Shown here: positions 1 to 64,000 of the stretch, piece by piece
Position numbering within the stretch: position 1 is the stretch's first letter
Layout of the letters: every line of letters begins with the position of its first letter
Assembly (NCBI GenBank): GCA_030447525.1
Contig: JAUJOR010000001.1
Span: forward strand, 487,466 to 551,465
Source: Chloroflexota bacterium
GTDB taxonomy: Bacteria > Chloroflexota > UBA11872 > UBA12225
Length of the DNA: 64,000 bases
Direction of reading: 5' to 3'
Notes under the pieces: model-generated
The model's input: the letters and a program-made list of their open reading frames with translations, nothing else
Told to the model about the DNA's origin: nothing
Database searches by the model: none
Position numbers and translations under genes: made by a program

Positions 1-772
1 TAAGGGCGTCCCGGCGGCGCAAGAGCCCGGGGCGCAGCAGGGCGTCGCCGAGGATCAGGCCGGCGCCCCCGGCGATGACGATACACGTCAGCTCCAGGTA
101 TCCATGTGACGCGACGAAGCCCCCCAGGGCGCGCCCGACGCCGTAGTGTTGCGCGGCACCCATGACGCCCCCCAGCAGGACCCCATTCGTCACCAGGACG
201 AAGACCGTCCCCAGACCGGCCAGGACCCCCCCGGCGAAGGCGACGAACGAGACGCGGATGTTGTTGGTGAAGATCACCGTGGCCATGAGCGGGCGCAGCG
301 GTCCCTGGATCTCCGTCCACGTCCGCCCCCGCTCCATCACCTCGCGGAGCTGCGCCGGGACGAGCGCCTGGCGCAGGTCCTCGCTCGTCAGCGCGGCGAC
401 GTAGGCCCACAGCGCGGGGACGAAGAGTAGGGCCGCGGCTAGAGCAACGTACCCCCCGGCGTCGCACAGCCGGCGGGAGAAGCCGGAGGTCAAGAAGGTC
501 CCCAGCCGGCGCCACGTCCCTGTGGGGGCGCGGTACAGTCGCAGGTGCGCCCGTGAGGCCAGGGCGTTGAGCGTGGCCGTGAGCTGGTCGTCCGGGAAGT
601 CACGCCGGGCGATGGCCAGATCCGAGACCACCTGTCGATAGGTGCGTCCCAGGTCGTCCAGCTCGCCCACGCTGAAGCGACGTAGCCCGTTCCCCTCGCT
701 GCGCGCCAGCAAATGTTCGAGCCGTAGCCAGCGCTCCCGCCGGCCATCGATAAACTGACTGAGGGACGGCAT
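1..772 (-). CDS. SpoIIM/DUF95-family integral membrane protein, C-terminus cut by window edge
   Basis: Reading the minus strand from the ATG at 772 gives about 257 open codons that run off the window start. The N-terminal 95 residues are soluble and charged (start MPSLSQFIDGRRERW). Membrane segments follow, and the core carries the family signature FTNNIRVSFVAFAGG, then VTNGVLLGGVMG and SHGYLELTCIVIAGGAG. This matches the stage II sporulation protein M / DUF95 group, which in non-sporulating bacteria is often found beside RDD-domain proteins, as here. The molecular function is unknown; a membrane-remodelling or transport role is only inferred from sporulation homologues. It is divergent from the RDD gene with 9 bp between starts. 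Confidence 0.88.
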   Translation of the reverse strand, partial: MPSLSQFIDGRRERWLRLEHLLARSEGNGLRRFSVGELDDLGRTYRQVVSDLAIARRDFPDDQLTATLNALASRAHLRLYRAPTGTWRRLGTFLTSGFSRRLCDAGGYVALAAALLFVPALWAYVAALTSEDLRQALVPAQLREVMERGRTWTEIQGPLRPLMATVIFTNNIRVSFVAFAGGVLAGLGTVFVLVTNGVLLGGVMGAAQHYGVGRALGGFVASHGYLELTCIVIAGGAGLILGDALLRPGLLRRRDAL

Positions 773-781
773 GCATCAATA

Positions 782-1606
782 ATGGCATCTATGAACTTGG
801 GTAGTCAGCCGTCCAGACCACCCCCGAGGGGGAACGACTCGGACTATCTGGTGCTCACCCCTGAACGGGTCAGCCTGCAGTACGAAGTCGCCGGGATTGG
901 GTCGCGGTCGGCCGCGGCCATGGTGGACGTGGCGCTGCAGGGGGCGGTGCTGGCCGTCATGCTGCTGATCTTCGCCTTGATGGCCGGGCTATTCGGGGGC
1001 GCCGGCCGGAGCAGTGGCGGCGGCGCCGTGGTCGCGTCCATCGGCGTGGCCGCTCTGGTGCTGGGGACCACGCTCGTGCTGTGGGGCTACTACCTCTTCT
1101 TCGAGATCGTCTGGAGCGGCCAGACCCCCGGCAAGCGGCTGGTGGGGATCCGCGTGGTGCGGGAGAACGGCTACCCCTTGCGTCCCGCAGACGCCGTGGT
1201 GCGCAACCTGGTGCGCATCCTGGACGGGCCCCCGGCAGGGGCCGCCATCGGTTTGCTGGTGATGCTCCTGAACAGTCGCGCTAAGCGCCTGGGCGACTTC
1301 GCGGCCGGGACGATCGTCGTGCGTGAAGGGGCACGGGGTGGCGTCGCCGCCCTGGCATCGCTAGACGCCGCGATTGGGAAGTCTCCGGCAGAGGGTGTCT
1401 CGCCCTCTCAGGCGTCGCCGGTGCTCAGCCCCGCCGACGCCACCCTGGTACGTGACTTCCTCGCCCGGCGCGCTCAGCTCGATGGCCCGGCCCGCGCCCG
1501 CCTGGCCAACCGCCTCGCCGCCGGGCTGGCCGAGCGTTACGGACTGCAAGCGCAGCTGAGCACCAGCTCCGAGGAGGACTTCCTGCAGCGCCTGGTAGGG
1601 CGCTGA
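782..1606 (+). CDS. RDD-domain membrane protein
   Basis: A 274-residue protein. The RDD signature is visible: 'GSRSAAAMVDVALQ' has the Arg/Asp pair in the first membrane helix, followed by a second hydrophobic stretch (about 75-110), then 'GQTPGKRLVGIRVV' and 'AKRLGDFAAGTIVV', typical of the domain's end. The last 90 residues are soluble and Ala/Arg-rich. RDD proteins are small membrane proteins, some implicated in ion transport; substrate unknown. The start could be ATG 782 or ATG 791. An AT-rich AATAAT at 778-783 would suit a leaderless transcript from 791. It pairs divergently with the SpoIIM-like gene. Confidence 0.88.
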   Translation: MASMNLGSQPSRPPPRGNDSDYLVLTPERVSLQYEVAGIGSRSAAAMVDVALQGAVLAVMLLIFALMAGLFGGAGRSSGGGAVVASIGVAALVLGTTLVLWGYYLFFEIVWSGQTPGKRLVGIRVVRENGYPLRPADAVVRNLVRILDGPPAGAAIGLLVMLLNSRAKRLGDFAAGTIVVREGARGGVAALASLDAAIGKSPAEGVSPSQASPVLSPADATLVRDFLARRAQLDGPARARLANRLAAGLAERYGLQAQLSTSSEEDFLQRLVGR

Positions 1607-1620
1607 GTAGCTGTCGGCAG

Positions 1621-1640
1621 GTGTCGGCAGCTGCCGGCAC
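1621..1640. terminator. Near-perfect palindrome after the RDD gene
   Basis: GTGTCGGCAGCTGCCGGCAC, beginning 14 bp after the RDD stop, is a 20-bp dyad with one G-T mismatch. It can form a strong hairpin between convergent genes but has no T-tract, so a terminator role is inference. The rest of 1641-1859 shows nothing I can name. Confidence 0.4.
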
Positions 1641-1859
1641 GTCCCTGGCACGATCCTTCCGCTGGCCTGAAGGTCCCCTGCTGGGGGAAGGTACCGGGAG
1701 ATAACGGGCGCAGGGGACTTACAGCCCCCCAGACGATCTTTCAGTCGCTGCCGTGCTATCGCTCCTAGAGCAGGCCGCCGTCTCGGTGAGGGAATGACTT
1801 CTTGGAAGCTCCGCGGGACGGGGGAGAGGCAGGCCGGCCAACCGGCCCCAGCGCCGCCG

Positions 1860-2897
1860 TCAGCGGATGTAGACGGCTATTGGGCGCACCCCGTTGCTCC
1901 CGTAGCCGTACTTGTTCCACTTCCCGCTATCCGGCTGGCGCTGACCCGTGCTGTCGGTGGCGCGGCAGCGCAGGGCGTGCCGGCCGGGCTCGCCGGCCTC
2001 CCAGTGGAACTCCCAGGAGGACCAGACATACGGCGAGGGGGCGTCTAGTAGACGGGCGTCTTGCCAGTTTTCGCCCCCGTCCACGGTGACCTCAACGTGG
2101 ACGATCCCGCCGGCGCCGGACCAGGCCAGACCGCGCACCACAACCCCTCCGGCGGCCACCTCCTCCCCTTCCAGAGGGGACACGATGAGGGACTTCACCT
2201 GCATGGCGGTGACCGGTGTCGGCGCCGCGCCATCGCCGTAGTCGTAGATGTACCGCTGGCGCTGGTAGTAGCCGGTAAACGGCTCCGTCACGGCCACGAT
2301 CCGCGCCACCCATTTGACGCTGGCCATGCCGTACCACTGGGGGACGACGAGCCGCACCGGCGCCCCGTGATCCGCAGGGAGAGGCTCTCCGTTCATCTCC
2401 AGGGCCAGCAACGTGTCCGGGTGCATTGCCTTGGCCACCGGCAGGGAGCGAGCGAACGGGATGTCCCCCGGGCCGTCCTTGGGCCGCCCGTGGTCGGCGC
2501 CCTCGACGACGACTTCGGTGGCCTCTGGTTGGAGCCCCGCCCGTTCCAGCACCGCCCCCAGTGGCACGCCCGTCCAGCGCGCGGTGCTGACGGCGCCCCC
2601 CTGCCAGGGCTCGCCGGTGGGCAGAGGGGCCAGGGCCATGCGATTGTTGCCGGCGCACTCCATGGTCGTGACCAGGGTCTTGACGCCAAGTTCACGCAGG
2701 TCACGGACGGAGAGCCGCAGGGGACGAGCGACCGCCCCTTCCACGGCCACGGTGTGACTCTGGGGATCGAGCGCCGGCACCGGGAAGTTGCTGCGGACGT
2801 AAAAGGCTGGGGTCGGGGTGATCCCCTCCCCCAGCCGCCTCAGGGCCGTTTCGGCGTTGAACGGTGCCGCCTTGACCACGACCAGGTGGTCATTCAT
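1860..2897 (-). CDS. Sulfite oxidase-family molybdopterin oxidoreductase, cytoplasmic type
   Basis: A 345-residue protein with an oxidoreductase molybdopterin-binding domain (about 30-205) followed by a Mo-co dimerisation, Ig-like domain (about 225-340). The molybdenum-ligating cysteine is Cys81 in TTMECAGNNR, equivalent to the conserved CAGN(R/N)R of sulfite oxidases. Also visible are 'EGADHGR', 'ALEMNGEPLPADHGAPVRLVVP' type cofactor-binding stretches, 'YGMASVKW' and, near the end, 'VTVDGGENW'. No Tat signal or haem b5 domain is seen, so the enzyme looks cytoplasmic or exported by other means. The electron acceptor is unknown; no cytochrome gene lies next to it. Substrate (sulfite or another S/N-oxide) cannot be settled from sequence. 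It converges on the RDD gene. Confidence 0.88.
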   Translation of the reverse strand: MNDHLVVVKAAPFNAETALRRLGEGITPTPAFYVRSNFPVPALDPQSHTVAVEGAVARPLRLSVRDLRELGVKTLVTTMECAGNNRMALAPLPTGEPWQGGAVSTARWTGVPLGAVLERAGLQPEATEVVVEGADHGRPKDGPGDIPFARSLPVAKAMHPDTLLALEMNGEPLPADHGAPVRLVVPQWYGMASVKWVARIVAVTEPFTGYYQRQRYIYDYGDGAAPTPVTAMQVKSLIVSPLEGEEVAAGGVVVRGLAWSGAGGIVHVEVTVDGGENWQDARLLDAPSPYVWSSWEFHWEAGEPGRHALRCRATDSTGQRQPDSGKWNKYGYGSNGVRPIAVYIR

Positions 2898-3084
2898 CGC
2901 CCACGCCCCAGCCGCCCTGTTCCGCCTGCCGCCCTGGGCGCCGTCAACGCTGATGTGCGCGGTGCGCCCCGCTCCGGCACGGACGCAGCCGAAGCCGCCT
3001 GACGGAGCGCGGCTGATCTATCAAGCGGTTTCGACAGACCGTCCACCAGACTGCAGGCCGTTGCCAGAGCGATGCGTCGGCGCC

Positions 3085-3633
3085 CTAGGACGTCCGGCGT
3101 CGTAGACCTACCAGGGCGGCTCCGGCCAGGGCGACGGCCGCACCGGCCGCTGCGGGGACGCTCTGCCCCAGCGGACCGCCACCGGTTGCCGGGAGGGCGG
3201 AGGCGCTGGCGACGATGTTGCCACAGGAAACGCCCGGCGACGGGAGGGTGGGCCCGGCGTGGACGTTCACATAATGGCTGCCGCCGAGAATAGTGGACAG
3301 GGGGGCGTTGACCATGGTGGTGGCTGAGGCGTTCCCCTGGGCATCCGTGCGCAGATCGGTGAGGGGGAAGACGATGCCCCCTTGCGCCTCACACGAGCCG
3401 ACGTGGATGTGGTTCGCGTGCGTGCTATTGGCCGGTGCCCCGCTGATCCGCACGGTGACCATCGTCGCGCTGCCCCGTGCCGCGAGTGAGGATGCGCCGG
3501 ACACGCGCGAGCCCCCTGTGGGGCCGAGCGTGGCCTGCGCGGCGCTCTGGGCCATGACCGGCGCGGCGACCCCCCCCAGGCCCCCGACGAGGCCCCCCAC
3601 AATCAAGACTCTGCCCAAACGCGTCTTCAACAC
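3085..3633 (-). CDS. Secreted CHRD/Cu-Zn SOD-like protein with LPATG C-terminal sorting signal
   Basis: Read from GTG 3633, this is a 182-residue protein. The N-terminus is a signal peptide (KTRLGR, then a Gly/Val-rich hydrophobic stretch ending in PVMAQ). The mature part has a beta-rich domain with 'HANHIHVGSCEAQGG' and 'GSHYVNVHAGP', resembling CHRD or Cu/Zn-superoxide-dismutase-like folds; two Cys could form a disulfide. The C-terminus is LPATG, a hydrophobic Ala/Val stretch, then RRRTS: a textbook sortase-type or sorting-tail layout. An upstream in-frame GTG at 3672 is possible, but the signal peptide fits 3633 better and an AAAGGG lies 5' of it. The function is unknown; the family is usually annotated only by domain. 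Confidence 0.78.
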   Translation of the reverse strand: MLKTRLGRVLIVGGLVGGLGGVAAPVMAQSAAQATLGPTGGSRVSGASSLAARGSATMVTVRISGAPANSTHANHIHVGSCEAQGGIVFPLTDLRTDAQGNASATTMVNAPLSTILGGSHYVNVHAGPTLPSPGVSCGNIVASASALPATGGGPLGQSVPAAAGAAVALAGAALVGLRRRTS

Positions 3634-3781
3634 TCCAGATGCCCTTTCACTGTCGCTGTAGTTTGGCCGCACCAGCGCACGGCGTCTTCATAGTAGCCGC
3701 TACATGTCCAGGGAGCCAATGCGCCCTTCGCTACCCAGGCCCTTTTCATCAGAGCCGCTCCTGAGGCACCGCCCGCGGCGC

Positions 3782-3869
3782 GGTCATGCCGAGCCCCGCG
3801 AGGCACCCGGGCCGCCGGTCCATGGACAGTGGGACGACTCGCTGATCCCTCGCTGCGCTGGGGATGACC
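3782..3869. repeat. REP-like inverted pair
   Basis: Two related sequences lie head to head: GGTCATGCCGAGCCCCGCGA (3782 onward) and, on the opposite strand, GGTCATCCCCAGCGCAGCGA (from 3869 leftward). They agree at most positions and are separated by about 40 nt, the layout of bacterial interspersed palindromes. The wording 'GTCATCCC..AGCG.AGCGAGGGATC' is familiar as a dispersed extragenic repeat in many genomes. The 278-bp space between the LPATG gene and der otherwise holds nothing I recognise. Confidence 0.55.
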
Positions 3870-3950
3870 CGGAACCACCACCCACCCCTGATGAAGAGGC
3901 CCTGCTCGCTACCCCGGCGGGGCAACGAGAAGGCTCTACCAACGCTCTAC

Positions 3951-5363
3951 TTAGGTGCGCTTGCCTGGGGCTTCCGGCTCGGGGCTGCGCCGCCGGAAGC
4001 GCAGGCGGATGGTCGTGCCTCGGAAACCAAAGGCCCGGCGCAGGACGTTCTCCAGGAAGCGCTCATAGGCGAAGTGCACCAGCTCGGGCTCGTTGACGAA
4101 GAAGATGAACGTCGGTGGGGCGACGTCCACCTGGGTCACGTAATAGAGGCGCAGCAAGCGCCCTTTGTGGGCCATCGGGGGGTGCTCGGCCACGGCCCGG
4201 GAGATCAAGTCGTTTAGCTGCCCGGTGCTGATGCGCTTGTTGCGCTCGGCGTCTACGGCGATGACTTCGTCCAGTACGCGACTGACTCGCTGCCCGGTCA
4301 GCGCGGAGATGAACAAGCAGGGAACCCAGGGCATGAAGTTGAGCTCACGGGTGATCTCGGCTTGAAAGCGCTGCGTCGTCTGGCTGTCCTTCTCGACCAG
4401 GTCCCACTTGTTGACCACCAGGATGCAGCCCTTGCCCTCGCGTTCGATCTCGCCGGCGATGTGTTGATCCTGGGCGGCCAGGAGCTCCGTGGCGTCCACG
4501 ACCAGGAGGACGACGTCGGCCCGGGCAACGGCACGCATCGAGCGCAGGACGCTGTACTTCTCAATGCCCGGCTCGACCTTACCGCGGCGCCGAATGCCGG
4601 CCGTATCGATGAGCAAGAAGCGCTGGCCGGCGTAGTCCAGCTCGGTGTCGATGGCGTCCCGCGTGGTGCCGGGGACATCGCTGACCACGACGCGCTCCTC
4701 CCCCAGCAAGCGATTCAGGAGCAAGGACTTGCCGACGTTGGGGCGGCCGACGATCGCTACCGCCAGGCGGTCATCCTCGTCCTCGTCCTCCACCGGCGGG
4801 GGCGCCAGGCGCTCGACGATCGCGTCCAGCAGGTCGCCGGTGGCAGCCCCATGGTAGGCAGACACGGGGATAACGGTGTCGAAGCCCAGGGTGAAGAACT
4901 CGTTGGCCGCTTCCCGGCGGGCGGGGTTGTCCCCTTTGCCGGCGACGACGATCACCGGCTTCGCCGGGCCGCGCCCGACGCTGCCCCGTTGACCCGTCCC
5001 CGCCGAAGAGGCCCCGGCGGAGAGGTGGCCCTGGCGCAGGAGCTGGGCGATCTCTTCGTCCACTGCTGTAAGCCCCTGCACGGCGTCCACGGCGAAGAGG
5101 ATCAGGTCGGCCTCTTCCACCGCGACGCGCACCTGGGCGGCGACGCTGGCCAGGATGTCGCTGCCGGGGGAGAGCTCCAGTCCACCGGTGTCAATCAGCG
5201 TGAACCTGCGTCCGTTCCACTCCACTTCCCCATAGATGCGGTCGCGCGTCGTACCGGGGACGTCTTCGACGATCGCCTGGCGGCCCCCTACCAGGCGGTT
5301 GAAGAGCGTAGACTTGCCGACGTTGGGGCGGCCGACGATGGCCACTACGGGGAGCGGAGCCAT
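3951..5363 (-). CDS. der: Ribosome-assembly GTPase Der (EngA)
   Basis: A double-GTPase of 470 residues with the family layout: first G domain (GRPNVGKSTLF near residue 10, DTGGL), second G domain (GRPNVGKSLLLN, DVPGTTRD, DTAGIRR, NKWD) and a C-terminal KH-like domain ending in basic residues. Der acts in maturation of the 50S subunit. The start at 5363 places the first P-loop correctly and lies 7 bp after the DUF512 stop; a longer frame to 5429 only adds Arg/Pro-rich translation of the upstream gene. Oddities: the first G domain has a Ser/Gly insertion (GASSAGTGQRGSVGRG) and GKGD where NKxD is expected, so nucleotide specificity of G1 may be altered. It is the last gene of the rluB-cmk-plsC-DUF512-der run. 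Confidence 0.95.
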   Translation of the reverse strand: MAPLPVVAIVGRPNVGKSTLFNRLVGGRQAIVEDVPGTTRDRIYGEVEWNGRRFTLIDTGGLELSPGSDILASVAAQVRVAVEEADLILFAVDAVQGLTAVDEEIAQLLRQGHLSAGASSAGTGQRGSVGRGPAKPVIVVAGKGDNPARREAANEFFTLGFDTVIPVSAYHGAATGDLLDAIVERLAPPPVEDEDEDDRLAVAIVGRPNVGKSLLLNRLLGEERVVVSDVPGTTRDAIDTELDYAGQRFLLIDTAGIRRRGKVEPGIEKYSVLRSMRAVARADVVLLVVDATELLAAQDQHIAGEIEREGKGCILVVNKWDLVEKDSQTTQRFQAEITRELNFMPWVPCLFISALTGQRVSRVLDEVIAVDAERNKRISTGQLNDLISRAVAEHPPMAHKGRLLRLYYVTQVDVAPPTFIFFVNEPELVHFAYERFLENVLRRAFGFRGTTIRLRFRRRSPEPEAPGKRT

Positions 5364-5370
5364 AGCGCCC

Positions 5371-6822
5371 CTAGCGCGCCATGGCCGGCGCGGCCGGCGC
5401 GGCCGCAAGGAGAGCCGGGGGCGCGGCACCCCGGGCCGTGATCGCCGCCACCACTTCCGGGATGGTCTTGGCGACGACGACCTGTGCCGGCGTGGACGCC
5501 CGGAACTCCCCCAGGGTCATGCCGTCCAGGAAGACCTCGCCGGAGTCGTCCAGGGCCACGCGCGGCACGAACAGGAGCTCGTCCGGCCCGGCGCCCTCCG
5601 CTGCCGTGAGAATGTCATGCCCGGTCAGGAGACCGGAGACGGTGACCACGGGGCCGAAAAAGGTGTTCTGCACGGTGGCTACCCGGGCGCGCAGGTTCGG
5701 CACGGCGCACATCTCGACGGCAATCTGCTCAAAGGTAGGGCCGATCAGCTTGGCACAGGTCAGCACGACCGACACCGGCCGGGGCAGTCCGTCGGCCAGG
5801 TCCCGCCGACGGGCAGTGCGCCAGTCATCCAGGAGGGAGCGCACCATGCCGATGCCGTTCTCCAGCTGCACATAGCCGTCGTACTTCAGAGCGCCCGGCA
5901 CCGGCTCCCCGGCCAGGAGATAGATCTCGTCGGAGAGGTAGAGCCAGGTGTGGCCGAAACGGCGCTCGAAGTCCCGCTGCAGGGGGCGGGCCCACTTGAT
6001 CAGGGCCTTGGCCTCCGCGGGGGTGACGAGGCGTAGCTCGGGGGCGTTCGCGGTACGCCGCTCTAGCCCGCTGCGGTGCACCGGGTGGAGGTCCTGCCGG
6101 GCGAGCTGTCCCTGCAGCCGGCGGCGCAGGCCCTCCTGGCGGTCGAAGCGCTGCTGGGTCAGGCCCACCGGGACGATGGCCAGGGACTGCACCGCCGGCC
6201 ATCGGGCCGCCAGGTCTGCCACCGTACGCTGCAAGTGCCGACCGTCGTTCCAACCGGGGGTCAAGACGACCTGGGTATGGCACTTGATGTCCCAGGACTG
6301 CAGCAGGTCGAGCTGGGCCAGGATGTCCGGCGCCGTGGGGTTCCCCAGGAGCCGCCGGCGCACCTCCAGCTCGGTAGCGTGGACGGAGACGTACAGGGGC
6401 GAAAGGTGCTGCTCGCGGATCTTGTCCCAGTCCGTCGCGCTGAGGTTGGTGAGGGTGACGAAGTTCGCCGCGAGAAAGGAATAGCGGAAATCGTCGTCCT
6501 TGATATACAGGGTGCGCCGCATCCGTGCCGGCGATTGGTCGACGAAGCAGAAGACACAGCGGTTGTTGCAGATGCGGATGCCGTCGGAGGTGGGTTGGGT
6601 GAATTCCAGCCCCAGGCCCTCGGGCCCAACGTCCACGCCCGCCTGGCGGGGCTCGCCCGCCGGCGTCTGCCAGCTCAGCTCCACGGTGTCCGCCGAGGCG
6701 TAGAAATGGACGTCGATGACGTCGCCGACGGGCCGACCGTCGACCGAAGCGAGGGCATCGCCGGGGCGCAGGCCGATCTGCTCGGCGACGCTCCCGGTGG
6801 CGACGCTCTTTATGGTCAGCAT
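5371..6822 (-). CDS. DUF512 radical SAM / PDZ-domain protein
   Basis: A 483-residue protein beginning MLTIKSVATGSVAEQIGL, a PDZ-like N-terminus (EQIGLRPGDALASVDG). The radical SAM-type cysteine cluster is CNNRCVFCFVDQ (CxxxCxxC) near residue 90, followed by RYSFLAANFVTLTN and YVSVHAT. The C-terminal DUF512 part contains LCAKLIGPTFEQIA-type sequence and GLLTGHDI. This is the conserved family often found next to der in cyanobacteria and Firmicutes; its reaction is not established. The start at 6822 was chosen because it begins the PDZ homology; the frame stays open to 6921 without homology. The spacing of 7 bp to der implies co-transcription and a possible role in ribosome or translation biology (inference). 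Confidence 0.88.
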   Translation of the reverse strand: MLTIKSVATGSVAEQIGLRPGDALASVDGRPVGDVIDVHFYASADTVELSWQTPAGEPRQAGVDVGPEGLGLEFTQPTSDGIRICNNRCVFCFVDQSPARMRRTLYIKDDDFRYSFLAANFVTLTNLSATDWDKIREQHLSPLYVSVHATELEVRRRLLGNPTAPDILAQLDLLQSWDIKCHTQVVLTPGWNDGRHLQRTVADLAARWPAVQSLAIVPVGLTQQRFDRQEGLRRRLQGQLARQDLHPVHRSGLERRTANAPELRLVTPAEAKALIKWARPLQRDFERRFGHTWLYLSDEIYLLAGEPVPGALKYDGYVQLENGIGMVRSLLDDWRTARRRDLADGLPRPVSVVLTCAKLIGPTFEQIAVEMCAVPNLRARVATVQNTFFGPVVTVSGLLTGHDILTAAEGAGPDELLFVPRVALDDSGEVFLDGMTLGEFRASTPAQVVVAKTIPEVVAAITARGAAPPALLAAAPAAPAMAR

Positions 6823-6932
6823 AGTTCCACAGGTAGTGTACCAGCGGGTCCTGCAGGGAATGACGCAGTCTCCCTGGGGCACCGGCCCCTGGAGGGAGCG
6901 CGGTCCGCCGGGGGCAAGCAAGGAGCTAGGAG

Positions 6933-7679
6933 CTATCGGTAGACGCCGCGGAGGTGTTCGGGGAGCAAGGCGGCGATGCGGCGCATGATGGCGTCGGCGA
7001 CATCTTGATGACTGGGGGCCGGCCCTGCCGTCTCGCGCGCCACCGCCAGGGGGTCAAAGGGGAGTCCCCCGCTGAGGATGACGCGGGGCCGGACGTCCTT
7101 GCCGATCCTCTCCGTCCCGGTGATGGCCACGGGCCAGACGGGGACGCCGGAGCGTAGGGCGAGAAAGGCCACCCCTGGCTGAGCGCGCAGCAGGCCGTGG
7201 CCGCGGCTGCGGTGGCCCTCCGGGAAGATACCCAGCACCTGGCCGGCGGCCAGGCAGGCGAGCGACTCGCGGATGGCCTGGCGGTCGCCCTCCCCCCGGC
7301 GGGCGAAGATCTGGCCATACGCCTGGCCGACGCGCCCCACCACTGGCCAATCCCGCACCTCGCGCTTGGCAAAGTAGATCACCGCCCGCGGGCACCAGGC
7401 CCCGGTGAGAGGGATGTCCGCGACGCAGAGATGGTTACTGGCCAGGATCAGCCCGCCGCGCCCGGCGGGTGGGCAGTGCTCCATGCCGGAGACGTGGATG
7501 TCGGCCAGGAGGCGCAGGGCGCCGGCCACTACCCGGCAGGAAAAGACGTAGAAGGGATCGTCGTCCCTGAAGCCCCGACGCTGCGGGGTGATGCCCCCCC
7601 GGCTGGACCGGGGCAACGCGGCCACGCCGGGCGCGGCCACCGACCCGCCGGCCGCGGAGTGGTCAGCCACCGGCCCCAC
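6933..7679 (-). CDS. plsC: 1-acyl-sn-glycerol-3-phosphate acyltransferase (PlsC family)
   Basis: A 248-residue membrane-associated acyltransferase. Motif I is NHLCVADI (the H-x4-D catalytic pair), motif III is FPEGHRSRG, and VPVWPVAITGTE gives motif IV. The first 40 residues are low-complexity and may be partly untranslated; the hydrophobic anchor begins near FYVFSCRVVAGALRLL. It transfers an acyl chain to lysophosphatidate in phospholipid synthesis. Its 5' end overlaps cmk by 17 bp, so translation is probably coupled. The cmk-plsC-der neighbourhood is common in bacteria. Confidence 0.9.
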   Translation of the reverse strand: MGPVADHSAAGGSVAAPGVAALPRSSRGGITPQRRGFRDDDPFYVFSCRVVAGALRLLADIHVSGMEHCPPAGRGGLILASNHLCVADIPLTGAWCPRAVIYFAKREVRDWPVVGRVGQAYGQIFARRGEGDRQAIRESLACLAAGQVLGIFPEGHRSRGHGLLRAQPGVAFLALRSGVPVWPVAITGTERIGKDVRPRVILSGGLPFDPLAVARETAGPAPSHQDVADAIMRRIAALLPEHLRGVYR

Positions 7680-8406
7680 CGGTCGGGCGCTCCGTCGCCG
7701 CCAGGTGCCGCAGCACCAGCTCCACTTCCTGTTCCAGGTCCATCTCGTCGGTGGCCAGGTGCATGGCGTCCGCGGCCGGGCGCATCGGGTCGGTTGCCCG
7801 CCCCCCGTCGTAGGCGTCCCGGCGCCGTAGCGCTCGCAGGATCGTATCGTAGTCCGCCGCCTTCCCCCGGGCCGAGAGCTCGGCGGCGCGGCGCTCAGCG
7901 CGGGCCTCGGGTCCGGCGGTGAGATAGATCTTGAGATCTGCGTCCGGCAAGACGACCGTGCCTATGTCCCGCCCGACCATCACCGTGCCCTCGTGGACAA
8001 TGGAGCGCCGCAGGTGCTCGTTCACGGCCCGTCTGACGCCCGGATGCGCCGAGACGGCGGACACGTTGGCGTCCACCTCAGGGGAGCGCAAGTCCCAGGT
8101 AACGTCTTCCCCGTCCAGGAGCACGGTGTATTGGCGTCCATCGAAGACCGTCGGACGGGTCACCACCAGGCGCGTCTGAGCGGCCAGGGAGGCCAGGGCC
8201 GCGGCGTCCTGGACGTCCACGCCCCGGCGCAGGGCCAGCAAAGTAACAGCCCGGTACAGTGCCCCACTGTCCACATAGGCATAGCCGAGGCGCCGGGCCA
8301 GGGCCACTCCCAGGCTGGACTTGCCCGACGCGGCCGGGCCGTCGATGGCGATGATCCGGCCGGGCATAGCCACCGGCTCCTGCGGGGCCGGCTGGGGAGG
8401 CGTCAT
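7663..8406 (-). CDS. cmk: Cytidylate kinase
   Basis: A 247-residue nucleoside monophosphate kinase. The P-loop is IDGPAASGKSS, followed by YVDSGALYRAVT for CMP binding and VGRDIGTVVLPDADLKIYLTA, with the arginine-rich lid RAERRAAELSARG. It phosphorylates CMP/dCMP to the diphosphates in pyrimidine salvage. The ATG at 8406 overlaps the rluB stop in an ATGA, supporting this start; an alternative ATG at 8367 would begin directly at the catalytic domain. The C-terminus carries an Asp/Glu-rich tail after the lid helix. Confidence 0.94.
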   Translation of the reverse strand: MTPPQPAPQEPVAMPGRIIAIDGPAASGKSSLGVALARRLGYAYVDSGALYRAVTLLALRRGVDVQDAAALASLAAQTRLVVTRPTVFDGRQYTVLLDGEDVTWDLRSPEVDANVSAVSAHPGVRRAVNEHLRRSIVHEGTVMVGRDIGTVVLPDADLKIYLTAGPEARAERRAAELSARGKAADYDTILRALRRRDAYDGGRATDPMRPAADAMHLATDEMDLEQEVELVLRHLAATERPTGGAGG

Positions 8407-9167
8407 GCCGGGAGCCGTCCCAGGTCAGCGCCGGCGGTCTGGGCGATCTCGCCCCAGGTCAGGGGGCGCCATTGCCCGGGGCGCAACGACCCCAGGTGCA
8501 CCCCTCCGACGCGCAGGCGGACGAGGCGCTGCACTGGGTGGCCGATGGCGGCGCACATGCGCCTGATCTGGCGCTTTCGACCCTCGCCGAGGACGATCCG
8601 CAGCAGGCTGCGCCCGGGCAGGGCGTCTACGAGGCGCACCTCGGCGCCGGACGTCCACTCCCCCTCGTTCAGGGGCAAGGGCCGGCGGAGGCGCACCAGG
8701 GCTGCCGGGGCCGGCCGTCCCTCCACCTCCACGAGGTACTCCTTGGTGCAGCCGTAGCGGGGATGGAGGACGCGCTGGGCCCACTCCCCGTCCGTCGTAA
8801 GGACGAGCAGCCCTTCGCTGTCGGCGTCCAGGCGCCCCACGGGGAAGAGACCGGGGATGTGCGGTACGAGGGTCATGATCGTCGGCCGATCCTGGGGATC
8901 GTCTGCCGTGGTCAGGTACCCCGGCGGTTTGTGCAGGGCCAGGTAGACCGCCTCCTCCGGGAGGCGCACGCGCACTCCGTCTACGGTGATCACGTCTCTC
9001 GCCGGGTCGGCGCGCATCCCCAGCGCAGTCACCGGATGTCCGTTGACCCGCACGCGACCCTCGAGGATGAGCTCCTCGGCGTGCCGGCGTGAGGCGACGC
9101 CGGCGCGGGACAGGATGCGCTGCAGGCGGGTGGGCCCGGCGAGGGGCCCTGGCTGACGTCCGTCCAT
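8403..9167 (-). CDS. rluB: rRNA pseudouridine synthase, RsuA/RluB/RluF type
   Basis: A 254-residue protein with an N-terminal S4 RNA-binding domain (RLQRILSRAGVASRRHAEE, about 14-60) and the catalytic domain with VGRLDADSEGLLVLTTDG, in which the Asp of GRLD is the catalytic residue, followed by KEYLVEVEG and EGRKRQIRRMCAAIGHPV. This is the RsuA/RluB subgroup, which modifies a uridine in 16S or 23S rRNA; RluB (23S) is the likeliest because of the cmk neighbour, but the target is inferred. It is first in the minus-strand run that continues through cmk, plsC, DUF512 and der. Confidence 0.92.
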   Translation of the reverse strand: MDGRQPGPLAGPTRLQRILSRAGVASRRHAEELILEGRVRVNGHPVTALGMRADPARDVITVDGVRVRLPEEAVYLALHKPPGYLTTADDPQDRPTIMTLVPHIPGLFPVGRLDADSEGLLVLTTDGEWAQRVLHPRYGCTKEYLVEVEGRPAPAALVRLRRPLPLNEGEWTSGAEVRLVDALPGRSLLRIVLGEGRKRQIRRMCAAIGHPVQRLVRLRVGGVHLGSLRPGQWRPLTWGEIAQTAGADLGRLPA

Positions 9168-9182
9168 GACTCCTGTCTCAAT

Positions 9183-9228
9183 CTGTCTCCGCTGGCGGTC
9201 TCAGCTAGCTGTCTCCGCTGGCGGTCTC
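9183..9228. repeat. 20-bp direct repeat between rluB and galU
   Basis: CTGTCTCCGCTGGCGGTCTC occurs at 9183-9202 and again at 9209-9228, with a third partial copy of its core just after. It lies in the divergent promoter region of rluB and galU, so it may mark a regulatory site or be a short duplication. Confidence 0.6.
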
Positions 9229-9306
9229 CGCTGGTGCAGGCTGACAGAGATGATGCCACGCGTTGCTTTACGCTAGAGGCTGCTGGTATTGTTCGACCAT
9301 CTTGGG

Positions 9307-10233
9307 ATGAGTACCACAGGGACCGGCGCCGGCGGCGCGAGGAAGATCGTGCGCAAGGCCGTCATCCCCGTGGCCGGGGCCGGCACCCGGCTCTTGCCGG
9401 CGACCAAGTCTCAGCCCAAAGAGATGCTGCCGGTGGGGCGCAAGCCCACTGTGCAGTACGTCGTGGAGGAGATGGCCCAGGCGGGCATCACCCAGCTGCT
9501 CTTTGTCACCGGGCGCAAGAAAGAGTCTATCGAGGACCACTTCGACCGCGATCCTGATCTCGAACGGCGTCTCACCGGGGCAGACGACGATCTGCGCGCC
9601 GAGCTTGACACCACCAGGGGCCTGAAGTTCTTTTACACCCGCCAGAGCGTGCAGGCAGGGAATGCCGACGCCGTGCGGCAGGCGGAGCAGTTCGTCGGGG
9701 ACGAGCCGTTCGTCGTCGCCTTTGGGGACACCATCATCCGCAGCGAAGCGCGGCAGAGCCTGCTGCAGCGGATGATCCATTCGCACGTGCACACGGACTC
9801 GGCCTGCACCCTCTCGGTGGAGGAGGTGCCCCTGGAGGATGTCCACCGCTACGGCGTCGTCAGCCCGGTGCCCGGCTGCGATCTACGGGCGGGGCCATTC
9901 CAGCTCCAGGGGCTGGTGGAGAAGCCGGACACGGCGACGGCACCCAGCCGGCTGGCCATCGCCCCGCGCTATGTCTTCAACCGCTCGATCTTCGATGCCA
10001 TCTCCGCCACTCTGCCGGGCCGTGGTGGTGACCTGTGGCTGACCGACTCGATCGCCATTCTCATCCGCCAAGGCTTCACGGTGCGCGCCCTGCAGCTCCT
10101 GGAGCAGGAGCAACGCTACGACATCGGCACGTTCGAGACCTACTTCAAGGCCTTTATCGATCTTGCCGTGGCCGACGAAAAGTACGGCTACCTCATCCGC
10201 CAGTACCTGGTGTCCAAGGCCGATCAGTTCTAA
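9307..10233 (+). CDS. galU: UTP-glucose-1-phosphate uridylyltransferase
   Basis: A 308-residue nucleotidyltransferase with the signature VIPVAGAGTRLLPATKSQPKEMLPVG (nucleotide-binding loop and catalytic Lys) followed by PTVQYVVEEM. 'VAFGDTIIRS' is the metal-binding Asp loop, LQGLVEKPDTATAPS the sugar-binding segment and GGDLWLTDSI the C-terminal motif. It makes UDP-glucose from UTP and glucose-1-phosphate. ATG 9307 is preferred over ATG 9289, which adds six residues. Its TAA stop overlaps the ATG of the GHMP kinase (TAATG), implying translational coupling and a joint sugar-nucleotide pathway. Confidence 0.93.
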   Translation: MSTTGTGAGGARKIVRKAVIPVAGAGTRLLPATKSQPKEMLPVGRKPTVQYVVEEMAQAGITQLLFVTGRKKESIEDHFDRDPDLERRLTGADDDLRAELDTTRGLKFFYTRQSVQAGNADAVRQAEQFVGDEPFVVAFGDTIIRSEARQSLLQRMIHSHVHTDSACTLSVEEVPLEDVHRYGVVSPVPGCDLRAGPFQLQGLVEKPDTATAPSRLAIAPRYVFNRSIFDAISATLPGRGGDLWLTDSIAILIRQGFTVRALQLLEQEQRYDIGTFETYFKAFIDLAVADEKYGYLIRQYLVSKADQF

Positions 10234-11363
10234 TGGCCATCCCCCCGACGGACGGCGCAAGGGACGCCGACGCTGCAGCGGGCTCTCCCATGTTGGTGGC
10301 GTCCGCCCCGGGGCGCTGCGGGATCATCGGTAATCCCACAGACATGTACGGCGGGAGCGTCATCTCCTGCTCTACGCGGGAGCGGGCCTACGTGAGCCTG
10401 GAGCCCAGCGAGCATCTCATCCTAGAGGCCGACCAGGGACCGGTGCGCATCCAGCAGCGGGCGGATCTCCAGGGCAAAGGGGATCACGTAGACATCTTGC
10501 GGGCGGTGCTGGCCCACCAGCGCTACTACCAGCTGCGCGTGCACCTGCGCTGCTGGAGCGAGATCCCCTTCGCCGCCGGGCTGTCCGGCTCCACGGCCAT
10601 GCTGGCCGCCGCCCTGCGGGTGGTGCTGGCGTATCAGGCCGTGGGCGTGTCCATGCACCACTTCGCCGAGCTGGCCCGCAGTGTGGAGCTGAACTACCTG
10701 GGTGTGGTCTGCGGTTATCAGGACCAGTACATGGCCGGCTTTGGCGGCATCAACTACATGGACTTCCGGGACAAGGAGTTTTACCGGGAGGTGATGAGCG
10801 AGCCGTACGCAACGGTGGAGCCCCTGAGCCAGCACGTCGACCGGGTGCCGGTGCTCCTGGCCAACACGGGGGTGCAACACCACTCTGGGGCGGTGCACAA
10901 GCCGATCCGAGAGCGCTGGCTGGAGGGGGACCGCGAGGTGGTAGAGGCCTACCTGCGCATCGGCAAGCTCGCGCGCGAGGGGAAGAAGGCCATCTTGAAC
11001 CGGGACTGGCGCCTGCTCGGCGAGCTGATGAACGAGAACCACAACATCCAACGCCAGCTAGGCGGATCGGGGCCCGAGAACGAGCACTTGATCGAGGCGG
11101 CCTTGAGGGCCGGGGCCTACGGGGCCAAGCTGGCCGGGGCAGGTCAGGGGGGCACGATCATCGCCCTCCATCCAGAGCCCGAGTCGCTGGAAGGGGCCCT
11201 GCTCGCGGCCGGGGCGCGGCGCCTGCTGTACCCCGAGCCCCAGGAAGGGGTGCGGCTGGAGGCCGACCTCCCGCTTGCCGCCCCCGGTGGCGCCCCGGCG
11301 GCCGTCGCAGCCGCCGCCCAGGAAGGACGGATTGGCAGCGCGGTAGCCACGGCCAGGCGGTGA
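10233..11363 (+). CDS. GHMP-family sugar kinase
   Basis: A 376-residue kinase. Motif 1 is SAPGRCGIIGNPTDMYGG, motif 2 the phosphate loop EIPFAAGLSGSTAMLAA and motif 3 YGAKLAGAGQGGTIIAL. The family phosphorylates sugars, mevalonate or homoserine. The immediate partner galU and the GNPTD form of motif 1, which resembles plant glucuronokinase, suggest a sugar-1-kinase feeding a UDP-sugar pyrophosphorylase step; that substrate assignment is inference. The start ATG 10233 overlaps the galU stop; an in-frame extension further upstream would lie inside galU and lacks homology. The TGA overlaps the next start (TGATG). Confidence 0.85.
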   Translation: MAIPPTDGARDADAAAGSPMLVASAPGRCGIIGNPTDMYGGSVISCSTRERAYVSLEPSEHLILEADQGPVRIQQRADLQGKGDHVDILRAVLAHQRYYQLRVHLRCWSEIPFAAGLSGSTAMLAAALRVVLAYQAVGVSMHHFAELARSVELNYLGVVCGYQDQYMAGFGGINYMDFRDKEFYREVMSEPYATVEPLSQHVDRVPVLLANTGVQHHSGAVHKPIRERWLEGDREVVEAYLRIGKLAREGKKAILNRDWRLLGELMNENHNIQRQLGGSGPENEHLIEAALRAGAYGAKLAGAGQGGTIIALHPEPESLEGALLAAGARRLLYPEPQEGVRLEADLPLAAPGGAPAAVAAAAQEGRIGSAVATARR

Positions 11364-12097
11364 TGCTCCAGGCGCTGCGCTACTTCCGCGCCGGCTTTGG
11401 CGAGTTCTACTTTGACTTGCCCCGCATGATCCTGCTGAACCTGTTCTGGTTCGTCACGGCCCTGCCGTTTATCGGCGTGGTCTTCGTCATCACCCTCTCG
11501 GTGCGGGGCGAGGCCCCTATCCCATGGCAGCTATTGGTCATCCAGGCCACCGTGCTGGGGGTGCTGGCCCTGGCCCTGGCCGGGCCGGGGACGGCGGCGA
11601 TCTACGCCGTGACCAACCGGCTGGTGAATGGGGAGCTGCTGGAGATCAGCCGGTTCTGGTCGGCTTTCCGCAAGTATTTCTGGCGGGGCTGGCTGCTGGG
11701 GGTGGTGGACATCGGCGCCGGGGGCCTGCTCCTCCTCAACATCTGGTTCTACTGGAACCTCGACCGGCCGGGGGGCTGGCTCCTGAGCATCGTCTTCGTC
11801 TACATCCTGGTCATGTGGGTGGCCGTCCAGGGCTACCTCTTCGGCCTCCTGGTGGAGATGGACCAGACGGTGCGCCTGGTCGTCCGCAACGCCCTGTTCC
11901 TGGCCATCGACAACCTGGGCCTGACCCTGGGCCTGATGCTGGTGAACGTCGTCGTCTTCGTCGTCAGCCTGCTCCCGGGGGCGTTTCTCCTGGCCCTGGC
12001 CACGATGTCGGTCCTCTCTAACGTCAACAACAGGGCGGTGGTGGACGCCATTGGGCGCTACCGTGCCTCAGGGCGGATCATCGCCGGCGAGCGCTAA
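11363..12097 (+). CDS. DUF624 (YesL-like) integral membrane protein
   Basis: A 244-residue protein with about six hydrophobic helices: LLNLFWFVTALPFIGVVFVI, the 'GPGTAAIYAVTNRLVNGE' loop typical of DUF624, a long amphipathic FRKYFWRGW segment, then four more helices. YesL-family proteins lie in carbohydrate-utilisation operons of Firmicutes and Chloroflexi, without a defined role. ATG 11363 overlaps the kinase stop codon (GTG 11360 is also possible), so the three genes galU-kinase-DUF624 form one coupled unit. Confidence 0.82.
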   Translation: MLQALRYFRAGFGEFYFDLPRMILLNLFWFVTALPFIGVVFVITLSVRGEAPIPWQLLVIQATVLGVLALALAGPGTAAIYAVTNRLVNGELLEISRFWSAFRKYFWRGWLLGVVDIGAGGLLLLNIWFYWNLDRPGGWLLSIVFVYILVMWVAVQGYLFGLLVEMDQTVRLVVRNALFLAIDNLGLTLGLMLVNVVVFVVSLLPGAFLLALATMSVLSNVNNRAVVDAIGRYRASGRIIAGER

Positions 12098-12142
12098 CGG
12101 CGCTTCAGCTACATTGCTCCCGTGGTCGGGGCCCAACGCCGG

Positions 12143-12151
12143 TGCTATACT
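12143..12151 (+). promoter_or_regulatory. Putative extended -10 promoter of the nusA operon
   Basis: TGCTATACT is an extended -10 box (TGn then TATACT at 12146-12151) with no good -35. A start about 12158 would give a roughly 160-nt leader containing the hairpin at 12202-12220. Seen in sequence; promoter activity is inferred. Confidence 0.55.
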
Positions 12152-12200
12152 TTCGCGGACTAGCGAATTACCCGCCCGGCGCCGCCTGAACATTGAGGGA

Positions 12201-12226
12201 GAAGTGGGCTCGTCCCACTTTTCTTG
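12201..12226 (+). terminator. Terminator-like leader hairpin ahead of nusA
   Basis: AAGTGGG-CTCGT-CCCACTT (12202-12220) is a perfect 7-bp stem with a 5-nt loop and a T-rich 3' flank (TTTTCTTG). Similar GTGGG/CCCAC hairpins precede rimP-nusA operons in many bacteria and act as leaders or attenuators. Here the hairpin is followed directly by nusA, with no rimP in between. NusA feedback on its own leader is plausible inference. Confidence 0.6.
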
Positions 12227-12317
12227 TTCATGGGGTCTGGGCCAAAGTCTCAAGTCCGGCATCTCGTGTGCGGCGGGCCACGAGATGAGACCTGAGCGTC
12301 ATTGCGAGGAGCGACCG

Positions 12318-13652
12318 ATGCGCAGCGACTTTTCCGCCTCCCTCGCCCAGCTCACGGCGGAGAAGGGCCTTCAGAAGGACGAGCTGATAGACATGGTGGA
12401 GGCCGCCATGGTCTCAGCATACAAGAAGGACTTCGCCGGCAACGAAGAGAAAAACATCGTCGTGCGGATGGAGCCACAGTCGGGCGTGCCGCACGTCTAC
12501 GAGGTAGTTGACGTCGTAGAGACGGTGGAAGACCCGAACCTACAGGTGACCCTGTCCGAGGCCAAGCGGTCCAATCCGCAGGCGGTGGTCGGCGGCACGG
12601 TGGAGCGGGAGGTCACCCCCCCAAACTTCGGGCGGATCGGGGCGCAGACGGCCAAGCAGGTAATCCTGCAAAGGATCCGCGAGGCCGAGCGCGACCACAT
12701 CTACAACGAGTTCATCGATCGCGAAGGGGACATCATTACCGGCGTGGTGCGCCGTATCGACCCGCGGGGCATCGTCCTGGAGACCGGCTCCGGTGGCAAG
12801 GCGGAGGCGCTCCTGCCGCCCCCGGAGCAGGTGCAGTCGGAGCGCCACCGCATGGGCCAGCGCATCCGCGTCTATCTCCTGGAGGTGAACCGCTCGGCCA
12901 AGGGGCCGATGCTGATCGTCTCGCGGGCGCACCGCAACTTTGTGCGCCGCCTGATGGAGCTGGAGATCCCGGAAATCTACAACGGGGTGGTGGAGATCAA
13001 GGCCATCGCCCGGGAGGCCGGGAGCCGCTCGAAGGTGGCCGTGTGGTCGCGTCAGTCGGGGCTCGACCCCGTGGGGGCCTGCGTCGGCCAGCGGGGCATG
13101 CGTATCCAGAACATCGTCAACGAGCTGGGGGGCGAGCGCATCGACATCATCCCCTGGCACGAGGAGCAGGAAAAGTTCGTCGCCAACGCCCTGAGCCCGG
13201 CGCGCGTCCTGAACGTCCTGATCGACGATGTCACCAAGACGGCCGCGGTGACCGTGCCGGATGCCCAGCTCTCCCTGGCCATCGGCAAGGAGGGACAGAA
13301 CGCGCGCCTGGCGGCCAAGCTGACCGGCTGGCGGGTGGACATCAAGAGCGACGCGTCACCCAGGGACACGGTGCAGTCGGAAGGCCCTGAAACGCCACAG
13401 GAAACGCCACAGGAAGAGGCGGAGCGGCGCGCGGCCGATTCCGGGGCCGCGGACGGCGCTCCGCCCGGCGCCGGGCTGGCCAGTCCCCTCCTGGCCGAGG
13501 GCGGGGCAACTGATACGCCATTGGACAGTACACCAGGGGACGGAGCGGCCGGGGACGGGACGCCGGATGAAGGGGCGGCGGAAGATGGCACGCTGGGGGA
13601 TGAGACCGCGGCCCGGCGTGTGTCGGCGCAGGCACCGGCTCCGGCCGGCTGA
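12318..13652 (+). CDS. nusA: Transcription termination/antitermination factor NusA
   Basis: A 444-residue protein with the standard order: N-terminal RNA polymerase-binding domain ([17 protein letters not shown] to about 125), S1 domain ([19 protein letters not shown]), KH1 ([26 protein letters not shown]) and KH2 ([28 protein letters not shown]). The tail after about residue 350 is acidic, repetitive and probably disordered ([18 protein letters not shown]). The start ATG 12318 has a GAGGAG Shine-Dalgarno 7 nt upstream; the frame is open back to 12051 but without NusA homology. It leads ylxR-infB-rbfA and a DHH phosphoesterase. rimP, usually just upstream, is absent here. Confidence 0.96.
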
Positions 13653-13731
13653 TGCCGGCAGGTGCCGGAAGCCGGTAGGCAGGACAGTAGACGGACAGCA
13701 GCCGGAAGCCGGCGACTCTAAGCAGGGTGAC

Positions 13732-14109
13732 GTGGAGCAGAACAAGGCAGCGGCCCCGGGGACGGGCCGGCGGCGCAAGGCTCGTCCCGCGGTGCGGCGC
13801 AAGCCGGTGCCGCAGCGTACTTGTGTTGCCTGCCGGCAGGTGGAAGGTAAGCGGGGGCTGATCCGGGTGGTACGCACCCCGGCCGGAATGGTTGAGGTGG
13901 ATACCACCGGGCGCAAGAACGGGCGCGGGGCCTACCTACATGCCGACCCGGCATGCTGGGACACCGCCCTGAAGCGGAAGGCCTTGCAGCACGCCTTGAA
14001 GACGGAGTTGAGCGATGCCGACCGCGCGGGCCTGGAGGCACACCGTGCCACCCTGGCGCCCCCGGCGGGATCGGGTGATGAGCCGGCTGATGCCGGCCCA
14101 AGGGCCTGA
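13732..14109 (+). CDS. ylxR: YlxR/DUF448 RNA-binding protein
   Basis: A 125-residue protein from GTG 13732. The family core is PQRTCVACRQVEGKRGLIRVV, followed by GRKNGRGAYLH and CWDTALKRKALQHALK (DUF448). YlxR (RnpM) binds RNase P RNA in Firmicutes and always sits after nusA. Ahead of the core is a basic extension (GRRRKARPAVRRKP). A longer frame to 13567 exists but lies in the nusA tail. No ylxQ (L7Ae-like) gene follows, unlike the usual nusA-ylxR-ylxQ-infB order. Confidence 0.85.
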   Translation: MEQNKAAAPGTGRRRKARPAVRRKPVPQRTCVACRQVEGKRGLIRVVRTPAGMVEVDTTGRKNGRGAYLHADPACWDTALKRKALQHALKTELSDADRAGLEAHRATLAPPAGSGDEPADAGPRA

Positions 14110-14190
14110 CGTCCGGCCCCACACCGGCGCCCCGGCGCCGACGCGGGGAGTGGGAATTGGGTTGTGGTAGTGAGAAGGTGACGAGCAGCA

Positions 14191-16095
14191 ATGAGTAGAT
14201 TTCGTGGCGGTGGTGGGCGTGGTCGGGGACGTCCCGGTGGAGGGCGGCCCCGGCCGCCGGTGCGCGGCCGCCCCTCGCAGAATGGCGTCGCCGTGGCCGG
14301 CGCTGCTGAGCGGGCGGCGGTGGCCGCGGCGCCGAAGCAGGTGCAGCTGCCGAACTCAGCCAATGTCGCCGAACTGGCTCAGCTCCTCGGCGTGATGCCG
14401 GCGCAGGTAATGAAGAGCCTGTTGCAGCACGGCGTGGTCACCAACATCAACAACCAGTTGGACCATGACACGGCCAAGATGGTGGCCGATGACCTCAACG
14501 TCCTGGTCGTGGAGCCGGAGGAAGGCGCCGCCGGGACGGATGGGGCGAGCAGCAGCATCGCCGCGCACCGCCTGGTGCTGGAGGAGGAGGAGACCGACCT
14601 CGTCCCCCGACCGCCGGTGGTGACCATCATGGGGCACGTCGACCATGGCAAGACGTCACTGCTGGATGCCATCCGCGAGGCCAAGGTGGCCGAGGGAGAA
14701 GCCGGCGGGATCACCCAGCACATCGGCGCCTATCAGGTGGAGAAGGACGGGCGCACGATCACCTTTATCGATACCCCCGGTCACGCCGCCTTTACGGCGA
14801 TGCGCGCCCGAGGCGCCCAGGTGACGGACATCGCCGTCATCGTCGTCGCCGCGGACGATGGGGTGATGCCCCAGACGGTGGAGTCCATCTCCCACGCTCG
14901 CGCCGCCGGCGTGCCGTTCATCATCGCCCTCAATAAGGTCGACCGGCCGAATGCCAATCCCGACCGGGTGCGCCAGCAGCTGGCGGACAACAACGTCCTG
15001 GTCTCCGGTTGGGGTGGCGACGTGGAAGCGGTGGAGGTATCCGCCCTCCAGCGCCTCGGTCTGGACGACCTGCTGGAGATCATCCTCCTGGTCAGCGACC
15101 TGGAGGAACCCAAGGCCAACCCTAACCGCCCGGCCACCGGCAGCGTCGTCGAGGCCAAGCTCGACCGCAGCCGTGGTCCCGTAGCCACCGTGCTGGTGCA
15201 GAATGGGACGCTCCGTACGGGCGACTTTGTGGTCGTGGACAAGGTCGGCGGGCGCGTGCGGGCGATGACCGACTTCCGGGGCCAGCGCATCACGGAGGCC
15301 GGACCGGCCACCCCGGTGGAGATCATCGGCCTGGAGGCGGTGCCGGCCGCCGGCGACCGCTTGACTGCCGTCCCCGACGAGCGGGCGATGCGCTCCTTGA
15401 TCGAAGAGCGGACCGGTACCACCATCGACGTCACCGGGGGCCGGCTGAGCCTGGAAGAGATTTTGGCACAGATCCAGCTCGGTGAGACCAAAGAGCTCAA
15501 CGTCATCCTCAAAGCCGACGTCCAGGGTTCCGTGGAGGCCATCCGCGGCGCCCTGGAGAAGCTCAACGACCTGGTGGCCGGGACGCAAGTGCGCGTCTTG
15601 TATGACGCCGTGGGGCCGCCGACCGATACGGACGTCAACCTGGCGGTGGCTTCCAAGGCCATCATCGTGGCCTTCAACGTCCGCGTCGACGCCGGCGTCA
15701 AGACCTTTGCCGAGCAGCAGGGCGTAGAGATCCGGCAGTATCAGATCATCTACAACCTGTTGGACGACGTGGAGACGGCCCTGCGCGGTCTGATCGAGCC
15801 CACCTTCCGCGAAGTGGTGTACGGTCACGCCGAGGTGCGGGCGGTCTTCCGCTCCGGCAAAGGCGAGGCCATCGTGGGCTGCTATGTCCGGGATGGGCTC
15901 ATTCGTCGCGGGGCCGGAGCCCGCGTTGCCCGGGGCGCCGAGGTGGTCTACAACGGCCGCGTCTCGTCGCTGCGGCGCTTCAAGGAGGACGTCCGCGAGG
16001 TTAGCGGGGGCTACGAGTGCGGCTTGGGCCTGGAGAACTGGCCCGATCCACGTGAGGGCGACGTCATCGAAGTCTTCGGCCGCGAGCGAGTCTAG
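14191..16095 (+). CDS. infB: Translation initiation factor IF-2
   Basis: A 634-residue GTPase. After a short Gly/Arg-rich start ([17 protein letters not shown]) comes an IF2-N domain ([22 protein letters not shown]), then the G domain: G1 [13 protein letters not shown]2 GGITQHIG, G3 DTPGHAAF, G4 NKVD. Domain II, and the C-terminal domains with [21 protein letters not shown] and GLGLENWPD, follow. It recruits fMet-tRNA to the 30S subunit. The N-terminal region is short compared with enterobacterial IF-2. The stop is followed by a perfect 34-bp palindrome before rbfA. Confidence 0.96.
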
Positions 16096-16104
16096 GGGGG
16101 AGTT

Positions 16105-16138
16105 GGGCCCGGGGAGGCCGGCCGGCCTCCCCGGGCCC
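16105..16138. promoter_or_regulatory. Perfect 34-bp palindrome between infB and rbfA
   Basis: The left half GGGCCCGGGGAGGCCGG is exactly mirrored by its complement, giving 17 paired bases and no unpaired centre. It starts 9 nt after the infB stop and ends 10 nt before the rbfA ATG, next to its AAGG Shine-Dalgarno. There is no T-tract, so it is more likely an RNA processing, stabilising or translation-control hairpin than a terminator (inference). Confidence 0.75.
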
Positions 16139-16148
16139 AGACAAGGAT

Positions 16149-16676
16149 ATGGCTGCACCGAGACGGCGGGAACGTATCGCGTCGGTGATCGAAGAGATCG
16201 TCGGCGAGCTTCTGCAGCGCGAGATCAGGGACCCGCGCGTCGCCGGCATGACCTCCGTGACCCGGGTGGAGGTTACGCCCGACGTCCGGTACGCCAAGAT
16301 CTTCGTCTCCGTAATGGGGAGCGAGGAGGAACGCCTGGCGACGATGCGAGCCCTGGACCACGCCACCGGCTTCGTCCGCTCCAAGCTCGGTGAGGAGCTG
16401 ACTATCCGCCACATCCCGGCGGTCACGTTCCAGCTCGACCGCAGCATCGAGGAAGGGGATCGCGTCCTAGCCCTGATCAATGAGATGGCCAGCGCCAACA
16501 GCGCCACGGTAGCCCCGCCGGTGACCGCCCCTCTCGCTCCGCCCGGCGAGTCGCCGGCTGCGTCGAATGAAGCCCCGTCGCGCCCGGATTCCCCATCCCC
16601 GGATGGCCTCCGGCGGATGGTCCGGGGGGCGGCGCGTCCCCTCAAGGCCCGCCGCTCGCCCCGGCAGGCCGAGTGA
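16149..16676 (+). CDS. rbfA: Ribosome-binding factor A with an extended C-terminus
   Basis: A 175-residue protein. The KH-type core covers residues 1-115: RRERIASVIEEIVGELLQREIRDPRVAGMTSVTRVEVTPDVRYAKIFVSV is the family hallmark, ending at RHIPAVTFQLDRSIEEGDRVLALI. RbfA helps process the 16S rRNA 5' end in 30S assembly. The last 55-60 residues are Ala/Pro/Ser-rich, probably disordered, finishing with a basic LKARRSPRQ. Typical RbfA is about 120 residues, so the tail is an extension. Confidence 0.93.
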   Translation: MAAPRRRERIASVIEEIVGELLQREIRDPRVAGMTSVTRVEVTPDVRYAKIFVSVMGSEEERLATMRALDHATGFVRSKLGEELTIRHIPAVTFQLDRSIEEGDRVLALINEMASANSATVAPPVTAPLAPPGESPAASNEAPSRPDSPSPDGLRRMVRGAARPLKARRSPRQAE

Positions 16677-16713
16677 TGCGCGCTGCCCGCCGTCTTGAAG
16701 GGGGGGCAGGTAG

Positions 16714-17895
16714 ATGACCGCGCTGACCGGGTTCGCCGGGCAGGACGAGGGGCGCCGCGCCGCGCCAGCGCCTGCCTCCGTGCCCCTGGATACCAGTGCC
16801 AGCGCCGGCAGAGACAGCGAGGCAATCACTGAAGCAGAGTGGCGCGGCGCCCTGTCTTTGCTACAGGGCGCCGGCCACGTCCTGATCTTTGGCCACAAGA
16901 AGCCGGACGGCGACACCATAGGCTCCTTGCTCGGCCTTAGCCACACGCTGCAAGGCCTCGGAAAGCAGACCACGCTTGTCTGCGCCGATCCGCTTTCCGA
17001 CCCCCTGGCCAGGCTGCCGGGCGCGGAGGGCATTTTGACGCAGCTCCCTGGCTTCTCCTCCGGCGCTGTTCCGGCGCGAGACGGTGTCCTCACTTCGGAC
17101 GGTGTCGCCCGTTCGGACGGTATCCACGGCGCCTATCCGGACGTGATCGTGACGGTGGACGTCGCCGCGCTGGATCGCCTGGGGGCGGTGTACGAGAGCG
17201 CTGCCGGCCTCTTCGCGCGGCTCGCGGTGCTCAACATCGACCACCATTACACCAACGACCGCTTCGGCACGGTCAACCTCGTCGATCCCCAGGCAGCGGC
17301 GGCGGCAGAGGTGGTGACGCTCCTGCTGCAACGCCTGGGGGCCCCCCCGGCCCTCCCGGCGGCCACCTGCCTGCTGGCCGGAATGCTGACGGATACCCTG
17401 TCCTTCCAGACGGACAGCACCACTGCCCGCACGCTGCGCCTGGCGGCCGAGCTGGTGGAGGCGGGGGCGCCCCTGGCCCCACTGGCGTACCAGCTCTTCC
17501 GCCAGCGCCCCCGTGGCAACGCCCTGCTGTGGAGCCAGGCGCTGGGCACGCTGCGCTTCGCCGCCGGCGGGCGCATTGCCTGGCTGGAGGTGACCCGAGA
17601 GATGCTGGCCGCCGCCGGGCCGGGTGCGGACAGCACCGGCCTTTCCGGCTTCACCGGGGCCATCACCGGGGTGGACGTGGGCATAGTGATCGAGGAAGGG
17701 GCGGATGGACCGATCTACGTCGGCCTGAGATCGCAGTCAGTGGATGTGGCCGCCCTGGCGGCCCGCTTCGGAGGTGGTGGCCACCGGCGAGCCGCCGGGT
17801 GCCAGTTCCCGCCACCTACAACCGTGGCCGAAGCCCGGGAGGCGATGCTTTCAGCCGTTGAGGCGCACCTCACCGCTCTAGCGGCGTCCGCATAG
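16714..17895 (+). CDS. DHH-family phosphoesterase (NrnA-like oligoribonuclease/pAp phosphatase)
   Basis: A 393-residue protein. The N-terminal DHH domain carries GHKKPDGDTIGSLLGL (DHH motif I), VTVDVAALDRLG (Asp ligand) and the DHH box NIDHHYTNDRFG; the C-terminal DHHA1 domain ends in FGGGGHRRAAGCQF. It hydrolyses nanoRNA and/or 3'-phosphoadenosine-5'-phosphate using Mn2+. Residues about 115-135 hold a short repeated insert (VLTSDGVARSDGIHGA). The first 40 residues are variable. It ends the nusA operon as seen here; truB and ribF, which usually follow, lie beyond the accessory island on the opposite strand. Confidence 0.9.
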   Translation: MTALTGFAGQDEGRRAAPAPASVPLDTSASAGRDSEAITEAEWRGALSLLQGAGHVLIFGHKKPDGDTIGSLLGLSHTLQGLGKQTTLVCADPLSDPLARLPGAEGILTQLPGFSSGAVPARDGVLTSDGVARSDGIHGAYPDVIVTVDVAALDRLGAVYESAAGLFARLAVLNIDHHYTNDRFGTVNLVDPQAAAAAEVVTLLLQRLGAPPALPAATCLLAGMLTDTLSFQTDSTTARTLRLAAELVEAGAPLAPLAYQLFRQRPRGNALLWSQALGTLRFAAGGRIAWLEVTREMLAAAGPGADSTGLSGFTGAITGVDVGIVIEEGADGPIYVGLRSQSVDVAALAARFGGGGHRRAAGCQFPPPTTVAEAREAMLSAVEAHLTALAASA

Positions 17896-17989
17896 CTGCT
17901 CGGCCATCTCATCTCGCTTCAGCCCTGCGTGTTCCGCCACACCTCGTGCGGAAGTGGCGACGTGGGTCGCCCGTTACGGCTACCTCGCC

Positions 17990-18320
17990 CGCATGACCAA
18001 GGCGCGGGAGGCGGGTGCTCGTATCCGCGACGCACACCAATCCTCGCCACATCACTCCCCGACTACGGTCGGTCCCTGCGGGGGTCGGCTTCCGGGTTGC
18101 CGTGCTCAAGGCCGACACCGTGCCGGCCGAGCGCCGCGAGGAGTGGGTCGGCGCGCGGGTGTGCGAGGGCATGGACGTGCTCGTCACCAACCCCCGGCTC
18201 GTCCAGACCGGATTGGATCTGATCGACTTCCCCAGCGTCGTTTGGGTGGAGATCGACTACTCGGTCTACGTCCTGCGCCGGGCCAGCCGGCGGAACTGGC
18301 GCCTTATATGGAGGATGGTA
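17990..18320 (+). pseudogene. C-terminal remnant of a SNF2/DEAH-type helicase
   Basis: Frame +3 reads VLVSATHTNPRHITPRL, FRVAVLKADTVPAERREEW, VLVTNPRLVQTGLDL and YSVYVLRRASRRNWR, matching the motif IV-VI end of superfamily 2 helicases (QTGLDL; RASRR normally continues into WRIGQ). About 110 residues survive. The upstream part changes frame (AREAGARIRDAH in another frame), the ATPase half is missing, and the sequence diverges after WRLIW. No start codon or RBS supports expression. It is treated as a relic at the left edge of the decayed island. Confidence 0.7.
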
Positions 18321-18342
18321 GGTCGACACAATGTACTGACAT

Positions 18343-18648
18343 TTGCAGCACAACAGAGCTGTGGCGAGGCGGCAGGCGCTCATCGTCGAAGCGCATGGAG
18401 AACGGTTCCGGTTCTACTACGACCTGCAGGATCCCGGGGTCCTGCACATCACGAGGCAGCACGGGACCACGCCCGAGGACGCCATCCGCACGTTCTTCGC
18501 AGGCGTGGTGGAGCCGTGGGACGAAGGGCGCTTGCGCTTTGCCACCTATACGGAGACGCATGGCCTATTCTGGACGCGGCATGCGCACGACCAACCGGTC
18601 AGGGTCATCAGTTGCTTCAAACGAGGAGACGAGCAGTGGCCGGAGTAA
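18343..18648 (+). CDS. BrnT-like toxin of a type II toxin-antitoxin pair
   Basis: A 101-residue protein (TTG 18343; GTG 18361 is an alternative). It reads LHITRQHGTTPEDAIRTFF, then GRLRFATYTETHGLFW and VRVISCFKRGDEQW, which follows the BrnT pattern 'HGVxxEEAxxVF ... R ... GRLLxVVxxx ... RVISAR'. BrnT proteins are ribonuclease-like toxins neutralised by BrnA/CopG-type antitoxins. Its partner lies downstream (18740-19012), giving the toxin-first order of brnTA. Differences from canonical BrnT (an N-terminal extension, SCF rather than SAR) leave the exact family open. No Shine-Dalgarno is evident; the start is uncertain. Confidence 0.6.
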   Translation: MQHNRAVARRQALIVEAHGERFRFYYDLQDPGVLHITRQHGTTPEDAIRTFFAGVVEPWDEGRLRFATYTETHGLFWTRHAHDQPVRVISCFKRGDEQWPE

Positions 18649-18657
18649 ATCACCAGC

Positions 18658-18684
18658 CTGACCAAGCTGACCAAGCTGACCAGT
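18658..18684. repeat. Three tandem 9-bp units
   Basis: CTGACCAAG repeated twice, then CTGACCAGT, in the spacer between the toxin and antitoxin genes. It could be a binding site for the antitoxin or a slippage tract; nothing further can be said. Confidence 0.6.
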
Positions 18685-18739
18685 CCAACCAGCGCCCGTT
18701 GACCGGGCAGCCAAGCGGCCCGCGGGCGGCCCCAACGAC

Positions 18740-19012
18740 ATGGAGAACAACATGGAGATCGATATGAAGTTCGTCGCCGACCGCGTGGAGGAAGACCCAG
18801 CGGTATCCGAACTGGTCACTCGTCTCGAGGCGGCGGCCGACCGCGAGCTCACCGCCGGTACGGTGACGCTGCGCTGGGGGCGCGAACAGATCGCCGTCGT
18901 CAAGCGCGCCGCGGCGCTCCTGGGCGTGCCGTACCAGACGTACCTCAAACAGGTGGTATTCCGGCAGGCTCTCGACGACATCCAGCGAGCCGAGACCGCC
19001 CTCGCCCGCTAG
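18740..19012 (+). CDS. CopG/BrnA-like antitoxin
   Basis: A 90-residue protein (ATG 18740; ATG 18752, with GGAG 6 nt upstream, is an equally good start). The C-terminal half TVTLRWGREQIAVVKRAAALLGVPYQTYLKQVVFRQALDD is the ribbon-helix-helix type CopG antitoxin fold (PF12441-like): a beta strand, then two helices with GVPYQTYL. It would bind DNA as a dimer and neutralise the toxin encoded 92 bp upstream, and probably autoregulates the pair. The N-terminal half is acidic. Orientation and spacing fit a brnTA-like unit. Confidence 0.7.
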   Translation: MENNMEIDMKFVADRVEEDPAVSELVTRLEAAADRELTAGTVTLRWGREQIAVVKRAAALLGVPYQTYLKQVVFRQALDDIQRAETALAR

Positions 19013-19014
19013 AG

Positions 19015-19510
19015 AGTCGGTCGAGGAGGTCCGGCGGCGACGGCGGCCGCGGCGACGATCGTCTCACGTACGCCGCGTGTGGCCCGGTCCACCTCGCCGA
19101 GGCCACTGCGGCGGGCACCACAGTGGACACCGTGCGGGTCACCTGGTCGCCTGCTGGCCGCCGGCCTCTCCTGGCAATGCGCTGCCGGCAGTCGTGCCTT
19201 CGCTCCTGACGGCAGGCGCAGCCCCGGGCGCGGCCCGTGTCTCGGTGACGCGCTCGCTCCCGCGTTGCTGCGGCGTTGCCCCGTCCAGAGTGGGCAGGTC
19301 GGCGAGCTGCGCCAACAGGTGCTCGCAGCCGGCGAGGTCCTCGTCCACCACCGCCTGCTCTTCGTCGGTCAGACGCCCCGGTACTCCTGCTCGAACTGAT
19401 GCAGGCGGAGGCGCCCGGCGGCTAGCGAGCCTCCCGCGCCACCGTCGGCGTCTCGGCCGCCAGGGACTATGCACCAGGGAGTGGCAAGAACTGGGCGCCG
19501 ACTTGCCTCC
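19015..19510 (-). pseudogene. Degraded coding remnants left of the insertion sequence
   Basis: No intact gene is seen. On the minus strand, [27 protein letters not shown] reads in two pieces of at most 20 residues each and is preceded, in another frame, by [12 protein letters not shown], so it looks like a frameshifted acidic helical protein. Identity unknown. Confidence 0.35.
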
Positions 19511-19512
19511 TA

Positions 19513-20926
19513 GTGGGTCACTTCTCATGCACACACGCGTTCGTAGGCGGAGGGTGCCGGGACAGGCGGGGGATGGGGCGATGGGTGACGGCACCGGAGC
19601 CGCCCAGCGCGCGCCGCCGCTGGCGGGCGCGCCAGCGCGCTGTTGGCGGGGGCCGCCCCAGACGAATGGCGTCGGGGCGGCGTTCCAGCCCCGCACGGTG
19701 GCGGCCAGCCAGGCCATGATCTGCGTGGCCGTCTGCGGGTGCTGGCCGTCGAGGGCCCGGCGGGCGAGGATGCGCTGGACGGATTCGGCCATGTTCAGCC
19801 ACGAGCCGCCCAAGGGGTAGACAACGGCAGGATGCCGTGGGCGCACAACCAGCAGACCAGGGCGGCGCTGTGGTGGCCAGCCAGGTTGTCCCACACGAGC
19901 AGCACGCGCAGGGCAGGTCGTCGGGCAGGGTGAAGCGTTCGGTCAGGCCAGCCTGCCACGCCTCCCACACCACCCGGGTCGCAGTGGGACCGGTGGGATC
20001 GGGCGCGCCGGCGGGACGGGCAGGTCGGCCAGGATGGCCTCCAGTTCGCGCGTGAGCCATGGATGCAACACCGCGTTAGGCGCCCGCGCCACGGGCAGCG
20101 CCCGCACCTCGCCGGTGGCCGGTCGGAACAGGGTCAGCAGTTTGGCCGTCCCGCCGCGGACGTACTCGTGGGGGTGCCGGACCGGCTGCCCTTCGGGCTG
20201 CCAGGAGGGACCTGGCTGCGGGAGGGCCTGGTAGGGCCCAGCTTCGTCCTGCGTCCACACCTGCAGGCCCAGGCGCTCCCCCTGCGTGTAGGCGCGCTCG
20301 ATCAGGTCTTTTTGGGGGCGGTGTCGCGGTCGGTCACGGTCACCGGCCCCGCCTTGCGCGCCGGACGACTGTGCCGGTGTGGCACCAGGTGCGACTCTGC
20401 TGCCACGTGTACCCGGCCCCCACAGGGTGGTCAGGATCGTCTTGGTGCTGACGGCGGGCAGCCCGTCCGGGGCGCGCAGCGCCCGCTGCAGCGTCGTCAG
20501 CGACCAGGTGGCCGTCCCGTCGTGCTCCCGGTCCGGCGTCCGGCGGAACTCGCGCACAATCCGCTCCCGCGTCGCGGCGTCGTACCGCACCGGGGGCCCC
20601 CGCCGTGGCGCGCTCCAGCGCCGCCAGGCCCTCCCGATTGAAGCGGGCCACCAGCCGGGCGACCGCCACACCTGACCGCCGCCCGGCGGCGCGGGCCGCC
20701 GCCACGAACGAGGCGCCGGCGGCCACGGCGAGCAGCGCCTTGGCCCGGGCCACCCGATCGGCCCGCTCGCTCCCGGCGCGCGCCACCACCTCCAAGCCCG
20801 CCTGCTCGGCGCGGCGGTCAGTGGGCGCAGGGCTACCTTCTGCGGATGGGGCATCCCACTCCTCCTGACAGCCGCCAGGATACCAGCCCCCGCCCCAAAC
20901 CGTCACACCCATGAGAACTGACCCAC
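19513..20926 (-). mobile_element. IS630-type insertion sequence, 1,414 bp, with TA flanks
   Basis: The ends are inverted repeats: GTGGGTCACTTCTCAT at 19513 and, read from 20926 on the other strand, GTGGGTCAGTTCTCAT (one mismatch in 16). Both are flanked by TA (19511-19512 and 20927-20928), the target duplicated by IS630/Tc1-type elements. The length fits the family. The single transposase is on the minus strand and is broken by several frameshifts, so this copy cannot move on its own but its ends look usable by a trans-acting transposase. Confidence 0.85.
19530..20880 (-). pseudogene. IS630-family transposase, frameshifted
   Basis: Pieces in three frames rebuild one protein: HTH part [19 protein letters not shown] and [11 protein letters not shown]; linker [19 protein letters not shown] with [16 protein letters not shown] core [18 protein letters not shown], then a [12 protein letters not shown]-type stretch, and the [15 protein letters not shown] motif with [12 protein letters not shown] at the end. 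The reading frame shifts at least four times (near 20810, 20600, 20400 and 19950). The first catalytic Asp (TQDEAG), the NLAGHH region and the Glu of NMAE are still recognisable. The breaks are confined to this region while neighbouring long genes are intact, so real decay is more likely than sequencing error. Confidence 0.8.
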
Positions 20927-20966
20927 TAGTTCCACGGGGGCTCTGGACGTGCCAGGAGCCACGCGC

Positions 20967-21602
20967 TCAGGCGCAGGAACGGCACCCGGGTGCGCAGCTT
21001 CCCGGATCGCCCGTCGGCGGTGGACGGTGCAGCTCACGGGTGCGCTCGTACTGCTCCCGCGTGACGATGAGGTCGTAGCTGAAGTCGGCCTTGGGGCTGC
21101 CGGGACGAGGCACCGTGCGCCGCACAGACAATCCCGCGTTCTCGAAGGCCCGCCGGCTGCGCGGGTTGTGGCCGCTGCAGAAGCAGACCAGCAGGTCGAC
21201 GCCCTCCCTCTCGAACGCGAGCCGCACCAGCAGCCGGATCGCCTCGCTGCCGAGGCCCTTGCCCCACAGGCGCGGCGCGCCGATGGCGATGTCGATGCGG
21301 CGCACGTCCCTGCCGGGGAACTCGTCCAGGATCCGCTGTGCGTTCATGCGCTGCAGCCAGCACTCGCCGACTGGCTCGCCCCGGTGCTCGATGACGAACA
21401 TCAGCGCGTTCTGTGAGATGGAGCGATAGGTCCGCTGCAGCTTCTCCAGCGGATAGGGCGTCCACTCGTCCGCCTCGCTGAAGTAGCCCACCTCAGGGTT
21501 GTTGTTGATCGATTCGATGAGTGGCCAATCGCGCTCTGTCATCGGGCGCAGCACCACCCGCTCGCCGGCGAGCGTGATGTCGTGTGATCGAAGCGCGCTC
21601 AT
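20967..21602 (-). CDS. GNAT acetyltransferase (RimJ/RimL-like)
   Basis: A 211-residue protein from ATG 21602. The GNAT fold is visible: ERVVLRPMTERDWPLIESIN, FVIEHRGEPVGECWLQ, RRIDIAIGAPRLWGKGLGSEAIRLLVRLAF (acetyl-CoA binding, RxxGxG/A type) and CSGHNPRSRRAFENAGL. The substrate is unknown; similar proteins acetylate ribosomal proteins, amino sugars or aminoglycosides. The same frame stays open upstream into a nucleotidyltransferase fragment with its own ATG and Shine-Dalgarno, so a fused product (20967-21875, 302 residues) may be made instead. Confidence 0.8.
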   Translation of the reverse strand: MSALRSHDITLAGERVVLRPMTERDWPLIESINNNPEVGYFSEADEWTPYPLEKLQRTYRSISQNALMFVIEHRGEPVGECWLQRMNAQRILDEFPGRDVRRIDIAIGAPRLWGKGLGSEAIRLLVRLAFEREGVDLLVCFCSGHNPRSRRAFENAGLSVRRTVPRPGSPKADFSYDLIVTREQYERTRELHRPPPTGDPGSCAPGCRSCA

Positions 21603-21875
21603 CGGGGCGCCTCCCGCTGCGCCCCTGGGACACTCGCCGAGTCCCCCCAGGGCGTCGTCGGTCAGCTCGTCCAGCCCCGCCGCGACGGGGTCCCGGCCGG
21701 TCGGTACATCGGGCGCGTCCCACACCAGGATCACGTCCAGGTCGGACTCGTCGGTGTAGCCCAGCACGAGCGACCCCTGCGCGTGCGCCCACGCCAGCGT
21801 GCCCAGCCGGGCGTACTCGGGCACCACGTGAGAGACCAGCAGGTTGCAATGGGCGCCGAGATCAAACCGGCTCAT
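21603..21875 (-). pseudogene. N-terminal fragment of a nucleotidyltransferase, in frame with the GNAT gene
   Basis: From ATG 21875, with GGAGGT 6 nt upstream, the frame reads MSRFDLGAHCNLLVSHVVPE, then AHAQGSLVLGYTDESDLDVILVWD. GS-x-G-x-x-x-x-SDLD is the pol-beta nucleotidyltransferase motif with two catalytic aspartates. Family members run to 200-250 residues, but here the homology stops after about 80 and the frame continues straight into the acetyltransferase. It could be a truncated gene whose ribosome-binding site now drives a fusion. Confidence 0.65.
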
Positions 21876-22147
21876 CGCGTGACCTCCTGGCCGGAGCCCT
21901 GCGCCAGGACCTTGTAGAGCAGAACCTCGTCGAAGACCCTGCCCCAGGCTTCCTTGATGCCGCCGGGGAGGCGGCCGTACTCGGCGAAGCCGAGGCGGCG
22001 GTAGACGGTCTCCGCAGTGGTGCCGGCGCGGCACGAGGTGGCGAGCAGCTCGACTCCCATGGCGGCGGCGCGGGCACTCAATTCGGCGAACAGCCCGCGG
22101 GCGATGCCGCGGCGCCAGTAGCGGTGGTCGACGTCGCCGTTGCGCTG
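21872..22147 (-). pseudogene. C-terminal fragment of a GNAT acetyltransferase
   Basis: The frame reads NGDVDHRYWRRGIARGLFAE, AAAMGVELLATSC and VYRRLGFAEYGRLPGGI, the second half of a GNAT domain (RRGIARGL is the acetyl-CoA loop; YRRLGF the C-terminal motif). The first half is missing, replaced upstream by a methyltransferase-like piece in another frame. It ends in an ATGA overlap with the nucleotidyltransferase start. An internal ATG at 22081 would give only 69 residues. Confidence 0.65.
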
Positions 22148-22149
22148 GC

Positions 22150-22251
22150 CATGGTGGGAGCGCCGTCAATGCCGATGACTCGGTGCCCAAGAGCCGCCAG
22201 GCGTCTGGTTATCCGACCCTCACCGCCACCCCGTTCATGAACCCTATCCAT
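22150..22251 (-). pseudogene. Fragment of a SAM-dependent methyltransferase
   Basis: About 30 residues, MDRVHERGGGEGRITRRLAA then LGHRVIGIDGAPTM, match the SAM-binding motif I-II of class I methyltransferases (usually DVGCGEGRLTRRLA). Nothing else of the gene remains. The fragment abuts the GNAT relic and overlaps the 3' end of ribF by a few bases. Confidence 0.55.
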
Positions 22252-23257
22252 CGGCAGCAATGGGGGCAACATCTTCCGATTCGGCGACCAGCAGGGCCTG
22301 CGTTGTCTCCACGTCACGCCGCATCTGCGCCACCAGGTCCTCGAGGCGCACGAAGCGCTCCTGCCCCCTCAGGCGGGCGACAAAGTGCAGGCGCATGGTC
22401 GTCCCGTAGAGATCGCCGGAGAAGTCCAGGAGGTACGCCTCAACCTGGCGTTGCTGGCCCCCAAAGGTGGGACGCATCCCGATGCTCACCGCCGCCGGAA
22501 AGCGCTGCGCCCCGGGGGTGAAGGGGGCCACCTCGGCCCAGGCGGCGTACACCCCGTCCGCCGGTACGGCCAGTGACGCGCTGAGCGAGAGATTGGCCGT
22601 GGGATAGCCCAGCGTGCGCCCCACCTGCTCGCCGGACACGACGACGCCGGTCAGCGTCGGCGGCCGGCCGAGGGCGCGCCCCGCGCGTCCCACCTGGCCG
22701 GCGGCAATCAGGGCGCGAATGGCCGTGCTGCTGAGGGGGCCGGCGCCACGAGGGGCCGCCCCGGCCGGCCCCAGCGGCCGGGGCTCGACGTAGGGGGACA
22801 CCTCCTCTACGTCGAAGCCGAGGCGGGCGCCGATTGCTCGGATGACCTCCACCGTCCCGTGACGCCCGCGACCCAGGGCGAACCTTGGCCCAACCAGCAA
22901 CCGGCGCAGGCGCAGGCGCTGGTTCAACTGCTCCAGAAAGCCCTCTGCCCCCATCTGCTGCAGGCCGGGGTCGAAGCGCCACACCAATAGGTGATCGATC
23001 CCCAGGCCGGCGATGAGGTCGGCCTTTTCCTCCCCTGTGCTGAGGAGACGTAGGGGGCTGTGGGGCCGAATCACCAGCAGGGGGTGCGGATCAAAGGTGA
23101 CCACGGCGCTGCGCGCGCCGAGCTGGGCCGCTCGCTCGACGACTTTGCCGATGAGGGTGCGGTGGCCGCGGTGTACGCCGTCGAAGTTGCCGATGGTAGC
23201 GACCACCTCCGGCGGTCTCCCGGCCAACGGATCATCCGGCACCCGCGTCAGGCGCAT
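22244..23257 (-). CDS. ribF: Bifunctional riboflavin kinase / FAD synthetase
   Basis: A 337-residue enzyme. The N-terminal FAD synthetase domain has TIGNFDGVHRGHRTLI (the HxGH-type nucleotidyl motif), VVTFDPHPLLVI and PLSSTAIRALIAAGQV; the C-terminal riboflavin kinase domain has GRTLGYPTANL, GVYAAWA and RPTFGGQQRQVEAYLLDF. It converts riboflavin to FMN and FAD. ATG 23257 has an AAGGGGAGA Shine-Dalgarno; a longer frame to 23350 lacks homology. Normally truB-ribF follows the nusA operon; here it is on the opposite strand across the island. Confidence 0.94.
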   Translation of the reverse strand: MRLTRVPDDPLAGRPPEVVATIGNFDGVHRGHRTLIGKVVERAAQLGARSAVVTFDPHPLLVIRPHSPLRLLSTGEEKADLIAGLGIDHLLVWRFDPGLQQMGAEGFLEQLNQRLRLRRLLVGPRFALGRGRHGTVEVIRAIGARLGFDVEEVSPYVEPRPLGPAGAAPRGAGPLSSTAIRALIAAGQVGRAGRALGRPPTLTGVVVSGEQVGRTLGYPTANLSLSASLAVPADGVYAAWAEVAPFTPGAQRFPAAVSIGMRPTFGGQQRQVEAYLLDFSGDLYGTTMRLHFVARLRGQERFVRLEDLVAQMRRDVETTQALLVAESEDVAPIAADG

Positions 23258-23365
23258 CGATCTCCCCTTCTCTGTGCCCCACCGTCGGTGACAGACCGCC
23301 GGTCGGCCGCGAGGGGCCAGTGGCGTCTCTCGGCAGCTATCAAACCCCAACCCGGCCCGCGGCCG

Positions 23366-24394
23366 CTAGCTGGCCAGCACCTTCTCTGGTCGCCACACCA
23401 GGAGGTCGCCGCTGCGGACGAGCCGTACCACGGCCATGAAACGTCCATCGGCCGCGTAGGCCCTGCCAAGCGTACCTGATGCCGGCCCCTCCTCGCCCTC
23501 GAGGGGCGTAGCGCCCTGCCTCTCGCGTGCCGGGACGCCGGTCGTTTGGCCGCCGGCTTCTCGGCCGTTGACCGTTTGGTCGTCCGGCGCCTGACCGTCC
23601 ATCGTCTCACCGTCTAGCGGCGCTCTGAACGGCACGGGCTGGCCGCTGGCCAGGCGGGCCGCCCCGGCAGCGTCCAGGCGCACGGTAACGAGGTGCGCCA
23701 CAGCCGCCTCCGCCGGGTAGGATACGGCCTGCCAGAGGCCGTCTCGCAGGCGCTCCTCCAGCTCCGCCAGCGGCGTAGCCTCTTGAGAGGCGAACCGGCC
23801 GACGCGCAGGCGCACCAAGGCGCTCAAGTGGGCGCCGCAGCCCAGCGCCTGTCCCAGGTCATGGGCCAGGCTGCGGATGTACGTCCCTTTGCTGCACTCT
23901 ACGTGGAGGTCTGCCAGGGGCGGGCGCCAGGCGACAAGCTCGAGCCGGCTGATCGTCACCGCCCGGGGCGGAATGACGACCGGTGCGCCCCGCCGCGCCA
24001 GGGCGTAGAGGCGCTGACCTCCCACGCTGACGGCGGAAAAGGAGGGCGGACGTTGCAGGATCGATCCTCGAAAGGTTTCCAGGGCCTGCCTCACGACCGC
24101 CTCGGTCAGGTGCGCCGCGGGGCGCTGGGCGGTGACTCGCCCTTCGGCGTCATAGGTGTCCGTCTCCACGCCGAAGGTCACCTCCGCGGCGTAGGCCTTG
24201 TCCGCGTCCACGAGGTACTCGATCAGCCGCGTGGCCCGGCCGGCGGCGATCACCAGCACCCCCTCGGCCAGGGGGTCGAGCGTCCCGGCGTGGCCGATCC
24301 GCCGCACCTTGCCGGCGCGACGCAGCCGGGCAACCACATCGTGCGACGTGGGCCCCTTGGGTTTGTAGACGTTGAAGAAGCAGTCCAACCTCAC
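23366..24394 (-). CDS. truB: tRNA pseudouridine-55 synthase
   Basis: A 342-residue TruB. The core has VYKPKGPTSHDVVARLRR, GHAGTLDPLAEGVLVIAAGRATR (the catalytic Asp is in TLDP), RPPSFSAVSVGGQRLY and CSKGTYIRSLAHDLG. It makes pseudouridine 55 in the T-arm of tRNAs. The C-terminal PUA-like part is interrupted by a 50-60 residue, Gly/Gln/Asp-rich insert with near-repeats (DGETMDGQAPDDQTVNGREA). It is 5' of ribF on the same strand, 108 bp apart. Confidence 0.94.
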   Translation of the reverse strand: MRLDCFFNVYKPKGPTSHDVVARLRRAGKVRRIGHAGTLDPLAEGVLVIAAGRATRLIEYLVDADKAYAAEVTFGVETDTYDAEGRVTAQRPAAHLTEAVVRQALETFRGSILQRPPSFSAVSVGGQRLYALARRGAPVVIPPRAVTISRLELVAWRPPLADLHVECSKGTYIRSLAHDLGQALGCGAHLSALVRLRVGRFASQEATPLAELEERLRDGLWQAVSYPAEAAVAHLVTVRLDAAGAARLASGQPVPFRAPLDGETMDGQAPDDQTVNGREAGGQTTGVPARERQGATPLEGEEGPASGTLGRAYAADGRFMAVVRLVRSGDLLVWRPEKVLAS

Positions 24395-24407
24395 CCCCTG
24401 GCCCGTT

Positions 24408-24461
24408 CACCCTTACCAGAAGTAAAGGGGATCCTGTCCCCACCACCCTATGGTAAGGGTG
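24408..24461. terminator. Nested inverted repeat between tyrS and truB
   Basis: CACCCTTACC at 24408-24417 pairs with GGTAAGGGTG at 24452-24461 (10 perfect bp), and a smaller GGGGA/TCCCC hairpin sits inside. It lies in the 83-bp gap after the tyrS stop. It could end tyrS transcripts or shape the truB leader; no T-tract is clear. Confidence 0.5.
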
Positions 24462-24477
24462 TGGAGGGAGAAGCGGG

Positions 24478-25797
24478 TTAGACGGCCATGACGCGCCGGT
24501 AGCGCTTCTTGCCCTGCCGCAGGAGGAGGGCTCCGTCCTGGAGATCGGCCGTGGTCACGGTGCGGTTCTCCAGGCGCGCATCGTGCAGGTACGCCCCGCC
24601 CCCCTCGATCAGGCGCCGGGCGGCGTTACGGGAGTCGGCCAGGCCGGCTTCCACGAGGAGATCGAGGGCCGAGATCCCCGCTTCCAGGCGTGACCGCGCG
24701 ATCTCCCTCGCCGGCAGGGCGCTGATCGGCGCGTCGCCACCGGCTCCCCCGCCCCCATCGGTTGTCGTCCCGTAGGTTGCGCCCCCAAAGACCGAGCGGG
24801 CGGTGGCCTGGGCCTTCTCGGCCCCTTCCCGGCCGTGGGCCAGGGCGGTGGCTTCAAAGGCCAGGCGCTCCTTGGCCGGGCGCAGGGCGGCGCCGCCGGC
24901 GGCGGTGAGGTCGCGGATCTCCTCCATGGGCAGGAAGGTAAACAGGGCCAGGTACTGCGCCACGAGCGTATCGTCTACGTTGATCCAGTACTGGTAGAAG
25001 TCGTACGGGGCCATCTTGGCCGGGTCAAGCCACACCGTCAGCCCTCCGGCGGTCTTGCCCATCTTTGCCCCGGTGGCATCGGTGACGATGACGTTGGTGA
25101 GGGCAAAGGCCTGGCCCCCGTCGGCGCGCCGAATCAGCTGGCTGCCGGCCAGGATGTTCGACCACTGGTCGCTGCCACCGATCTGCAAGACACAACCGTG
25201 CCGGCGGAACAGCTCTAAGAAGTCGTAGGCCTGGAGCAGCATGTAGTTGAACTCCAGGAAGGTGAGACCGGTCTCCAGGCGCGCCCTGTATGTCTCGGCG
25301 CGCACCATCTCGTTCACGGAGAAATAGCGCCCGTAATCACGTAAGAAGTCGATGTAGTTCAGGTTAAGGAGCCACTCGGCGTTATCCACCATCAGCCCGC
25401 GCCCCGCGGAGAAGTCCAGGTAGCGGGACAGCTGCCCCTTGATCACCTGGGCGTTCGCCTCGATCTCCTCCCGAGTCATGATCCGGCGGGCGTCCGTCTT
25501 GTCCGTTGGGTCGCCGATCATCGTCGTCCCCCCGCCCACGACGGCGATGGCCCGGTGGCCGGCCCGCTGGAGGTGGGCCATGGCCATGGCCAGGACGATG
25601 TTGCCGATCTGCAGGGAGTCGGCCGTGGGATCGAAGCCACCATAGAACGTGATCGGCCCGGCGGCGAGCGCCCGGCGCAGGCCGGCCTCATCGGAGCACT
25701 GGTAGAGGAAACCGCGCTCCTGCAGGATGTCGTACGCGTCCCCAACGCCTCGCGTGAGGGCGGACGCAGGAGCCGACGGTGCGGTGACGCTGACCAT
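24478..25797 (-). CDS. tyrS: Tyrosyl-tRNA synthetase
   Basis: A 439-residue class I synthetase. The HIGH-region is FYGGFDPTADSLQIGNIV (QIGN in place of HIGH), the tyrosine pocket is GSDQWSNI after LLQAYDF, and the KMSKS-type loop is AKMGKTAGG. The C-terminal S4 domain follows (AGLADSRNAARRLIEGGGAYLHD). A short Gly-rich loop (TTTDGGGGAGG) precedes the S4 domain. It charges tRNA-Tyr. No T-box is seen in the 100 bp upstream, which instead holds two TAGCTACGTT copies. Confidence 0.94.
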   Translation of the reverse strand: MVSVTAPSAPASALTRGVGDAYDILQERGFLYQCSDEAGLRRALAAGPITFYGGFDPTADSLQIGNIVLAMAMAHLQRAGHRAIAVVGGGTTMIGDPTDKTDARRIMTREEIEANAQVIKGQLSRYLDFSAGRGLMVDNAEWLLNLNYIDFLRDYGRYFSVNEMVRAETYRARLETGLTFLEFNYMLLQAYDFLELFRRHGCVLQIGGSDQWSNILAGSQLIRRADGGQAFALTNVIVTDATGAKMGKTAGGLTVWLDPAKMAPYDFYQYWINVDDTLVAQYLALFTFLPMEEIRDLTAAGGAALRPAKERLAFEATALAHGREGAEKAQATARSVFGGATYGTTTDGGGGAGGDAPISALPAREIARSRLEAGISALDLLVEAGLADSRNAARRLIEGGGAYLHDARLENRTVTTADLQDGALLLRQGKKRYRRVMAV

Positions 25798-25899
25798 TGG
25801 GCGGTCTCCTCTTTAGCTACGTTCTTAGCTACGTTGCGCGCGATGCGTTGCGCTCGAAGGCAGGGCTTTGTTCCAGGGGACGTTTGTCTCGTTGTCCTA

Positions 25900-27987
25900 T
25901 CAGGTCACGCTGGCCTTACGCGTCTTGGCTTCTTCGATCACGCGCTGGGCGACGTTCCCGGGCACCTCTTCGTAGTGGTCAAAGGACATCTTGAACTGCC
26001 CGCGACCCTGAGTCATAGAGCGGAGATCGGTAGCGTAGCGCACCATCTCCGCCATGGGCACCTCAGCCTCGATGGTCGTCGTGCCGTCCCCTTCAGGATT
26101 CATCCCGTGCACGCGCCCGCGCTTGGTAGACAGATCCCCCATGATGTCCCCGGTGTATTGCTCCGGCACGCGCACCTCTACCCGCATCACCGGCTCCAGG
26201 AGGACGACGCCGGCCCGCTCGGCGGCCGCCTTGAAGGCCATGCTCCCGGCGATCTTGAAGGCCATCTCGGAGCTATCCACGGCGTGCTCCTTGCCATCGT
26301 AGAGGATGGCGCGCACGTCCACGATCGGGTAGCCGGCGATGACGCCCTCGGCCATGGCCTCCTGGATGCCCTTGTCCACCGCCGGGCGGAAGGAATGGGA
26401 GACCACCCCGCCGACGATGCGATCGGCAAACTGGTAGCCGCTCCCGCGGGGCAGGGGCTCCAGCTCCACGGAGCAGACGCCGTACTGGCCATGACCCCCC
26501 GTCTGGCGGACGAAGCGTCCATCGGCCTTGGCCGGGGCACGTAGCGTCTCGCGGTACGGGACGCGCAGGGGTTCGATCTTGAGATCGGCGCCGAACTTGC
26601 GCTTGATCCGCTCCACGGTGATCTCCACGTGGCTGTCGCCCATGCCGGCGATCACGGTCTGCCCCGTCTCGGCCTCGCGGTGCACCTTGATGGTGGGGTC
26701 TTCCTCCTGCATCCGCTGTAGGGCCGGGCCCATCTTGTCCTGGTCGGTGCGGGCCCTGGCCTCCAGGGCGGCGGAGTACACCGGCGCGGGGAACTCGATC
26801 GGCGGGAGGAGGAGGGGGTGTTCTCGCTGGCACAAGGTGTCACCGGTGGTGGTGAGCACCAGCTTGGCCACGGCGCCGATGTCCCCTGCCGGCACGCCGG
26901 TGGCGTTCTCCTGGCTCTTACCGCGCAGGGTCATGATGCTGCCAATGCGCTCTTCGCGCTCCTTTGTGGCGTTCCAGATGTGGCTGTCCGGCTGCAGCGT
27001 CCCGGAATAGACCCGGAAAAAGGTCAGGCGCCCGATAAAGGGGTCGGCCAGGGTCTTGAAGACCAGGGCGGCCAGGGGGCCGTCAGGACTCGGCGGCAGA
27101 GTCTCTGCCTGCTTGGTCTGGGCGTGCGTCGCCGTGACCGCCCCGGCCGCCACCGGCGAGGGGAGATACTCCACGATGGCGTTCAGGATCAGGGCGGTGC
27201 CCTTGTTGAGGGTGGCCGCCGCGGCAAAGACCGGGACGATCTTGCCGCTGAGTACTCCCTGGCGCAGCCCCTGCTTGATCTCCTCCTGCGTCAGGGCCTC
27301 GCCCCCAAGGTACTTGTTGACGAGCTCGTCGTCCGTCTCCGCCACCGCCTCCACCAGCTGCTCGCCGAGACGCTCCACCTCATCCGCCAGGTCGGCCGGG
27401 ATTTCCCCTTCCAATGCCCGCCCGTTGTCCCCGAAGATCAGCGCCGTACGGGTGATCAGGTCCACCACGCCGCGGTAATCGTCACGCGACCCGATGGGGA
27501 GCTGCACCGGCACCACCCCCGTGCCGAAGCGCTCGCGGAGCTCCCCGACGGTGCGCTCGAAGCTGGCGTTCTCCCGGTCAAGACGGTTGACCACCATGAT
27601 CCGAGGGAGCTGGCGCCGCTGGCACAGGTCCCAGGCCTGCTCCGTGCCAACTTCCACGCCGTCCACCGCCGAAGCCAGGATCACGGCGCCATCGACGATG
27701 CGCACCGTGGCCGCCACTTCGCCCACGAAGTCGGCATACCCCGGCGTGTCCACGACGTTGACCTTCACGTTCTGCCACTCCAGCGGCAGGAGCGTGAGGC
27801 TGGCGGACATGCCACGGCGCTGCTCGTCCGGGTCGTAGTCCGAGGTCGTCGTCCCTTCGTCTACCCGCCCCATCCGGCTGATTGCCCCGGCGGTGAACAG
27901 CAACGCCTCGGCGAGCGACGTCTTCCCGTTGCCCATGTGCGAAAGCAGTCCAACGTTGCGGATGGCTTCAGGCGAGTAGACCTTCAT
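25900..27987 (-). CDS. EF-G-like translational GTPase (FusA2 type)
   Basis: A 695-residue protein with EF-G domain order: G domain (GLLSHMGNGKTSLAEALL as P-loop; DTPGYAD; NRLDREN as G4), domain II, then domains III-V with VEITVERIKRKFG, GGHGQYGVCSVELEPL and GDLSTKRGRVHGM. The P-loop HMGNGKTS and the G4 NRLD differ from true EF-G (HIDAGKTT, NKMD) and mark the EF-G paralogue often called FusA2 or EF-G-like. Its exact role is not fixed by sequence; stress-related translocation or recycling is possible. ATG 27987 was chosen for the start because the homology begins there; the frame is open to 28077. It is head-to-head with the glycosidase-like gene. Confidence 0.88.
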   Translation of the reverse strand: MKVYSPEAIRNVGLLSHMGNGKTSLAEALLFTAGAISRMGRVDEGTTTSDYDPDEQRRGMSASLTLLPLEWQNVKVNVVDTPGYADFVGEVAATVRIVDGAVILASAVDGVEVGTEQAWDLCQRRQLPRIMVVNRLDRENASFERTVGELRERFGTGVVPVQLPIGSRDDYRGVVDLITRTALIFGDNGRALEGEIPADLADEVERLGEQLVEAVAETDDELVNKYLGGEALTQEEIKQGLRQGVLSGKIVPVFAAAATLNKGTALILNAIVEYLPSPVAAGAVTATHAQTKQAETLPPSPDGPLAALVFKTLADPFIGRLTFFRVYSGTLQPDSHIWNATKEREERIGSIMTLRGKSQENATGVPAGDIGAVAKLVLTTTGDTLCQREHPLLLPPIEFPAPVYSAALEARARTDQDKMGPALQRMQEEDPTIKVHREAETGQTVIAGMGDSHVEITVERIKRKFGADLKIEPLRVPYRETLRAPAKADGRFVRQTGGHGQYGVCSVELEPLPRGSGYQFADRIVGGVVSHSFRPAVDKGIQEAMAEGVIAGYPIVDVRAILYDGKEHAVDSSEMAFKIAGSMAFKAAAERAGVVLLEPVMRVEVRVPEQYTGDIMGDLSTKRGRVHGMNPEGDGTTTIEAEVPMAEMVRYATDLRSMTQGRGQFKMSFDHYEEVPGNVAQRVIEEAKTRKASVT

Positions 27988-28133
27988 CGTTCCCGTCTCC
28001 CGACTGCGTGATAGGCCGGGCGCCTCCCTCGACAGCATGGCTTCGAGCCCCAGGTACGCACGCTGGCTGCAGCGCAACCGTCCCTCGGCCGCATTATACG
28101 CCGGCCGGCAGCGGTTACACTGCTGGGAGAGCG

Positions 28134-30638
28134 ATGGCCGGGCTACCGCCGGTAAGGCCGGGGGAACCCCCGCGCCTCGTCCCCGCCTATGGGCTGTACT
28201 ACCTGGACAACCAGCCCCTGGTGCTGCGCGCGGGGAGCGTCCCCTACTGGTCCGTCCCGCCCCAGGAGTGGGCCGAGCGCCTGCAGCGCCTGCGCGACGC
28301 CGGCTGCAACGCCGTACTGGCGACCGTCCCCTGGCGTTGGCATGCCCCGACCATGGGGCAGGCCGACCTGGCGGGCGCGACGCACCCCCAGCGCGACCTG
28401 GGGGCCTATCTCCATCTGGCGCAGCGCGAGGGACTGGTGGCTTTCCTGCGCCCGGGGCCGGCCGCGCCCTCGGCGGAGCGGGTCCATGCCGGGGTCTCCC
28501 CGTCCGGGGCCGGCTATCCCCCCTGGCTGGCCAAAGCCATCCCCCAGGCCCTGGCCCGCGGGCCGGACGGGAGCCCGGCGGCCCGGCCGCAGGGGCAGGT
28601 GTTCTCCCTGCTGCATGAGGCCTACCTGGCCCGCGTCGAAGAGTGGTACGGGCAGGTGGCGGCCACCGTCAGGCCGCTGCAGAACCGGCCGGTGGTGTCC
28701 TGGCATCTCGACCGCCAGGCCGGGCTGCCCTTCAGGGGGCGCATCGGAGAGCTGGACTTCAACCCCCATACCGTGGCGCGCTACCGTGCCTTTCTGGAGG
28801 GACGCTACGAGAACGCCGGCGTGCTGGCCCGGGAGTGGCGCCGGGACGTCGCCGGCTTCGGGCTCGTTCTCCCCCCCCGAGACCGGCGCTCGCATGGCGA
28901 GCTGGCCGATTGGCAGGCCTTTCTCGAAGCATGGGTGGCCGAATACCTGGAACGGCTGCGTGGTCTGGCGCGCCGGCTGGATATCACCGTGCCCCTGGCG
29001 ACCGACGACCCCGCAGATTACGCCAGCCCGCAGAACCCGCGCCTCAAGGGCGGCGTCGTCGATCTCTTTGGCTACGACCTCTATGCCGACGACCCCGATG
29101 CGTCTGATGCCGGCGCACCTCCGGCAGCCAGCCGGGGAGATGACCCTCGAAGAGGGTCGCGTGGCGTCCCCAGCGCCACGCCTGGAACCCATTCGCCCGG
29201 CCCGTTCGCCGGTTCCCAGGGGGCCCTGCGCTTCGAGCCCTTCAGCGCGGTGGATCGTCCGCTGACCTGCTGGCTGGCCGGCCCGTTCGCCGGACCGGCT
29301 CGTGGCGGGGAGGGGACGAGTCATCTCGCTACCCTCCACGACCTCGTTGGTGGTCTGGCCCACGGCGTCAAGGGCTACGGCATCCCCTTTGAGGGCGCGC
29401 CGGGAGGGAGCGCCCTCCCCGCAGCGGAAGCGGCCCTCGTCCGGCTGCAGCGCTGGCTGGAGTCGGCAGGCGAGGAGCTGACCGCCTCGGTCGAGGTCCG
29501 GGACGCCCTGGCCTACCTGGACTATCCGCCCTACAGCCGGCTCGTGCCGGACGACTTCCCAGCTCCCAGGGGCCGGTGGCCAGGATCCCCTCCCCCGGCC
29601 GTGCCGCGGGACCGGCGCGCCCGCTATGGCCTCCACGCCTTACTCCTGACCTGCGGCTACAACCCCAGTATCGTAGACCTACAGGACGTTCCGGACGCCG
29701 AGCTGGCAGAGTTCCCGGCGGCCGTGTTCCCCTCTCTCGGCTACCTGGCGGTGGAAGACTACGGCAAGCTGGTCGTCTTTACCCTGCGCGGTGGAACCCT
29801 GGTGACCCTCCCCCAGCCGGCGACGCGTCAGCCGGACGGGACGTCCCTGAACACCCGGTTTCTGTGGCCCCACCAGGCGGACGACGTTGAGTTCCTGGCC
29901 CCCGGCGTGGGGGACGTCCCGAGCGTGAGGCGTTGGGCCGGCCGCCTGCTGGGGCACGTGATTGGCCGAGCGAGGGCGGGCGGGGCACCGCCCGGCTCCC
30001 GTCTGCGTACGGCGTGGGGGGGGACTGGCCGGGGCCCTGATGGGCTGGACTCTGATGGGCTAGGCTCTGACGGCCTGGACCCTGACGGGCGCTTGCTGAC
30101 CTTTCCCGGGGCCGGTCAGCCGGTGGTGCGCTACGGGCGTCGGGGGGCGGGTGAGGTGCCCCGTGCGGCTACCGAGACCTTCCAGGCCCAGGTGCTCCTG
30201 GAGCATGGCCCGCTCCCGGCGGCCTACCGCGTGCAGGTGCGCAGCGGAACCTCCACCGTCGTGGGGACGTGGCTCGGCGGGGCCTACGCCACCCCTCGCT
30301 ACGCCCTTCTGGCGCCCGAGACCCGCCTGGCCCTGCGTCGCTTCGCCCTGGGCCTGTTTGCAGAGGCGGTGCCCCGCCAGGTTGTGCCCCAGGAGCGCCT
30401 GGAGCTGGAAACGATCGTCCGTCTCAGCCCGGACGGGGGCTGCCTCCTCTTTGTGGTCAACCGCCTGGGGGCCCAGAGCGGCTGGATCCACTTCCCCTCG
30501 CCGGCCGCCCTCAACCTGGCCGACGATCTGCGCGCCGAGGTGCTCTTTAGCGCCGCCGGCTCCCAGGTCGTGGCCGGCACCGGCGCCGTGCGCCTGGACG
30601 TTCGGGCAGGGGACGCCCTCGTCGTCCGCCTCCACTGA
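28134..30638 (+). CDS. GH42/GH35-like glycoside hydrolase homologue, catalytic residues not conserved
   Basis: An 834-residue protein. Residues about 20-330 look like the TIM barrel of clan GH-A beta-galactosidases: DNQPLVLRAGSVPYWSVPPQEW, RDAGCNAVLATVPWRWHAP, LVAFLRPGPA, then VVSWHLDRQAG (W190-Q195), ARYRAFLEGRYENAGVLAREW. In active GH42 enzymes the WHLDRQ position reads WQIDNE, with Glu as acid/base; here it is Gln. The nucleophile region (about 375-385) reads LTCWLAGPFAG without Glu. C-terminal beta domains follow, with a GPDGLDSDGLGSDGLDPDGR repeat insert around residue 635. ATG 28134 has a GGGAGA Shine-Dalgarno. It may be a carbohydrate-binding pseudoenzyme or an unusual glycosidase; family certainty is moderate. 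Confidence 0.68.
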   Translation: MAGLPPVRPGEPPRLVPAYGLYYLDNQPLVLRAGSVPYWSVPPQEWAERLQRLRDAGCNAVLATVPWRWHAPTMGQADLAGATHPQRDLGAYLHLAQREGLVAFLRPGPAAPSAERVHAGVSPSGAGYPPWLAKAIPQALARGPDGSPAARPQGQVFSLLHEAYLARVEEWYGQVAATVRPLQNRPVVSWHLDRQAGLPFRGRIGELDFNPHTVARYRAFLEGRYENAGVLAREWRRDVAGFGLVLPPRDRRSHGELADWQAFLEAWVAEYLERLRGLARRLDITVPLATDDPADYASPQNPRLKGGVVDLFGYDLYADDPDASDAGAPPAASRGDDPRRGSRGVPSATPGTHSPGPFAGSQGALRFEPFSAVDRPLTCWLAGPFAGPARGGEGTSHLATLHDLVGGLAHGVKGYGIPFEGAPGGSALPAAEAALVRLQRWLESAGEELTASVEVRDALAYLDYPPYSRLVPDDFPAPRGRWPGSPPPAVPRDRRARYGLHALLLTCGYNPSIVDLQDVPDAELAEFPAAVFPSLGYLAVEDYGKLVVFTLRGGTLVTLPQPATRQPDGTSLNTRFLWPHQADDVEFLAPGVGDVPSVRRWAGRLLGHVIGRARAGGAPPGSRLRTAWGGTGRGPDGLDSDGLGSDGLDPDGRLLTFPGAGQPVVRYGRRGAGEVPRAATETFQAQVLLEHGPLPAAYRVQVRSGTSTVVGTWLGGAYATPRYALLAPETRLALRRFALGLFAEAVPRQVVPQERLELETIVRLSPDGGCLLFVVNRLGAQSGWIHFPSPAALNLADDLRAEVLFSAAGSQVVAGTGAVRLDVRAGDALVVRLH

Positions 30639-30687
30639 GCCGGCAGGCCCGAAGTCCCAGGTCTCAAGCTACCTCCCCGGCGGCCTC

Positions 30688-30750
30688 TATAATCCCCCCT
30701 GTTCTGCCTCTCCCATGTACACCTGTGTACACCTGTACGGGTGTAGGTGT
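30688..30750 (+). promoter_or_regulatory. TATAAT promoter with downstream dyad ahead of proB
   Basis: A consensus TATAAT at 30688-30693 has only a weak -35. Downstream, TGTACACCTG is tandemly duplicated (30716-30735), containing the dyad GTACAC-CT-GTGTAC (30717-30730), and an overlapping ACACCT...AGGTGT pair ends at 30750. Placed at about +17 to +50, it looks like an operator for proB or a leader hairpin (inference). Confidence 0.55.
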
Positions 30751-30778
30751 GCAAGAGAGAACGCGAGTAGTGGATCAG

Positions 30779-31990
30779 ATGGGAAAGCGCAGCCGGCTGG
30801 TGATCAAGGTGGGGACGGGCGTCCTCACCGGTGATGGCCAGGATCTCAGCCTGGAGGGCATGGGCAACCTGGTGCGCCAGATCGCCGCCCTGCTCGGCGG
30901 GGGGCATCAGGTGCTCCTGGTCAGCTCAGGGGCCATCGCCGCCGGGCGCGCCCGCCTGACAGTGCGTCCCCCGCGCGGGGACATCCCCAGCAAGCAGATG
31001 CTGGCGGCCGTCGGGCAGCACGTCCTGATGCAGACCTACGATCAGCTCTTCGGAGATCATGGCATTACCGTGGCCCAGACGCTCCTGACCAAGGGCGACC
31101 TGCGCGACCGGCAGGGGTATCTCAACGCCCGCACCACCTTGATCGGGCTGGTGGAGCACGGCGTCCTCCCCATCATCAACGAGAACGACGTCGTTGCCGT
31201 GGACGAGATCCGGGTGCAGCCCGGGAGGGCAGCGGACGGCGCCGGACGGGAAGACGACCGCCTGTTCGGCGAGAACGACAACCTGGCGGCCATGGTGGCC
31301 AACCTCGTGGACGCTGACCTCCTGGTCAACCTGACCAATACCGGGGGCCTCTATACCAGCGACCCGCGCCACGATCCGGCGGCCAGGCTGATCCCCGAGG
31401 TGAGGCGCATCAATCACTGTATCGAGGCCCTTGCCGGGGGCGCCGGGACGCGTCAGGGCACCGGGGGGATGCGCACCAAGATCGAAGCGGCCAAGCTCGC
31501 CACCGCCTCTGGCATCGCCGTGGTCATTGCCCCGGGTAGCGAGCCGGACGTCCTGGTGCGCCTGGCGGCCGGGGAGACGATTGGCACCCGCTTCCATCCC
31601 GCCGTCAGCCGCCGTGAGGCGCGCAAGCGCTGGATCCTCTCCGCCATCACCAGCCGGGCCGCCCTCCACGTGGACGCCGGGGCCGCCGCGGCCATCCGCC
31701 ACCGTGGACGCAGTCTCCTGGCCGCCGGCGTGCGCGAGGTCAGTGGACGCTTTCAGCGCGGCGACCCGGTGGGCGTTATCGGCCCCGGGGGCGAGCGCAT
31801 CGCCTGCGGCCTAGTGAGCTACGACGCGGCCGAGCTGCATCGCATCGCCGGGCGACACTCAGGGGGCATCGCCGACGTCCTGGGCCACTCGTATGGCGAG
31901 GAGGTCATCCACCGCAACAACCTGGTGCTGCTCGATCCCCTCCCTGGGGAGGCGGGGGCGCAGCTCCCGGCCGGGGACGCCGAGACCTGA
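30779..31990 (+). CDS. proB: Glutamate 5-kinase with PUA domain
   Basis: A 403-residue amino-acid kinase. RLVIKVGTGVLTGDG and VLLVSSGAIAAGRARL form the ATP/glutamate site, with PIINENDVVAVDEI, FGENDNLAAMVANLVDADLLVNLTNTGGLY and GTGGMRTKIEAAKLAT. A C-terminal PUA domain (SRREARKRWILSAI to the end) is present. It makes glutamyl-5-phosphate, the first step of proline synthesis, and is usually inhibited by proline. proA is not in this window. ATG 30779 was taken because the kinase fold starts there; an in-frame GTG 30770 is also possible. Confidence 0.93.
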   Translation: MGKRSRLVIKVGTGVLTGDGQDLSLEGMGNLVRQIAALLGGGHQVLLVSSGAIAAGRARLTVRPPRGDIPSKQMLAAVGQHVLMQTYDQLFGDHGITVAQTLLTKGDLRDRQGYLNARTTLIGLVEHGVLPIINENDVVAVDEIRVQPGRAADGAGREDDRLFGENDNLAAMVANLVDADLLVNLTNTGGLYTSDPRHDPAARLIPEVRRINHCIEALAGGAGTRQGTGGMRTKIEAAKLATASGIAVVIAPGSEPDVLVRLAAGETIGTRFHPAVSRREARKRWILSAITSRAALHVDAGAAAAIRHRGRSLLAAGVREVSGRFQRGDPVGVIGPGGERIACGLVSYDAAELHRIAGRHSGGIADVLGHSYGEEVIHRNNLVLLDPLPGEAGAQLPAGDAET

Positions 31991-32005
31991 GCGGGGTAGG
32001 GGGCC

Positions 32006-32971
32006 CTAGAGCATGCGGTTGCGGTTGATGGTCAACCGGAACTCGCAGTCTAGAAACTTGACCGCCCGGCGGATAAACACCATCCGGTTCAGGAAGATCT
32101 CGAAGTACTCCATCAGCGACGCGATCTTGGTGTCAATGCTCATCTCCAGCTCGACGCGCTTCGTCTCGCCGTCGACGCGCACGAAGCTGTGTTGGCTGGC
32201 GAAGTTGACCCGGTCATGAATGTCGAACTTGGCGGGGTTCGTCTCACGCACCCGGCTGCGGTGGACATCGGCCTTGTCGGCGATGTTCAGGGCCGCCGAG
32301 ATCTCCCCTACCGGGTCCCCCGTGGTCTCCTCATGGTTGCCGATGGCCCCCATGACTACGGCCACTTCCTCGATCGCCATGCCGTTCCCTAGCAGGACGT
32401 CCTTGGCCATCAGCGCCCCGGCCGTGGCGTGGTCGCGCCGGCTCACACAGTTCCCAATGTCATGCAAGTAGCCGGCGATGGCGGCCAGCTCGCAGGTGCG
32501 TTCCGGGTACCCCAGACGCTGCAGGATGTTACGCGCGATGTTGGCCACGAGTGAAGTATGGCGCTGCCCGTGCTCTGTGTAGCCCAGGATGCCGAGTTGA
32601 ACATCGGCGCGTTTGATGAACGCCTGCACCAGCGGGTCGCGGCGCAGGCCCTCGAAGGTGACGAGCTGCAAGGCTGCCCCATTCGTCCCGCTGGGCGTCT
32701 TGGCGCCGACCGTGGTGGCGGTGTCCAGGGTGTTCCTGGGTACGGCCGGTGCCGGGAGGGGGGCTGCCGTGTTGGGCGTCAGGATGGGCGTGGCCCCGCT
32801 CGGTGCCGGCTTCACTGCCCCCGCCGCTGCCCCTGAGGTTGAGGGGGATTCCGGCAGGGCCTCTGTGGTCGTCCCCGTATCCGGCCCGCTGTCCGAGGAA
32901 GGGGAGGGGATGTCCCGGTTGGAGGGAGGGGGACCAGGCGGTGGCATGGTAGTCATCGTCGTTGGAGCCAT
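32006..32971 (-). CDS. HD-domain phosphohydrolase
   Basis: A 321-residue protein. The N-terminal 90 residues are Pro/Ser/Thr-rich and probably disordered; the HD domain follows with RHTSLVANIARNILQRL (His ligand), AIAGYLHDIGN (the HD pair), MGAIGNHEETTG and NIADKADVHRSRV. The last 70 residues form an additional alpha/beta region. HD proteins hydrolyse nucleotides or phosphate esters with divalent metals; no substrate can be assigned. ATG 32971 is preferred over a frame to 33067. It converges on proB, the stops being 15 bp apart. Confidence 0.85.
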   Translation of the reverse strand: MAPTTMTTMPPPGPPPSNRDIPSPSSDSGPDTGTTTEALPESPSTSGAAAGAVKPAPSGATPILTPNTAAPLPAPAVPRNTLDTATTVGAKTPSGTNGAALQLVTFEGLRRDPLVQAFIKRADVQLGILGYTEHGQRHTSLVANIARNILQRLGYPERTCELAAIAGYLHDIGNCVSRRDHATAGALMAKDVLLGNGMAIEEVAVVMGAIGNHEETTGDPVGEISAALNIADKADVHRSRVRETNPAKFDIHDRVNFASQHSFVRVDGETKRVELEMSIDTKIASLMEYFEIFLNRMVFIRRAVKFLDCEFRLTINRNRML

Positions 32972-33025
32972 AGCGCGCCCCGCCTGCCCGCACCGGCCGG
33001 AATAGCCACACGTGGGGACGTCACG

Positions 33026-34987
33026 GTGCCCCCCTACCAACGCCGGGAGACACCGGGTGAAGAGCACTGGTCATATCGTATACTCGTGCACAGCGAGCGC
33101 AGAGCCTTGGTACAGCGCGTCCAACACGCGGGGCTGCTGATCGCCCGTCCAGCGGGCCGTTCCGACTCCCTCGCCGTCCAGACACCGCCACCTCAGCGCC
33201 GCCGCCAGCGCCACGTCTCGTGGTGGGCGCGGCCGCTAGAGCGTTCGCTCCTCTTGGGCACGCTCATCGCCGGGAGCACCCTGATTGCCGGTGCCGGAGT
33301 GGATCAAGCGTATCAGAATCGCACCCTGCCGGGCATCCACTACAAGGAGCTTTCTCTGGCCGGCCTCTCCGAGGCCCAGGTCAAGGGAGTGATCGAGGTG
33401 CACGCCGCGCCTCTGCTCAGCGCGCCGGTGGTCTTCGTCCACGGCGAACGGGAGTGGCGCCCGGGGGCGAGGGAGATCGGCCTGGCGATTGATACCGAGG
33501 CTATGGCACAGGAAGCCATGGGCATACGCCACGGGATACCCATGGCCCTGCGCCTGCCACACGCCCTGTACCTCGGAGCGGTACGGCCGGAGATCCCCTT
33601 GCGGGGCACGCTTGACGAAGGGCAGCTCACTGCCTTTCTTAACGCAGCGGCGGCCGAGGTGGACCGCGCCCCGGTCAACGCTGCCCTTTCGGTGCGCAAC
33701 GGGGCGCTGGTCGTCGGGCAATCAGCCCCCGGGCAGCGTGTCGACATCGCCGAGACGGCGCGGCGGGTGCATCCCCCCAGCACGCTGGACGAGCCCCAGC
33801 GCGTAGAGCTGGCCGTCGTCGCCGTCCCCCCGGCCGTGGCCGAAGCGGCGATCGCCGAGGCCCAGGCCGTGGCCAGCAAGATCTTGGCCGCTCCCCTGAC
33901 CGTAAAGGCGGCGAGTCGGAGCTGGACGCTGTCCCCGGCAGACCTGGGGGCGATGCTGGACTTCAAGCGCGTCCCCGGGGCGGTGGCAGGGGATCAGGAG
34001 CGCCTCATCGCCAGGCTGAACGAGCAGAAGGTCGCCGCGTACGTCCGCTCCCTGGCGGCGCAAGTCGACCGGGCCCCTCAGGACGCCCAGCTCCGGTGGT
34101 CAGAGGGGGGCGTCGCCATCTTGCGCGAGAGCCGCGACGGGGTCAAGCTGGAGCAAAGTCAGGCCACGGCCGCCCTGATCGCTCAGGCCCTGCTCGACGA
34201 GCGGGAGGTCGTCCTGAAGACGACCATCACCAAGCCCCAGGTGGCCAGCGACAACCTACCGCAGCTGGGCATCCGGCAGCTCCTGGCCACCGGCTCATCG
34301 AAATTCGCCGGCTCCTCTCCCGAGCGGGTCAATAACATCCGGGTGGCGGCCAACCGCCTGAACGGGACGATCATCCCCGCCGGGTCGACCTTCTCGTTTC
34401 TCAGCGCCCTGGGCCCAATCACCAAAGAAAACGGCTACCAGGAGGGCTTGACCATCCAGGGCGATGCCACCGTCCCCGGCATCGGGGGGGGCGTGTGCCA
34501 GGTATCCACCACTGCCTTCCGGGCTGCCTTCTTCGCCGGGCTTCCTATTGTGGAGCGGCATCAGCACACCTACCGCGTCAGCTACTACGAGCAAGACAAG
34601 AGCCCCGTGGGCTTTGACGCCGCCGTCTACAACCCGGGGGTCGATCTGCGCTTCAAGAACGATACCGAAGGGGCGATCCTGATCCAGACCGGCGTCGATA
34701 CGGCCAGCTCCACCGTGGCCTTCCGCTTCTTCGGCACGCCCACCGGGCGTGAGGTCAGGCTCGAGGCCGCAAAGGCCAACGAGGTCAAGGCCGGGCCGCG
34801 CCTGCCGGACGGCACCGACGCCACCCTCCCCAAGGGCACGCGCAAGCAGGTAGAGTGGAGCTCCGATGGAGCCGACGCAACCATCCGCCGCACCTTGCTG
34901 CAGAACGGACAGGTGACCGGCGGGGACACCTTCTTTAGCCGCTATTCGCCCTGGCGGGAGAAGTGGGTGGTCGGCACCGGCGCCTGA
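33026..34987 (+). CDS. VanW-family exported protein with peptidoglycan-binding-like domains
   Basis: About 650 residues. An N-terminal membrane helix (LLLGTLIAGSTLIAGAGV) follows an Arg-rich lead. Two PG_binding_4-type repeats (about 110-260 and 265-390) precede a VanW domain with RVAANRLNGTIIPAGSTFSFL, GGGVCQVSTTAFRAAFFAGL, RHQHTYRVSYY and VGFDAAVYNPGVDLRFKND. Some relatives carry LD-transpeptidase modules; here the enzyme part is VanW only. A cell-envelope role is inferred. The start is uncertain: GTG 33026 has a GGGG just upstream, but a TATACT box at 33079-33084 could be its promoter, which would favour TTG 33107. Confidence 0.85.
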   Translation: MPPYQRRETPGEEHWSYRILVHSERRALVQRVQHAGLLIARPAGRSDSLAVQTPPPQRRRQRHVSWWARPLERSLLLGTLIAGSTLIAGAGVDQAYQNRTLPGIHYKELSLAGLSEAQVKGVIEVHAAPLLSAPVVFVHGEREWRPGAREIGLAIDTEAMAQEAMGIRHGIPMALRLPHALYLGAVRPEIPLRGTLDEGQLTAFLNAAAAEVDRAPVNAALSVRNGALVVGQSAPGQRVDIAETARRVHPPSTLDEPQRVELAVVAVPPAVAEAAIAEAQAVASKILAAPLTVKAASRSWTLSPADLGAMLDFKRVPGAVAGDQERLIARLNEQKVAAYVRSLAAQVDRAPQDAQLRWSEGGVAILRESRDGVKLEQSQATAALIAQALLDEREVVLKTTITKPQVASDNLPQLGIRQLLATGSSKFAGSSPERVNNIRVAANRLNGTIIPAGSTFSFLSALGPITKENGYQEGLTIQGDATVPGIGGGVCQVSTTAFRAAFFAGLPIVERHQHTYRVSYYEQDKSPVGFDAAVYNPGVDLRFKNDTEGAILIQTGVDTASSTVAFRFFGTPTGREVRLEAAKANEVKAGPRLPDGTDATLPKGTRKQVEWSSDGADATIRRTLLQNGQVTGGDTFFSRYSPWREKWVVGTGA

Positions 34988-34994
34988 CCGCTCG

Positions 34995-35014
34995 CCTGAC
35001 CGTCGACGGTCAGG
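34995..35014. terminator. 20-bp perfect palindrome between convergent genes
   Basis: CCTGACCGTCGACGGTCAGG is its own reverse complement. It sits 7 bp after the VanW stop and overlaps the stop codon of the convergent YtxH-like gene (35010-35012), so one hairpin could end both transcripts. It lacks a T-tract. Confidence 0.6.
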
Positions 35015-35537
35015 TCCCGGTGCCGGGTGATCCCGCCGGGCTGGGCTCGTCCGTGGGCTCGGTGACCATCAGTGGCCCGGGCGAGGGCCTGACCACCACC
35101 GCCCCTGTCACGTTCGTGCCGGTGCTCGTGCCGGTCGGCTGCGGAACCGCCGTTGTGGTGGCGGTCTCCCCCACCGGTGCGGCCGGCGAGGTCTCGTAGC
35201 CCAGGAGGGTGTTGAACCGCTCCACCAGGCGGGCGCGAAGCGTGCGCCCGTCGGTGGGGGCCAGAAACACGGCCGCCGTACCGGCGGCCAGGGCGCCGAC
35301 GAGCAGCCCGCTGACAAAGGACAGGGCATCTTCGCCAGAGCTGCGCCGGCGCCGCGCCAGGGCGGGGAAGCGCTCGCCCAGGGCTTCGCTCAGGGCCGGG
35401 AAGCGATCCCCGAGCGCCTCCGCCAGGGCCGGAAGGCGGTCACCAAGGCGATCGCCTAGGGTGTCCGCCAACGACTCGACGGCCCCCTCAACTGTCCCGG
35501 CAGCGCGCTGGATCCGTGAAGCCATCGTCTCGTTCAC
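35010..35537 (-). CDS. YtxH-like membrane protein with 11-residue amphipathic repeats
   Basis: A 175-residue protein. Residues 20-60 hold three near-identical units, LPALAEALGDRF / FPALSEALGERF / FPALA, preceded by similar LGDRLGDR, likely an amphipathic helix. A glycine-rich hydrophobic segment then follows: FVSGLLVGALAAGTAAVFLAPTDGRTLRARLVERF, the YtxH pattern (helix plus APxxGxxLR). The C-terminus is Thr/Pro/Gly-rich and probably extracytoplasmic or disordered. Function unknown; YtxH proteins are often stress-induced. Confidence 0.72.
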   Translation of the reverse strand: MNETMASRIQRAAGTVEGAVESLADTLGDRLGDRLPALAEALGDRFPALSEALGERFPALARRRRSSGEDALSFVSGLLVGALAAGTAAVFLAPTDGRTLRARLVERFNTLLGYETSPAAPVGETATTTAVPQPTGTSTGTNVTGAVVVRPSPGPLMVTEPTDEPSPAGSPGTGT

Positions 35538-35885
35538 CTTCGTACGGCGTCAGGTTTCTTGGGCCCTCCACCGCCGGGTGGCGGCGAGGGGAGAGGGCAA
35601 TTCACAAGCCGTGCAGGACGGGACCTGCCGGCGACCAGCGCCCTCCGGAGTGTCAGGACCCTAACACGGCCCGGAGAGGGGGCGCAACAGACTGTAGCCG
35701 CGTGATGTCGTCTGAGGCACGCTTTCTATAGCTCCCGTGCGTACGTCATTGGTAGATGAGAGAGATAGACCAGATCAACGATGCTCCCAGGAGCGCCCTG
35801 ATCCTGCTTAGCCCCGCTGGCCACGGCGCGTTGAGCTTGAGGGGAACGCTCGTCCGGAAGCCGGCGTGCCGGGTGCTACGGGCGG
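35538..35885. other. 348-bp non-coding gap
   Basis: I see no ORF with family resemblance, no tRNA, and no terminator-like hairpin of note. CTATAG near 35728 and AT-rich stretches near 35755 could hold promoter elements, but none convinces. Confidence 0.4.
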
Positions 35886-36164
35886 TCAGAGTGAGGCTGA
35901 GCGGCGGGCGTTCACCACGGAGAGGAGGAGCCAGGCGCCCAGGCTCGCTTCGATGACGTGCACGTCCCCCAGGGTGGGGAGGCCGGTGCCGAGCAGGACG
36001 GCGGCCAGGTTGCCGGCGGAAAAGCCAAACAGGCCGAAGGGGGCCAGGTGCAGGGGCGAGCGCCCCTCTTGGGCGAAGGCCGTGTGGAAGACGAAGACGT
36101 TGAGGGCGGCGAGCACAAAGGCCAGGGCCCAGGCGGGTGGCACGGCGGTCAGCGGGGCGGGCAT
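35886..36164 (-). CDS. Small membrane protein, 92 residues
   Basis: Three hydrophobic segments: PPAWALAFVLAALNVFVFHTAF, PFGLFGFSAGNLAAVLLGTG and IEASLGAWLLLSVVN. No family recognised. ATG 36164 follows an AGGGAG Shine-Dalgarno and lies 24 bp after the preceding gene, so it is probably the last gene of a nifS-led unit. Confidence 0.6.
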   Translation of the reverse strand: MPAPLTAVPPAWALAFVLAALNVFVFHTAFAQEGRSPLHLAPFGLFGFSAGNLAAVLLGTGLPTLGDVHVIEASLGAWLLLSVVNARRSASL

Positions 36165-36188
36165 GGCTTGGGTGCTGCTCCCTTCAAC

Positions 36189-36626
36189 TCAGCCAAGCAG
36201 AGGGCGCAGGCCGAACCAGGCGCCGGCCAGCACGGCCAGCAGGAGCCAGAGCCCGAGCAAGCGGGGGAGGTGTCTGGCCAGGCTTGGCCGGCGCCAGGCG
36301 ACCCAGATCACTGCGGAAAGGGGCCACAGGCCCATCAGCGGGCCGGCGACGAGCGCCACCTGGGCCCCGTCGGCCGACAGGCCAAAGGGCGAGCGGCCGG
36401 CCAGGGCCAGGGCCCCGGCCGCGAGGCTCAACCCGGCGGCTCCCCCCGCCAGCGCCCCTGCGCCGTAGGCCAGGGCGACGTCCCACCAAGGCCACCGCCG
36501 TGCCAGCGCCGCCCGTCGCTGGAGGGTCAGTCGGGACGACCCGCCCCCGTCTACGGCACGAGGTAAGGGCGCCCGGTGAGACGGCGACGTGCTGGCAGAA
36601 GGGATTGTGGTGAGCACACGCTCCAT
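36189..36626 (-). CDS. Small membrane protein, 145 residues
   Basis: From ATG 36626. The first 45 residues are Ser/Pro/Arg-rich and cytoplasmic-looking; then three hydrophobic segments: DVALAYGAGALAGGAAGLSLAAGALALAG, VALVAGPLMGLWPLSAVIWVAW and LLGLWLLLAVLAGAWFGL. No family recognised. A longer frame to 36863 would overlap the zinc-finger gene and is not favoured. Confidence 0.55.
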   Translation of the reverse strand: MERVLTTIPSASTSPSHRAPLPRAVDGGGSSRLTLQRRAALARRWPWWDVALAYGAGALAGGAAGLSLAAGALALAGRSPFGLSADGAQVALVAGPLMGLWPLSAVIWVAWRRPSLARHLPRLLGLWLLLAVLAGAWFGLRPLLG

Positions 36627-36712
36627 CGTTCCACCGGCCGGGCGGTAGGGCATCCCGATTGCATTCGCTGCGAGTGCCCGGCAGGGCACAAGTGCCTGCC
36701 CTGTAGAACGGA

Positions 36713-37330
36713 TCAGCGCACGCGCTGATAGCCCAGACCGGCGGCCAGGCCGGTAAAGAGCCAGAACGACAGGTTCTGGAGGACGGCCGGTGCCAGGGCG
36801 AAAAGACGCATGTCCAGTGGGACGGGAAGGGCGGACGTACGAAGGAGGAGGGGGATCAGCCATCCGGCGTAGGCCCCCAAGACCAGAGCCAGCAGGCCCA
36901 CCAGGTACGCCAGGCGGCGGGTGCGCCGGTTGACCAGGGGAGACAAGGACTGTCCGGCGGCCCCTCCGGTGACCACGGCGACCAGGACGATGAAGAGAAT
37001 AGACCCCAAGAGACTGGCAATCCCTCCGCCGAGCAAGGCGATCCCAAAGACCTGCCCCAGGCGCCGGGCAAAGGCCCGCTGGGCGAAGTCACGGCGTACC
37101 CCGGCGCACTCGTAACAGCGCTGGCCGGCCACGGTGTGGATCAGGCAGTCAGGGCAGAAGGGGCGCTCGCAGCGCCCGCAGGCGACGTACGTCTCCCGGT
37201 CGGGATGATTGGTGCACTGGCGCGGTCCCGGCTGGGCCAGGACGCTCACTCCCTCGCCCGGCGCACTCCGGCTCGGGGCGCTGGCCGGGGAGCGTCCGGG
37301 AGACGGCGGCGATGAGGCGGAGGCGGTCAT
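36713..37330 (-). CDS. B-box-like zinc-binding membrane protein
   Basis: A 205-residue protein from ATG 37330, directly after the nifS stop (1 bp). A zinc-ribbon/B-box cluster is clear: QCTNHPDRETYVACGRCERPFCPDCLIHT then GQRCYECAG (C-x-N-H, CxxC, CxxC, CxxC). Four hydrophobic helices follow (IALLGGGIASLLGSILFIVLVAVV onward). Proteins with this N-terminus often precede rhomboid or Yip1-like domains; here the membrane part has no recognisable active site. Function unknown. Confidence 0.75.
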   Translation of the reverse strand: MTASASSPPSPGRSPASAPSRSAPGEGVSVLAQPGPRQCTNHPDRETYVACGRCERPFCPDCLIHTVAGQRCYECAGVRRDFAQRAFARRLGQVFGIALLGGGIASLLGSILFIVLVAVVTGGAAGQSLSPLVNRRTRRLAYLVGLLALVLGAYAGWLIPLLLRTSALPVPLDMRLFALAPAVLQNLSFWLFTGLAAGLGYQRVR

Positions 37331-37331
37331 C

Positions 37332-38585
37332 TTAGCTCCGCCCGGCGACGACGGCGGCACCGGGCTCCGGCACCGCCCCGGAGGCTCCGAGGCGCGGCCC
37401 CTGGGGCTCTAGAGAGGCGGGTGACATCGCTTGCAGGGCGGCGATGGCCGGTGTGAGTTCGGCCAGGACGCGATCGATCTCGGCGGGCGTGTTTTCCCGC
37501 CCCACCGTCAGGCGCAGGGAGCCACGGGCCAGCTCCGGCGGGAGCCCCAGGGCGGCGATGACGTGCGACGGCTCCAAGGCCCCGGAGGTGCAGGCCGATC
37601 CGCTGGAGGCGAAGATGCCCTTCATGTCCAGGCTCAGGAGGATGCTTTCCCCTTCCACATGGTGGAACGCGAAGCTGGCATTGTTGGGCAGGCGCTGCGT
37701 CGGGTGGCCGGTCAGCTCGCACCGCGGGATGCTCCCTAGTACGCCGGCGATCAGCCGGTCGCGCAGGCCCTGGAGGTGGACATTCGCCGCCGGCAAGTCG
37801 GCGTACGCCAGGCGCAGAGCCGTGGCCAGACCCACGATCCCGGCGGTATTCTCCGTGCCCGCCCTGCGGTTGCGCTCCTGGGCGCCGCCCTGCTGCTGGG
37901 GCTGCCAGCGCGTCCCCGAGCGAACGTAGAGGACGCCCACTCCCTTGGGGCCGTAGAACTTGTGGCCGGACAGGGAGAGGAGGTCGACCCCCAGGCGGTT
38001 GACGCCCAGATCCAGGGCGCCGGCGGCCTGCACCGCGTCGGTGTGAAACGGGATCTTGCGCCCCCGGGCAACGCGGGCGATCTCCGCCAGGGGCTCGATC
38101 GTGCCGATCTCGTTGTTGGCGTACATCACCGAGATGAGCACCGTCTTCTCGGTGATGGCGGCGGCCACGTCCGCGGGGTCGACCAGGCCGTGGCGGTCGA
38201 CCGATACGTAGGTGGTCTCGAACCCGAACTGCTCCAGCCACTCGCAGGTGTGCAAGACGGCGTGGTGCTCGATCTTGGTGGTGATGATGTGATTGCCCCG
38301 CGCCCGGCTGGCCAGGGCCACGCCCTTGATGGCGGCGTTGTCCGACTCCGTCCCGCCACTGGTGAAGATGATCTCCTGCGGCCGAGCGCCCAGCACCGCG
38401 CTCACTTCCTCGCGCGCCGTATCGATCGCCCGGCGAGCCTCCCGGCCGGCCTGGTAGACGCTCGACGGGTTGCCGGCCCTGTCTGTCCAATATGGGAGCA
38501 TGGCGGCCAGCACCTCCGGCCGTACCGGGGTAGTGGCCGCGTGGTCGAGGTAAATGGCCGGTTGCGTCCCGCTCTCGCGCATCAT
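37332..38585 (-). CDS. nifS: Cysteine desulfurase
   Basis: A 417-residue PLP enzyme of the NifS/IscS group. [39 protein letters not shown] (His contacts PLP), [20 protein letters not shown], the PLP-lysine loop [13 protein letters not shown] and the catalytic cysteine in SSGSACTSG are all present. It mobilises sulfur from cysteine for Fe-S clusters and thiolated tRNA. No iscU or mnmA follows; instead three membrane-protein genes do. It is divergent from the nuo operon, which needs many Fe-S clusters (suggestive only). Confidence 0.94.
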
Positions 38586-38664
38586 GCTCCTCTCATCTTA
38601 TCACCGCGTATCACCGGCCGTTGGCCCCGCCGACATCTGCGCTGGACTCCTGGCGCGGCCGGGA

Positions 38665-38678
38665 CTTTGTGATAGAAT
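38665..38678 (+). promoter_or_regulatory. Putative promoter of the nuo operon
   Basis: TTTGTGATAGAAT has a TAGAAT -10 at 38673-38678, with no clear -35. It lies about 190 bp upstream of nuoA in a 280-bp intergenic region shared with nifS. The rest of that region shows GGGAGG-type stretches but no other structure. Confidence 0.4.
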
Positions 38679-38865
38679 GCACAAAGCCCTCCAGGTGGCC
38701 GGGGGAGGTTGTCGCGGGAGGTGAACCGCAGGGGCGTCGGCCGCCGGGACGGAAAAGGCGCTAACATGGTGCGGTTGCGGGTGCGGAAGGTTCCCGTGGG
38801 GTGGCCGGGACCTCGGTGGCGCGAGGGGCGGGTCGGTGCAGGCGATCCAGGCGAGGGGACTAGCG

Positions 38866-39233
38866 ATGCCGTTTGACTACGTTCCGATCCTAGTGCAGGT
38901 GATGATCGCCTTTGGCATCGCCCTCAGCGTCGTGGCCATCTCCAACTTCCTGGGGACGAAGCGTCCCTCGGCCGCGAAGCTGGCCCCCTACGAGTCCGGT
39001 ATGGCCCCTGTGGGCATGGCCTGGCGGCGCTTCCCGATCAAGTTCTATCTGACCACCATGCTGTTCGTGATCTTCGACATCGAGGTGATCTTCTTTTTCC
39101 CCTGGGCGGTGCTGCTGCGTCATATGAGGGCCGGCGGCCCGGAGGTGGTCTGGTTCTTCGTGGCCGAGATGCTGGTGTTCGTCGCCTTCTTGCTCCTGGG
39201 GTACGTGTACATCTTGAAGAGGAGGGCCCTCGA

Positions 39234-39243
<10 letters not shown>
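38866..39243 (+). CDS. nuoA: NADH-quinone oxidoreductase subunit A
   Basis: A 125-residue membrane subunit, three helices. [13 protein letters not shown] and [23 protein letters not shown] are the family signatures (Asp/Glu pair in TM2). It sits at the junction of the peripheral and membrane arms. ATG 38866 (AGGGGA 8 nt upstream) is preferred over GTG 38836. Its stop overlaps nuoB by 10 bp. Confidence 0.95.
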
Positions 39244-39857
<614 letters not shown>

Positions 39858-39906
39858 GGAGCCGCCGGCAGACGGCGGGCCAGAGCGGCTAAAGGGGCCA
39901 GCGAGA

Positions 39907-39930
39907 GGCTGGACAATCAACCGTCCAGCC
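39907..39930. promoter_or_regulatory. Hairpin in the nuoB-nuoC spacer
   Basis: GGCTGGAC-AATCAACC-GTCCAGCC is a perfect 8-bp stem with an 8-nt loop, 21 bp before the nuoC start. It may stabilise or process the polycistronic mRNA. Confidence 0.5.
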
Positions 39931-39951
39931 GGGGGAGAGGACGACAAGGCA

Positions 39952-40575
39952 ATGGGCACCTCGCCGGGGCAGAGCTCGACCGGCACCCAGACGGTGCCGG
40001 GGCAGACCCCACAGACGGAGCCCCCAGCGGCGCTGGGGCCGGTCTATGCGGAACACTTGCAGCGTCTGCTGGACCGCTTCTCAGAGGCCACCGTGCCGGC
40101 CTGGCGCTACGCCGATGGCATCCCCACGGCCAGCGTGCCGGCCGAGCGCCTGGTGGAAGTGTGCGCCTGGCTGCGGGACGGATCAACCCCGCGCTTCGAG
40201 CTGCTGATCGACGTCTGTGGTGCCCATTGGCCGACGCGCCAGCTCCCCTTCGAGGTGACCTACCTGTTCCATTCCGTGGACACCAACCTGCGCCTGCGCC
40301 TGAAGTGCTCCGCCGGCGGAGAGACTCCCACCCTGCCCACCATTTGCGATGTCTACCCGGCGGCGAACTGGCCGGAGCGGGAGATCTGGGACATGTTTGG
40401 CGTCGTCTTCGAGGGACACCCCGACCTGCGTCGCATCTTGACGCCGAACGACTGGGAGGGCCATCCCTTGCGCAAGGACTTTCCGCTGGGGGAGGAGCCG
40501 GTGGAGTTTTACCGATCCCCGGCCATCACCCCGTCCGTCTCGGCCGAGGCCGGCGGTGGCGCCGGCACCGAGTAG
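39952..40575 (+). CDS. nuoC: NADH-quinone oxidoreductase subunit C
   Basis: A 207-residue peripheral subunit. FELLIDVCGAHWPTR, VTYLFHSVDTNLRLRL, and the signature NWPEREIWDMFGVVFEGHPDLRRILTPNDWEGHPLRKDFPL. Separate from nuoD (no CD fusion). The first 35 residues are Gly/Thr/Pro-rich. Confidence 0.95.
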   Translation: MGTSPGQSSTGTQTVPGQTPQTEPPAALGPVYAEHLQRLLDRFSEATVPAWRYADGIPTASVPAERLVEVCAWLRDGSTPRFELLIDVCGAHWPTRQLPFEVTYLFHSVDTNLRLRLKCSAGGETPTLPTICDVYPAANWPEREIWDMFGVVFEGHPDLRRILTPNDWEGHPLRKDFPLGEEPVEFYRSPAITPSVSAEAGGGAGTE

Positions 40576-40627
40576 CACCCGCGTATCACGCCCATTCGCA
40601 GACGAGAACGCGCCCGTCTTTGGCCCC

Positions 40628-40652
40628 CTCCCGGCGCGCCACGTGCCGGGAG
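40628..40652. promoter_or_regulatory. Hairpin in the nuoC-nuoD spacer
   Basis: CTCCCGGC-GCGCCACGT-GCCGGGAG, an 8-bp stem, 75 bp before the nuoD start in a 151-bp gap that is otherwise without recognisable content. Confidence 0.5.
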
Positions 40653-40726
40653 CTTAGAAGCGGGCAAAGGCAGGCCGGCAGGCTCTCCGTAGGTCCGGTA
40701 GGCCCATAAGGAAGGACACGACGCCG

Positions 40727-41971
40727 ATGGTCATGCTGTCAGAGACCCAGACCGAGTCCGGGCGGATGATCCTCAACATGGGCCCGCAGCATCCCTCGAC
40801 GCACGGCGTGTTGCGCCTGCTGTTGGAGCTGGAGGGGGAGGAGGTCGTCAACTGTGTCCCGGACATCGGCTTCTTGCACACCGGCATCGAGAAGACGATG
40901 GAGTCGCGCAACTACCACCAGGCCATCGTCCTCACCGATCGCACCGATTACCTGTCTCCGTTGACGAACAACCTCTCTTACATCCTGGCTTGCGAGAAGT
41001 TGTTTGGCATAGAGCAGGACATCCCCGTGCGGGCCCACGTGATCCGCGTGATCATGTGCGAGCTGAGCCGCATCGGGAGCCACTTGATCTGGCTGGGGAC
41101 CCAGGCCCTCGACCTCGGGGCGAGCACCGTGTTCCTGTACTGCTGGCGGGAGCGGGAGCAGATCCTATCCATCAACGAGGCCGTCTCAGGCGTGCGCATG
41201 ATGACCAGCTACTTCCGCATTGGGGGCCTCTCGGCGGACGTGAACAGGGGTGACCCCAAGGCCGACAACCCGGCCGACCGGCTGAGCTTCGAGGACCGCG
41301 TGGCGGAGTTCGTGCGCATCATGCCCGGCCGGGTGGACGAGTATGAGCTCCTGCTGAGCCGCAACCCCATCTTCATGGACCGTACCCGCGGGGTGGGGAC
41401 AATCACGAAAGAAGACGCCGTGCGCTATGCCTTTACCGGGCCCTGCCTGCGGGCATCCGGCATCCCGCTGGACATGCGCGTCGCTTACCCCTATTGCGGC
41501 TACGAGCAGTACGACTTCGACGTCCCGTTTAGCAACGAGGGAGACGTCTACGCCCGCTACATGGTGCGCCTGCGCGAGATGCGCGAGAGCGTGAAGATCA
41601 TCCGCCAGGGTCTGGAGAAGCTGCGGGGGCTGGAAGGCCAGCCCATCCGCATCGACGACCCCAGGATCGCCTTTCCGAAGCGGGACAAGATCCACACCAG
41701 CATGGAGTCCCTGATTCACCACTTCAAGCTGGTCAGCGAGGGCCCGGTACCCCCGGCCGGGGAGGCCTACGCCGTGGTGGAGTCCCCGCGTGGTGAGCTG
41801 GGGACGTACGTCTTCAGCGACGGCTCCAACAAGCCCCATCGGGTGCGTTTCCGTGGCCCCGGCTTCTACAACCTCCAGGGTCTGCCGCGCCTGACCAACG
41901 GGCGCATGGTGGCCGACGTCGTCGCCTGCATCGGGAGCATTGACATCGTGCTCGGGGAGATTGATCGCTGA
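40727..41971 (+). CDS. nuoD: NADH-quinone oxidoreductase subunit D
   Basis: A 414-residue 49-kDa-type subunit forming the quinone site with NuoB. MGPQHPSTHGVLRLLLELEGE, GFLHTGIEKTMESRNYHQ, and at the end ESPRGELGTYVFSDGSNKPHRVRFRGPGFYNLQ. The stop TGA overlaps the nuoE ATG (TGATG). Confidence 0.97.
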   Translation: MVMLSETQTESGRMILNMGPQHPSTHGVLRLLLELEGEEVVNCVPDIGFLHTGIEKTMESRNYHQAIVLTDRTDYLSPLTNNLSYILACEKLFGIEQDIPVRAHVIRVIMCELSRIGSHLIWLGTQALDLGASTVFLYCWREREQILSINEAVSGVRMMTSYFRIGGLSADVNRGDPKADNPADRLSFEDRVAEFVRIMPGRVDEYELLLSRNPIFMDRTRGVGTITKEDAVRYAFTGPCLRASGIPLDMRVAYPYCGYEQYDFDVPFSNEGDVYARYMVRLREMRESVKIIRQGLEKLRGLEGQPIRIDDPRIAFPKRDKIHTSMESLIHHFKLVSEGPVPPAGEAYAVVESPRGELGTYVFSDGSNKPHRVRFRGPGFYNLQGLPRLTNGRMVADVVACIGSIDIVLGEIDR

Positions 41972-42552
41972 TGCCCCTCAGCCAAGCCGTCAAGGACCTG
42001 GTGGTCAACGAGTACATCCCGCGCTACCCCACCAAGCGCGCCGCCCTGGTGATGGCCCTGTGGGCGGCGCAGAACGAGCAGGGGTGGCTTTCCAGCGAGA
42101 CGTTCGAGGAGATCGGGGAGCTGCTTGACCTGGACGCGACGGACGTCAACGCCGTGGCCAGCTTCTACACCATGTTCCACCGGCGCCCAATCGGTCGCCA
42201 GCTGATCGAGGTCTGCGACAATCCCCCCTGCCTGGTCAACAACGCCCACGAGACGATGCAGCGCCTCTGCGATCGCCTGGGCCTGGAGAGCGCCGCCGGC
42301 CATGGGGGTGGGACGACCGCCGACGGGGAGTACACCGTGCGCTTCGCCGAGTGCCTCGCCGCCTGTGATATGGCCCCCGCCGTACAAGTGAACTATCGCT
42401 ACTACGGACCCGTCCGGCCGGACGACGTAGAGCGCTTCCTGGCCAACATGGAGTCCTTTAGCATCGAGACGCCCATCCCCCCCGTCCCGGGGCAGTCCGG
42501 CCCGCCGGCCGGTGCCGCCGCGACCCCGGCGGGCATGGTCAAGGAGGGATAG
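41971..42552 (+). CDS. nuoE: NADH-quinone oxidoreductase subunit E
   Basis: A 193-residue [2Fe-2S] protein (cluster N1a). The four ligands sit in VCDNPPCLVNN (C-x4-C) and RFAECLAACDMAPAVQVN. YIPRYPTKRAALVMALWAAQNEQGW is the N-terminal helical part; the C-terminal 25 residues are Pro/Ala-rich. Coupled to nuoD by overlap. Confidence 0.95.
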   Translation: MPLSQAVKDLVVNEYIPRYPTKRAALVMALWAAQNEQGWLSSETFEEIGELLDLDATDVNAVASFYTMFHRRPIGRQLIEVCDNPPCLVNNAHETMQRLCDRLGLESAAGHGGGTTADGEYTVRFAECLAACDMAPAVQVNYRYYGPVRPDDVERFLANMESFSIETPIPPVPGQSGPPAGAAATPAGMVKEG

Positions 42553-42557
42553 CAGCC

Positions 42558-43943
42558 ATGGCCCAGACACCGCCCCCGGCCTCGCCGGCGCCCGACGGGG
42601 CGCCACAGGGGGCCCCCCCGCCCGCCGTCCCATTCGAGCGCGTCCTGACCGCTGCCATGGGCCAGCCGGGGTCGCACGAGCTGGACCATTACCTCAGGCG
42701 GGGAGGCTACGTTGGGGCGCACAAGGCCCTCACCTCCATGACACCTGAGGAAGTCATCAAGGTAGTCACAGACAGCAAGCTGCGCGGGCGGGGCGGGGCG
42801 GGCTTTCCGGCGGGGATCAAGTGGAGCGGGACGCGGGGCAACCCGGCGCCGCGCTACCTGGTGGTCAACGCCGACGAATCAGAGCCAGGCACCTACGGCA
42901 ACCGCTACGCCATGGACACCGACCCGCACATGCTCCTGGAGGGCATGATCATCTGCTCGTTCGCAGTGGGCATCAACCTGGCCTACATCTACATCCGTGG
43001 CGAGAACCTGCACGGCTACGAGACGCTGGAGCTGGCGGTACGCCAGGCGCGGGAGCGGGGCTACCTGGGTCGTGGTCTCTTCGGGACGGACTTCAATCTA
43101 GAGATCTACGTCCACCGTGGTGCGGGGGCCTACGTCTGTGGCGAGGAGACGGCCCTGATGGAGTCCCTGGAAGGGAAGCGGGCCCAGCCTCGTACCCGGC
43201 CGCCCCATCCCTTCCAGGTGGGCGGGGGGCTGTTCGGACGTCCCACGGTGGTGAACAACGTGGAGACGCTGATGTGCGTCCCCCACATCATCGTCCGAGG
43301 CGCGGAATGGTTCGCCGCCATCGGCTCCCCGAACTGCCCCGGTCCCAAGGTCTACTGCGTCAGCGGCAACGTCAACCGGCCGGGTATTTACGAGGCCCCT
43401 ATGGGGCTGCTCCTGAGCGAGCTGATCTTCGGCGACGAGTACGCCCAGGGCGTGCCCGGCGGGCGCGCGGTGAAAGCCGTCTCGCCCGGGGCGCTGGCCT
43501 CGCCCCTGATCTCCGGGGGTGAGCTGGAGGTCAAGCTGGACGTGGATGCGGTGCGAGCGCCACCGTATCGCACGCAGCTGGGGGCGGGAGGGATCATCGT
43601 CTACGACGACTCGGTCTGCATGGTGGAGCTGCTCCTGCGAGCGGAGCAGTTTTTTGCCCACGAGTCCTGCGGCAAGTGCGTCCCCTGCCGTGAGGGGACG
43701 CATTGGATGGTGGACGTGCTCAGGCGCATCACCGCCGGTCGGGGGCGGGAGAAAGATCTCGACCTGCTCAACAACGTGGCCGGGAACATGAGTGGCCTCC
43801 CCTTCCACCAGCGCACCCTCTGCGCCCTGGCGGACTTCGCCGCCGGCCCGATGATGTCGGCCATCGGGAAGTTCCGCGAGGACTTTGACTACCACATCCG
43901 GGAGCAGGCCTGTCCGCAGCAGCGCCAGCTCGCGCACGCCTGA
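42558..43943 (+). CDS. nuoF: NADH-quinone oxidoreductase subunit F
   Basis: A 461-residue NADH-oxidising subunit. FMN/NADH-site signatures are visible: LRGRGGAGFPAGIKWSG, NADESEPGTYGNRY, GAGAYVCGEETALMESLEG. The N3 [4Fe-4S] ligands lie in ESCGKCVPCREG and LPFHQRTLCALAD. The N-terminal 35 residues are Pro-rich. It lies 5 bp after nuoE. Confidence 0.96.
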   Translation: MAQTPPPASPAPDGAPQGAPPPAVPFERVLTAAMGQPGSHELDHYLRRGGYVGAHKALTSMTPEEVIKVVTDSKLRGRGGAGFPAGIKWSGTRGNPAPRYLVVNADESEPGTYGNRYAMDTDPHMLLEGMIICSFAVGINLAYIYIRGENLHGYETLELAVRQARERGYLGRGLFGTDFNLEIYVHRGAGAYVCGEETALMESLEGKRAQPRTRPPHPFQVGGGLFGRPTVVNNVETLMCVPHIIVRGAEWFAAIGSPNCPGPKVYCVSGNVNRPGIYEAPMGLLLSELIFGDEYAQGVPGGRAVKAVSPGALASPLISGGELEVKLDVDAVRAPPYRTQLGAGGIIVYDDSVCMVELLLRAEQFFAHESCGKCVPCREGTHWMVDVLRRITAGRGREKDLDLLNNVAGNMSGLPFHQRTLCALADFAAGPMMSAIGKFREDFDYHIREQACPQQRQLAHA

Positions 43944-43986
43944 GCCTGTTCGCTGTTTCGGTGCGAGGAGTTCTGAGAGGACGGTT

Positions 43987-46671
43987 ATGGCAGCCACCGC
44001 GCCGCCCACGACGGTGACCTTGACGATCGACGGGCAGGAAGTGACCGTGCCTCGTGGCACCCTGGTCATCGAGGCTGCCCGGCAGATCGGGATCGAGATC
44101 CCCGTCTTTTGCTACCACCCCAAGCTCAGCCTGGTCGGCGCCTGCCGCATGTGCTCCTGCGAGATCCAGATGCCCCCGCCGCCGGGTCAGCAGCCCCGCC
44201 CGCCGGGGATCCTGACCGCCTGCACGACGCAGGTGGCCCCCGGAATGGTGGTCAACACCCTGGGCCCGCAGTCGACGAAGCACCGCGAGGCGGTGATCGA
44301 GTTCTTGCTCATCAACCACCCCCTGGACTGCCCCGTCTGCGACGCTGGCGGGGAGTGCCCGCTGCAAGACAACTCCCACGCCTGGGGCCCCAAGGAGAGC
44401 CGATTCGAGGAGCACAAGCGCCTGGCCCGCAAGGGCGCGCCCCTCTCCCCCCTGGTGGTGCTCGACCAGGAGCGCTGCATCGTCTGCTACCGCTGCACCC
44501 GCTTCATGGCCGAAGTCCCCGGCCAGGCCGAGCTGGACTTCTTTAGCCGGGGCTTCAGCTCCCAGCTGCGGACGATCGATGACCAGCCGATGAAGTCCCA
44601 CTTCCAGGGCAACATCATCGACTTGTGCCCCTGCGGGGCCTTGACCAGCGAGACCTACCGTTTCAAAGCCCGCCCGCACGACCTGGACCACGCCGATAGC
44701 GTGTGCGCTCAGTGCCCCGTGGGCTGCAACATGATCATCGATAGCCGTTCCAACGAGGTGGTGCGGGTGCGTCCCCGCCAGAATGAGGCGGTGAACGAGA
44801 TCTGGCTGTGTGACAAGGGGCGCTTCGGGCAATACTACTTCAGCAGCAAGGAGCGCATCGCCCAGCCTCACGTGCGCCAGGACGATCAGCTTCGTCCCGC
44901 TTCCTGGTCGGAGGCCATCGGCTCGGCCGCCGTAGCTCTACAGGGAGTAAAGGGGCGTTACGGGGGCCAGGCCATCGGCGTGATCGGCGGGCGCAACCTG
45001 ACCAACGAGGACTGCTACGCCCTGGCCCGCTTCGCCAGCGAGGTGCTAGAGACCCCCAACGTCGACCACCGCACCGGGGCGCGCCACACGGCGGCGAATC
45101 CCCTGGCGGAGCACGGCCTGGATGCCTTCAACAGCCCCTTTGTGGACGCCGAGGGCGCCGGGGCGATCATGCTCCTGGGCACGGACGTCTACGAAGAGAT
45201 GCCGGTCTTCTGGCTGCGTATCCGCAAGGGGGTCAAGAACGGCGCCAAGCTGATCATCGCCAATCCCCGGGCGACGGAGGCCGACCGAGTGGCCTTCCAC
45301 CGCCTGCGCCACCGCCCGGGCGCCGAGCTGGCCGTGCTGCGGGGCCTGCTGGCGGCCCTGGTGGAAAGCCCTCCCCTGGAAGGCCCTGCCGCCGTGGAGG
45401 CATCGCCCCCCGCGGCGTTGGAAGGGACCCAGCCGGCCCAGGCGCCGCCCCCGCCAACGCGCGACCTGTCCGGCCTACGCGATGCCCTGGGCGACGCCTC
45501 CGTGGAGGGGGCGGCCGAAGCCTGTGGCGTCACCGCCGAGACCCTGCGTGCGGCGGCCGCGACCCTGGCCGGGGCGCGCAATCCGTTGATCTACGTCGGG
45601 GCTCGCCTGGCCATCCGGGCGGACGCCCCCGGCCTGGCGGCGGCCCTGGTGAACCTGGCCACGGCCCTGGGGCAGCGGCGGGCGGTCAGTTTTTTCCCCG
45701 AGGGGGCCAATGCCCGCGGGGCGGCCCTGGCCGGTCTCGTCCCCGGCGAAGGGGGTCTGCCGGCGGGAGAGATCATCGCCCAGGCGGCGGCGGGCAAGAT
45801 CAAGGCCCTGTACCTGGTGGGGGAGAACGTCCTGGCGACTCATCCGGACGCCGAGCAGGCTCGCCAGGCCCTGGCCAATGCCGAGGTGGTGGTGGTGCAC
45901 GAGCTCTTCCCTACCGAGACGGCGGCGCTGGGGGCGACGGTGGTCTTTCCCGCCACCAGCCTGGGGGAAAAGGACGGGACGTTGACCAACGCCGAGGGGC
46001 GCATTCAGACGGTGCACTATGCCCTGCGCACGGAATCTTCGGCCCGTCCAGACTGGCGCATTCTCAGCGATCTCTCGGGCGAGATGGGGGCTTCTTTGGG
46101 GTACGCCGCCGCCGTTGAAATCACGCGCGACCTGCTGGCCGACGTCCCGGCCTATGCCCCGCTGGCGGATGGGGCGATCCCGGCCGAGGGGGTCATCGTC
46201 CGCCAGCACGGCGGGGAGGCGTCTGATGGGACGGGCACTGGCGGCCCGAACGCCTCCTGGGGAGCCTACGTCCCAATCCCAGAGGGGCCGGCCCTGGCGC
46301 CCCCTCCGGGCCAGGAGGGGCTGACCCTGGTGACGTACGGCGAGCTGCTGGGCGACGAGAGCACCCTGCAGGATGTGCCGGAAGTCTTGGAGATGGTGCC
46401 GGAGCCATACGTGGAGGTGAACCGCCAAGACGCCGCCCGCCTGGGGCTCACGGAGGGACGGCTGGTCCGCCTGCGCACCGCCAGGGGGGGCGTTGAGCGC
46501 CGGCTGCGGGTCAACGGGCGTTGCCCGGTAGGGGTCTGCTATACCCCCGACAACCTGGGGCGGCCGCGGGTGAACATGATCCTTGATTGGGCGCAGCCCT
46601 TCCCTACCGTGACCCTTGAGCCGGTACGCGAGGGGGTAGCGGCCGAAGCCCTGGCCGAGGCTGGAGACTAG
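43987..46671 (+). CDS. nuoG: NADH-quinone oxidoreductase subunit G
   Basis: An 894-residue Fe-S subunit. The [2Fe-2S] ligands are Cys42, Cys53, Cys56 and Cys79; a Pro-rich insert (residues 62-73) lengthens the last spacing. Then HPLDCPVCDAGGECPLQD, ERCIVCYRCTRFMAE and DSVCAQCPVGCNM carry further clusters, followed by the molybdopterin-type fold (ATEADRVAFHRLRHRPGAEL; VGENVLATHPDAEQARQAL). The start ATG 43987 follows AGAGGA; an upstream frame to 43885 overlaps nuoF. Ala/Pro-rich insert around residues 465-495. Confidence 0.95.
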   Translation: MAATAPPTTVTLTIDGQEVTVPRGTLVIEAARQIGIEIPVFCYHPKLSLVGACRMCSCEIQMPPPPGQQPRPPGILTACTTQVAPGMVVNTLGPQSTKHREAVIEFLLINHPLDCPVCDAGGECPLQDNSHAWGPKESRFEEHKRLARKGAPLSPLVVLDQERCIVCYRCTRFMAEVPGQAELDFFSRGFSSQLRTIDDQPMKSHFQGNIIDLCPCGALTSETYRFKARPHDLDHADSVCAQCPVGCNMIIDSRSNEVVRVRPRQNEAVNEIWLCDKGRFGQYYFSSKERIAQPHVRQDDQLRPASWSEAIGSAAVALQGVKGRYGGQAIGVIGGRNLTNEDCYALARFASEVLETPNVDHRTGARHTAANPLAEHGLDAFNSPFVDAEGAGAIMLLGTDVYEEMPVFWLRIRKGVKNGAKLIIANPRATEADRVAFHRLRHRPGAELAVLRGLLAALVESPPLEGPAAVEASPPAALEGTQPAQAPPPPTRDLSGLRDALGDASVEGAAEACGVTAETLRAAAATLAGARNPLIYVGARLAIRADAPGLAAALVNLATALGQRRAVSFFPEGANARGAALAGLVPGEGGLPAGEIIAQAAAGKIKALYLVGENVLATHPDAEQARQALANAEVVVVHELFPTETAALGATVVFPATSLGEKDGTLTNAEGRIQTVHYALRTESSARPDWRILSDLSGEMGASLGYAAAVEITRDLLADVPAYAPLADGAIPAEGVIVRQHGGEASDGTGTGGPNASWGAYVPIPEGPALAPPPGQEGLTLVTYGELLGDESTLQDVPEVLEMVPEPYVEVNRQDAARLGLTEGRLVRLRTARGGVERRLRVNGRCPVGVCYTPDNLGRPRVNMILDWAQPFPTVTLEPVREGVAAEALAEAGD

Positions 46672-46677
46672 GCGCCA

Positions 46678-47748
46678 ATGCTTGCAGCGATCGACTGGAA
46701 CGTCGTCTTCATCGTCCTGCTGGCCTTTGTCAAGGCCTTTGTCATCGTCAACGCCCTGTTGGTGGCCTTCGCCTACATGACCTGGACGGAGCGTAAGGTG
46801 ATGGGGCGCATGCAGGTGCGCATCGGGCCCAACCGCGTGGGCCCGTTTGGCCTACTGCAGCCTATCGCCGACGGGATCAAGCTGGCCCTCAAGGAAGACA
46901 TCACCCCTTCCCAAGCAAACGTGTGGATCCACACCATCGCCCCTCTCCTTTCCCTGGTGCCGGCCTTGATCATCTTCGCCGTCATCCCCATTGGCCCCTC
47001 TATTCCTCTGGGGGACAATCGCTCGTGGACGTGGTACATCGCCAACATCAACGTCGGGTTCCTCTACGCCACGGCCATCGCCTCGCTGGGGGTGTACGGG
47101 ATCGTCCTGGCCGGCTGGGCCTCGAACAATAAGTACTCGCTGTTGGGGGGGCTGCGGGCCTCAGCGCAGATGATCAGCTACGAGCTTCCCCAGGGCCTGG
47201 CGGCCCTCTCGGTGATCGTCATGGCCGGGACGATTAACCTCTACGAGATCGTGGAGCAGCAGAACAGGAACTTCCTCCCCTACGTCCTCTTACCCACCGG
47301 CCTGGTCGCCTTCGTGATCTACCTCATCTCTGGAATCGCCGAGGCTAACCGGGCCCCCTTCGATCTTCCCGAGGCGGAGGGGGAGCTGGGCGCCGGCTTC
47401 CACACTGAGTACTCCGGCTTCAAGTGGTCGATGTTTTTCATGGCTGAGTACGTCAACATGGTCAACATCGCCGCCCTGGCCGTAGTCCTCTTTCTCGGTG
47501 GATGGTGGCCGGCGGTCGATCAGCTCGGTCCGGTCCTGGCCGGGATCTTGGGGCCGATCATCTTTATCCTCAAGCTGGCCCTATTCGTCTTCTTTTATAT
47601 CTGGCTACGGTCGACCTTGCCCCGTCTGCGCTTCGACCGGCTGATGGCCCTGGGGTGGAAGGTGCTGCTCCCCCTGGCCCTGGCGAATCTCGTCCTGACG
47701 GCCCTGTGGGTGGCCTTCTGGCCCATTGGATGGTGGCCCTTCGCTTAG
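46678..47748 (+). CDS. nuoH: NADH-quinone oxidoreductase subunit H
   Basis: A 356-residue membrane subunit with eight or nine helices. TERKVMGRMQVRIGPNRVGPFGLLQPIADGIKLALKED is the quinone-site loop; RAPFDLPEAEGELGAGFHTEYSGFKW is also conserved. It lies 6 bp after nuoG. Confidence 0.97.
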   Translation: MLAAIDWNVVFIVLLAFVKAFVIVNALLVAFAYMTWTERKVMGRMQVRIGPNRVGPFGLLQPIADGIKLALKEDITPSQANVWIHTIAPLLSLVPALIIFAVIPIGPSIPLGDNRSWTWYIANINVGFLYATAIASLGVYGIVLAGWASNNKYSLLGGLRASAQMISYELPQGLAALSVIVMAGTINLYEIVEQQNRNFLPYVLLPTGLVAFVIYLISGIAEANRAPFDLPEAEGELGAGFHTEYSGFKWSMFFMAEYVNMVNIAALAVVLFLGGWWPAVDQLGPVLAGILGPIIFILKLALFVFFYIWLRSTLPRLRFDRLMALGWKVLLPLALANLVLTALWVAFWPIGWWPFA

Positions 47749-47757
47749 GGTGCGCCC

Positions 47758-47808
47758 AGAGTTCGCCTAGAGCCAGAGTTCGCGTAGAGATAGAGTTCGC
47801 GTAGAGAT
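47758..47808. repeat. Three tandem 17-bp units between nuoH and nuoI
   Basis: AGAGTTCGCGTAGAGAT occurs twice exactly (47775-47791, 47792-47808), preceded by a degenerate copy (47758-47774), and followed by AGATAGAGA slippage-like sequence up to the nuoI RBS. Confidence 0.75.
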
Positions 47809-47840
47809 AGAGATCGAGATAGAGAGTAGGGAGATCTAGC

Positions 47841-48359
47841 GTGGCTTTTGTGGAACTCAAGGCGCCCCCCCCGCCGGGCAACCCGGTCTCCGAAGCCGTC
47901 GCCGACCTGACGGCGATTGCTAAGGGCCTGGGCCTGACACTACGGTACTTCTTCACCAAGCCCGTGACCTTACAGTACCCGGAGGAACGTCCCAGCCTGC
48001 CGGCGCGTCACCGCGGGCGCCACGAGTTGGAGCGTCACGAGAATGGGCTGGAGAAGTGCGTCGGGTGCGAGCTGTGCGCCCTCGCCTGTCCCGCCAAGGC
48101 CATCTTCGTCCAGGGGGCCGAGAATCCCCCGGAGGCCCCCATTTCCATTGGGGAGCGGTATGCCGAGACGTACGTCGTGAACATGATCCGCTGTATCTTT
48201 TGCGGTTTCTGCGTTGAGGCCTGCCCGACCGAGGCGTTGCAGCTCAAGCGGGTCTTCGAGCTGGCGGACTACAGTCGGGAATCGATGATCTTTACCAAGG
48301 AGATGCTCCTGGCGCCACGTCCGAAGCGGGAGCGGGAAGACTCCTGGTTGCCGGGATAG
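47841..48359 (+). CDS. nuoI: NADH-quinone oxidoreductase subunit I
   Basis: A 172-residue ferredoxin-like subunit with two [4Fe-4S] motifs: [18 protein letters not shown] and [20 protein letters not shown] (N6a, N6b). GTG start with AGGGAGA upstream. N-terminal amphipathic helices anchor it on the membrane arm ([21 protein letters not shown]). Confidence 0.96.
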
Positions 48360-48436
48360 TGGCCGGGGGTAGAGGGACAACACTCCTGGTGGCCGGCATC
48401 GAGGCATGGGGCAGAGGGAGAGAGGAACGCTAAGGG

Positions 48437-49024
48437 ATGATGGAAGTCCTCGTCTTCGCCGTCGTGGCGGCGGTCTCGGTGGCGGCGGCGATCATGATGA
48501 TCGTCCAGCGCAACGCGATGTACAGCGCCCTCTTCCTGGTGCTGAACTTGTTTTGCTTGTCCGTGCTGTACATCCTGTTGGGGGCCTATTTCCTTTCCGT
48601 GGTGCAGGTGGCCGTCTATGCCGGGGCGATCATGGTCTTGATGCTCTTCGTGATCATGTTGCTCAACGTTGCCCAGCCGGAGGGGAGCGATCAGCGGGCG
48701 GGCTTCGTCAGGCCCTTTGCCTTGCTGGCGGCCCTGGTCTTGGTGGTGGAGCTGGCAGTAGTGGTGGCACGTGGCAACGCCGCTACGGTGACGGCCGGCG
48801 GGGGTGCTAGCGCGACGCCCGCGGCGCGCCCCACGGCGACGGCGGTGGCCACGGCGGCGGCTGAGGTGGCCGGCGCAGGGGCGGCCACGATCGGCCATAC
48901 CCAGTTGCTCGCCGCCGACCTGTTTACCAAGTTTCTGTTCCCCTTCGAGGTCACCAGCATCCTGCTCCTGGTGGCCATCCTGGGGGCCACTGCCCTGGCC
49001 CGCAAGCGACCGGAGCTGACCTGA
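48437..49024 (+). CDS. nuoJ: NADH-quinone oxidoreductase subunit J
   Basis: A 195-residue membrane subunit of five helices. RNAMYSALFLVLNLFCLSVLYILLGAYFLSVVQVAVYAGAIMVLMLFVIMLLN is the core signature. An Ala/Thr/Gly-rich loop (ASATPAARPTATAVATAAAE) between the last two helices is longer than usual. ATG 48437 and ATG 48440 are adjacent options. Confidence 0.95.
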   Translation: MMEVLVFAVVAAVSVAAAIMMIVQRNAMYSALFLVLNLFCLSVLYILLGAYFLSVVQVAVYAGAIMVLMLFVIMLLNVAQPEGSDQRAGFVRPFALLAALVLVVELAVVVARGNAATVTAGGGASATPAARPTATAVATAAAEVAGAGAATIGHTQLLAADLFTKFLFPFEVTSILLLVAILGATALARKRPELT

Positions 49025-49117
49025 CGCGGTAGGTGTGTGACAGCCGGGCCCGGGGATCCGCATCGTGGCCAGCGGGCTGCGGGACGCGAGACTCTTGATG
49101 TATGGAGGAGGGAGCCT

Positions 49118-49444
49118 GTGCCGCTGCCGTCGTTACCCACCACCGTGGCCGCCGAGGCCTATTTGATCTTGAGCGCGGTGCTCTTTGTGATCGGTGTGCT
49201 CGGCTTCCTGATCCGCAAGAACGCCCTGACGGTGTTCATGTCCGTGGAGCTGATGCTCAACGCCGTCAACCTCTCGTTCGTTGCTTTTGCCCGTCAGCTC
49301 GGACACTTCGACGGCCAGATATTTGTCTTCTTCGTCATGGCCGTGGCCGCTGCCGAGGTGGCCGTGGGACTGGCGATCATCGTGGACATCTTCCGCAGCC
49401 GGCACAGCGTGGACATCGATGACGTCAGCTGGCTGCGGGGCTAG
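49118..49444 (+). CDS. nuoK: NADH-quinone oxidoreductase subunit K
   Basis: A 108-residue, three-helix subunit. [25 protein letters not shown] contains the essential Glu of TM2; [22 protein letters not shown] follows with the second Glu. The GTG start at 49118 follows GGAGGAGGGAG; a longer upstream frame is not needed. Confidence 0.95.
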
Positions 49445-49445
49445 A

Positions 49446-49500
49446 ACGTTCCTGTGAGGATGGCGCACCACGTTTCCTGTGAAGATGGCGCACCACGTTT
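49446..49500. repeat. Tandem 24/25-bp duplication between nuoK and nuoL
   Basis: The unit ending GATGGCGCACC is present at 49446-49469 and 49470-49494 (differing by one insertion and one G/A change), with a third partial copy (ACGTTT) to 49500. The following 180 bp to nuoL hold no other feature. Confidence 0.7.
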
Positions 49501-49684
49501 CATCCCCCGCCGGTGCCCGGCAGGGCATGACCGATTATTCAGGGAGTCATTCGCTCGTTCTGATGGGGGCCTGTCCCGGCGGCGGTGGGGCCGGACAGAT
49601 TGAAAGACCCTTACTCATGCCCAGAGCGACGCGCGCCGGCGACGCCCTGCCGGCTGCCCGCTCCCCCAGGGAGGAGACACGGCC

Positions 49685-51868
49685 ATTCTAGAACTACTCT
49701 GGCTCGTCCCGGTTCTGCCCCTGCTGGGGGCGCTGATCAATCTCTTCTTCGGTCGTCGCCTCCCCCGAGCGCTGGTGGCGACAGTGGCCGCCGGGGCCGT
49801 GTTGGGGGCTTTCGTCGTCGCCGCACTGGCGGTGACGGAGTACCTGAGCGGGGACACGGCGGAGCCCTTCCGGCAGCATTTGTATCCCTGGATCGCCTGG
49901 GACATCGGCGGGCGTACCACGCTGATTGCAGCGGCGGGTCTGCTGCTCGATCCCCTGGCCTGCGTCATGGTGCTGGTGATCACCGGCGTCGGCTTCCTCA
50001 TTCACCTCTACTCGGCAGGGTACATGGGCCACGACGCCGGCTTCGGGCGCTTCTTTACCTACCTCAACCTGTTCACCTTCTCTATGCTTCTGCTCGTCCT
50101 GGCGGACAACTTCCTGCTGATGTTCGTCGGCTGGGAGCTTGTCGGCCTCTGCTCGTACCTCCTGATCGGCTTCTGGTTCGAGCGCCCCTCGGCTGCCTCG
50201 GCCGGCAAGAAGGCCTTTGTGGTCAACCGCGTGGGGGACTGGGGCATGCTGGTGGCCCTGTTCCTGATCTGGAGCACGTATGGGACGTTCCAGTTCTTTG
50301 GCCAGCGGACCGGGGCGCTGGCATCTGCGGGCGTGCTGGACGATCCCGGGCGCATCCTGACCGACGGCTCGGTGGCCCTGGCCATCGCCCTGCTGCTGTT
50401 CGTCGGCGCCACTGGAAAATCGGCCCAGGTGCCCCTGTACGTCTGGCTCCCGGACGCCATGGAAGGCCCCACCCCCGTATCCGCCCTGATCCACGCCGCC
50501 ACGATGGTCACGGCCGGGGTGTACATGATCGCTCGCACCCACAGCCTCTTCTTGCTGGCCCCCGAGTCCCTCGTGGTCATCGGGACGATTGGGGCGCTGA
50601 CGGCCGTGTTCGCCGCCACCATCGGGCTGGTGCAGACGGACATCAAGCGAGTGCTGGCCTACTCCACCGTCAGCCAGCTGGGCTATATGTTCCTCGCCCT
50701 GGGATCTGGGGCGTTTGCCGCCGGCATCTTCCACCTGATGACGCACGCCTTTTTCAAGGCCCTCCTCTTCCTGGGGGCCGGCTCGGTGATCCACGCCCTC
50801 AACGACGAGCAAGACTTGCGGCGCATGGGCGGGCTGTGGCGCTATCTACCGGTCACCGGCCTGACGTTCATCATCGGCTGGCTGGCGATTATCGGCCTGC
50901 CCCCCTTCGCCGGGTTCTTTAGCAAAGACTTGATCCTGGCCAAGACGTTCGAGCGGGGGCTGGAAGAGCCGTGGTACTTCGTGCTCTACGGTATCGGCCT
51001 GCTGACCGTGGCCCTGACCGCCTTCTACATGTCCCGCCTGGTCTTCCTGGCCTTTTTCGGGCAGTACCGCGGGGCCATGACCGCTCCCGGTATCACCCCA
51101 ACGCAGGCGGCCATGGCCCCCGAACACGAGCCGGCGGCCGCCGTCCCCGCGGGGCTATCGATGGGGCACAATCCCATTACCCCGAGCGCCGCGAGCGCTC
51201 CGAGCGCACATGACACTCACCGCAGCGACGGGCACGACGTCCGTGACGCTCCGGGGCATGGCGGGCGCACCGGGCGCCCACACGAGTCCCCTCCCTCGAT
51301 GCTTATCCCCCTGGTTGTCCTGGCCCTCCTCTCTATGGTCGGAGGCTGGGTGGGCATCCCGGCGTTCATCTCGGACGCCGTGACCGGGGGACATGCCACG
51401 GGGACTCCCTTCGAGCAGTTTCTGGCCCCTTCCGTGGGCGGCCAGGAGGGGGCAGCGGCCACGGCGGGGCACGCCCTGGACGTCACCACGGAGTGGATCC
51501 TGACCGGGGCGTCGGTGGGGATGGCCGGGCTGGGCGTCCTGGTGGCGGCTATGCTGTACCTCGCCGGCGTGCCCAATCCATCGTCTCTCGCCGGCGCCTT
51601 GCGGGGCCCCTATACCTGGCTGCTCAACAAGTGGTACGTTGACGAGCTGTACCAGGCCCTTATCGCCCACCCCGGCGCCCGGCTGGCCTCGTTCCTGGCC
51701 GCTTTTGATCTCGGAGTGGTGGACGGGATGGTCAACGGCGTGGCCCGCCTGGCGCGGGGCACGGGGGGGGTGCTGCGTCAGCTCCAGTCCGGCTACGTGC
51801 GAGGCTACGCCGTGACCATGCTCATCGGGGCGTTCTGCGTGCTGGCCTACTGGGCCTTCCGCACCTAG
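49685..51868 (+). CDS. nuoL: NADH-quinone oxidoreductase subunit L, predicted AUU start
   Basis: A 727-residue antiporter-like subunit. The first in-frame ATG/GTG/TTG is GTG 49775, after helix 1; homology starts earlier, with ILELLWLVPVLPLLGALINLFFGRRL. That segment begins at ATT 49685, preceded at 8 nt by GGAGGAG, and the frame has a stop at 49601-49603, so an AUU start is predicted. The core shows VTGVGFLIHLYSAGYM, WELVGLCSYLLIGFWFE, KSAQVPLYVWLPDAMEGPTPVSALIHAATMVTAGVY and the long C-terminal helix. A His/Asp-rich loop is inserted (residues about 485-540). Confidence 0.93.
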   Translation: MLELLWLVPVLPLLGALINLFFGRRLPRALVATVAAGAVLGAFVVAALAVTEYLSGDTAEPFRQHLYPWIAWDIGGRTTLIAAAGLLLDPLACVMVLVITGVGFLIHLYSAGYMGHDAGFGRFFTYLNLFTFSMLLLVLADNFLLMFVGWELVGLCSYLLIGFWFERPSAASAGKKAFVVNRVGDWGMLVALFLIWSTYGTFQFFGQRTGALASAGVLDDPGRILTDGSVALAIALLLFVGATGKSAQVPLYVWLPDAMEGPTPVSALIHAATMVTAGVYMIARTHSLFLLAPESLVVIGTIGALTAVFAATIGLVQTDIKRVLAYSTVSQLGYMFLALGSGAFAAGIFHLMTHAFFKALLFLGAGSVIHALNDEQDLRRMGGLWRYLPVTGLTFIIGWLAIIGLPPFAGFFSKDLILAKTFERGLEEPWYFVLYGIGLLTVALTAFYMSRLVFLAFFGQYRGAMTAPGITPTQAAMAPEHEPAAAVPAGLSMGHNPITPSAASAPSAHDTHRSDGHDVRDAPGHGGRTGRPHESPPSMLIPLVVLALLSMVGGWVGIPAFISDAVTGGHATGTPFEQFLAPSVGGQEGAAATAGHALDVTTEWILTGASVGMAGLGVLVAAMLYLAGVPNPSSLAGALRGPYTWLLNKWYVDELYQALIAHPGARLASFLAAFDLGVVDGMVNGVARLARGTGGVLRQLQSGYVRGYAVTMLIGAFCVLAYWAFRT

Positions 51869-51973
51869 CGCAGGGAGATGTAGTGGGGGGGCGGTACGGG
51901 CGCGCCCCTCCAGCGCGGCCGACGATCTCAAGAATCCACACAGCGAGCGACGGACGGCGAAGGACGGCAACAG

Positions 51974-53560
<1,587 letters not shown>

Positions 53561-53563
<3 letters not shown>

Positions 53564-53645
53564 GGGGCGCAGCCGGCGGTGAGGGGCGCAGCCGGCGGTG
53601 AGGGGCGCAGCCGGCGGTGAGGGGCGCAGCCGGCGGTGAGGGGCG
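53561..53645. repeat. Four tandem 19-bp units between nuoM and nuoN
   Basis: TGAGGGGCGCAGCCGGCGG is repeated exactly four times (53561-53636), then a truncated copy. The first TGA is the nuoM stop. Perfect identity suggests recent or ongoing slippage or recombination. Confidence 0.9.
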
Positions 53646-53699
53646 GGGACTGAGCGCGGCAAAGGGCATACCATACTCCTTCTGAGTTAGGGACACCAA

Positions 53700-55202
53700 A
53701 TGCAACTGACCGTGCCACAACTCGACTTCTGGGCCATCGCCCCGGTGCTGGCGATGACGCTAACCGGCTGTGCCGTCCTGGTGGCCGACCTTTTCGCGCC
53801 GCCCCGGCGGGGTCATACCTTCTTGGCGTTGATCTCGCTCATCGGCCTGGCGATCACGGCCGCCCTCTCGCTGGCCATCTGGGACTACAACCAGCCGGCG
53901 GCCTTTGCCGGCACCGTGGCGGCCGACAACTTCGGCCAGTTCTTCAACCTCCTCTTTGTCCTCATCGTCGCCGTGACCGTGCTCCTGTCTCACGAGCAGC
54001 TCGAGCGAGACGAGTTCCACCCCGGGGAGTACTACACCCTGCTCCTGTTCTCCGCGGCCGGGATGATGCTCATGGCCGGGGCGGGGGACCTGATCATGGT
54101 TTTCCTGGGGCTGGAGCTCCTCTCTATCTCCCTCTATATCTTGGCCGGCTTCTCCCGCCGGCGCCTGGAGTCCGAGGAGGCGTCTATCAAGTACCTCCTG
54201 CTGGGCTCGTTCGCCACGGGGTTTCTGCTCTACGGCATCGCCCTGGTCTACGGCAGCACGGGCTCGACCAATCTGGGCTGCGTTGCCCAGGCGCTGGGGA
54301 ACCGCAGCCAGTTCGCCTCGGCGGCCTGCCCCACCGCCCTGGGGGCCTCGGCGGGCGTGCCGGCGATGCTCCTGGCCGGGATCGGCCTGCTCATCGTCGG
54401 CCTGGGCTTCAAGGCCGCCGTCGCCCCGTTCCACCTCTGGACACCGGACGTCTATGAGGGCTCGCCGACGGCGGTGACGGCCTACATGTCTGTCGCGGCC
54501 AAGGCGGCCGCCTTTGCCGCTATCCTGCGCGTCTTCCTGATCGCCTTTCCCAGCCTGGTCAGCGACTGGAGCGGTATGCTGGCCGTCATCGCCATCATGA
54601 CCATGGTGGTGGGCAATACGGTGGCCATTGCCCAGCAGAACATCAAGCGCCTCTTGGCCTACTCCAGCATCGCCCACGCCGGATACATCTTGGTGGCCGT
54701 GGTGGCCGCCACCTCTCTGGGGGTCCAGAGCGTCCTCTTCTACACCCTGGCCTATACCCTGATGAACCTGGGGGCTTTCGCCGTCGTGATCCTGCTGGGG
54801 CGGCGCGGCGAGGAGAACGTCATGCTGGCCGACTATGCCGGCATCGGCTATCGCCAGCCGTTTCTCGGCCTGGCTATGACGGTGTTCATGCTCTCCCTGG
54901 CCGGGATCCCGCCGACGGCCGGCTTTTTCGGCAAGTTCTACATCTTCTCGGCGGCAATGCAGGCCGGGCAGTACGGCCTGGCCGTATTGGGGATCCTGGC
55001 CAGCGTCATCTCGGTGTATTACTACCTACGCGTCATCTATCTGATGTACATGGTAGAGCCATCGCGCGATCTTGGCGCACCGGCCCCTGCCCCGTGGGCA
55101 ACAGCGGCCGCGGGCATCGCCGTGGTCGGCGTCGTCCTGCTGGGCCTCTTCCCGCAGGTGATCCTGGACTGGACGCTGGCCTCCATCGGCTTCATGGGCT
55201 AA
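53700..55202 (+). CDS. nuoN: NADH-quinone oxidoreductase subunit N
   Basis: A 500-residue antiporter-like subunit. GLELLSISLYILAGFSRR, GLGFKAAVAPFHLWTPDVYEGSPTAVTAYMSVAAKAAAFAA and NIKRLLAYSSIAHAGYILVAV. ATG 53700 with AGGGA 8 nt upstream. It ends the operon; a weak GCCGGA/TCCGGC hairpin (55209-55225) follows. Confidence 0.96.
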   Translation: MQLTVPQLDFWAIAPVLAMTLTGCAVLVADLFAPPRRGHTFLALISLIGLAITAALSLAIWDYNQPAAFAGTVAADNFGQFFNLLFVLIVAVTVLLSHEQLERDEFHPGEYYTLLLFSAAGMMLMAGAGDLIMVFLGLELLSISLYILAGFSRRRLESEEASIKYLLLGSFATGFLLYGIALVYGSTGSTNLGCVAQALGNRSQFASAACPTALGASAGVPAMLLAGIGLLIVGLGFKAAVAPFHLWTPDVYEGSPTAVTAYMSVAAKAAAFAAILRVFLIAFPSLVSDWSGMLAVIAIMTMVVGNTVAIAQQNIKRLLAYSSIAHAGYILVAVVAATSLGVQSVLFYTLAYTLMNLGAFAVVILLGRRGEENVMLADYAGIGYRQPFLGLAMTVFMLSLAGIPPTAGFFGKFYIFSAAMQAGQYGLAVLGILASVISVYYYLRVIYLMYMVEPSRDLGAPAPAPWATAAAGIAVVGVVLLGLFPQVILDWTLASIGFMG

Positions 55203-55423
55203 AGCGCAGCCGGAGTCAATCCGGCCTACGCCGCAGGGAGCAGGGAGCACCCAGGTGGATCCCACTCTGGCTTCGGTAGCGTAGCTCCCTCGTCGGCCGC
55301 GAATTGCGCGTGCACCACGGGCTGCTCTTGCACCGCGGGCTCCTCGTTCGCCGCCGGCTGATGGCGCTGGTTTGGCGCCCTGGCCGCGCCTTGGGGGCAC
55401 GCCCTGCGGTTGGGGATGGTGTG

Positions 55424-55470
55424 TATACTTTGCAAGGGAAGCCGACCCCGGCTTCCCTTCATCTTTTTCG
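55424..55470 (+). promoter_or_regulatory. argF promoter and leader hairpin (possible attenuator)
   Basis: TATACT at 55424-55429 (a -10) is followed, almost exactly at the expected transcript start, by GGGAAGCC-GACCCC-GGCTTCCC (55436-55457), an 8-bp perfect stem, then a T-rich TTCATCTTTTT. This is a terminator-like fold at the very 5' end of the argF mRNA; control by attenuation or protection of the 5' end are both possible. Confidence 0.55.
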
Positions 55471-55483
55471 GGAGGGCAGGACG

Positions 55484-56470
55484 TTGCCTACGGCCGAGCC
55501 TGCCGCCTTTCCCGTGACCGCGGCGCCGTCCGCCGAGTCGCTCGAGGGGCGGGACGTACTCACGCTGGCCGACTTCACCGGAGCAGAGCTGCGCGCAATC
55601 CTCGACCGGGCGCACCAGCTCAAGGATTTGCAGCGCCGGCGGGAGCCGCACCGCTGGCTTGAAGGCCGTACCCTGGCCATGATCTTCGAGAAGCCCAGCT
55701 TGCGCACGCGCTGCACCTTCGAGACGGGCATGACCCAGCTGGGGGGACATGCCATCGACCTGGCCTCCGAACACATGCAGATGGGCAGCCGGGAGAGCGT
55801 GCCGGATGTGGCGCGCAACCTGGAACGGTGGGTGGACGCGATCATGGCCCGCGTCTACCTGCACGCCACGGTAGTCACCCTGGCACAGCACGCCAGCGTC
55901 CCGGTGATCAACGGCTTATCGGACTACTCCCACCCCTGCCAGATCATGGCCGACCTGATGACCGTGGAGGAGTGGAAAGGCTCGCTGCAGGGCCTGAAGA
56001 TCAGCTACGTCGGAGACGGCTTCAACATCGCCAACTCCTTGCTCTTCGCCGCCGGGGCGCTGGGGCTGGAGTTGCACATCGCCACGCCACCGGACTACGA
56101 GCCGCGGGAGGATGTGGTGACGCGCGCCCGCCGGGCCGCAAGGCAGACGGGGGCCAGGATCGAGGTCTACCACGACCCCCGGGCGGCCGCGGACGGGGCC
56201 GAGGTGATCTACACCGACTCCTGGATCAGCATGGGACAGGAGTCGGAGCGCGCCGATCGGCTACGCGTCTTCCCGCCGTACCAGGTGAACGGCGCCCTGG
56301 TCAGCCTGGCCCGGCCGGAGGTAATGGTGATGCACTGCCTGCCCGCACACCGCGGCGAGGAGATCACCGACGAGGTGATGGACGGCCGTCATTCAGCCGT
56401 CTTCGATCAGGCGGAGAACCGGCTTCACACCCAGAAGGCGATTCTCACGTTAGTCATGAAGGGGCGCTAG
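55484..56470 (+). CDS. argF: Ornithine carbamoyltransferase
   Basis: A 328-residue enzyme. EKPSLRTRCTFETGM contains the carbamoyl-phosphate loop (SxRTR), NGLSDYSHPCQIMADLMT the DxxHPxQ motif, YVGDGFNIANSLLFAAG the ornithine side, and MHCLPAHRGEEITDEVMDG the HCLPAHRG motif. It makes citrulline from ornithine and carbamoyl phosphate. TTG 55484 is preferred: GGGAGGGCAGG lies at the right distance and the promoter lies between it and upstream starts such as 55304. Other arg genes are not adjacent. Confidence 0.92.
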   Translation: MPTAEPAAFPVTAAPSAESLEGRDVLTLADFTGAELRAILDRAHQLKDLQRRREPHRWLEGRTLAMIFEKPSLRTRCTFETGMTQLGGHAIDLASEHMQMGSRESVPDVARNLERWVDAIMARVYLHATVVTLAQHASVPVINGLSDYSHPCQIMADLMTVEEWKGSLQGLKISYVGDGFNIANSLLFAAGALGLELHIATPPDYEPREDVVTRARRAARQTGARIEVYHDPRAAADGAEVIYTDSWISMGQESERADRLRVFPPYQVNGALVSLARPEVMVMHCLPAHRGEEITDEVMDGRHSAVFDQAENRLHTQKAILTLVMKGR

Positions 56471-56515
56471 CGCCGGCTGCGCAGAGGACACAGGCTTACG
56501 CTCGTCGAACGCTTC

Positions 56516-57616
56516 GTGCAACAGGCGCTCTGGCTCCTGGGGAGGTTGACGCCACTGGCAGTGCTGGACATCCTGCTGGTGACGCTCATCATCTACGGAT
56601 TGTTGATGCTGATCCGTGGCACCCAGGCCGACCAGCTGGTACGTGGCGTCTTGATCTTGCTCCTGGCCTCGGCGGCGGTCGGCTCCGTGCTCGAGCTGAC
56701 CATCTTCACCTGGCTCCTGCGCAACACCTTGCCCGCCCTGCTGATCGCCATCCCCGTCATCTTCCAGCCGGAGCTGCGCCGAGCTCTGGAGCAGCTTGGA
56801 CGCACCGGGAACATCATCAACTACCCCCTGCACCGGCATCCTTCGACCAGCAGCGAGAAGCTGGCCGAGGAGGTGGCCCGGGCCTGCGCCCTGTTGGCAG
56901 AGCGCGGTTACGGCGCCTTGATCGTCATCGAGCGCACCACAGGGCTGGAGGAGTATGCCCAGACCGGCTCACGCATCGACGCCGCAGTATCGGCTGAGCT
57001 GTTGCAGCAGATCTTTTACAAGGGCTCGCCACTGCACGATGGCGCGGCCCTGATCCGTGGCGACCGCATCATCGCCGCTCGCTGTTTGCTCCCCTTGACC
57101 GACCTGCCGGACCTCGACCCGGAGCTGGGGACGCGCCACCGAGCGGCCATCGGCGTCACGGAGAACACGGATGCCATCTGCGTCGTCGTCTCCGAGGAGA
57201 CGGGGGCCATCTCGCTGGCCAATCACGGTCACCTGGTGCGCCATCTCAACGACCAGAAGCTGACCCTCTTCCTGGCGGCGCTCCTACATGCCCCCAGCCG
57301 CCCGCCGGGCGGCCCTGAGGGGCGGCCCCCGGGTGGCACCGATCCCGGCACCGGTGGCGGGACGGGTAAAGAGGGCGATGACGATGAGGCGGCGGTGTCA
57401 GGGGACTCCAGCACCGCGGAGGCGGGGAGTCAAACGGGCGCGCCGGCAGGCGCGGGGCGGGGCGTTGCAATGCGCGCCTCTATGGGGCCGAATGGGGTGA
57501 ACGGGCCCACCGGCGGTGTCAGCGGCCGAAGCCCCACAGTGGCCGGCCTCTGGCGCTTGGTAGAGCAGGCCTGGGAGCACACCTGGCGCGCCGGCCGTCC
57601 CGGAAGGCCTTCGTAG
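56516..57616 (+). CDS. cdaA: Diadenylate cyclase CdaA (DisA_N domain)
   Basis: A 366-residue membrane enzyme. Three N-terminal helices (LTPLAVLDILLVTLIIYGLLML, VRGVLILLLASAAVGSVLEL, LLRNTLPALLIAIPVIFQPEL) precede the DAC domain: KGSPLHDGAALI (DGA motif) and GTRHRAAIGVTENTDA (RHR motif), with SEETGAISLA. It condenses two ATP to c-di-AMP, a regulator of potassium, osmotic and wall homeostasis. The C-terminal 95 residues are Gly/Ala/Pro-rich and atypical. GTG 56516 start. It is followed by cdaR (12 bp), the usual pair. Confidence 0.93.
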   Translation: MQQALWLLGRLTPLAVLDILLVTLIIYGLLMLIRGTQADQLVRGVLILLLASAAVGSVLELTIFTWLLRNTLPALLIAIPVIFQPELRRALEQLGRTGNIINYPLHRHPSTSSEKLAEEVARACALLAERGYGALIVIERTTGLEEYAQTGSRIDAAVSAELLQQIFYKGSPLHDGAALIRGDRIIAARCLLPLTDLPDLDPELGTRHRAAIGVTENTDAICVVVSEETGAISLANHGHLVRHLNDQKLTLFLAALLHAPSRPPGGPEGRPPGGTDPGTGGGTGKEGDDDEAAVSGDSSTAEAGSQTGAPAGAGRGVAMRASMGPNGVNGPTGGVSGRSPTVAGLWRLVEQAWEHTWRAGRPGRPS

Positions 57617-57628
57617 GCGAGCGGCAAG

Positions 57629-58849
57629 ATGACCACCATTCTGTCGGAGACATTGCGCTGGCGCTTCTTGTTTGCCTTGCTCCTCTCTATCGCCCTATGG
57701 GCGCGCCTGACCCTGGAGCAGAATCCTGAGCGCCGTGACCTCTACCCCACGGAGATCACCGTGGAGCCACGGGGGCTCGCTCCCGGGCTAGTGATCGCCA
57801 ACGAGATCCAGCCCGTGCGACTGCGCATCTCAGCCCCTCAGGAGAGCTGGCGAACGATCGAGGCAGGGGTCAGCTTCCGTGCCTTCGTGGATCTGAGCGA
57901 GGCCACGGCCGGCCTGGTGCAGCGCAACGTGCAGGTGGAGATGTCCGACCCGGACGTCAAGGTACTCGAGATCGTCCCGGCCAAGGTCAGCGTGCGCATC
58001 GAAGAGCTACGCACCGTCACTGTGCCCGTGCGGATCAACCAGCTGGGGAGCGTCCCCTTCGGTTTTCGCGTCGTTGGCGAGCCTTCCGTTTCCCCGCCCA
58101 GCGTGCAAGTCAGCGGCCCCTCCAGCGTGGTGGAGCGAGTCGCCGAGGTCGTCGCGCCGGTGCGCCTGGACGAGGCAAAGTCGACGGTGGAGCTCTCTCT
58201 AAAGCCGGAGCCCCGTGGCCCCAATGGGGTCGTCGCCGGCGTTCGCCTGGAGCCCCAGCTGGTCACCGTAACGCTCCGCGTGGAGCAGATCGCCGGCTCC
58301 AAGGCCGTCTCCGTCGTGCCCCAGGTACGCGGCCAGCCGGCGGCCGGCTACTGGCAGGGGAGGATCTCCGTTGAACCGGTGACGGTACAGATCATCGCCG
58401 AGCCCAGCTTGCTGGAGCAGGTCACGATCCTGAACACCGCCCCCATCGACGTCTCCGGGGCCGAAGCCGACGTCGTGCGCAGCGTGGCCCTGCAGCGCCA
58501 AAACGGTGTCACCGTCGTCGGGGAGCAGGCGGCCACCGTCCGCGTCGCCATCCAGCCCCTGCAAGGTCAGCAAATCCGGGACGTCGCCATTGCCGTGCAG
58601 AACGTCCCGCCGGGCGTGACCGCGTCGACCTCGCCGGGCGTCGTCACCGTCACCCTTTCCGGGCCGCAGCCGGTGCTTGCCCGACTCACGGTCCAGGACC
58701 TGGTGGCCACGGTTGACGTCCAGGGGTTAACCGAGGGGACGCAGTCAGTGCCGGTCTCCTTGCGCGTCCCCGACGGTATCCGCGTCGACCGCGTCACGCC
58801 TGAACGCGTCGGCGTTGTCCTGGCCCCGGTCCCCGCCGGTCCCCCCTAG
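57629..58849 (+). CDS. cdaR: YbbR-domain protein CdaR
   Basis: A 406-residue protein with one N-terminal membrane helix (FLFALLLSIALWARLTL) and four successive YbbR-type beta domains (about 35-120, 125-205, 215-300, 310-400), each ending in a V-x-V-x-I/V pattern, e.g. VEIVPAKVSVRIEE and RVTPERVGVVLAPV. CdaR interacts with CdaA and tunes c-di-AMP synthesis. It overhangs outside the membrane. glmM, the third gene of the usual trio, is not adjacent. Confidence 0.9.
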   Translation: MTTILSETLRWRFLFALLLSIALWARLTLEQNPERRDLYPTEITVEPRGLAPGLVIANEIQPVRLRISAPQESWRTIEAGVSFRAFVDLSEATAGLVQRNVQVEMSDPDVKVLEIVPAKVSVRIEELRTVTVPVRINQLGSVPFGFRVVGEPSVSPPSVQVSGPSSVVERVAEVVAPVRLDEAKSTVELSLKPEPRGPNGVVAGVRLEPQLVTVTLRVEQIAGSKAVSVVPQVRGQPAAGYWQGRISVEPVTVQIIAEPSLLEQVTILNTAPIDVSGAEADVVRSVALQRQNGVTVVGEQAATVRVAIQPLQGQQIRDVAIAVQNVPPGVTASTSPGVVTVTLSGPQPVLARLTVQDLVATVDVQGLTEGTQSVPVSLRVPDGIRVDRVTPERVGVVLAPVPAGPP

Positions 58850-58894
58850 CGCCGGAAGACGGGAGACCGGCAACGGTCGCCCCCGAACCCTCCC

Positions 58895-58912
58895 TATACT
58901 TACTACGTAGCC
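58895..58912 (+). promoter_or_regulatory. TATACT box right before the PMT-family gene
   Basis: TATACT at 58895-58900 puts the transcript start at about 58907, only six bases before the GTG start codon at 58913, so the mRNA would have almost no leader. No Shine-Dalgarno is present between them. Confidence 0.5.
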
Positions 58913-60400
58913 GTGGACTGGTTGCGCCGGCAGCAGTCTATATACCTCTTCTTGCTCTTGGCCTTCCCCTTTTTCTGGCGCCTGGACGCCGAGGAGTTCC
59001 ATGGCGACGAGTCCCATTGGATCTCCAGCGGGCAGCAGGTTTTCTACCTGCTTACCACGGGCCGGCTGACCGATCCCCAGTGGCGTGAGGAGTTCTACCT
59101 CTACTCGCAGCCACAGGTAGGAAAGCTCCTCGTCGGGGCCGCCCTGGCCGGGGCCGGGATCGCCGGGCCGACCTCCATCTATGACTACGACTGGCAGCGC
59201 CGTCCGTGGGAGAACCGCGCCCTGGGGCGCATCCCCTCGCCCGCTGCGGTGCACGCCGGTCGAGTCGCCGGGGCGATCGCCGGCTGGGTGGGCTGCCTGG
59301 CCCTCTGGGGGCTGGCGCGCGAGCTGGGGGTGGTCGCCGCCGGCCCGCTGGGCGCCACGCTCCTGGCCAGCCACCCCCTGTGGCTGGCCAATGCCCGGCG
59401 GGCCGGCCTGGATGCCCCTGCCCTGGCCCTCGGCCTCGTCGCCGCCTGGCTGGCCCTGAGAGCCCTCTCCCGCATCTCCCACGGGGACGGGGCGCGGGGC
59501 GCTGCCTTGCGCCCGGCCCTCCTTGCCGGGGTCACCCTCGGCCTCGGCGTTGGTGCCAAGTACGTCGCCGTGCTGATGGTGCCGGTGGTGGTCATCCCCC
59601 TGGGGGCCGCCCTGTACGCCGCCGACAGGGGGAGCCGGGGCCGCCTCCTGGGGGCCACTGCCCTGGCCCTCCTCGTCGCCGGGGGCACCTTCTGGGTGGC
59701 GAACCCCACGCTGTACGCCCACCCGCTGGGGGGCATCCGCGCGAGCGTAGACTTCTTGACCCGGCAGGCGGGGGAGATGCGCCAGCGCTCCCCGGTCTTC
59801 CAGTCCCCTCCCCTGGTGGCCCTGGAGATCATAGACCGGGCGTTCTGGCCGACGCGCTTCCCCCCGGTGATCGACCTGACCCTGCCGGAGCCCCTCGTCC
59901 CGGGATCCTACGGCACGCCGGTGGTCGCTCTGGGCGCCCTGGCCGCTACGGTGGCGTTGCTGCTCCGGGCGCGGTCAGCCCCTGACGGCCAGCGTCCCAC
60001 CAGCCTCCCTCATCTCGCCGCCGTGAGCTGGGTAGTCGCCGTTGCGCTCGTCCTGACCTTGAGCGTACCCATCTGGTGGGAGCGCTGGCATCTGCCCCTC
60101 ATCCCGCCCCTGTGCCTCCTGGCCGGCATAGGGCTAGAGAGGCTGTCTCGCCTGCCGCCCCACGCCCCGGCCACCGGCCGGGGCCGCGTCCCGTTGGGGC
60201 CGCTCCTCGTCGGGGCCCAGTGTGTCTCGGCCCTGGCGCTGGGGCCATCATACCTGGGGAATGGCTTCGGCGCCCTGATCAACACACCGGTGGGCGCGCT
60301 GGCGCACCTCCTGGCGCTGACCTTTGTCCTGGGCACGCTGGTTGTACACTACCCCGGTCGTACGCAGCGCCACCGACGGCAACGTGTCCCTGTACCCTAA
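58913..60400 (+). CDS. PMT-family glycosyltransferase
   Basis: A 495-residue polytopic membrane protein of about ten to eleven helices. The N-terminal helix is followed by FWRLDAEEFHGDESHWISSG, the acidic loop typical of GT39/GT83-like mannosyltransferases, and then SQPQVGKLLVGAALAGAG (QPxxGK). Such enzymes transfer sugars from polyprenyl-phosphate donors to proteins or lipids. The start (GTG 58913) is set by the first helix. The substrate is unknown; it follows cdaR with 63 bp. Confidence 0.82.
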   Translation: MDWLRRQQSIYLFLLLAFPFFWRLDAEEFHGDESHWISSGQQVFYLLTTGRLTDPQWREEFYLYSQPQVGKLLVGAALAGAGIAGPTSIYDYDWQRRPWENRALGRIPSPAAVHAGRVAGAIAGWVGCLALWGLARELGVVAAGPLGATLLASHPLWLANARRAGLDAPALALGLVAAWLALRALSRISHGDGARGAALRPALLAGVTLGLGVGAKYVAVLMVPVVVIPLGAALYAADRGSRGRLLGATALALLVAGGTFWVANPTLYAHPLGGIRASVDFLTRQAGEMRQRSPVFQSPPLVALEIIDRAFWPTRFPPVIDLTLPEPLVPGSYGTPVVALGALAATVALLLRARSAPDGQRPTSLPHLAAVSWVVAVALVLTLSVPIWWERWHLPLIPPLCLLAGIGLERLSRLPPHAPATGRGRVPLGPLLVGAQCVSALALGPSYLGNGFGALINTPVGALAHLLALTFVLGTLVVHYPGRTQRHRRQRVPVP

Positions 60401-60440
60401 CCTGTCGCTAACCTCAAACCTGACCTTGTAGGAGAGTGCG

Positions 60441-61532
60441 ATGTCAGAGAGCACGGCCGCCGGACGCACCCTACGCGCCGGCATCATCGGCACCGGGGGC
60501 ATCGCCAGTGGGGCGCACATCCCCGGCTACCAGGCCACCGCGGGGGTGGAGTTGTACGCCGTCTGTGACGTGATCCGGGAGCGGGCGACGGCCACGGCGG
60601 AGAAGTTCGCCATCCCTCACGTCTTCACCGACTACGAGCAGATGCTCAAGCTGCCGGAGCTGGACGTGGTCAGCGTCTGCACGCCCCCCTTCGCTCACAA
60701 GGACGCCACCATCGCCGCCCTGCAGGCCGGCAAGCACGTCCTTTGTGAGAAGCCCATGGCCCTGAACGGCCTGGAGGCGCAGGCGATGGTGGATGCCTGG
60801 CATGGGGCGCGAGCCACGTACGGCAACAAGTTCAGTATCGGCTTTCAGAGCCGCTACGGACGCAACGCCCAGCAGCTCAAGCGCTTCATCGCCGCCGGCG
60901 AGCTGGGCGAGATCTACTACGGCCGCGCGGCAGCCCTGCGTCGTCGGGGCGTCCCCGGGTGGGGGGTGTTCACCAGCAAGGCCAAGAACGGCGGGGGCCC
61001 CTTGATCGACATTGGCGTCCATGCCCTTGACCTGGCCCTCTGGCTGATGGGCCATCCGCAGCCGGCCAGCGTCTACGGCGTGACCTATCGCAAGTTCGGC
61101 AACCGGCCCAATGTCTTCAACCCCTGGGGGACTTGGGATCCCCAGACCTACGACGTGGAGGATGCCGCCTTCGCCATGATCCGCTTCGGCAACGGGGCCG
61201 TGCTACAGCTGGAGTGCAGCTGGGTCCTGAACATCGAGCGGAGCATGAGCCAGACCATCCTCTGCGGCACGGAGGGAGGCGCCCAGCTCGACCCGTTCAA
61301 GATCTTCCAGGAAAAGCACGGCACCATCCTGGACGTCATCCCTCCGGAGCGCGCGACCGAGGGGCAGGGGCGGGCGGGGGAGCCGAGTTATGCCCTGGAG
61401 ATCCAGGGCTTTATCAAGGCCATCCGGGAAGACAGCGATCCGCTCGTCCTCCCAGAGCAGGCCCTGATGGTAAGCCGGATTGTGGACGCCATCTACGCCT
61501 CCGGTGAGTCCGGCGAAGCCGTCAAGCTCTAG
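60441..61532 (+). CDS. Gfo/Idh/MocA-family NAD(P)-dependent oxidoreductase
   Basis: A 363-residue protein. The Rossmann N-terminus has GIIGTGGIASGAHIPGY, then DVVSVCTPPFAHKDATIAALQAGKHVLCEKPMALN with the EKP motif (catalytic Lys). The C-terminal domain has GGGPLIDIGVHALDLALWLMG (GxxxDxGxHxxD). These enzymes oxidise or reduce sugars, inositols or sugar nucleotides. A sugar-binding lipoprotein gene lies just after it on the other strand, suggesting carbohydrate use, but the permease genes are absent here. Confidence 0.9.
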   Translation: MSESTAAGRTLRAGIIGTGGIASGAHIPGYQATAGVELYAVCDVIRERATATAEKFAIPHVFTDYEQMLKLPELDVVSVCTPPFAHKDATIAALQAGKHVLCEKPMALNGLEAQAMVDAWHGARATYGNKFSIGFQSRYGRNAQQLKRFIAAGELGEIYYGRAAALRRRGVPGWGVFTSKAKNGGGPLIDIGVHALDLALWLMGHPQPASVYGVTYRKFGNRPNVFNPWGTWDPQTYDVEDAAFAMIRFGNGAVLQLECSWVLNIERSMSQTILCGTEGGAQLDPFKIFQEKHGTILDVIPPERATEGQGRAGEPSYALEIQGFIKAIREDSDPLVLPEQALMVSRIVDAIYASGESGEAVKL

Positions 61533-61768
61533 AGAATCACTCCTCGGGCGCCCCGTCGGCGCTTGCCCTGGGTCAGGGAACCTGCCGCGGGAGCGCCTGG
61601 AGCAGGGCTGGGGTGAGTGTGGTATAGGAGGCACGGAACACCCCTGTGGGTGCCACCGTCCCTGAGGTAGAGAGCCTGCCCCCCTCGGTTCCCACGGAAT
61701 CGAATGCACACCTCCCTGTGTGGCCGCCGGAGAAGGGGTGGTGAGTGCGACCTTAGGGCCGGCGCTCC
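61533..61768. other. 236-bp gap between convergent genes
   Basis: Contains a modest CACCC-CTGT-GGGTG hairpin (around 61640) and no ORF of note. It may hold the transcription ends of both flanking genes; no T-tract confirms this. Confidence 0.4.
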
Positions 61769-63196
61769 CTACATGGGAGCCGCTGCCCAGGCTTGATCAA
61801 GCGCCGTCTGGGCCAGGACGTTGTTGTCCTCCAGCGCTTGTTTGGCGCTCTTCTGCTGTGAGACCGCTTGCAGCTGGGCGGCCTTGACGGCGTCCCAGAG
61901 GTCGGAGGCAGCGATGGACAGCTCGCGGAAGCGGGAGCTGGCCATCAAGGGCACGGCCATCTCCGGCACCCGGTCGACGGAGGGGATGCCGGTCTTGTAC
62001 TTGTCGAACATCTTCTTGTCCAGCTCGGGCTGGCCGGTCATGTAGGGGAGATAATGGCCCCCCAGGGCCTTGACGCGGGAGACCTCACCCTCCCAGCCAA
62101 CCGTCCACCCCTCCTCTGTGACCAACCACTTCATCAGCTCCCAGGCGGCGTCTGCCCCCTTGGTCTCGCGACTCATGACGTAGGCCGCCCCGCCGGACCA
62201 GGTGAGCGTCTTGTCGCCGGCCTTCCTGACGGGGGGCGGCGTCGCCCCGAACCTCATCTCCGGCCGGTAGCGGGCCACGACGGCGGGGAAGTTATTGGTC
62301 TGGTAGTGCATCGCCACCTGCCCCATGAGAAAGGCGTTCTGGGCGTTGTTCCCCCATGTGGCCCGAAAGTCTGCCAGCGTGCTCCATACTCCCACGTCCT
62401 TCATCAAGTCCGCCATCCACTGCAACGCCTCCTGGTTGGGGGCAGTCGGTAGGGTCGCTCGCTTCCCGTCCGGCGTCTGGAAGCCGCCCCCGTTCTGCCA
62501 GGCGAAGAGGTGGAGGTGGGACTGCCCTTCCTCGGTGTGGAACCCCACCCGCTCAAAGCCGCTGACGCCCCCGCGCTTGGTCAGCCGGATGGCGAACTGG
62601 CGTAGCTCGTCCCACGTCGTGGGGGGCTTCTCCGGATCGAGCCCCACATCCTGAAAGGCATCCTTGTTCCAGAAGAGCATCCGGTTGTCCGTGCTGCGCG
62701 GCAGGCCGTACGGCTTCTTGTCCAGGCCCATCGCCTCATCCATCACGGCCGGCGCAAACCTCCTGGTGTCGAACTTGTCACGCTTGATCAGGTCGTCCAG
62801 CGATCTGAAGACACCGCGGTTGGCGTAGGTTGCTACCTGGAAGCGATCAAAGTCCACGGCATCGGGAGCGCTCCCGGCGGCGACGGCGCTGATGAGCTTC
62901 TGCAGTCCCTCGGCACCCTGGCCGGTGGCCTGGCTGGCGCCGTAGTTCACCTTGAGGTTGGGGTACCGGGCGTTCCAGGCGTTGATCTGGTCCTTACGGA
63001 GATCGTCCGTCAGGCTACCCCAGAACTCCAGCGTTACCGGCTTCCAGTCTTTGAGCGGCTGGCTCTCGCCACCCTGTGCCGGCCCCGCCCCCGGTGCTCC
63101 GCAGGCGGCCAGCCCCACCCCTGCCAAAGCGACTGATCCACCGGTCAGAATCGTGCGTCGCGTCGCCCCCCTGCCCGGCCGTTCAGCGTTGGTCAT
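61769..63196 (-). CDS. ABC-transporter extracellular solute-binding lipoprotein (family 1, sugar type)
   Basis: A 475-residue protein with a Tat-like RR signal (TRRTILTGG) and a lipobox (GVGLAAC). The mature protein has the MalE-type fold: LEFWGSLTDDLRKDQINAWN, AAGSAPDAVDFDRFQVATYA, MLFWNKDAFQDVGLDPEKPPTTWDEL, GGAAYVMSRETKGADAAWELMKWLVTEEG. It would present a sugar or oligosaccharide to an ABC permease. No permease or ATPase gene is next to it within the window, so the transporter partner is unknown. Confidence 0.9.
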   Translation of the reverse strand: MTNAERPGRGATRRTILTGGSVALAGVGLAACGAPGAGPAQGGESQPLKDWKPVTLEFWGSLTDDLRKDQINAWNARYPNLKVNYGASQATGQGAEGLQKLISAVAAGSAPDAVDFDRFQVATYANRGVFRSLDDLIKRDKFDTRRFAPAVMDEAMGLDKKPYGLPRSTDNRMLFWNKDAFQDVGLDPEKPPTTWDELRQFAIRLTKRGGVSGFERVGFHTEEGQSHLHLFAWQNGGGFQTPDGKRATLPTAPNQEALQWMADLMKDVGVWSTLADFRATWGNNAQNAFLMGQVAMHYQTNNFPAVVARYRPEMRFGATPPPVRKAGDKTLTWSGGAAYVMSRETKGADAAWELMKWLVTEEGWTVGWEGEVSRVKALGGHYLPYMTGQPELDKKMFDKYKTGIPSVDRVPEMAVPLMASSRFRELSIAASDLWDAVKAAQLQAVSQQKSAKQALEDNNVLAQTALDQAWAAAPM

Positions 63197-63313
63197 TGCT
63201 TTCTCCCACCGTGATCTGGACGCCCGCAGCCGGGCCGCCGGCGATCCCGGAGCGGCTGTGCCGCCCCTGGGGGGACTCTCGCCGGCCGGCGTGAACGGGA
63301 GATTAATGGGGAG

Positions 63314-64000
63314 TTAAGCGAGGCGCAGGCGGGCTTGCAGGGCCGCCTCGTCGGCCTGCGGGCCGATCAGGGCCAGGTTCAGCCAGTGGGGGGTGAAGAC
63401 CCGCCGGGCAACCTTTAGGACGTCCTCGGCTGTGACCGCCTCGATGCGCTCCATGACCTCGTCTGGGGAGAGGAGCTCCGGGGTGAGTAGCTCCTGTGTG
63501 GCGTACCAGCTGGCCACGCTGGCGCTGTCCTCCAGCCCCAGGACGGTGCGCCCTTTGACGTACTCCTTGACCTTGCGTAGCTCCGTCTCAGAGACCGGCG
63601 TCTGGCGCAGCTTGTCCACCTGGACGAGGAGGGCGTCCAGGGCCGGGAGCATCTGCTCCGGCTCGACCCCGGCGGTCACCACGAGGGCCCCGGTATCGAA
63701 AAAGGCGTTGACGTAGGACTGCACGTCGTACGCCAGCCCCAGGCGCTCGCGGACTTCCAGGAACAGCCGGGAGCTCATCCCGTCGCCCAGCACGGCGTTG
63801 GCCAGGCGCAGGGCATAGCGGTCGGGATCGACGCGCGACAGGGCCGGGCCACCGAGGCAGAGGTAGGCCTGCTCGGTGTCGCGCACCTGTGCGGCCAGGC
63901 GGGGCTGGCCGTTGGCCACCCGAGCCGGAAGCCAGGGAGGGGGTGGGGCGCCGGCCTGGGGAAAGAGGACCTCGGCCTGCTCCGCGACACGCTGCGGGTC
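63314..64000 (-). CDS. M16-family zinc peptidase, C-terminal part (5' end outside window)
   Basis: The frame is open from the window end (DPQRVAEQAEVLF) to the stop at 63314, about 228 codons. AYLCLGGPALSRVDPDRYALRLANAVLGDGMSSRLFLEVRERLGLAYDVQSYVNAFFDTGALVVTAGVEPEQM is the second-domain pattern of processing peptidases (RxxxGLxY). The Zn-binding HxxEH lies in the missing N-terminus. The catalytic status cannot be judged. Confidence 0.88.
   Translation of the reverse strand, partial: DPQRVAEQAEVLFPQAGAPPPPWLPARVANGQPRLAAQVRDTEQAYLCLGGPALSRVDPDRYALRLANAVLGDGMSSRLFLEVRERLGLAYDVQSYVNAFFDTGALVVTAGVEPEQMLPALDALLVQVDKLRQTPVSETELRKVKEYVKGRTVLGLEDSASVASWYATQELLTPELLSPDEVMERIEAVTAEDVLKVARRVFTPHWLNLALIGPQADEAALQARLRLA

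Follow-up and report, generated by a model that had tools for sequence, protein, structure and literature searches.

The window analyzed here is a stretch of 64,000 nucleotides from the draft genome of a Chloroflexota bacterium (36 contigs, hereafter G000). It contains nuoL, the gene for NADH-quinone oxidoreductase subunit L, inside a nuo operon, with nuoK located 5' of nuoL and nuoM-type and nuoN-type ORFs located 3' of it in the ORF listing. The search for nuoL in relatives covered 11 genomes of the order, among which G004 represents another genus of the same family (f1), G001 and G005 form genus g2, G002, G006, G007, and G008 form genus g3, and G009 and G010 belong to another family (f2). 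The features of the nuoK-nuoL region, in window positions, are:

49145..49444, + strand: nuoK, the gene before nuoL, from the ORF listing and its conserved C-terminus; GTG start at 49145 deduced from the translation, TAG stop at 49442-49444
49474..49544, + strand: one copy of a roughly 70-nt dispersed repeat that has seven more long copies elsewhere in the genome, at 85-91% identity
49601..49603, + strand: TGA stop in the nuoL frame
49670..49676, + strand: Shine-Dalgarno sequence GGAGGAG (core AGGAG 49672-49676), 8 nt before the ATT and kept in G004, G009, and G010
49679..49681, + strand: ACG in the nuoL frame at codon -2 relative to the ATT, rejected as start
49685..49687, + strand: ATT, probable nuoL start codon, on the basis of position, Shine-Dalgarno sequence, relatives, gene-finder ranking, and codon changes
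49685..51868, + strand: nuoL coding sequence as read from the ATT, 727 amino acids (NF005141, PF00361, PF00662)
49775..49777, + strand: GTG, the first canonical codon in the nuoL frame, rejected as start because helix 1 would be lost, it has no Shine-Dalgarno sequence, and it is not conserved

The initial annotation had described a nuoL frame with a stop at 49601 and no ATG, GTG, or TTG before 49775, and every coordinate checks out: none of the three codons occurs between the stop and the GTG, which is codon +30 counted from the ATT. Helix 1 of NuoL (LLWLVPVLPLLGALINLFF), which had been placed in this interval, is indeed encoded there, immediately 3' of ATT 49685, and NuoL homology begins at that point. 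The protein read from the ATT scored 728 bits against the equivalog model NF005141 (cut-off 556) over residues 3-724, with NuoL residue 3 at model position 3. Among solved bacterial NuoL-type chains, the best matches paired, from their residues 3-8 onward, with the ATT reading from residues 3-10 onward. The score above the cut-off and the setting inside the nuo operon identify the protein as NuoL. A His/Ala/Pro/Ser-rich loop at residues about 466-530 (window about 51080-51300) is skipped by the match in the solved NuoL chains. The 16S 3' end GGATCACCTCCTTT was found in the G000 genome. GGAGGAG does stand 8 nt before the ATT, as first reported, but its description as a perfect Shine-Dalgarno sequence was slightly generous, since only the core (A)GGAG(G) matches the anti-Shine-Dalgarno sequence exactly.

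An alignment of the nuoL 5' region from relatives had been proposed as a check on the ATT start, and its outcome strongly supports ATT 49685. ATT was found at the equivalent column, without gaps, in G000, G004, G009, and G010, which together represent three genera and two families, with AGGAG at 8 nt (G000), 7 nt (G004), or 6 nt (G009 and G010) from it. At this column, ATG is found in genera g2 and g3, and GTG or ATG in other families of the class. Among nuoL loci from outside the order, an ATG, GTG, or TTG was present between 12 codons upstream and 6 codons downstream of the ATT column in 98 of 98. In G003 the search returned solely a second, more distant nuoL; this second gene (on contig C15 in G000) has its canonical start one codon further on.

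The distribution of the ATT bears directly on whether the codon could be an assembly or consensus error for a true ATG. The two codons differ by one base, and G000, like the other three ATT genomes, is a draft assembly. However, a miscall would have to recur identically at one codon in all four genomes, which span three genera and two families, and third codon positions elsewhere in the stretch are strongly diverged among these genomes. This recurrence in two families shows that the ATT is no sequencing slip, and we consider the probability of such an error close to negligible.

Substitutions between G000 and G004 were used to judge whether the region between the ATT and the first GTG is translated. 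Codons 1-30 showed 12 synonymous and 6 non-synonymous changes, with the ATT itself unchanged, and codons 2-30 gave a dN of 0.116 and a dS of 1.59 (dN/dS about 0.07). This pattern indicates that codons 2-30 of nuoL are translated and under purifying selection at the protein level. It also argues against translation from a downstream GTG (49775 or 49799), which would produce a NuoL without helix 1 and leave the ATT untranslated or irrelevant. These GTGs are canonical, standard gene callers would pick one of them (as the ORF listing does), and the GTG at codon 39 (49799) is common to all four ATT genomes. Yet the latter is an ordinary codon of a recurring valine that lacks a Shine-Dalgarno sequence in the window copy, and GTG 49775 lacks one too and is not matched by a GTG in the aligned column of G004, G009, or G010. 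Moreover, the alignments to both solved NuoL chains and NuoL models begin at residues 3-10. Selection on codons 2-30, the missing Shine-Dalgarno sequences, and, for 49775, the lack of conservation led us to rule out both GTGs, a start at either being highly unlikely.

Codon usage points in the same direction. ATT accounts for 9.8% of isoleucine codons in G000 and 24.8% in G009, and ATC for 87% and 70%, respectively; since ATT is the less used of the two, keeping it rather than ATC is itself a mark of a start codon. A start further upstream is impossible in G010, because an in-frame TAG lies 15 codons upstream of the ATT and no canonical codon occurs from there to codon +25. G009 has ATG and GTG codons in the stretch upstream of the ATT, and its close relative G010 does without them. 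In G004, a TTG at codon 4 could in principle be used as start, which is a point against the AUU reading, but it lies 16 nt from the Shine-Dalgarno sequence.

Initiation could also take place at the in-frame ACG two codons before the ATT, since ACG is a near-cognate codon and is present at codon -2 in G000, G004, G009, and G010. However, its distance from the AGGAG core is just 0-2 nt (0 in G009 and G010), too near for normal initiation, and the ATT lies at 6-8 nt. In addition, an ACG-containing stretch 5' of the start is also present in relatives that have an ATG (G006, GGACGAACATG) or a GTG (L021, AACGACCGTG), and the ACG is thus not tied to the missing ATG. ACG 49679 was ruled out on its spacing from the Shine-Dalgarno sequence, and we regard it as a very improbable start.

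To rank non-canonical starts across genes, we used a gene finder based on a phase-specific Markov model that was trained on long ORFs and had no knowledge of nuoL; its score compared, for every gene, the fit of a near-cognate start plus Shine-Dalgarno sequence with that of the best canonical start. The loci surveyed amounted to 843 kb in G000, 370 kb in G009, and about 0.26 Mb in G004. In G000, nuoL took 3rd place among 575 genes, and in the independent ranking for G009 it was 2nd among 265. Of 739 internal ATT codons in the 843 kb of G000, just 11 (1.5%) have AGGAG or GGAGG at 5-9 nt before them, as do 17 of 981 (1.7%) in G009. The combination of ATT 49685 with its Shine-Dalgarno sequence is therefore more than chance.

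Altogether, these comparisons indicate, with a probability of about 0.9, that the AUU start of nuoL is real, old, and conserved. In the NuoL tree, G009 and G010 are sister to the whole of f1, and G000 and G004 (96/93) are sister to g2 plus g3 (100/100). Because the ATT genomes fall in two places, the AUU would either be ancestral in the order, with ATG restored once in the common ancestor of g2 and g3, or have been gained twice.

The gap between nuoK and nuoL differs in length among these genomes. It spans 240 nt in G000, more than in the relatives, having been enlarged by the repeat copy at 49474-49544, and both the ATT and the Shine-Dalgarno sequence outlived this insertion. The gap is 20-26 nt in the ATG genomes. 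In G004 just 11 nt separate the nuoK stop from the ATT and the nuoK TAG overlaps the Shine-Dalgarno sequence (TAGGAGG), which makes coupled re-initiation from nuoK to nuoL possible in that genome. No Rfam family matched an RNA element in the nuoK-nuoL gap or at the nuoL start, and the start region folded no better than shuffled sequences (z 0.6).

In the mechanism that we propose, the strong Shine-Dalgarno sequence 8 nt upstream would set the weak AUU codon at 49685 in the P site, and the initiator tRNA would read it as (formyl-)methionine, giving the full-length 727-amino-acid NuoL with helix 1. Pairing between AUU and the initiator tRNA would be imperfect and compensated in part by the Shine-Dalgarno sequence, with an output below that of AUG. 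IF3, which is encoded in the G000 genome, would when abundant lower AUU initiation further, so that NuoL synthesis would be held low and track IF3 activity. We infer this weaker initiation and its further reduction from known biochemistry, from which the expected IF3 sensitivity follows.

Several genes with starts of this kind have been described. The infC gene of S. aureus starts with AUA. In E. coli infC starts with AUU, through which IF3 regulates its own synthesis, and in Streptomyces with ATC (PMC5472188). Like nuoL, E. coli infC has its AUU in a Shine-Dalgarno context and is expected to be discriminated against by IF3 (PMC5472188, PMC13009471); unlike infC, nuoL does not encode an initiation factor, so an autogenous loop would be absent, and the IF3 dependence of nuoL is a prediction. 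The Streptomyces sigR gene starts with GTC, at a position that is conserved in many species and misannotated, and is repressed by IF3 in experiments (PMC5472188). It resembles nuoL in not being infC and in having a non-canonical start that is conserved and preceded by a strong Shine-Dalgarno sequence (AGGAGGTG in sigR), but nuoL encodes a structural membrane subunit and its codon is AUU. In S. aureus and relatives, the conserved starts of cvfC1 (AUU) and ccpN (AUA), both with strong Shine-Dalgarno sequences, came to light by ribosome profiling; their output is about 10-30% of that of AUG, and S. aureus reporters gave roughly a tenth to a third (PMC13009471). These Firmicutes genes encode a small putative zinc-finger protein (cvfC1) and a transcription factor (ccpN), whereas nuoL, from a different phylum, encodes a subunit of complex I. 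In nuoL, a canonical start able to give the full protein is absent, a near-cognate codon that follows a strong Shine-Dalgarno sequence marks the homologous N-terminus, and this codon is conserved at the orthologous column. Judged by these features of its sequence, nuoL would join infC, sigR, ccpN, and cvfC1 as a new member of the established group of genes with IF3-discriminated starts.

The initial annotation had also proposed that the AUU, as in infC, would make NuoL synthesis sensitive to initiation stringency; this second part would follow only from what is known of IF3. The ATT has outlasted the divergence of G000 and G004, whose synonymous sites are saturated (dS 1.59), although a single change to ATG restores a strong start. 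This suggests either that the pressure to improve the start is weak or that the start is actively kept. A real but non-regulatory AUU would be a slightly weak start tolerated by drift, in which the strong Shine-Dalgarno sequence compensates and NuoL output is slightly lower. The long survival of the codon speaks against it, but the sister clade g2+g3 has a plain ATG at the column, which marks the AUU as dispensable, and near-cognate starts seem to occur elsewhere in the lineage, in infC (CTG, seven f1 genomes) and urtB (ATC, G000 and G004). Because of this sister clade and these other genes, tolerance is the more cautious reading, and we lean slightly towards it. A regulatory role for the nuoL AUU, argued from the biochemistry of IF3, seems unlikely by comparison. 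The same holds for the wider proposal that the AUU ties the synthesis of a complex I subunit to IF3, so that the state of initiation sets the amount of complex I, with infC and urtB in the same IF3-responsive set, which we regard as doubtful. The candidate starts in these two genes are:

L140 1126-2442 (also L139 and L142-L146), - strand in L140: infC fusion gene, candidate CTG start
L182 11932-12825 (also L209), - strand in L182: urtB, urea transporter permease (TIGR03409), candidate ATC start

In family f1, infC encodes a fusion in which a Gly/Pro-rich linker connects a treble-clef zinc domain (PF13451) to IF3. The zinc domain begins, in seven f1 genomes, at a CTG located 7-8 nt after AGGAGG, AAGGAG, or AGGAG, and the canonical codons upstream of it are not conserved between genera. 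In these seven genomes infC appears to start at CTG. A link between the nuoL ATT and this fusion found no support, as f2 has the ATT without the fusion and g2 and g3 have the fusion with ATG. The infC genes of G009 and G010 (L147 and L148) lack the zinc domain; one start candidate in them is an ACG 8 nt after AAGGAG. As for urtB, the ATC is found in both G000 and G004 at one shared column, and in G004 AGGAGG lies 7 nt upstream of it. The first canonical codon does not occur before codon +11 in G000 and codon +17 in G004. urtB appears to start at ATC in both genomes.

To our knowledge, near-cognate start codons have been recognized in very few bacterial genes, since gene callers permit just ATG, GTG, and TTG; automated annotation would remove helix 1 from NuoL here. 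The probable AUU in a core respiratory, proton-pumping subunit of two families suggests that near-cognate starts can persist in essential metabolic operons, and comparative alignment of start columns can reveal them. If IF3 control were true, it would couple respiration to the machinery of translation initiation. The ATG sister clade (g2 and g3) provides a natural control for the nuoL AUU.

Across 103 gene pairs (G000 versus G004 or G009), nuoL and urtB were the genes accepted as having no canonical start in both members. In the other flagged pairs that were inspected, homology extended beyond the true start and canonical starts lay slightly further on. The G004 copy of urtB (L209/L237, contig C258) contains two in-frame TAG codons exactly opposite CAG (Gln) codons of G000. 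General recoding of TAG as glutamine in G004 was rejected, with just these two TAG/Gln sites among 14,340 aligned residues and nuoK ending at TAG; decay or sequence error is likelier. An ATC start was also considered for a gene at position 342567 of contig C10 in G000 (L166 2567-2650), initially guessed to be dprA-like, and was set aside, as its first approximately 28 residues match repeats scattered genome-wide and relatives align only from residue 14. The gene is conserved in the order and has no canonical start before codon +57; its original start may have been lost to such a repeat.
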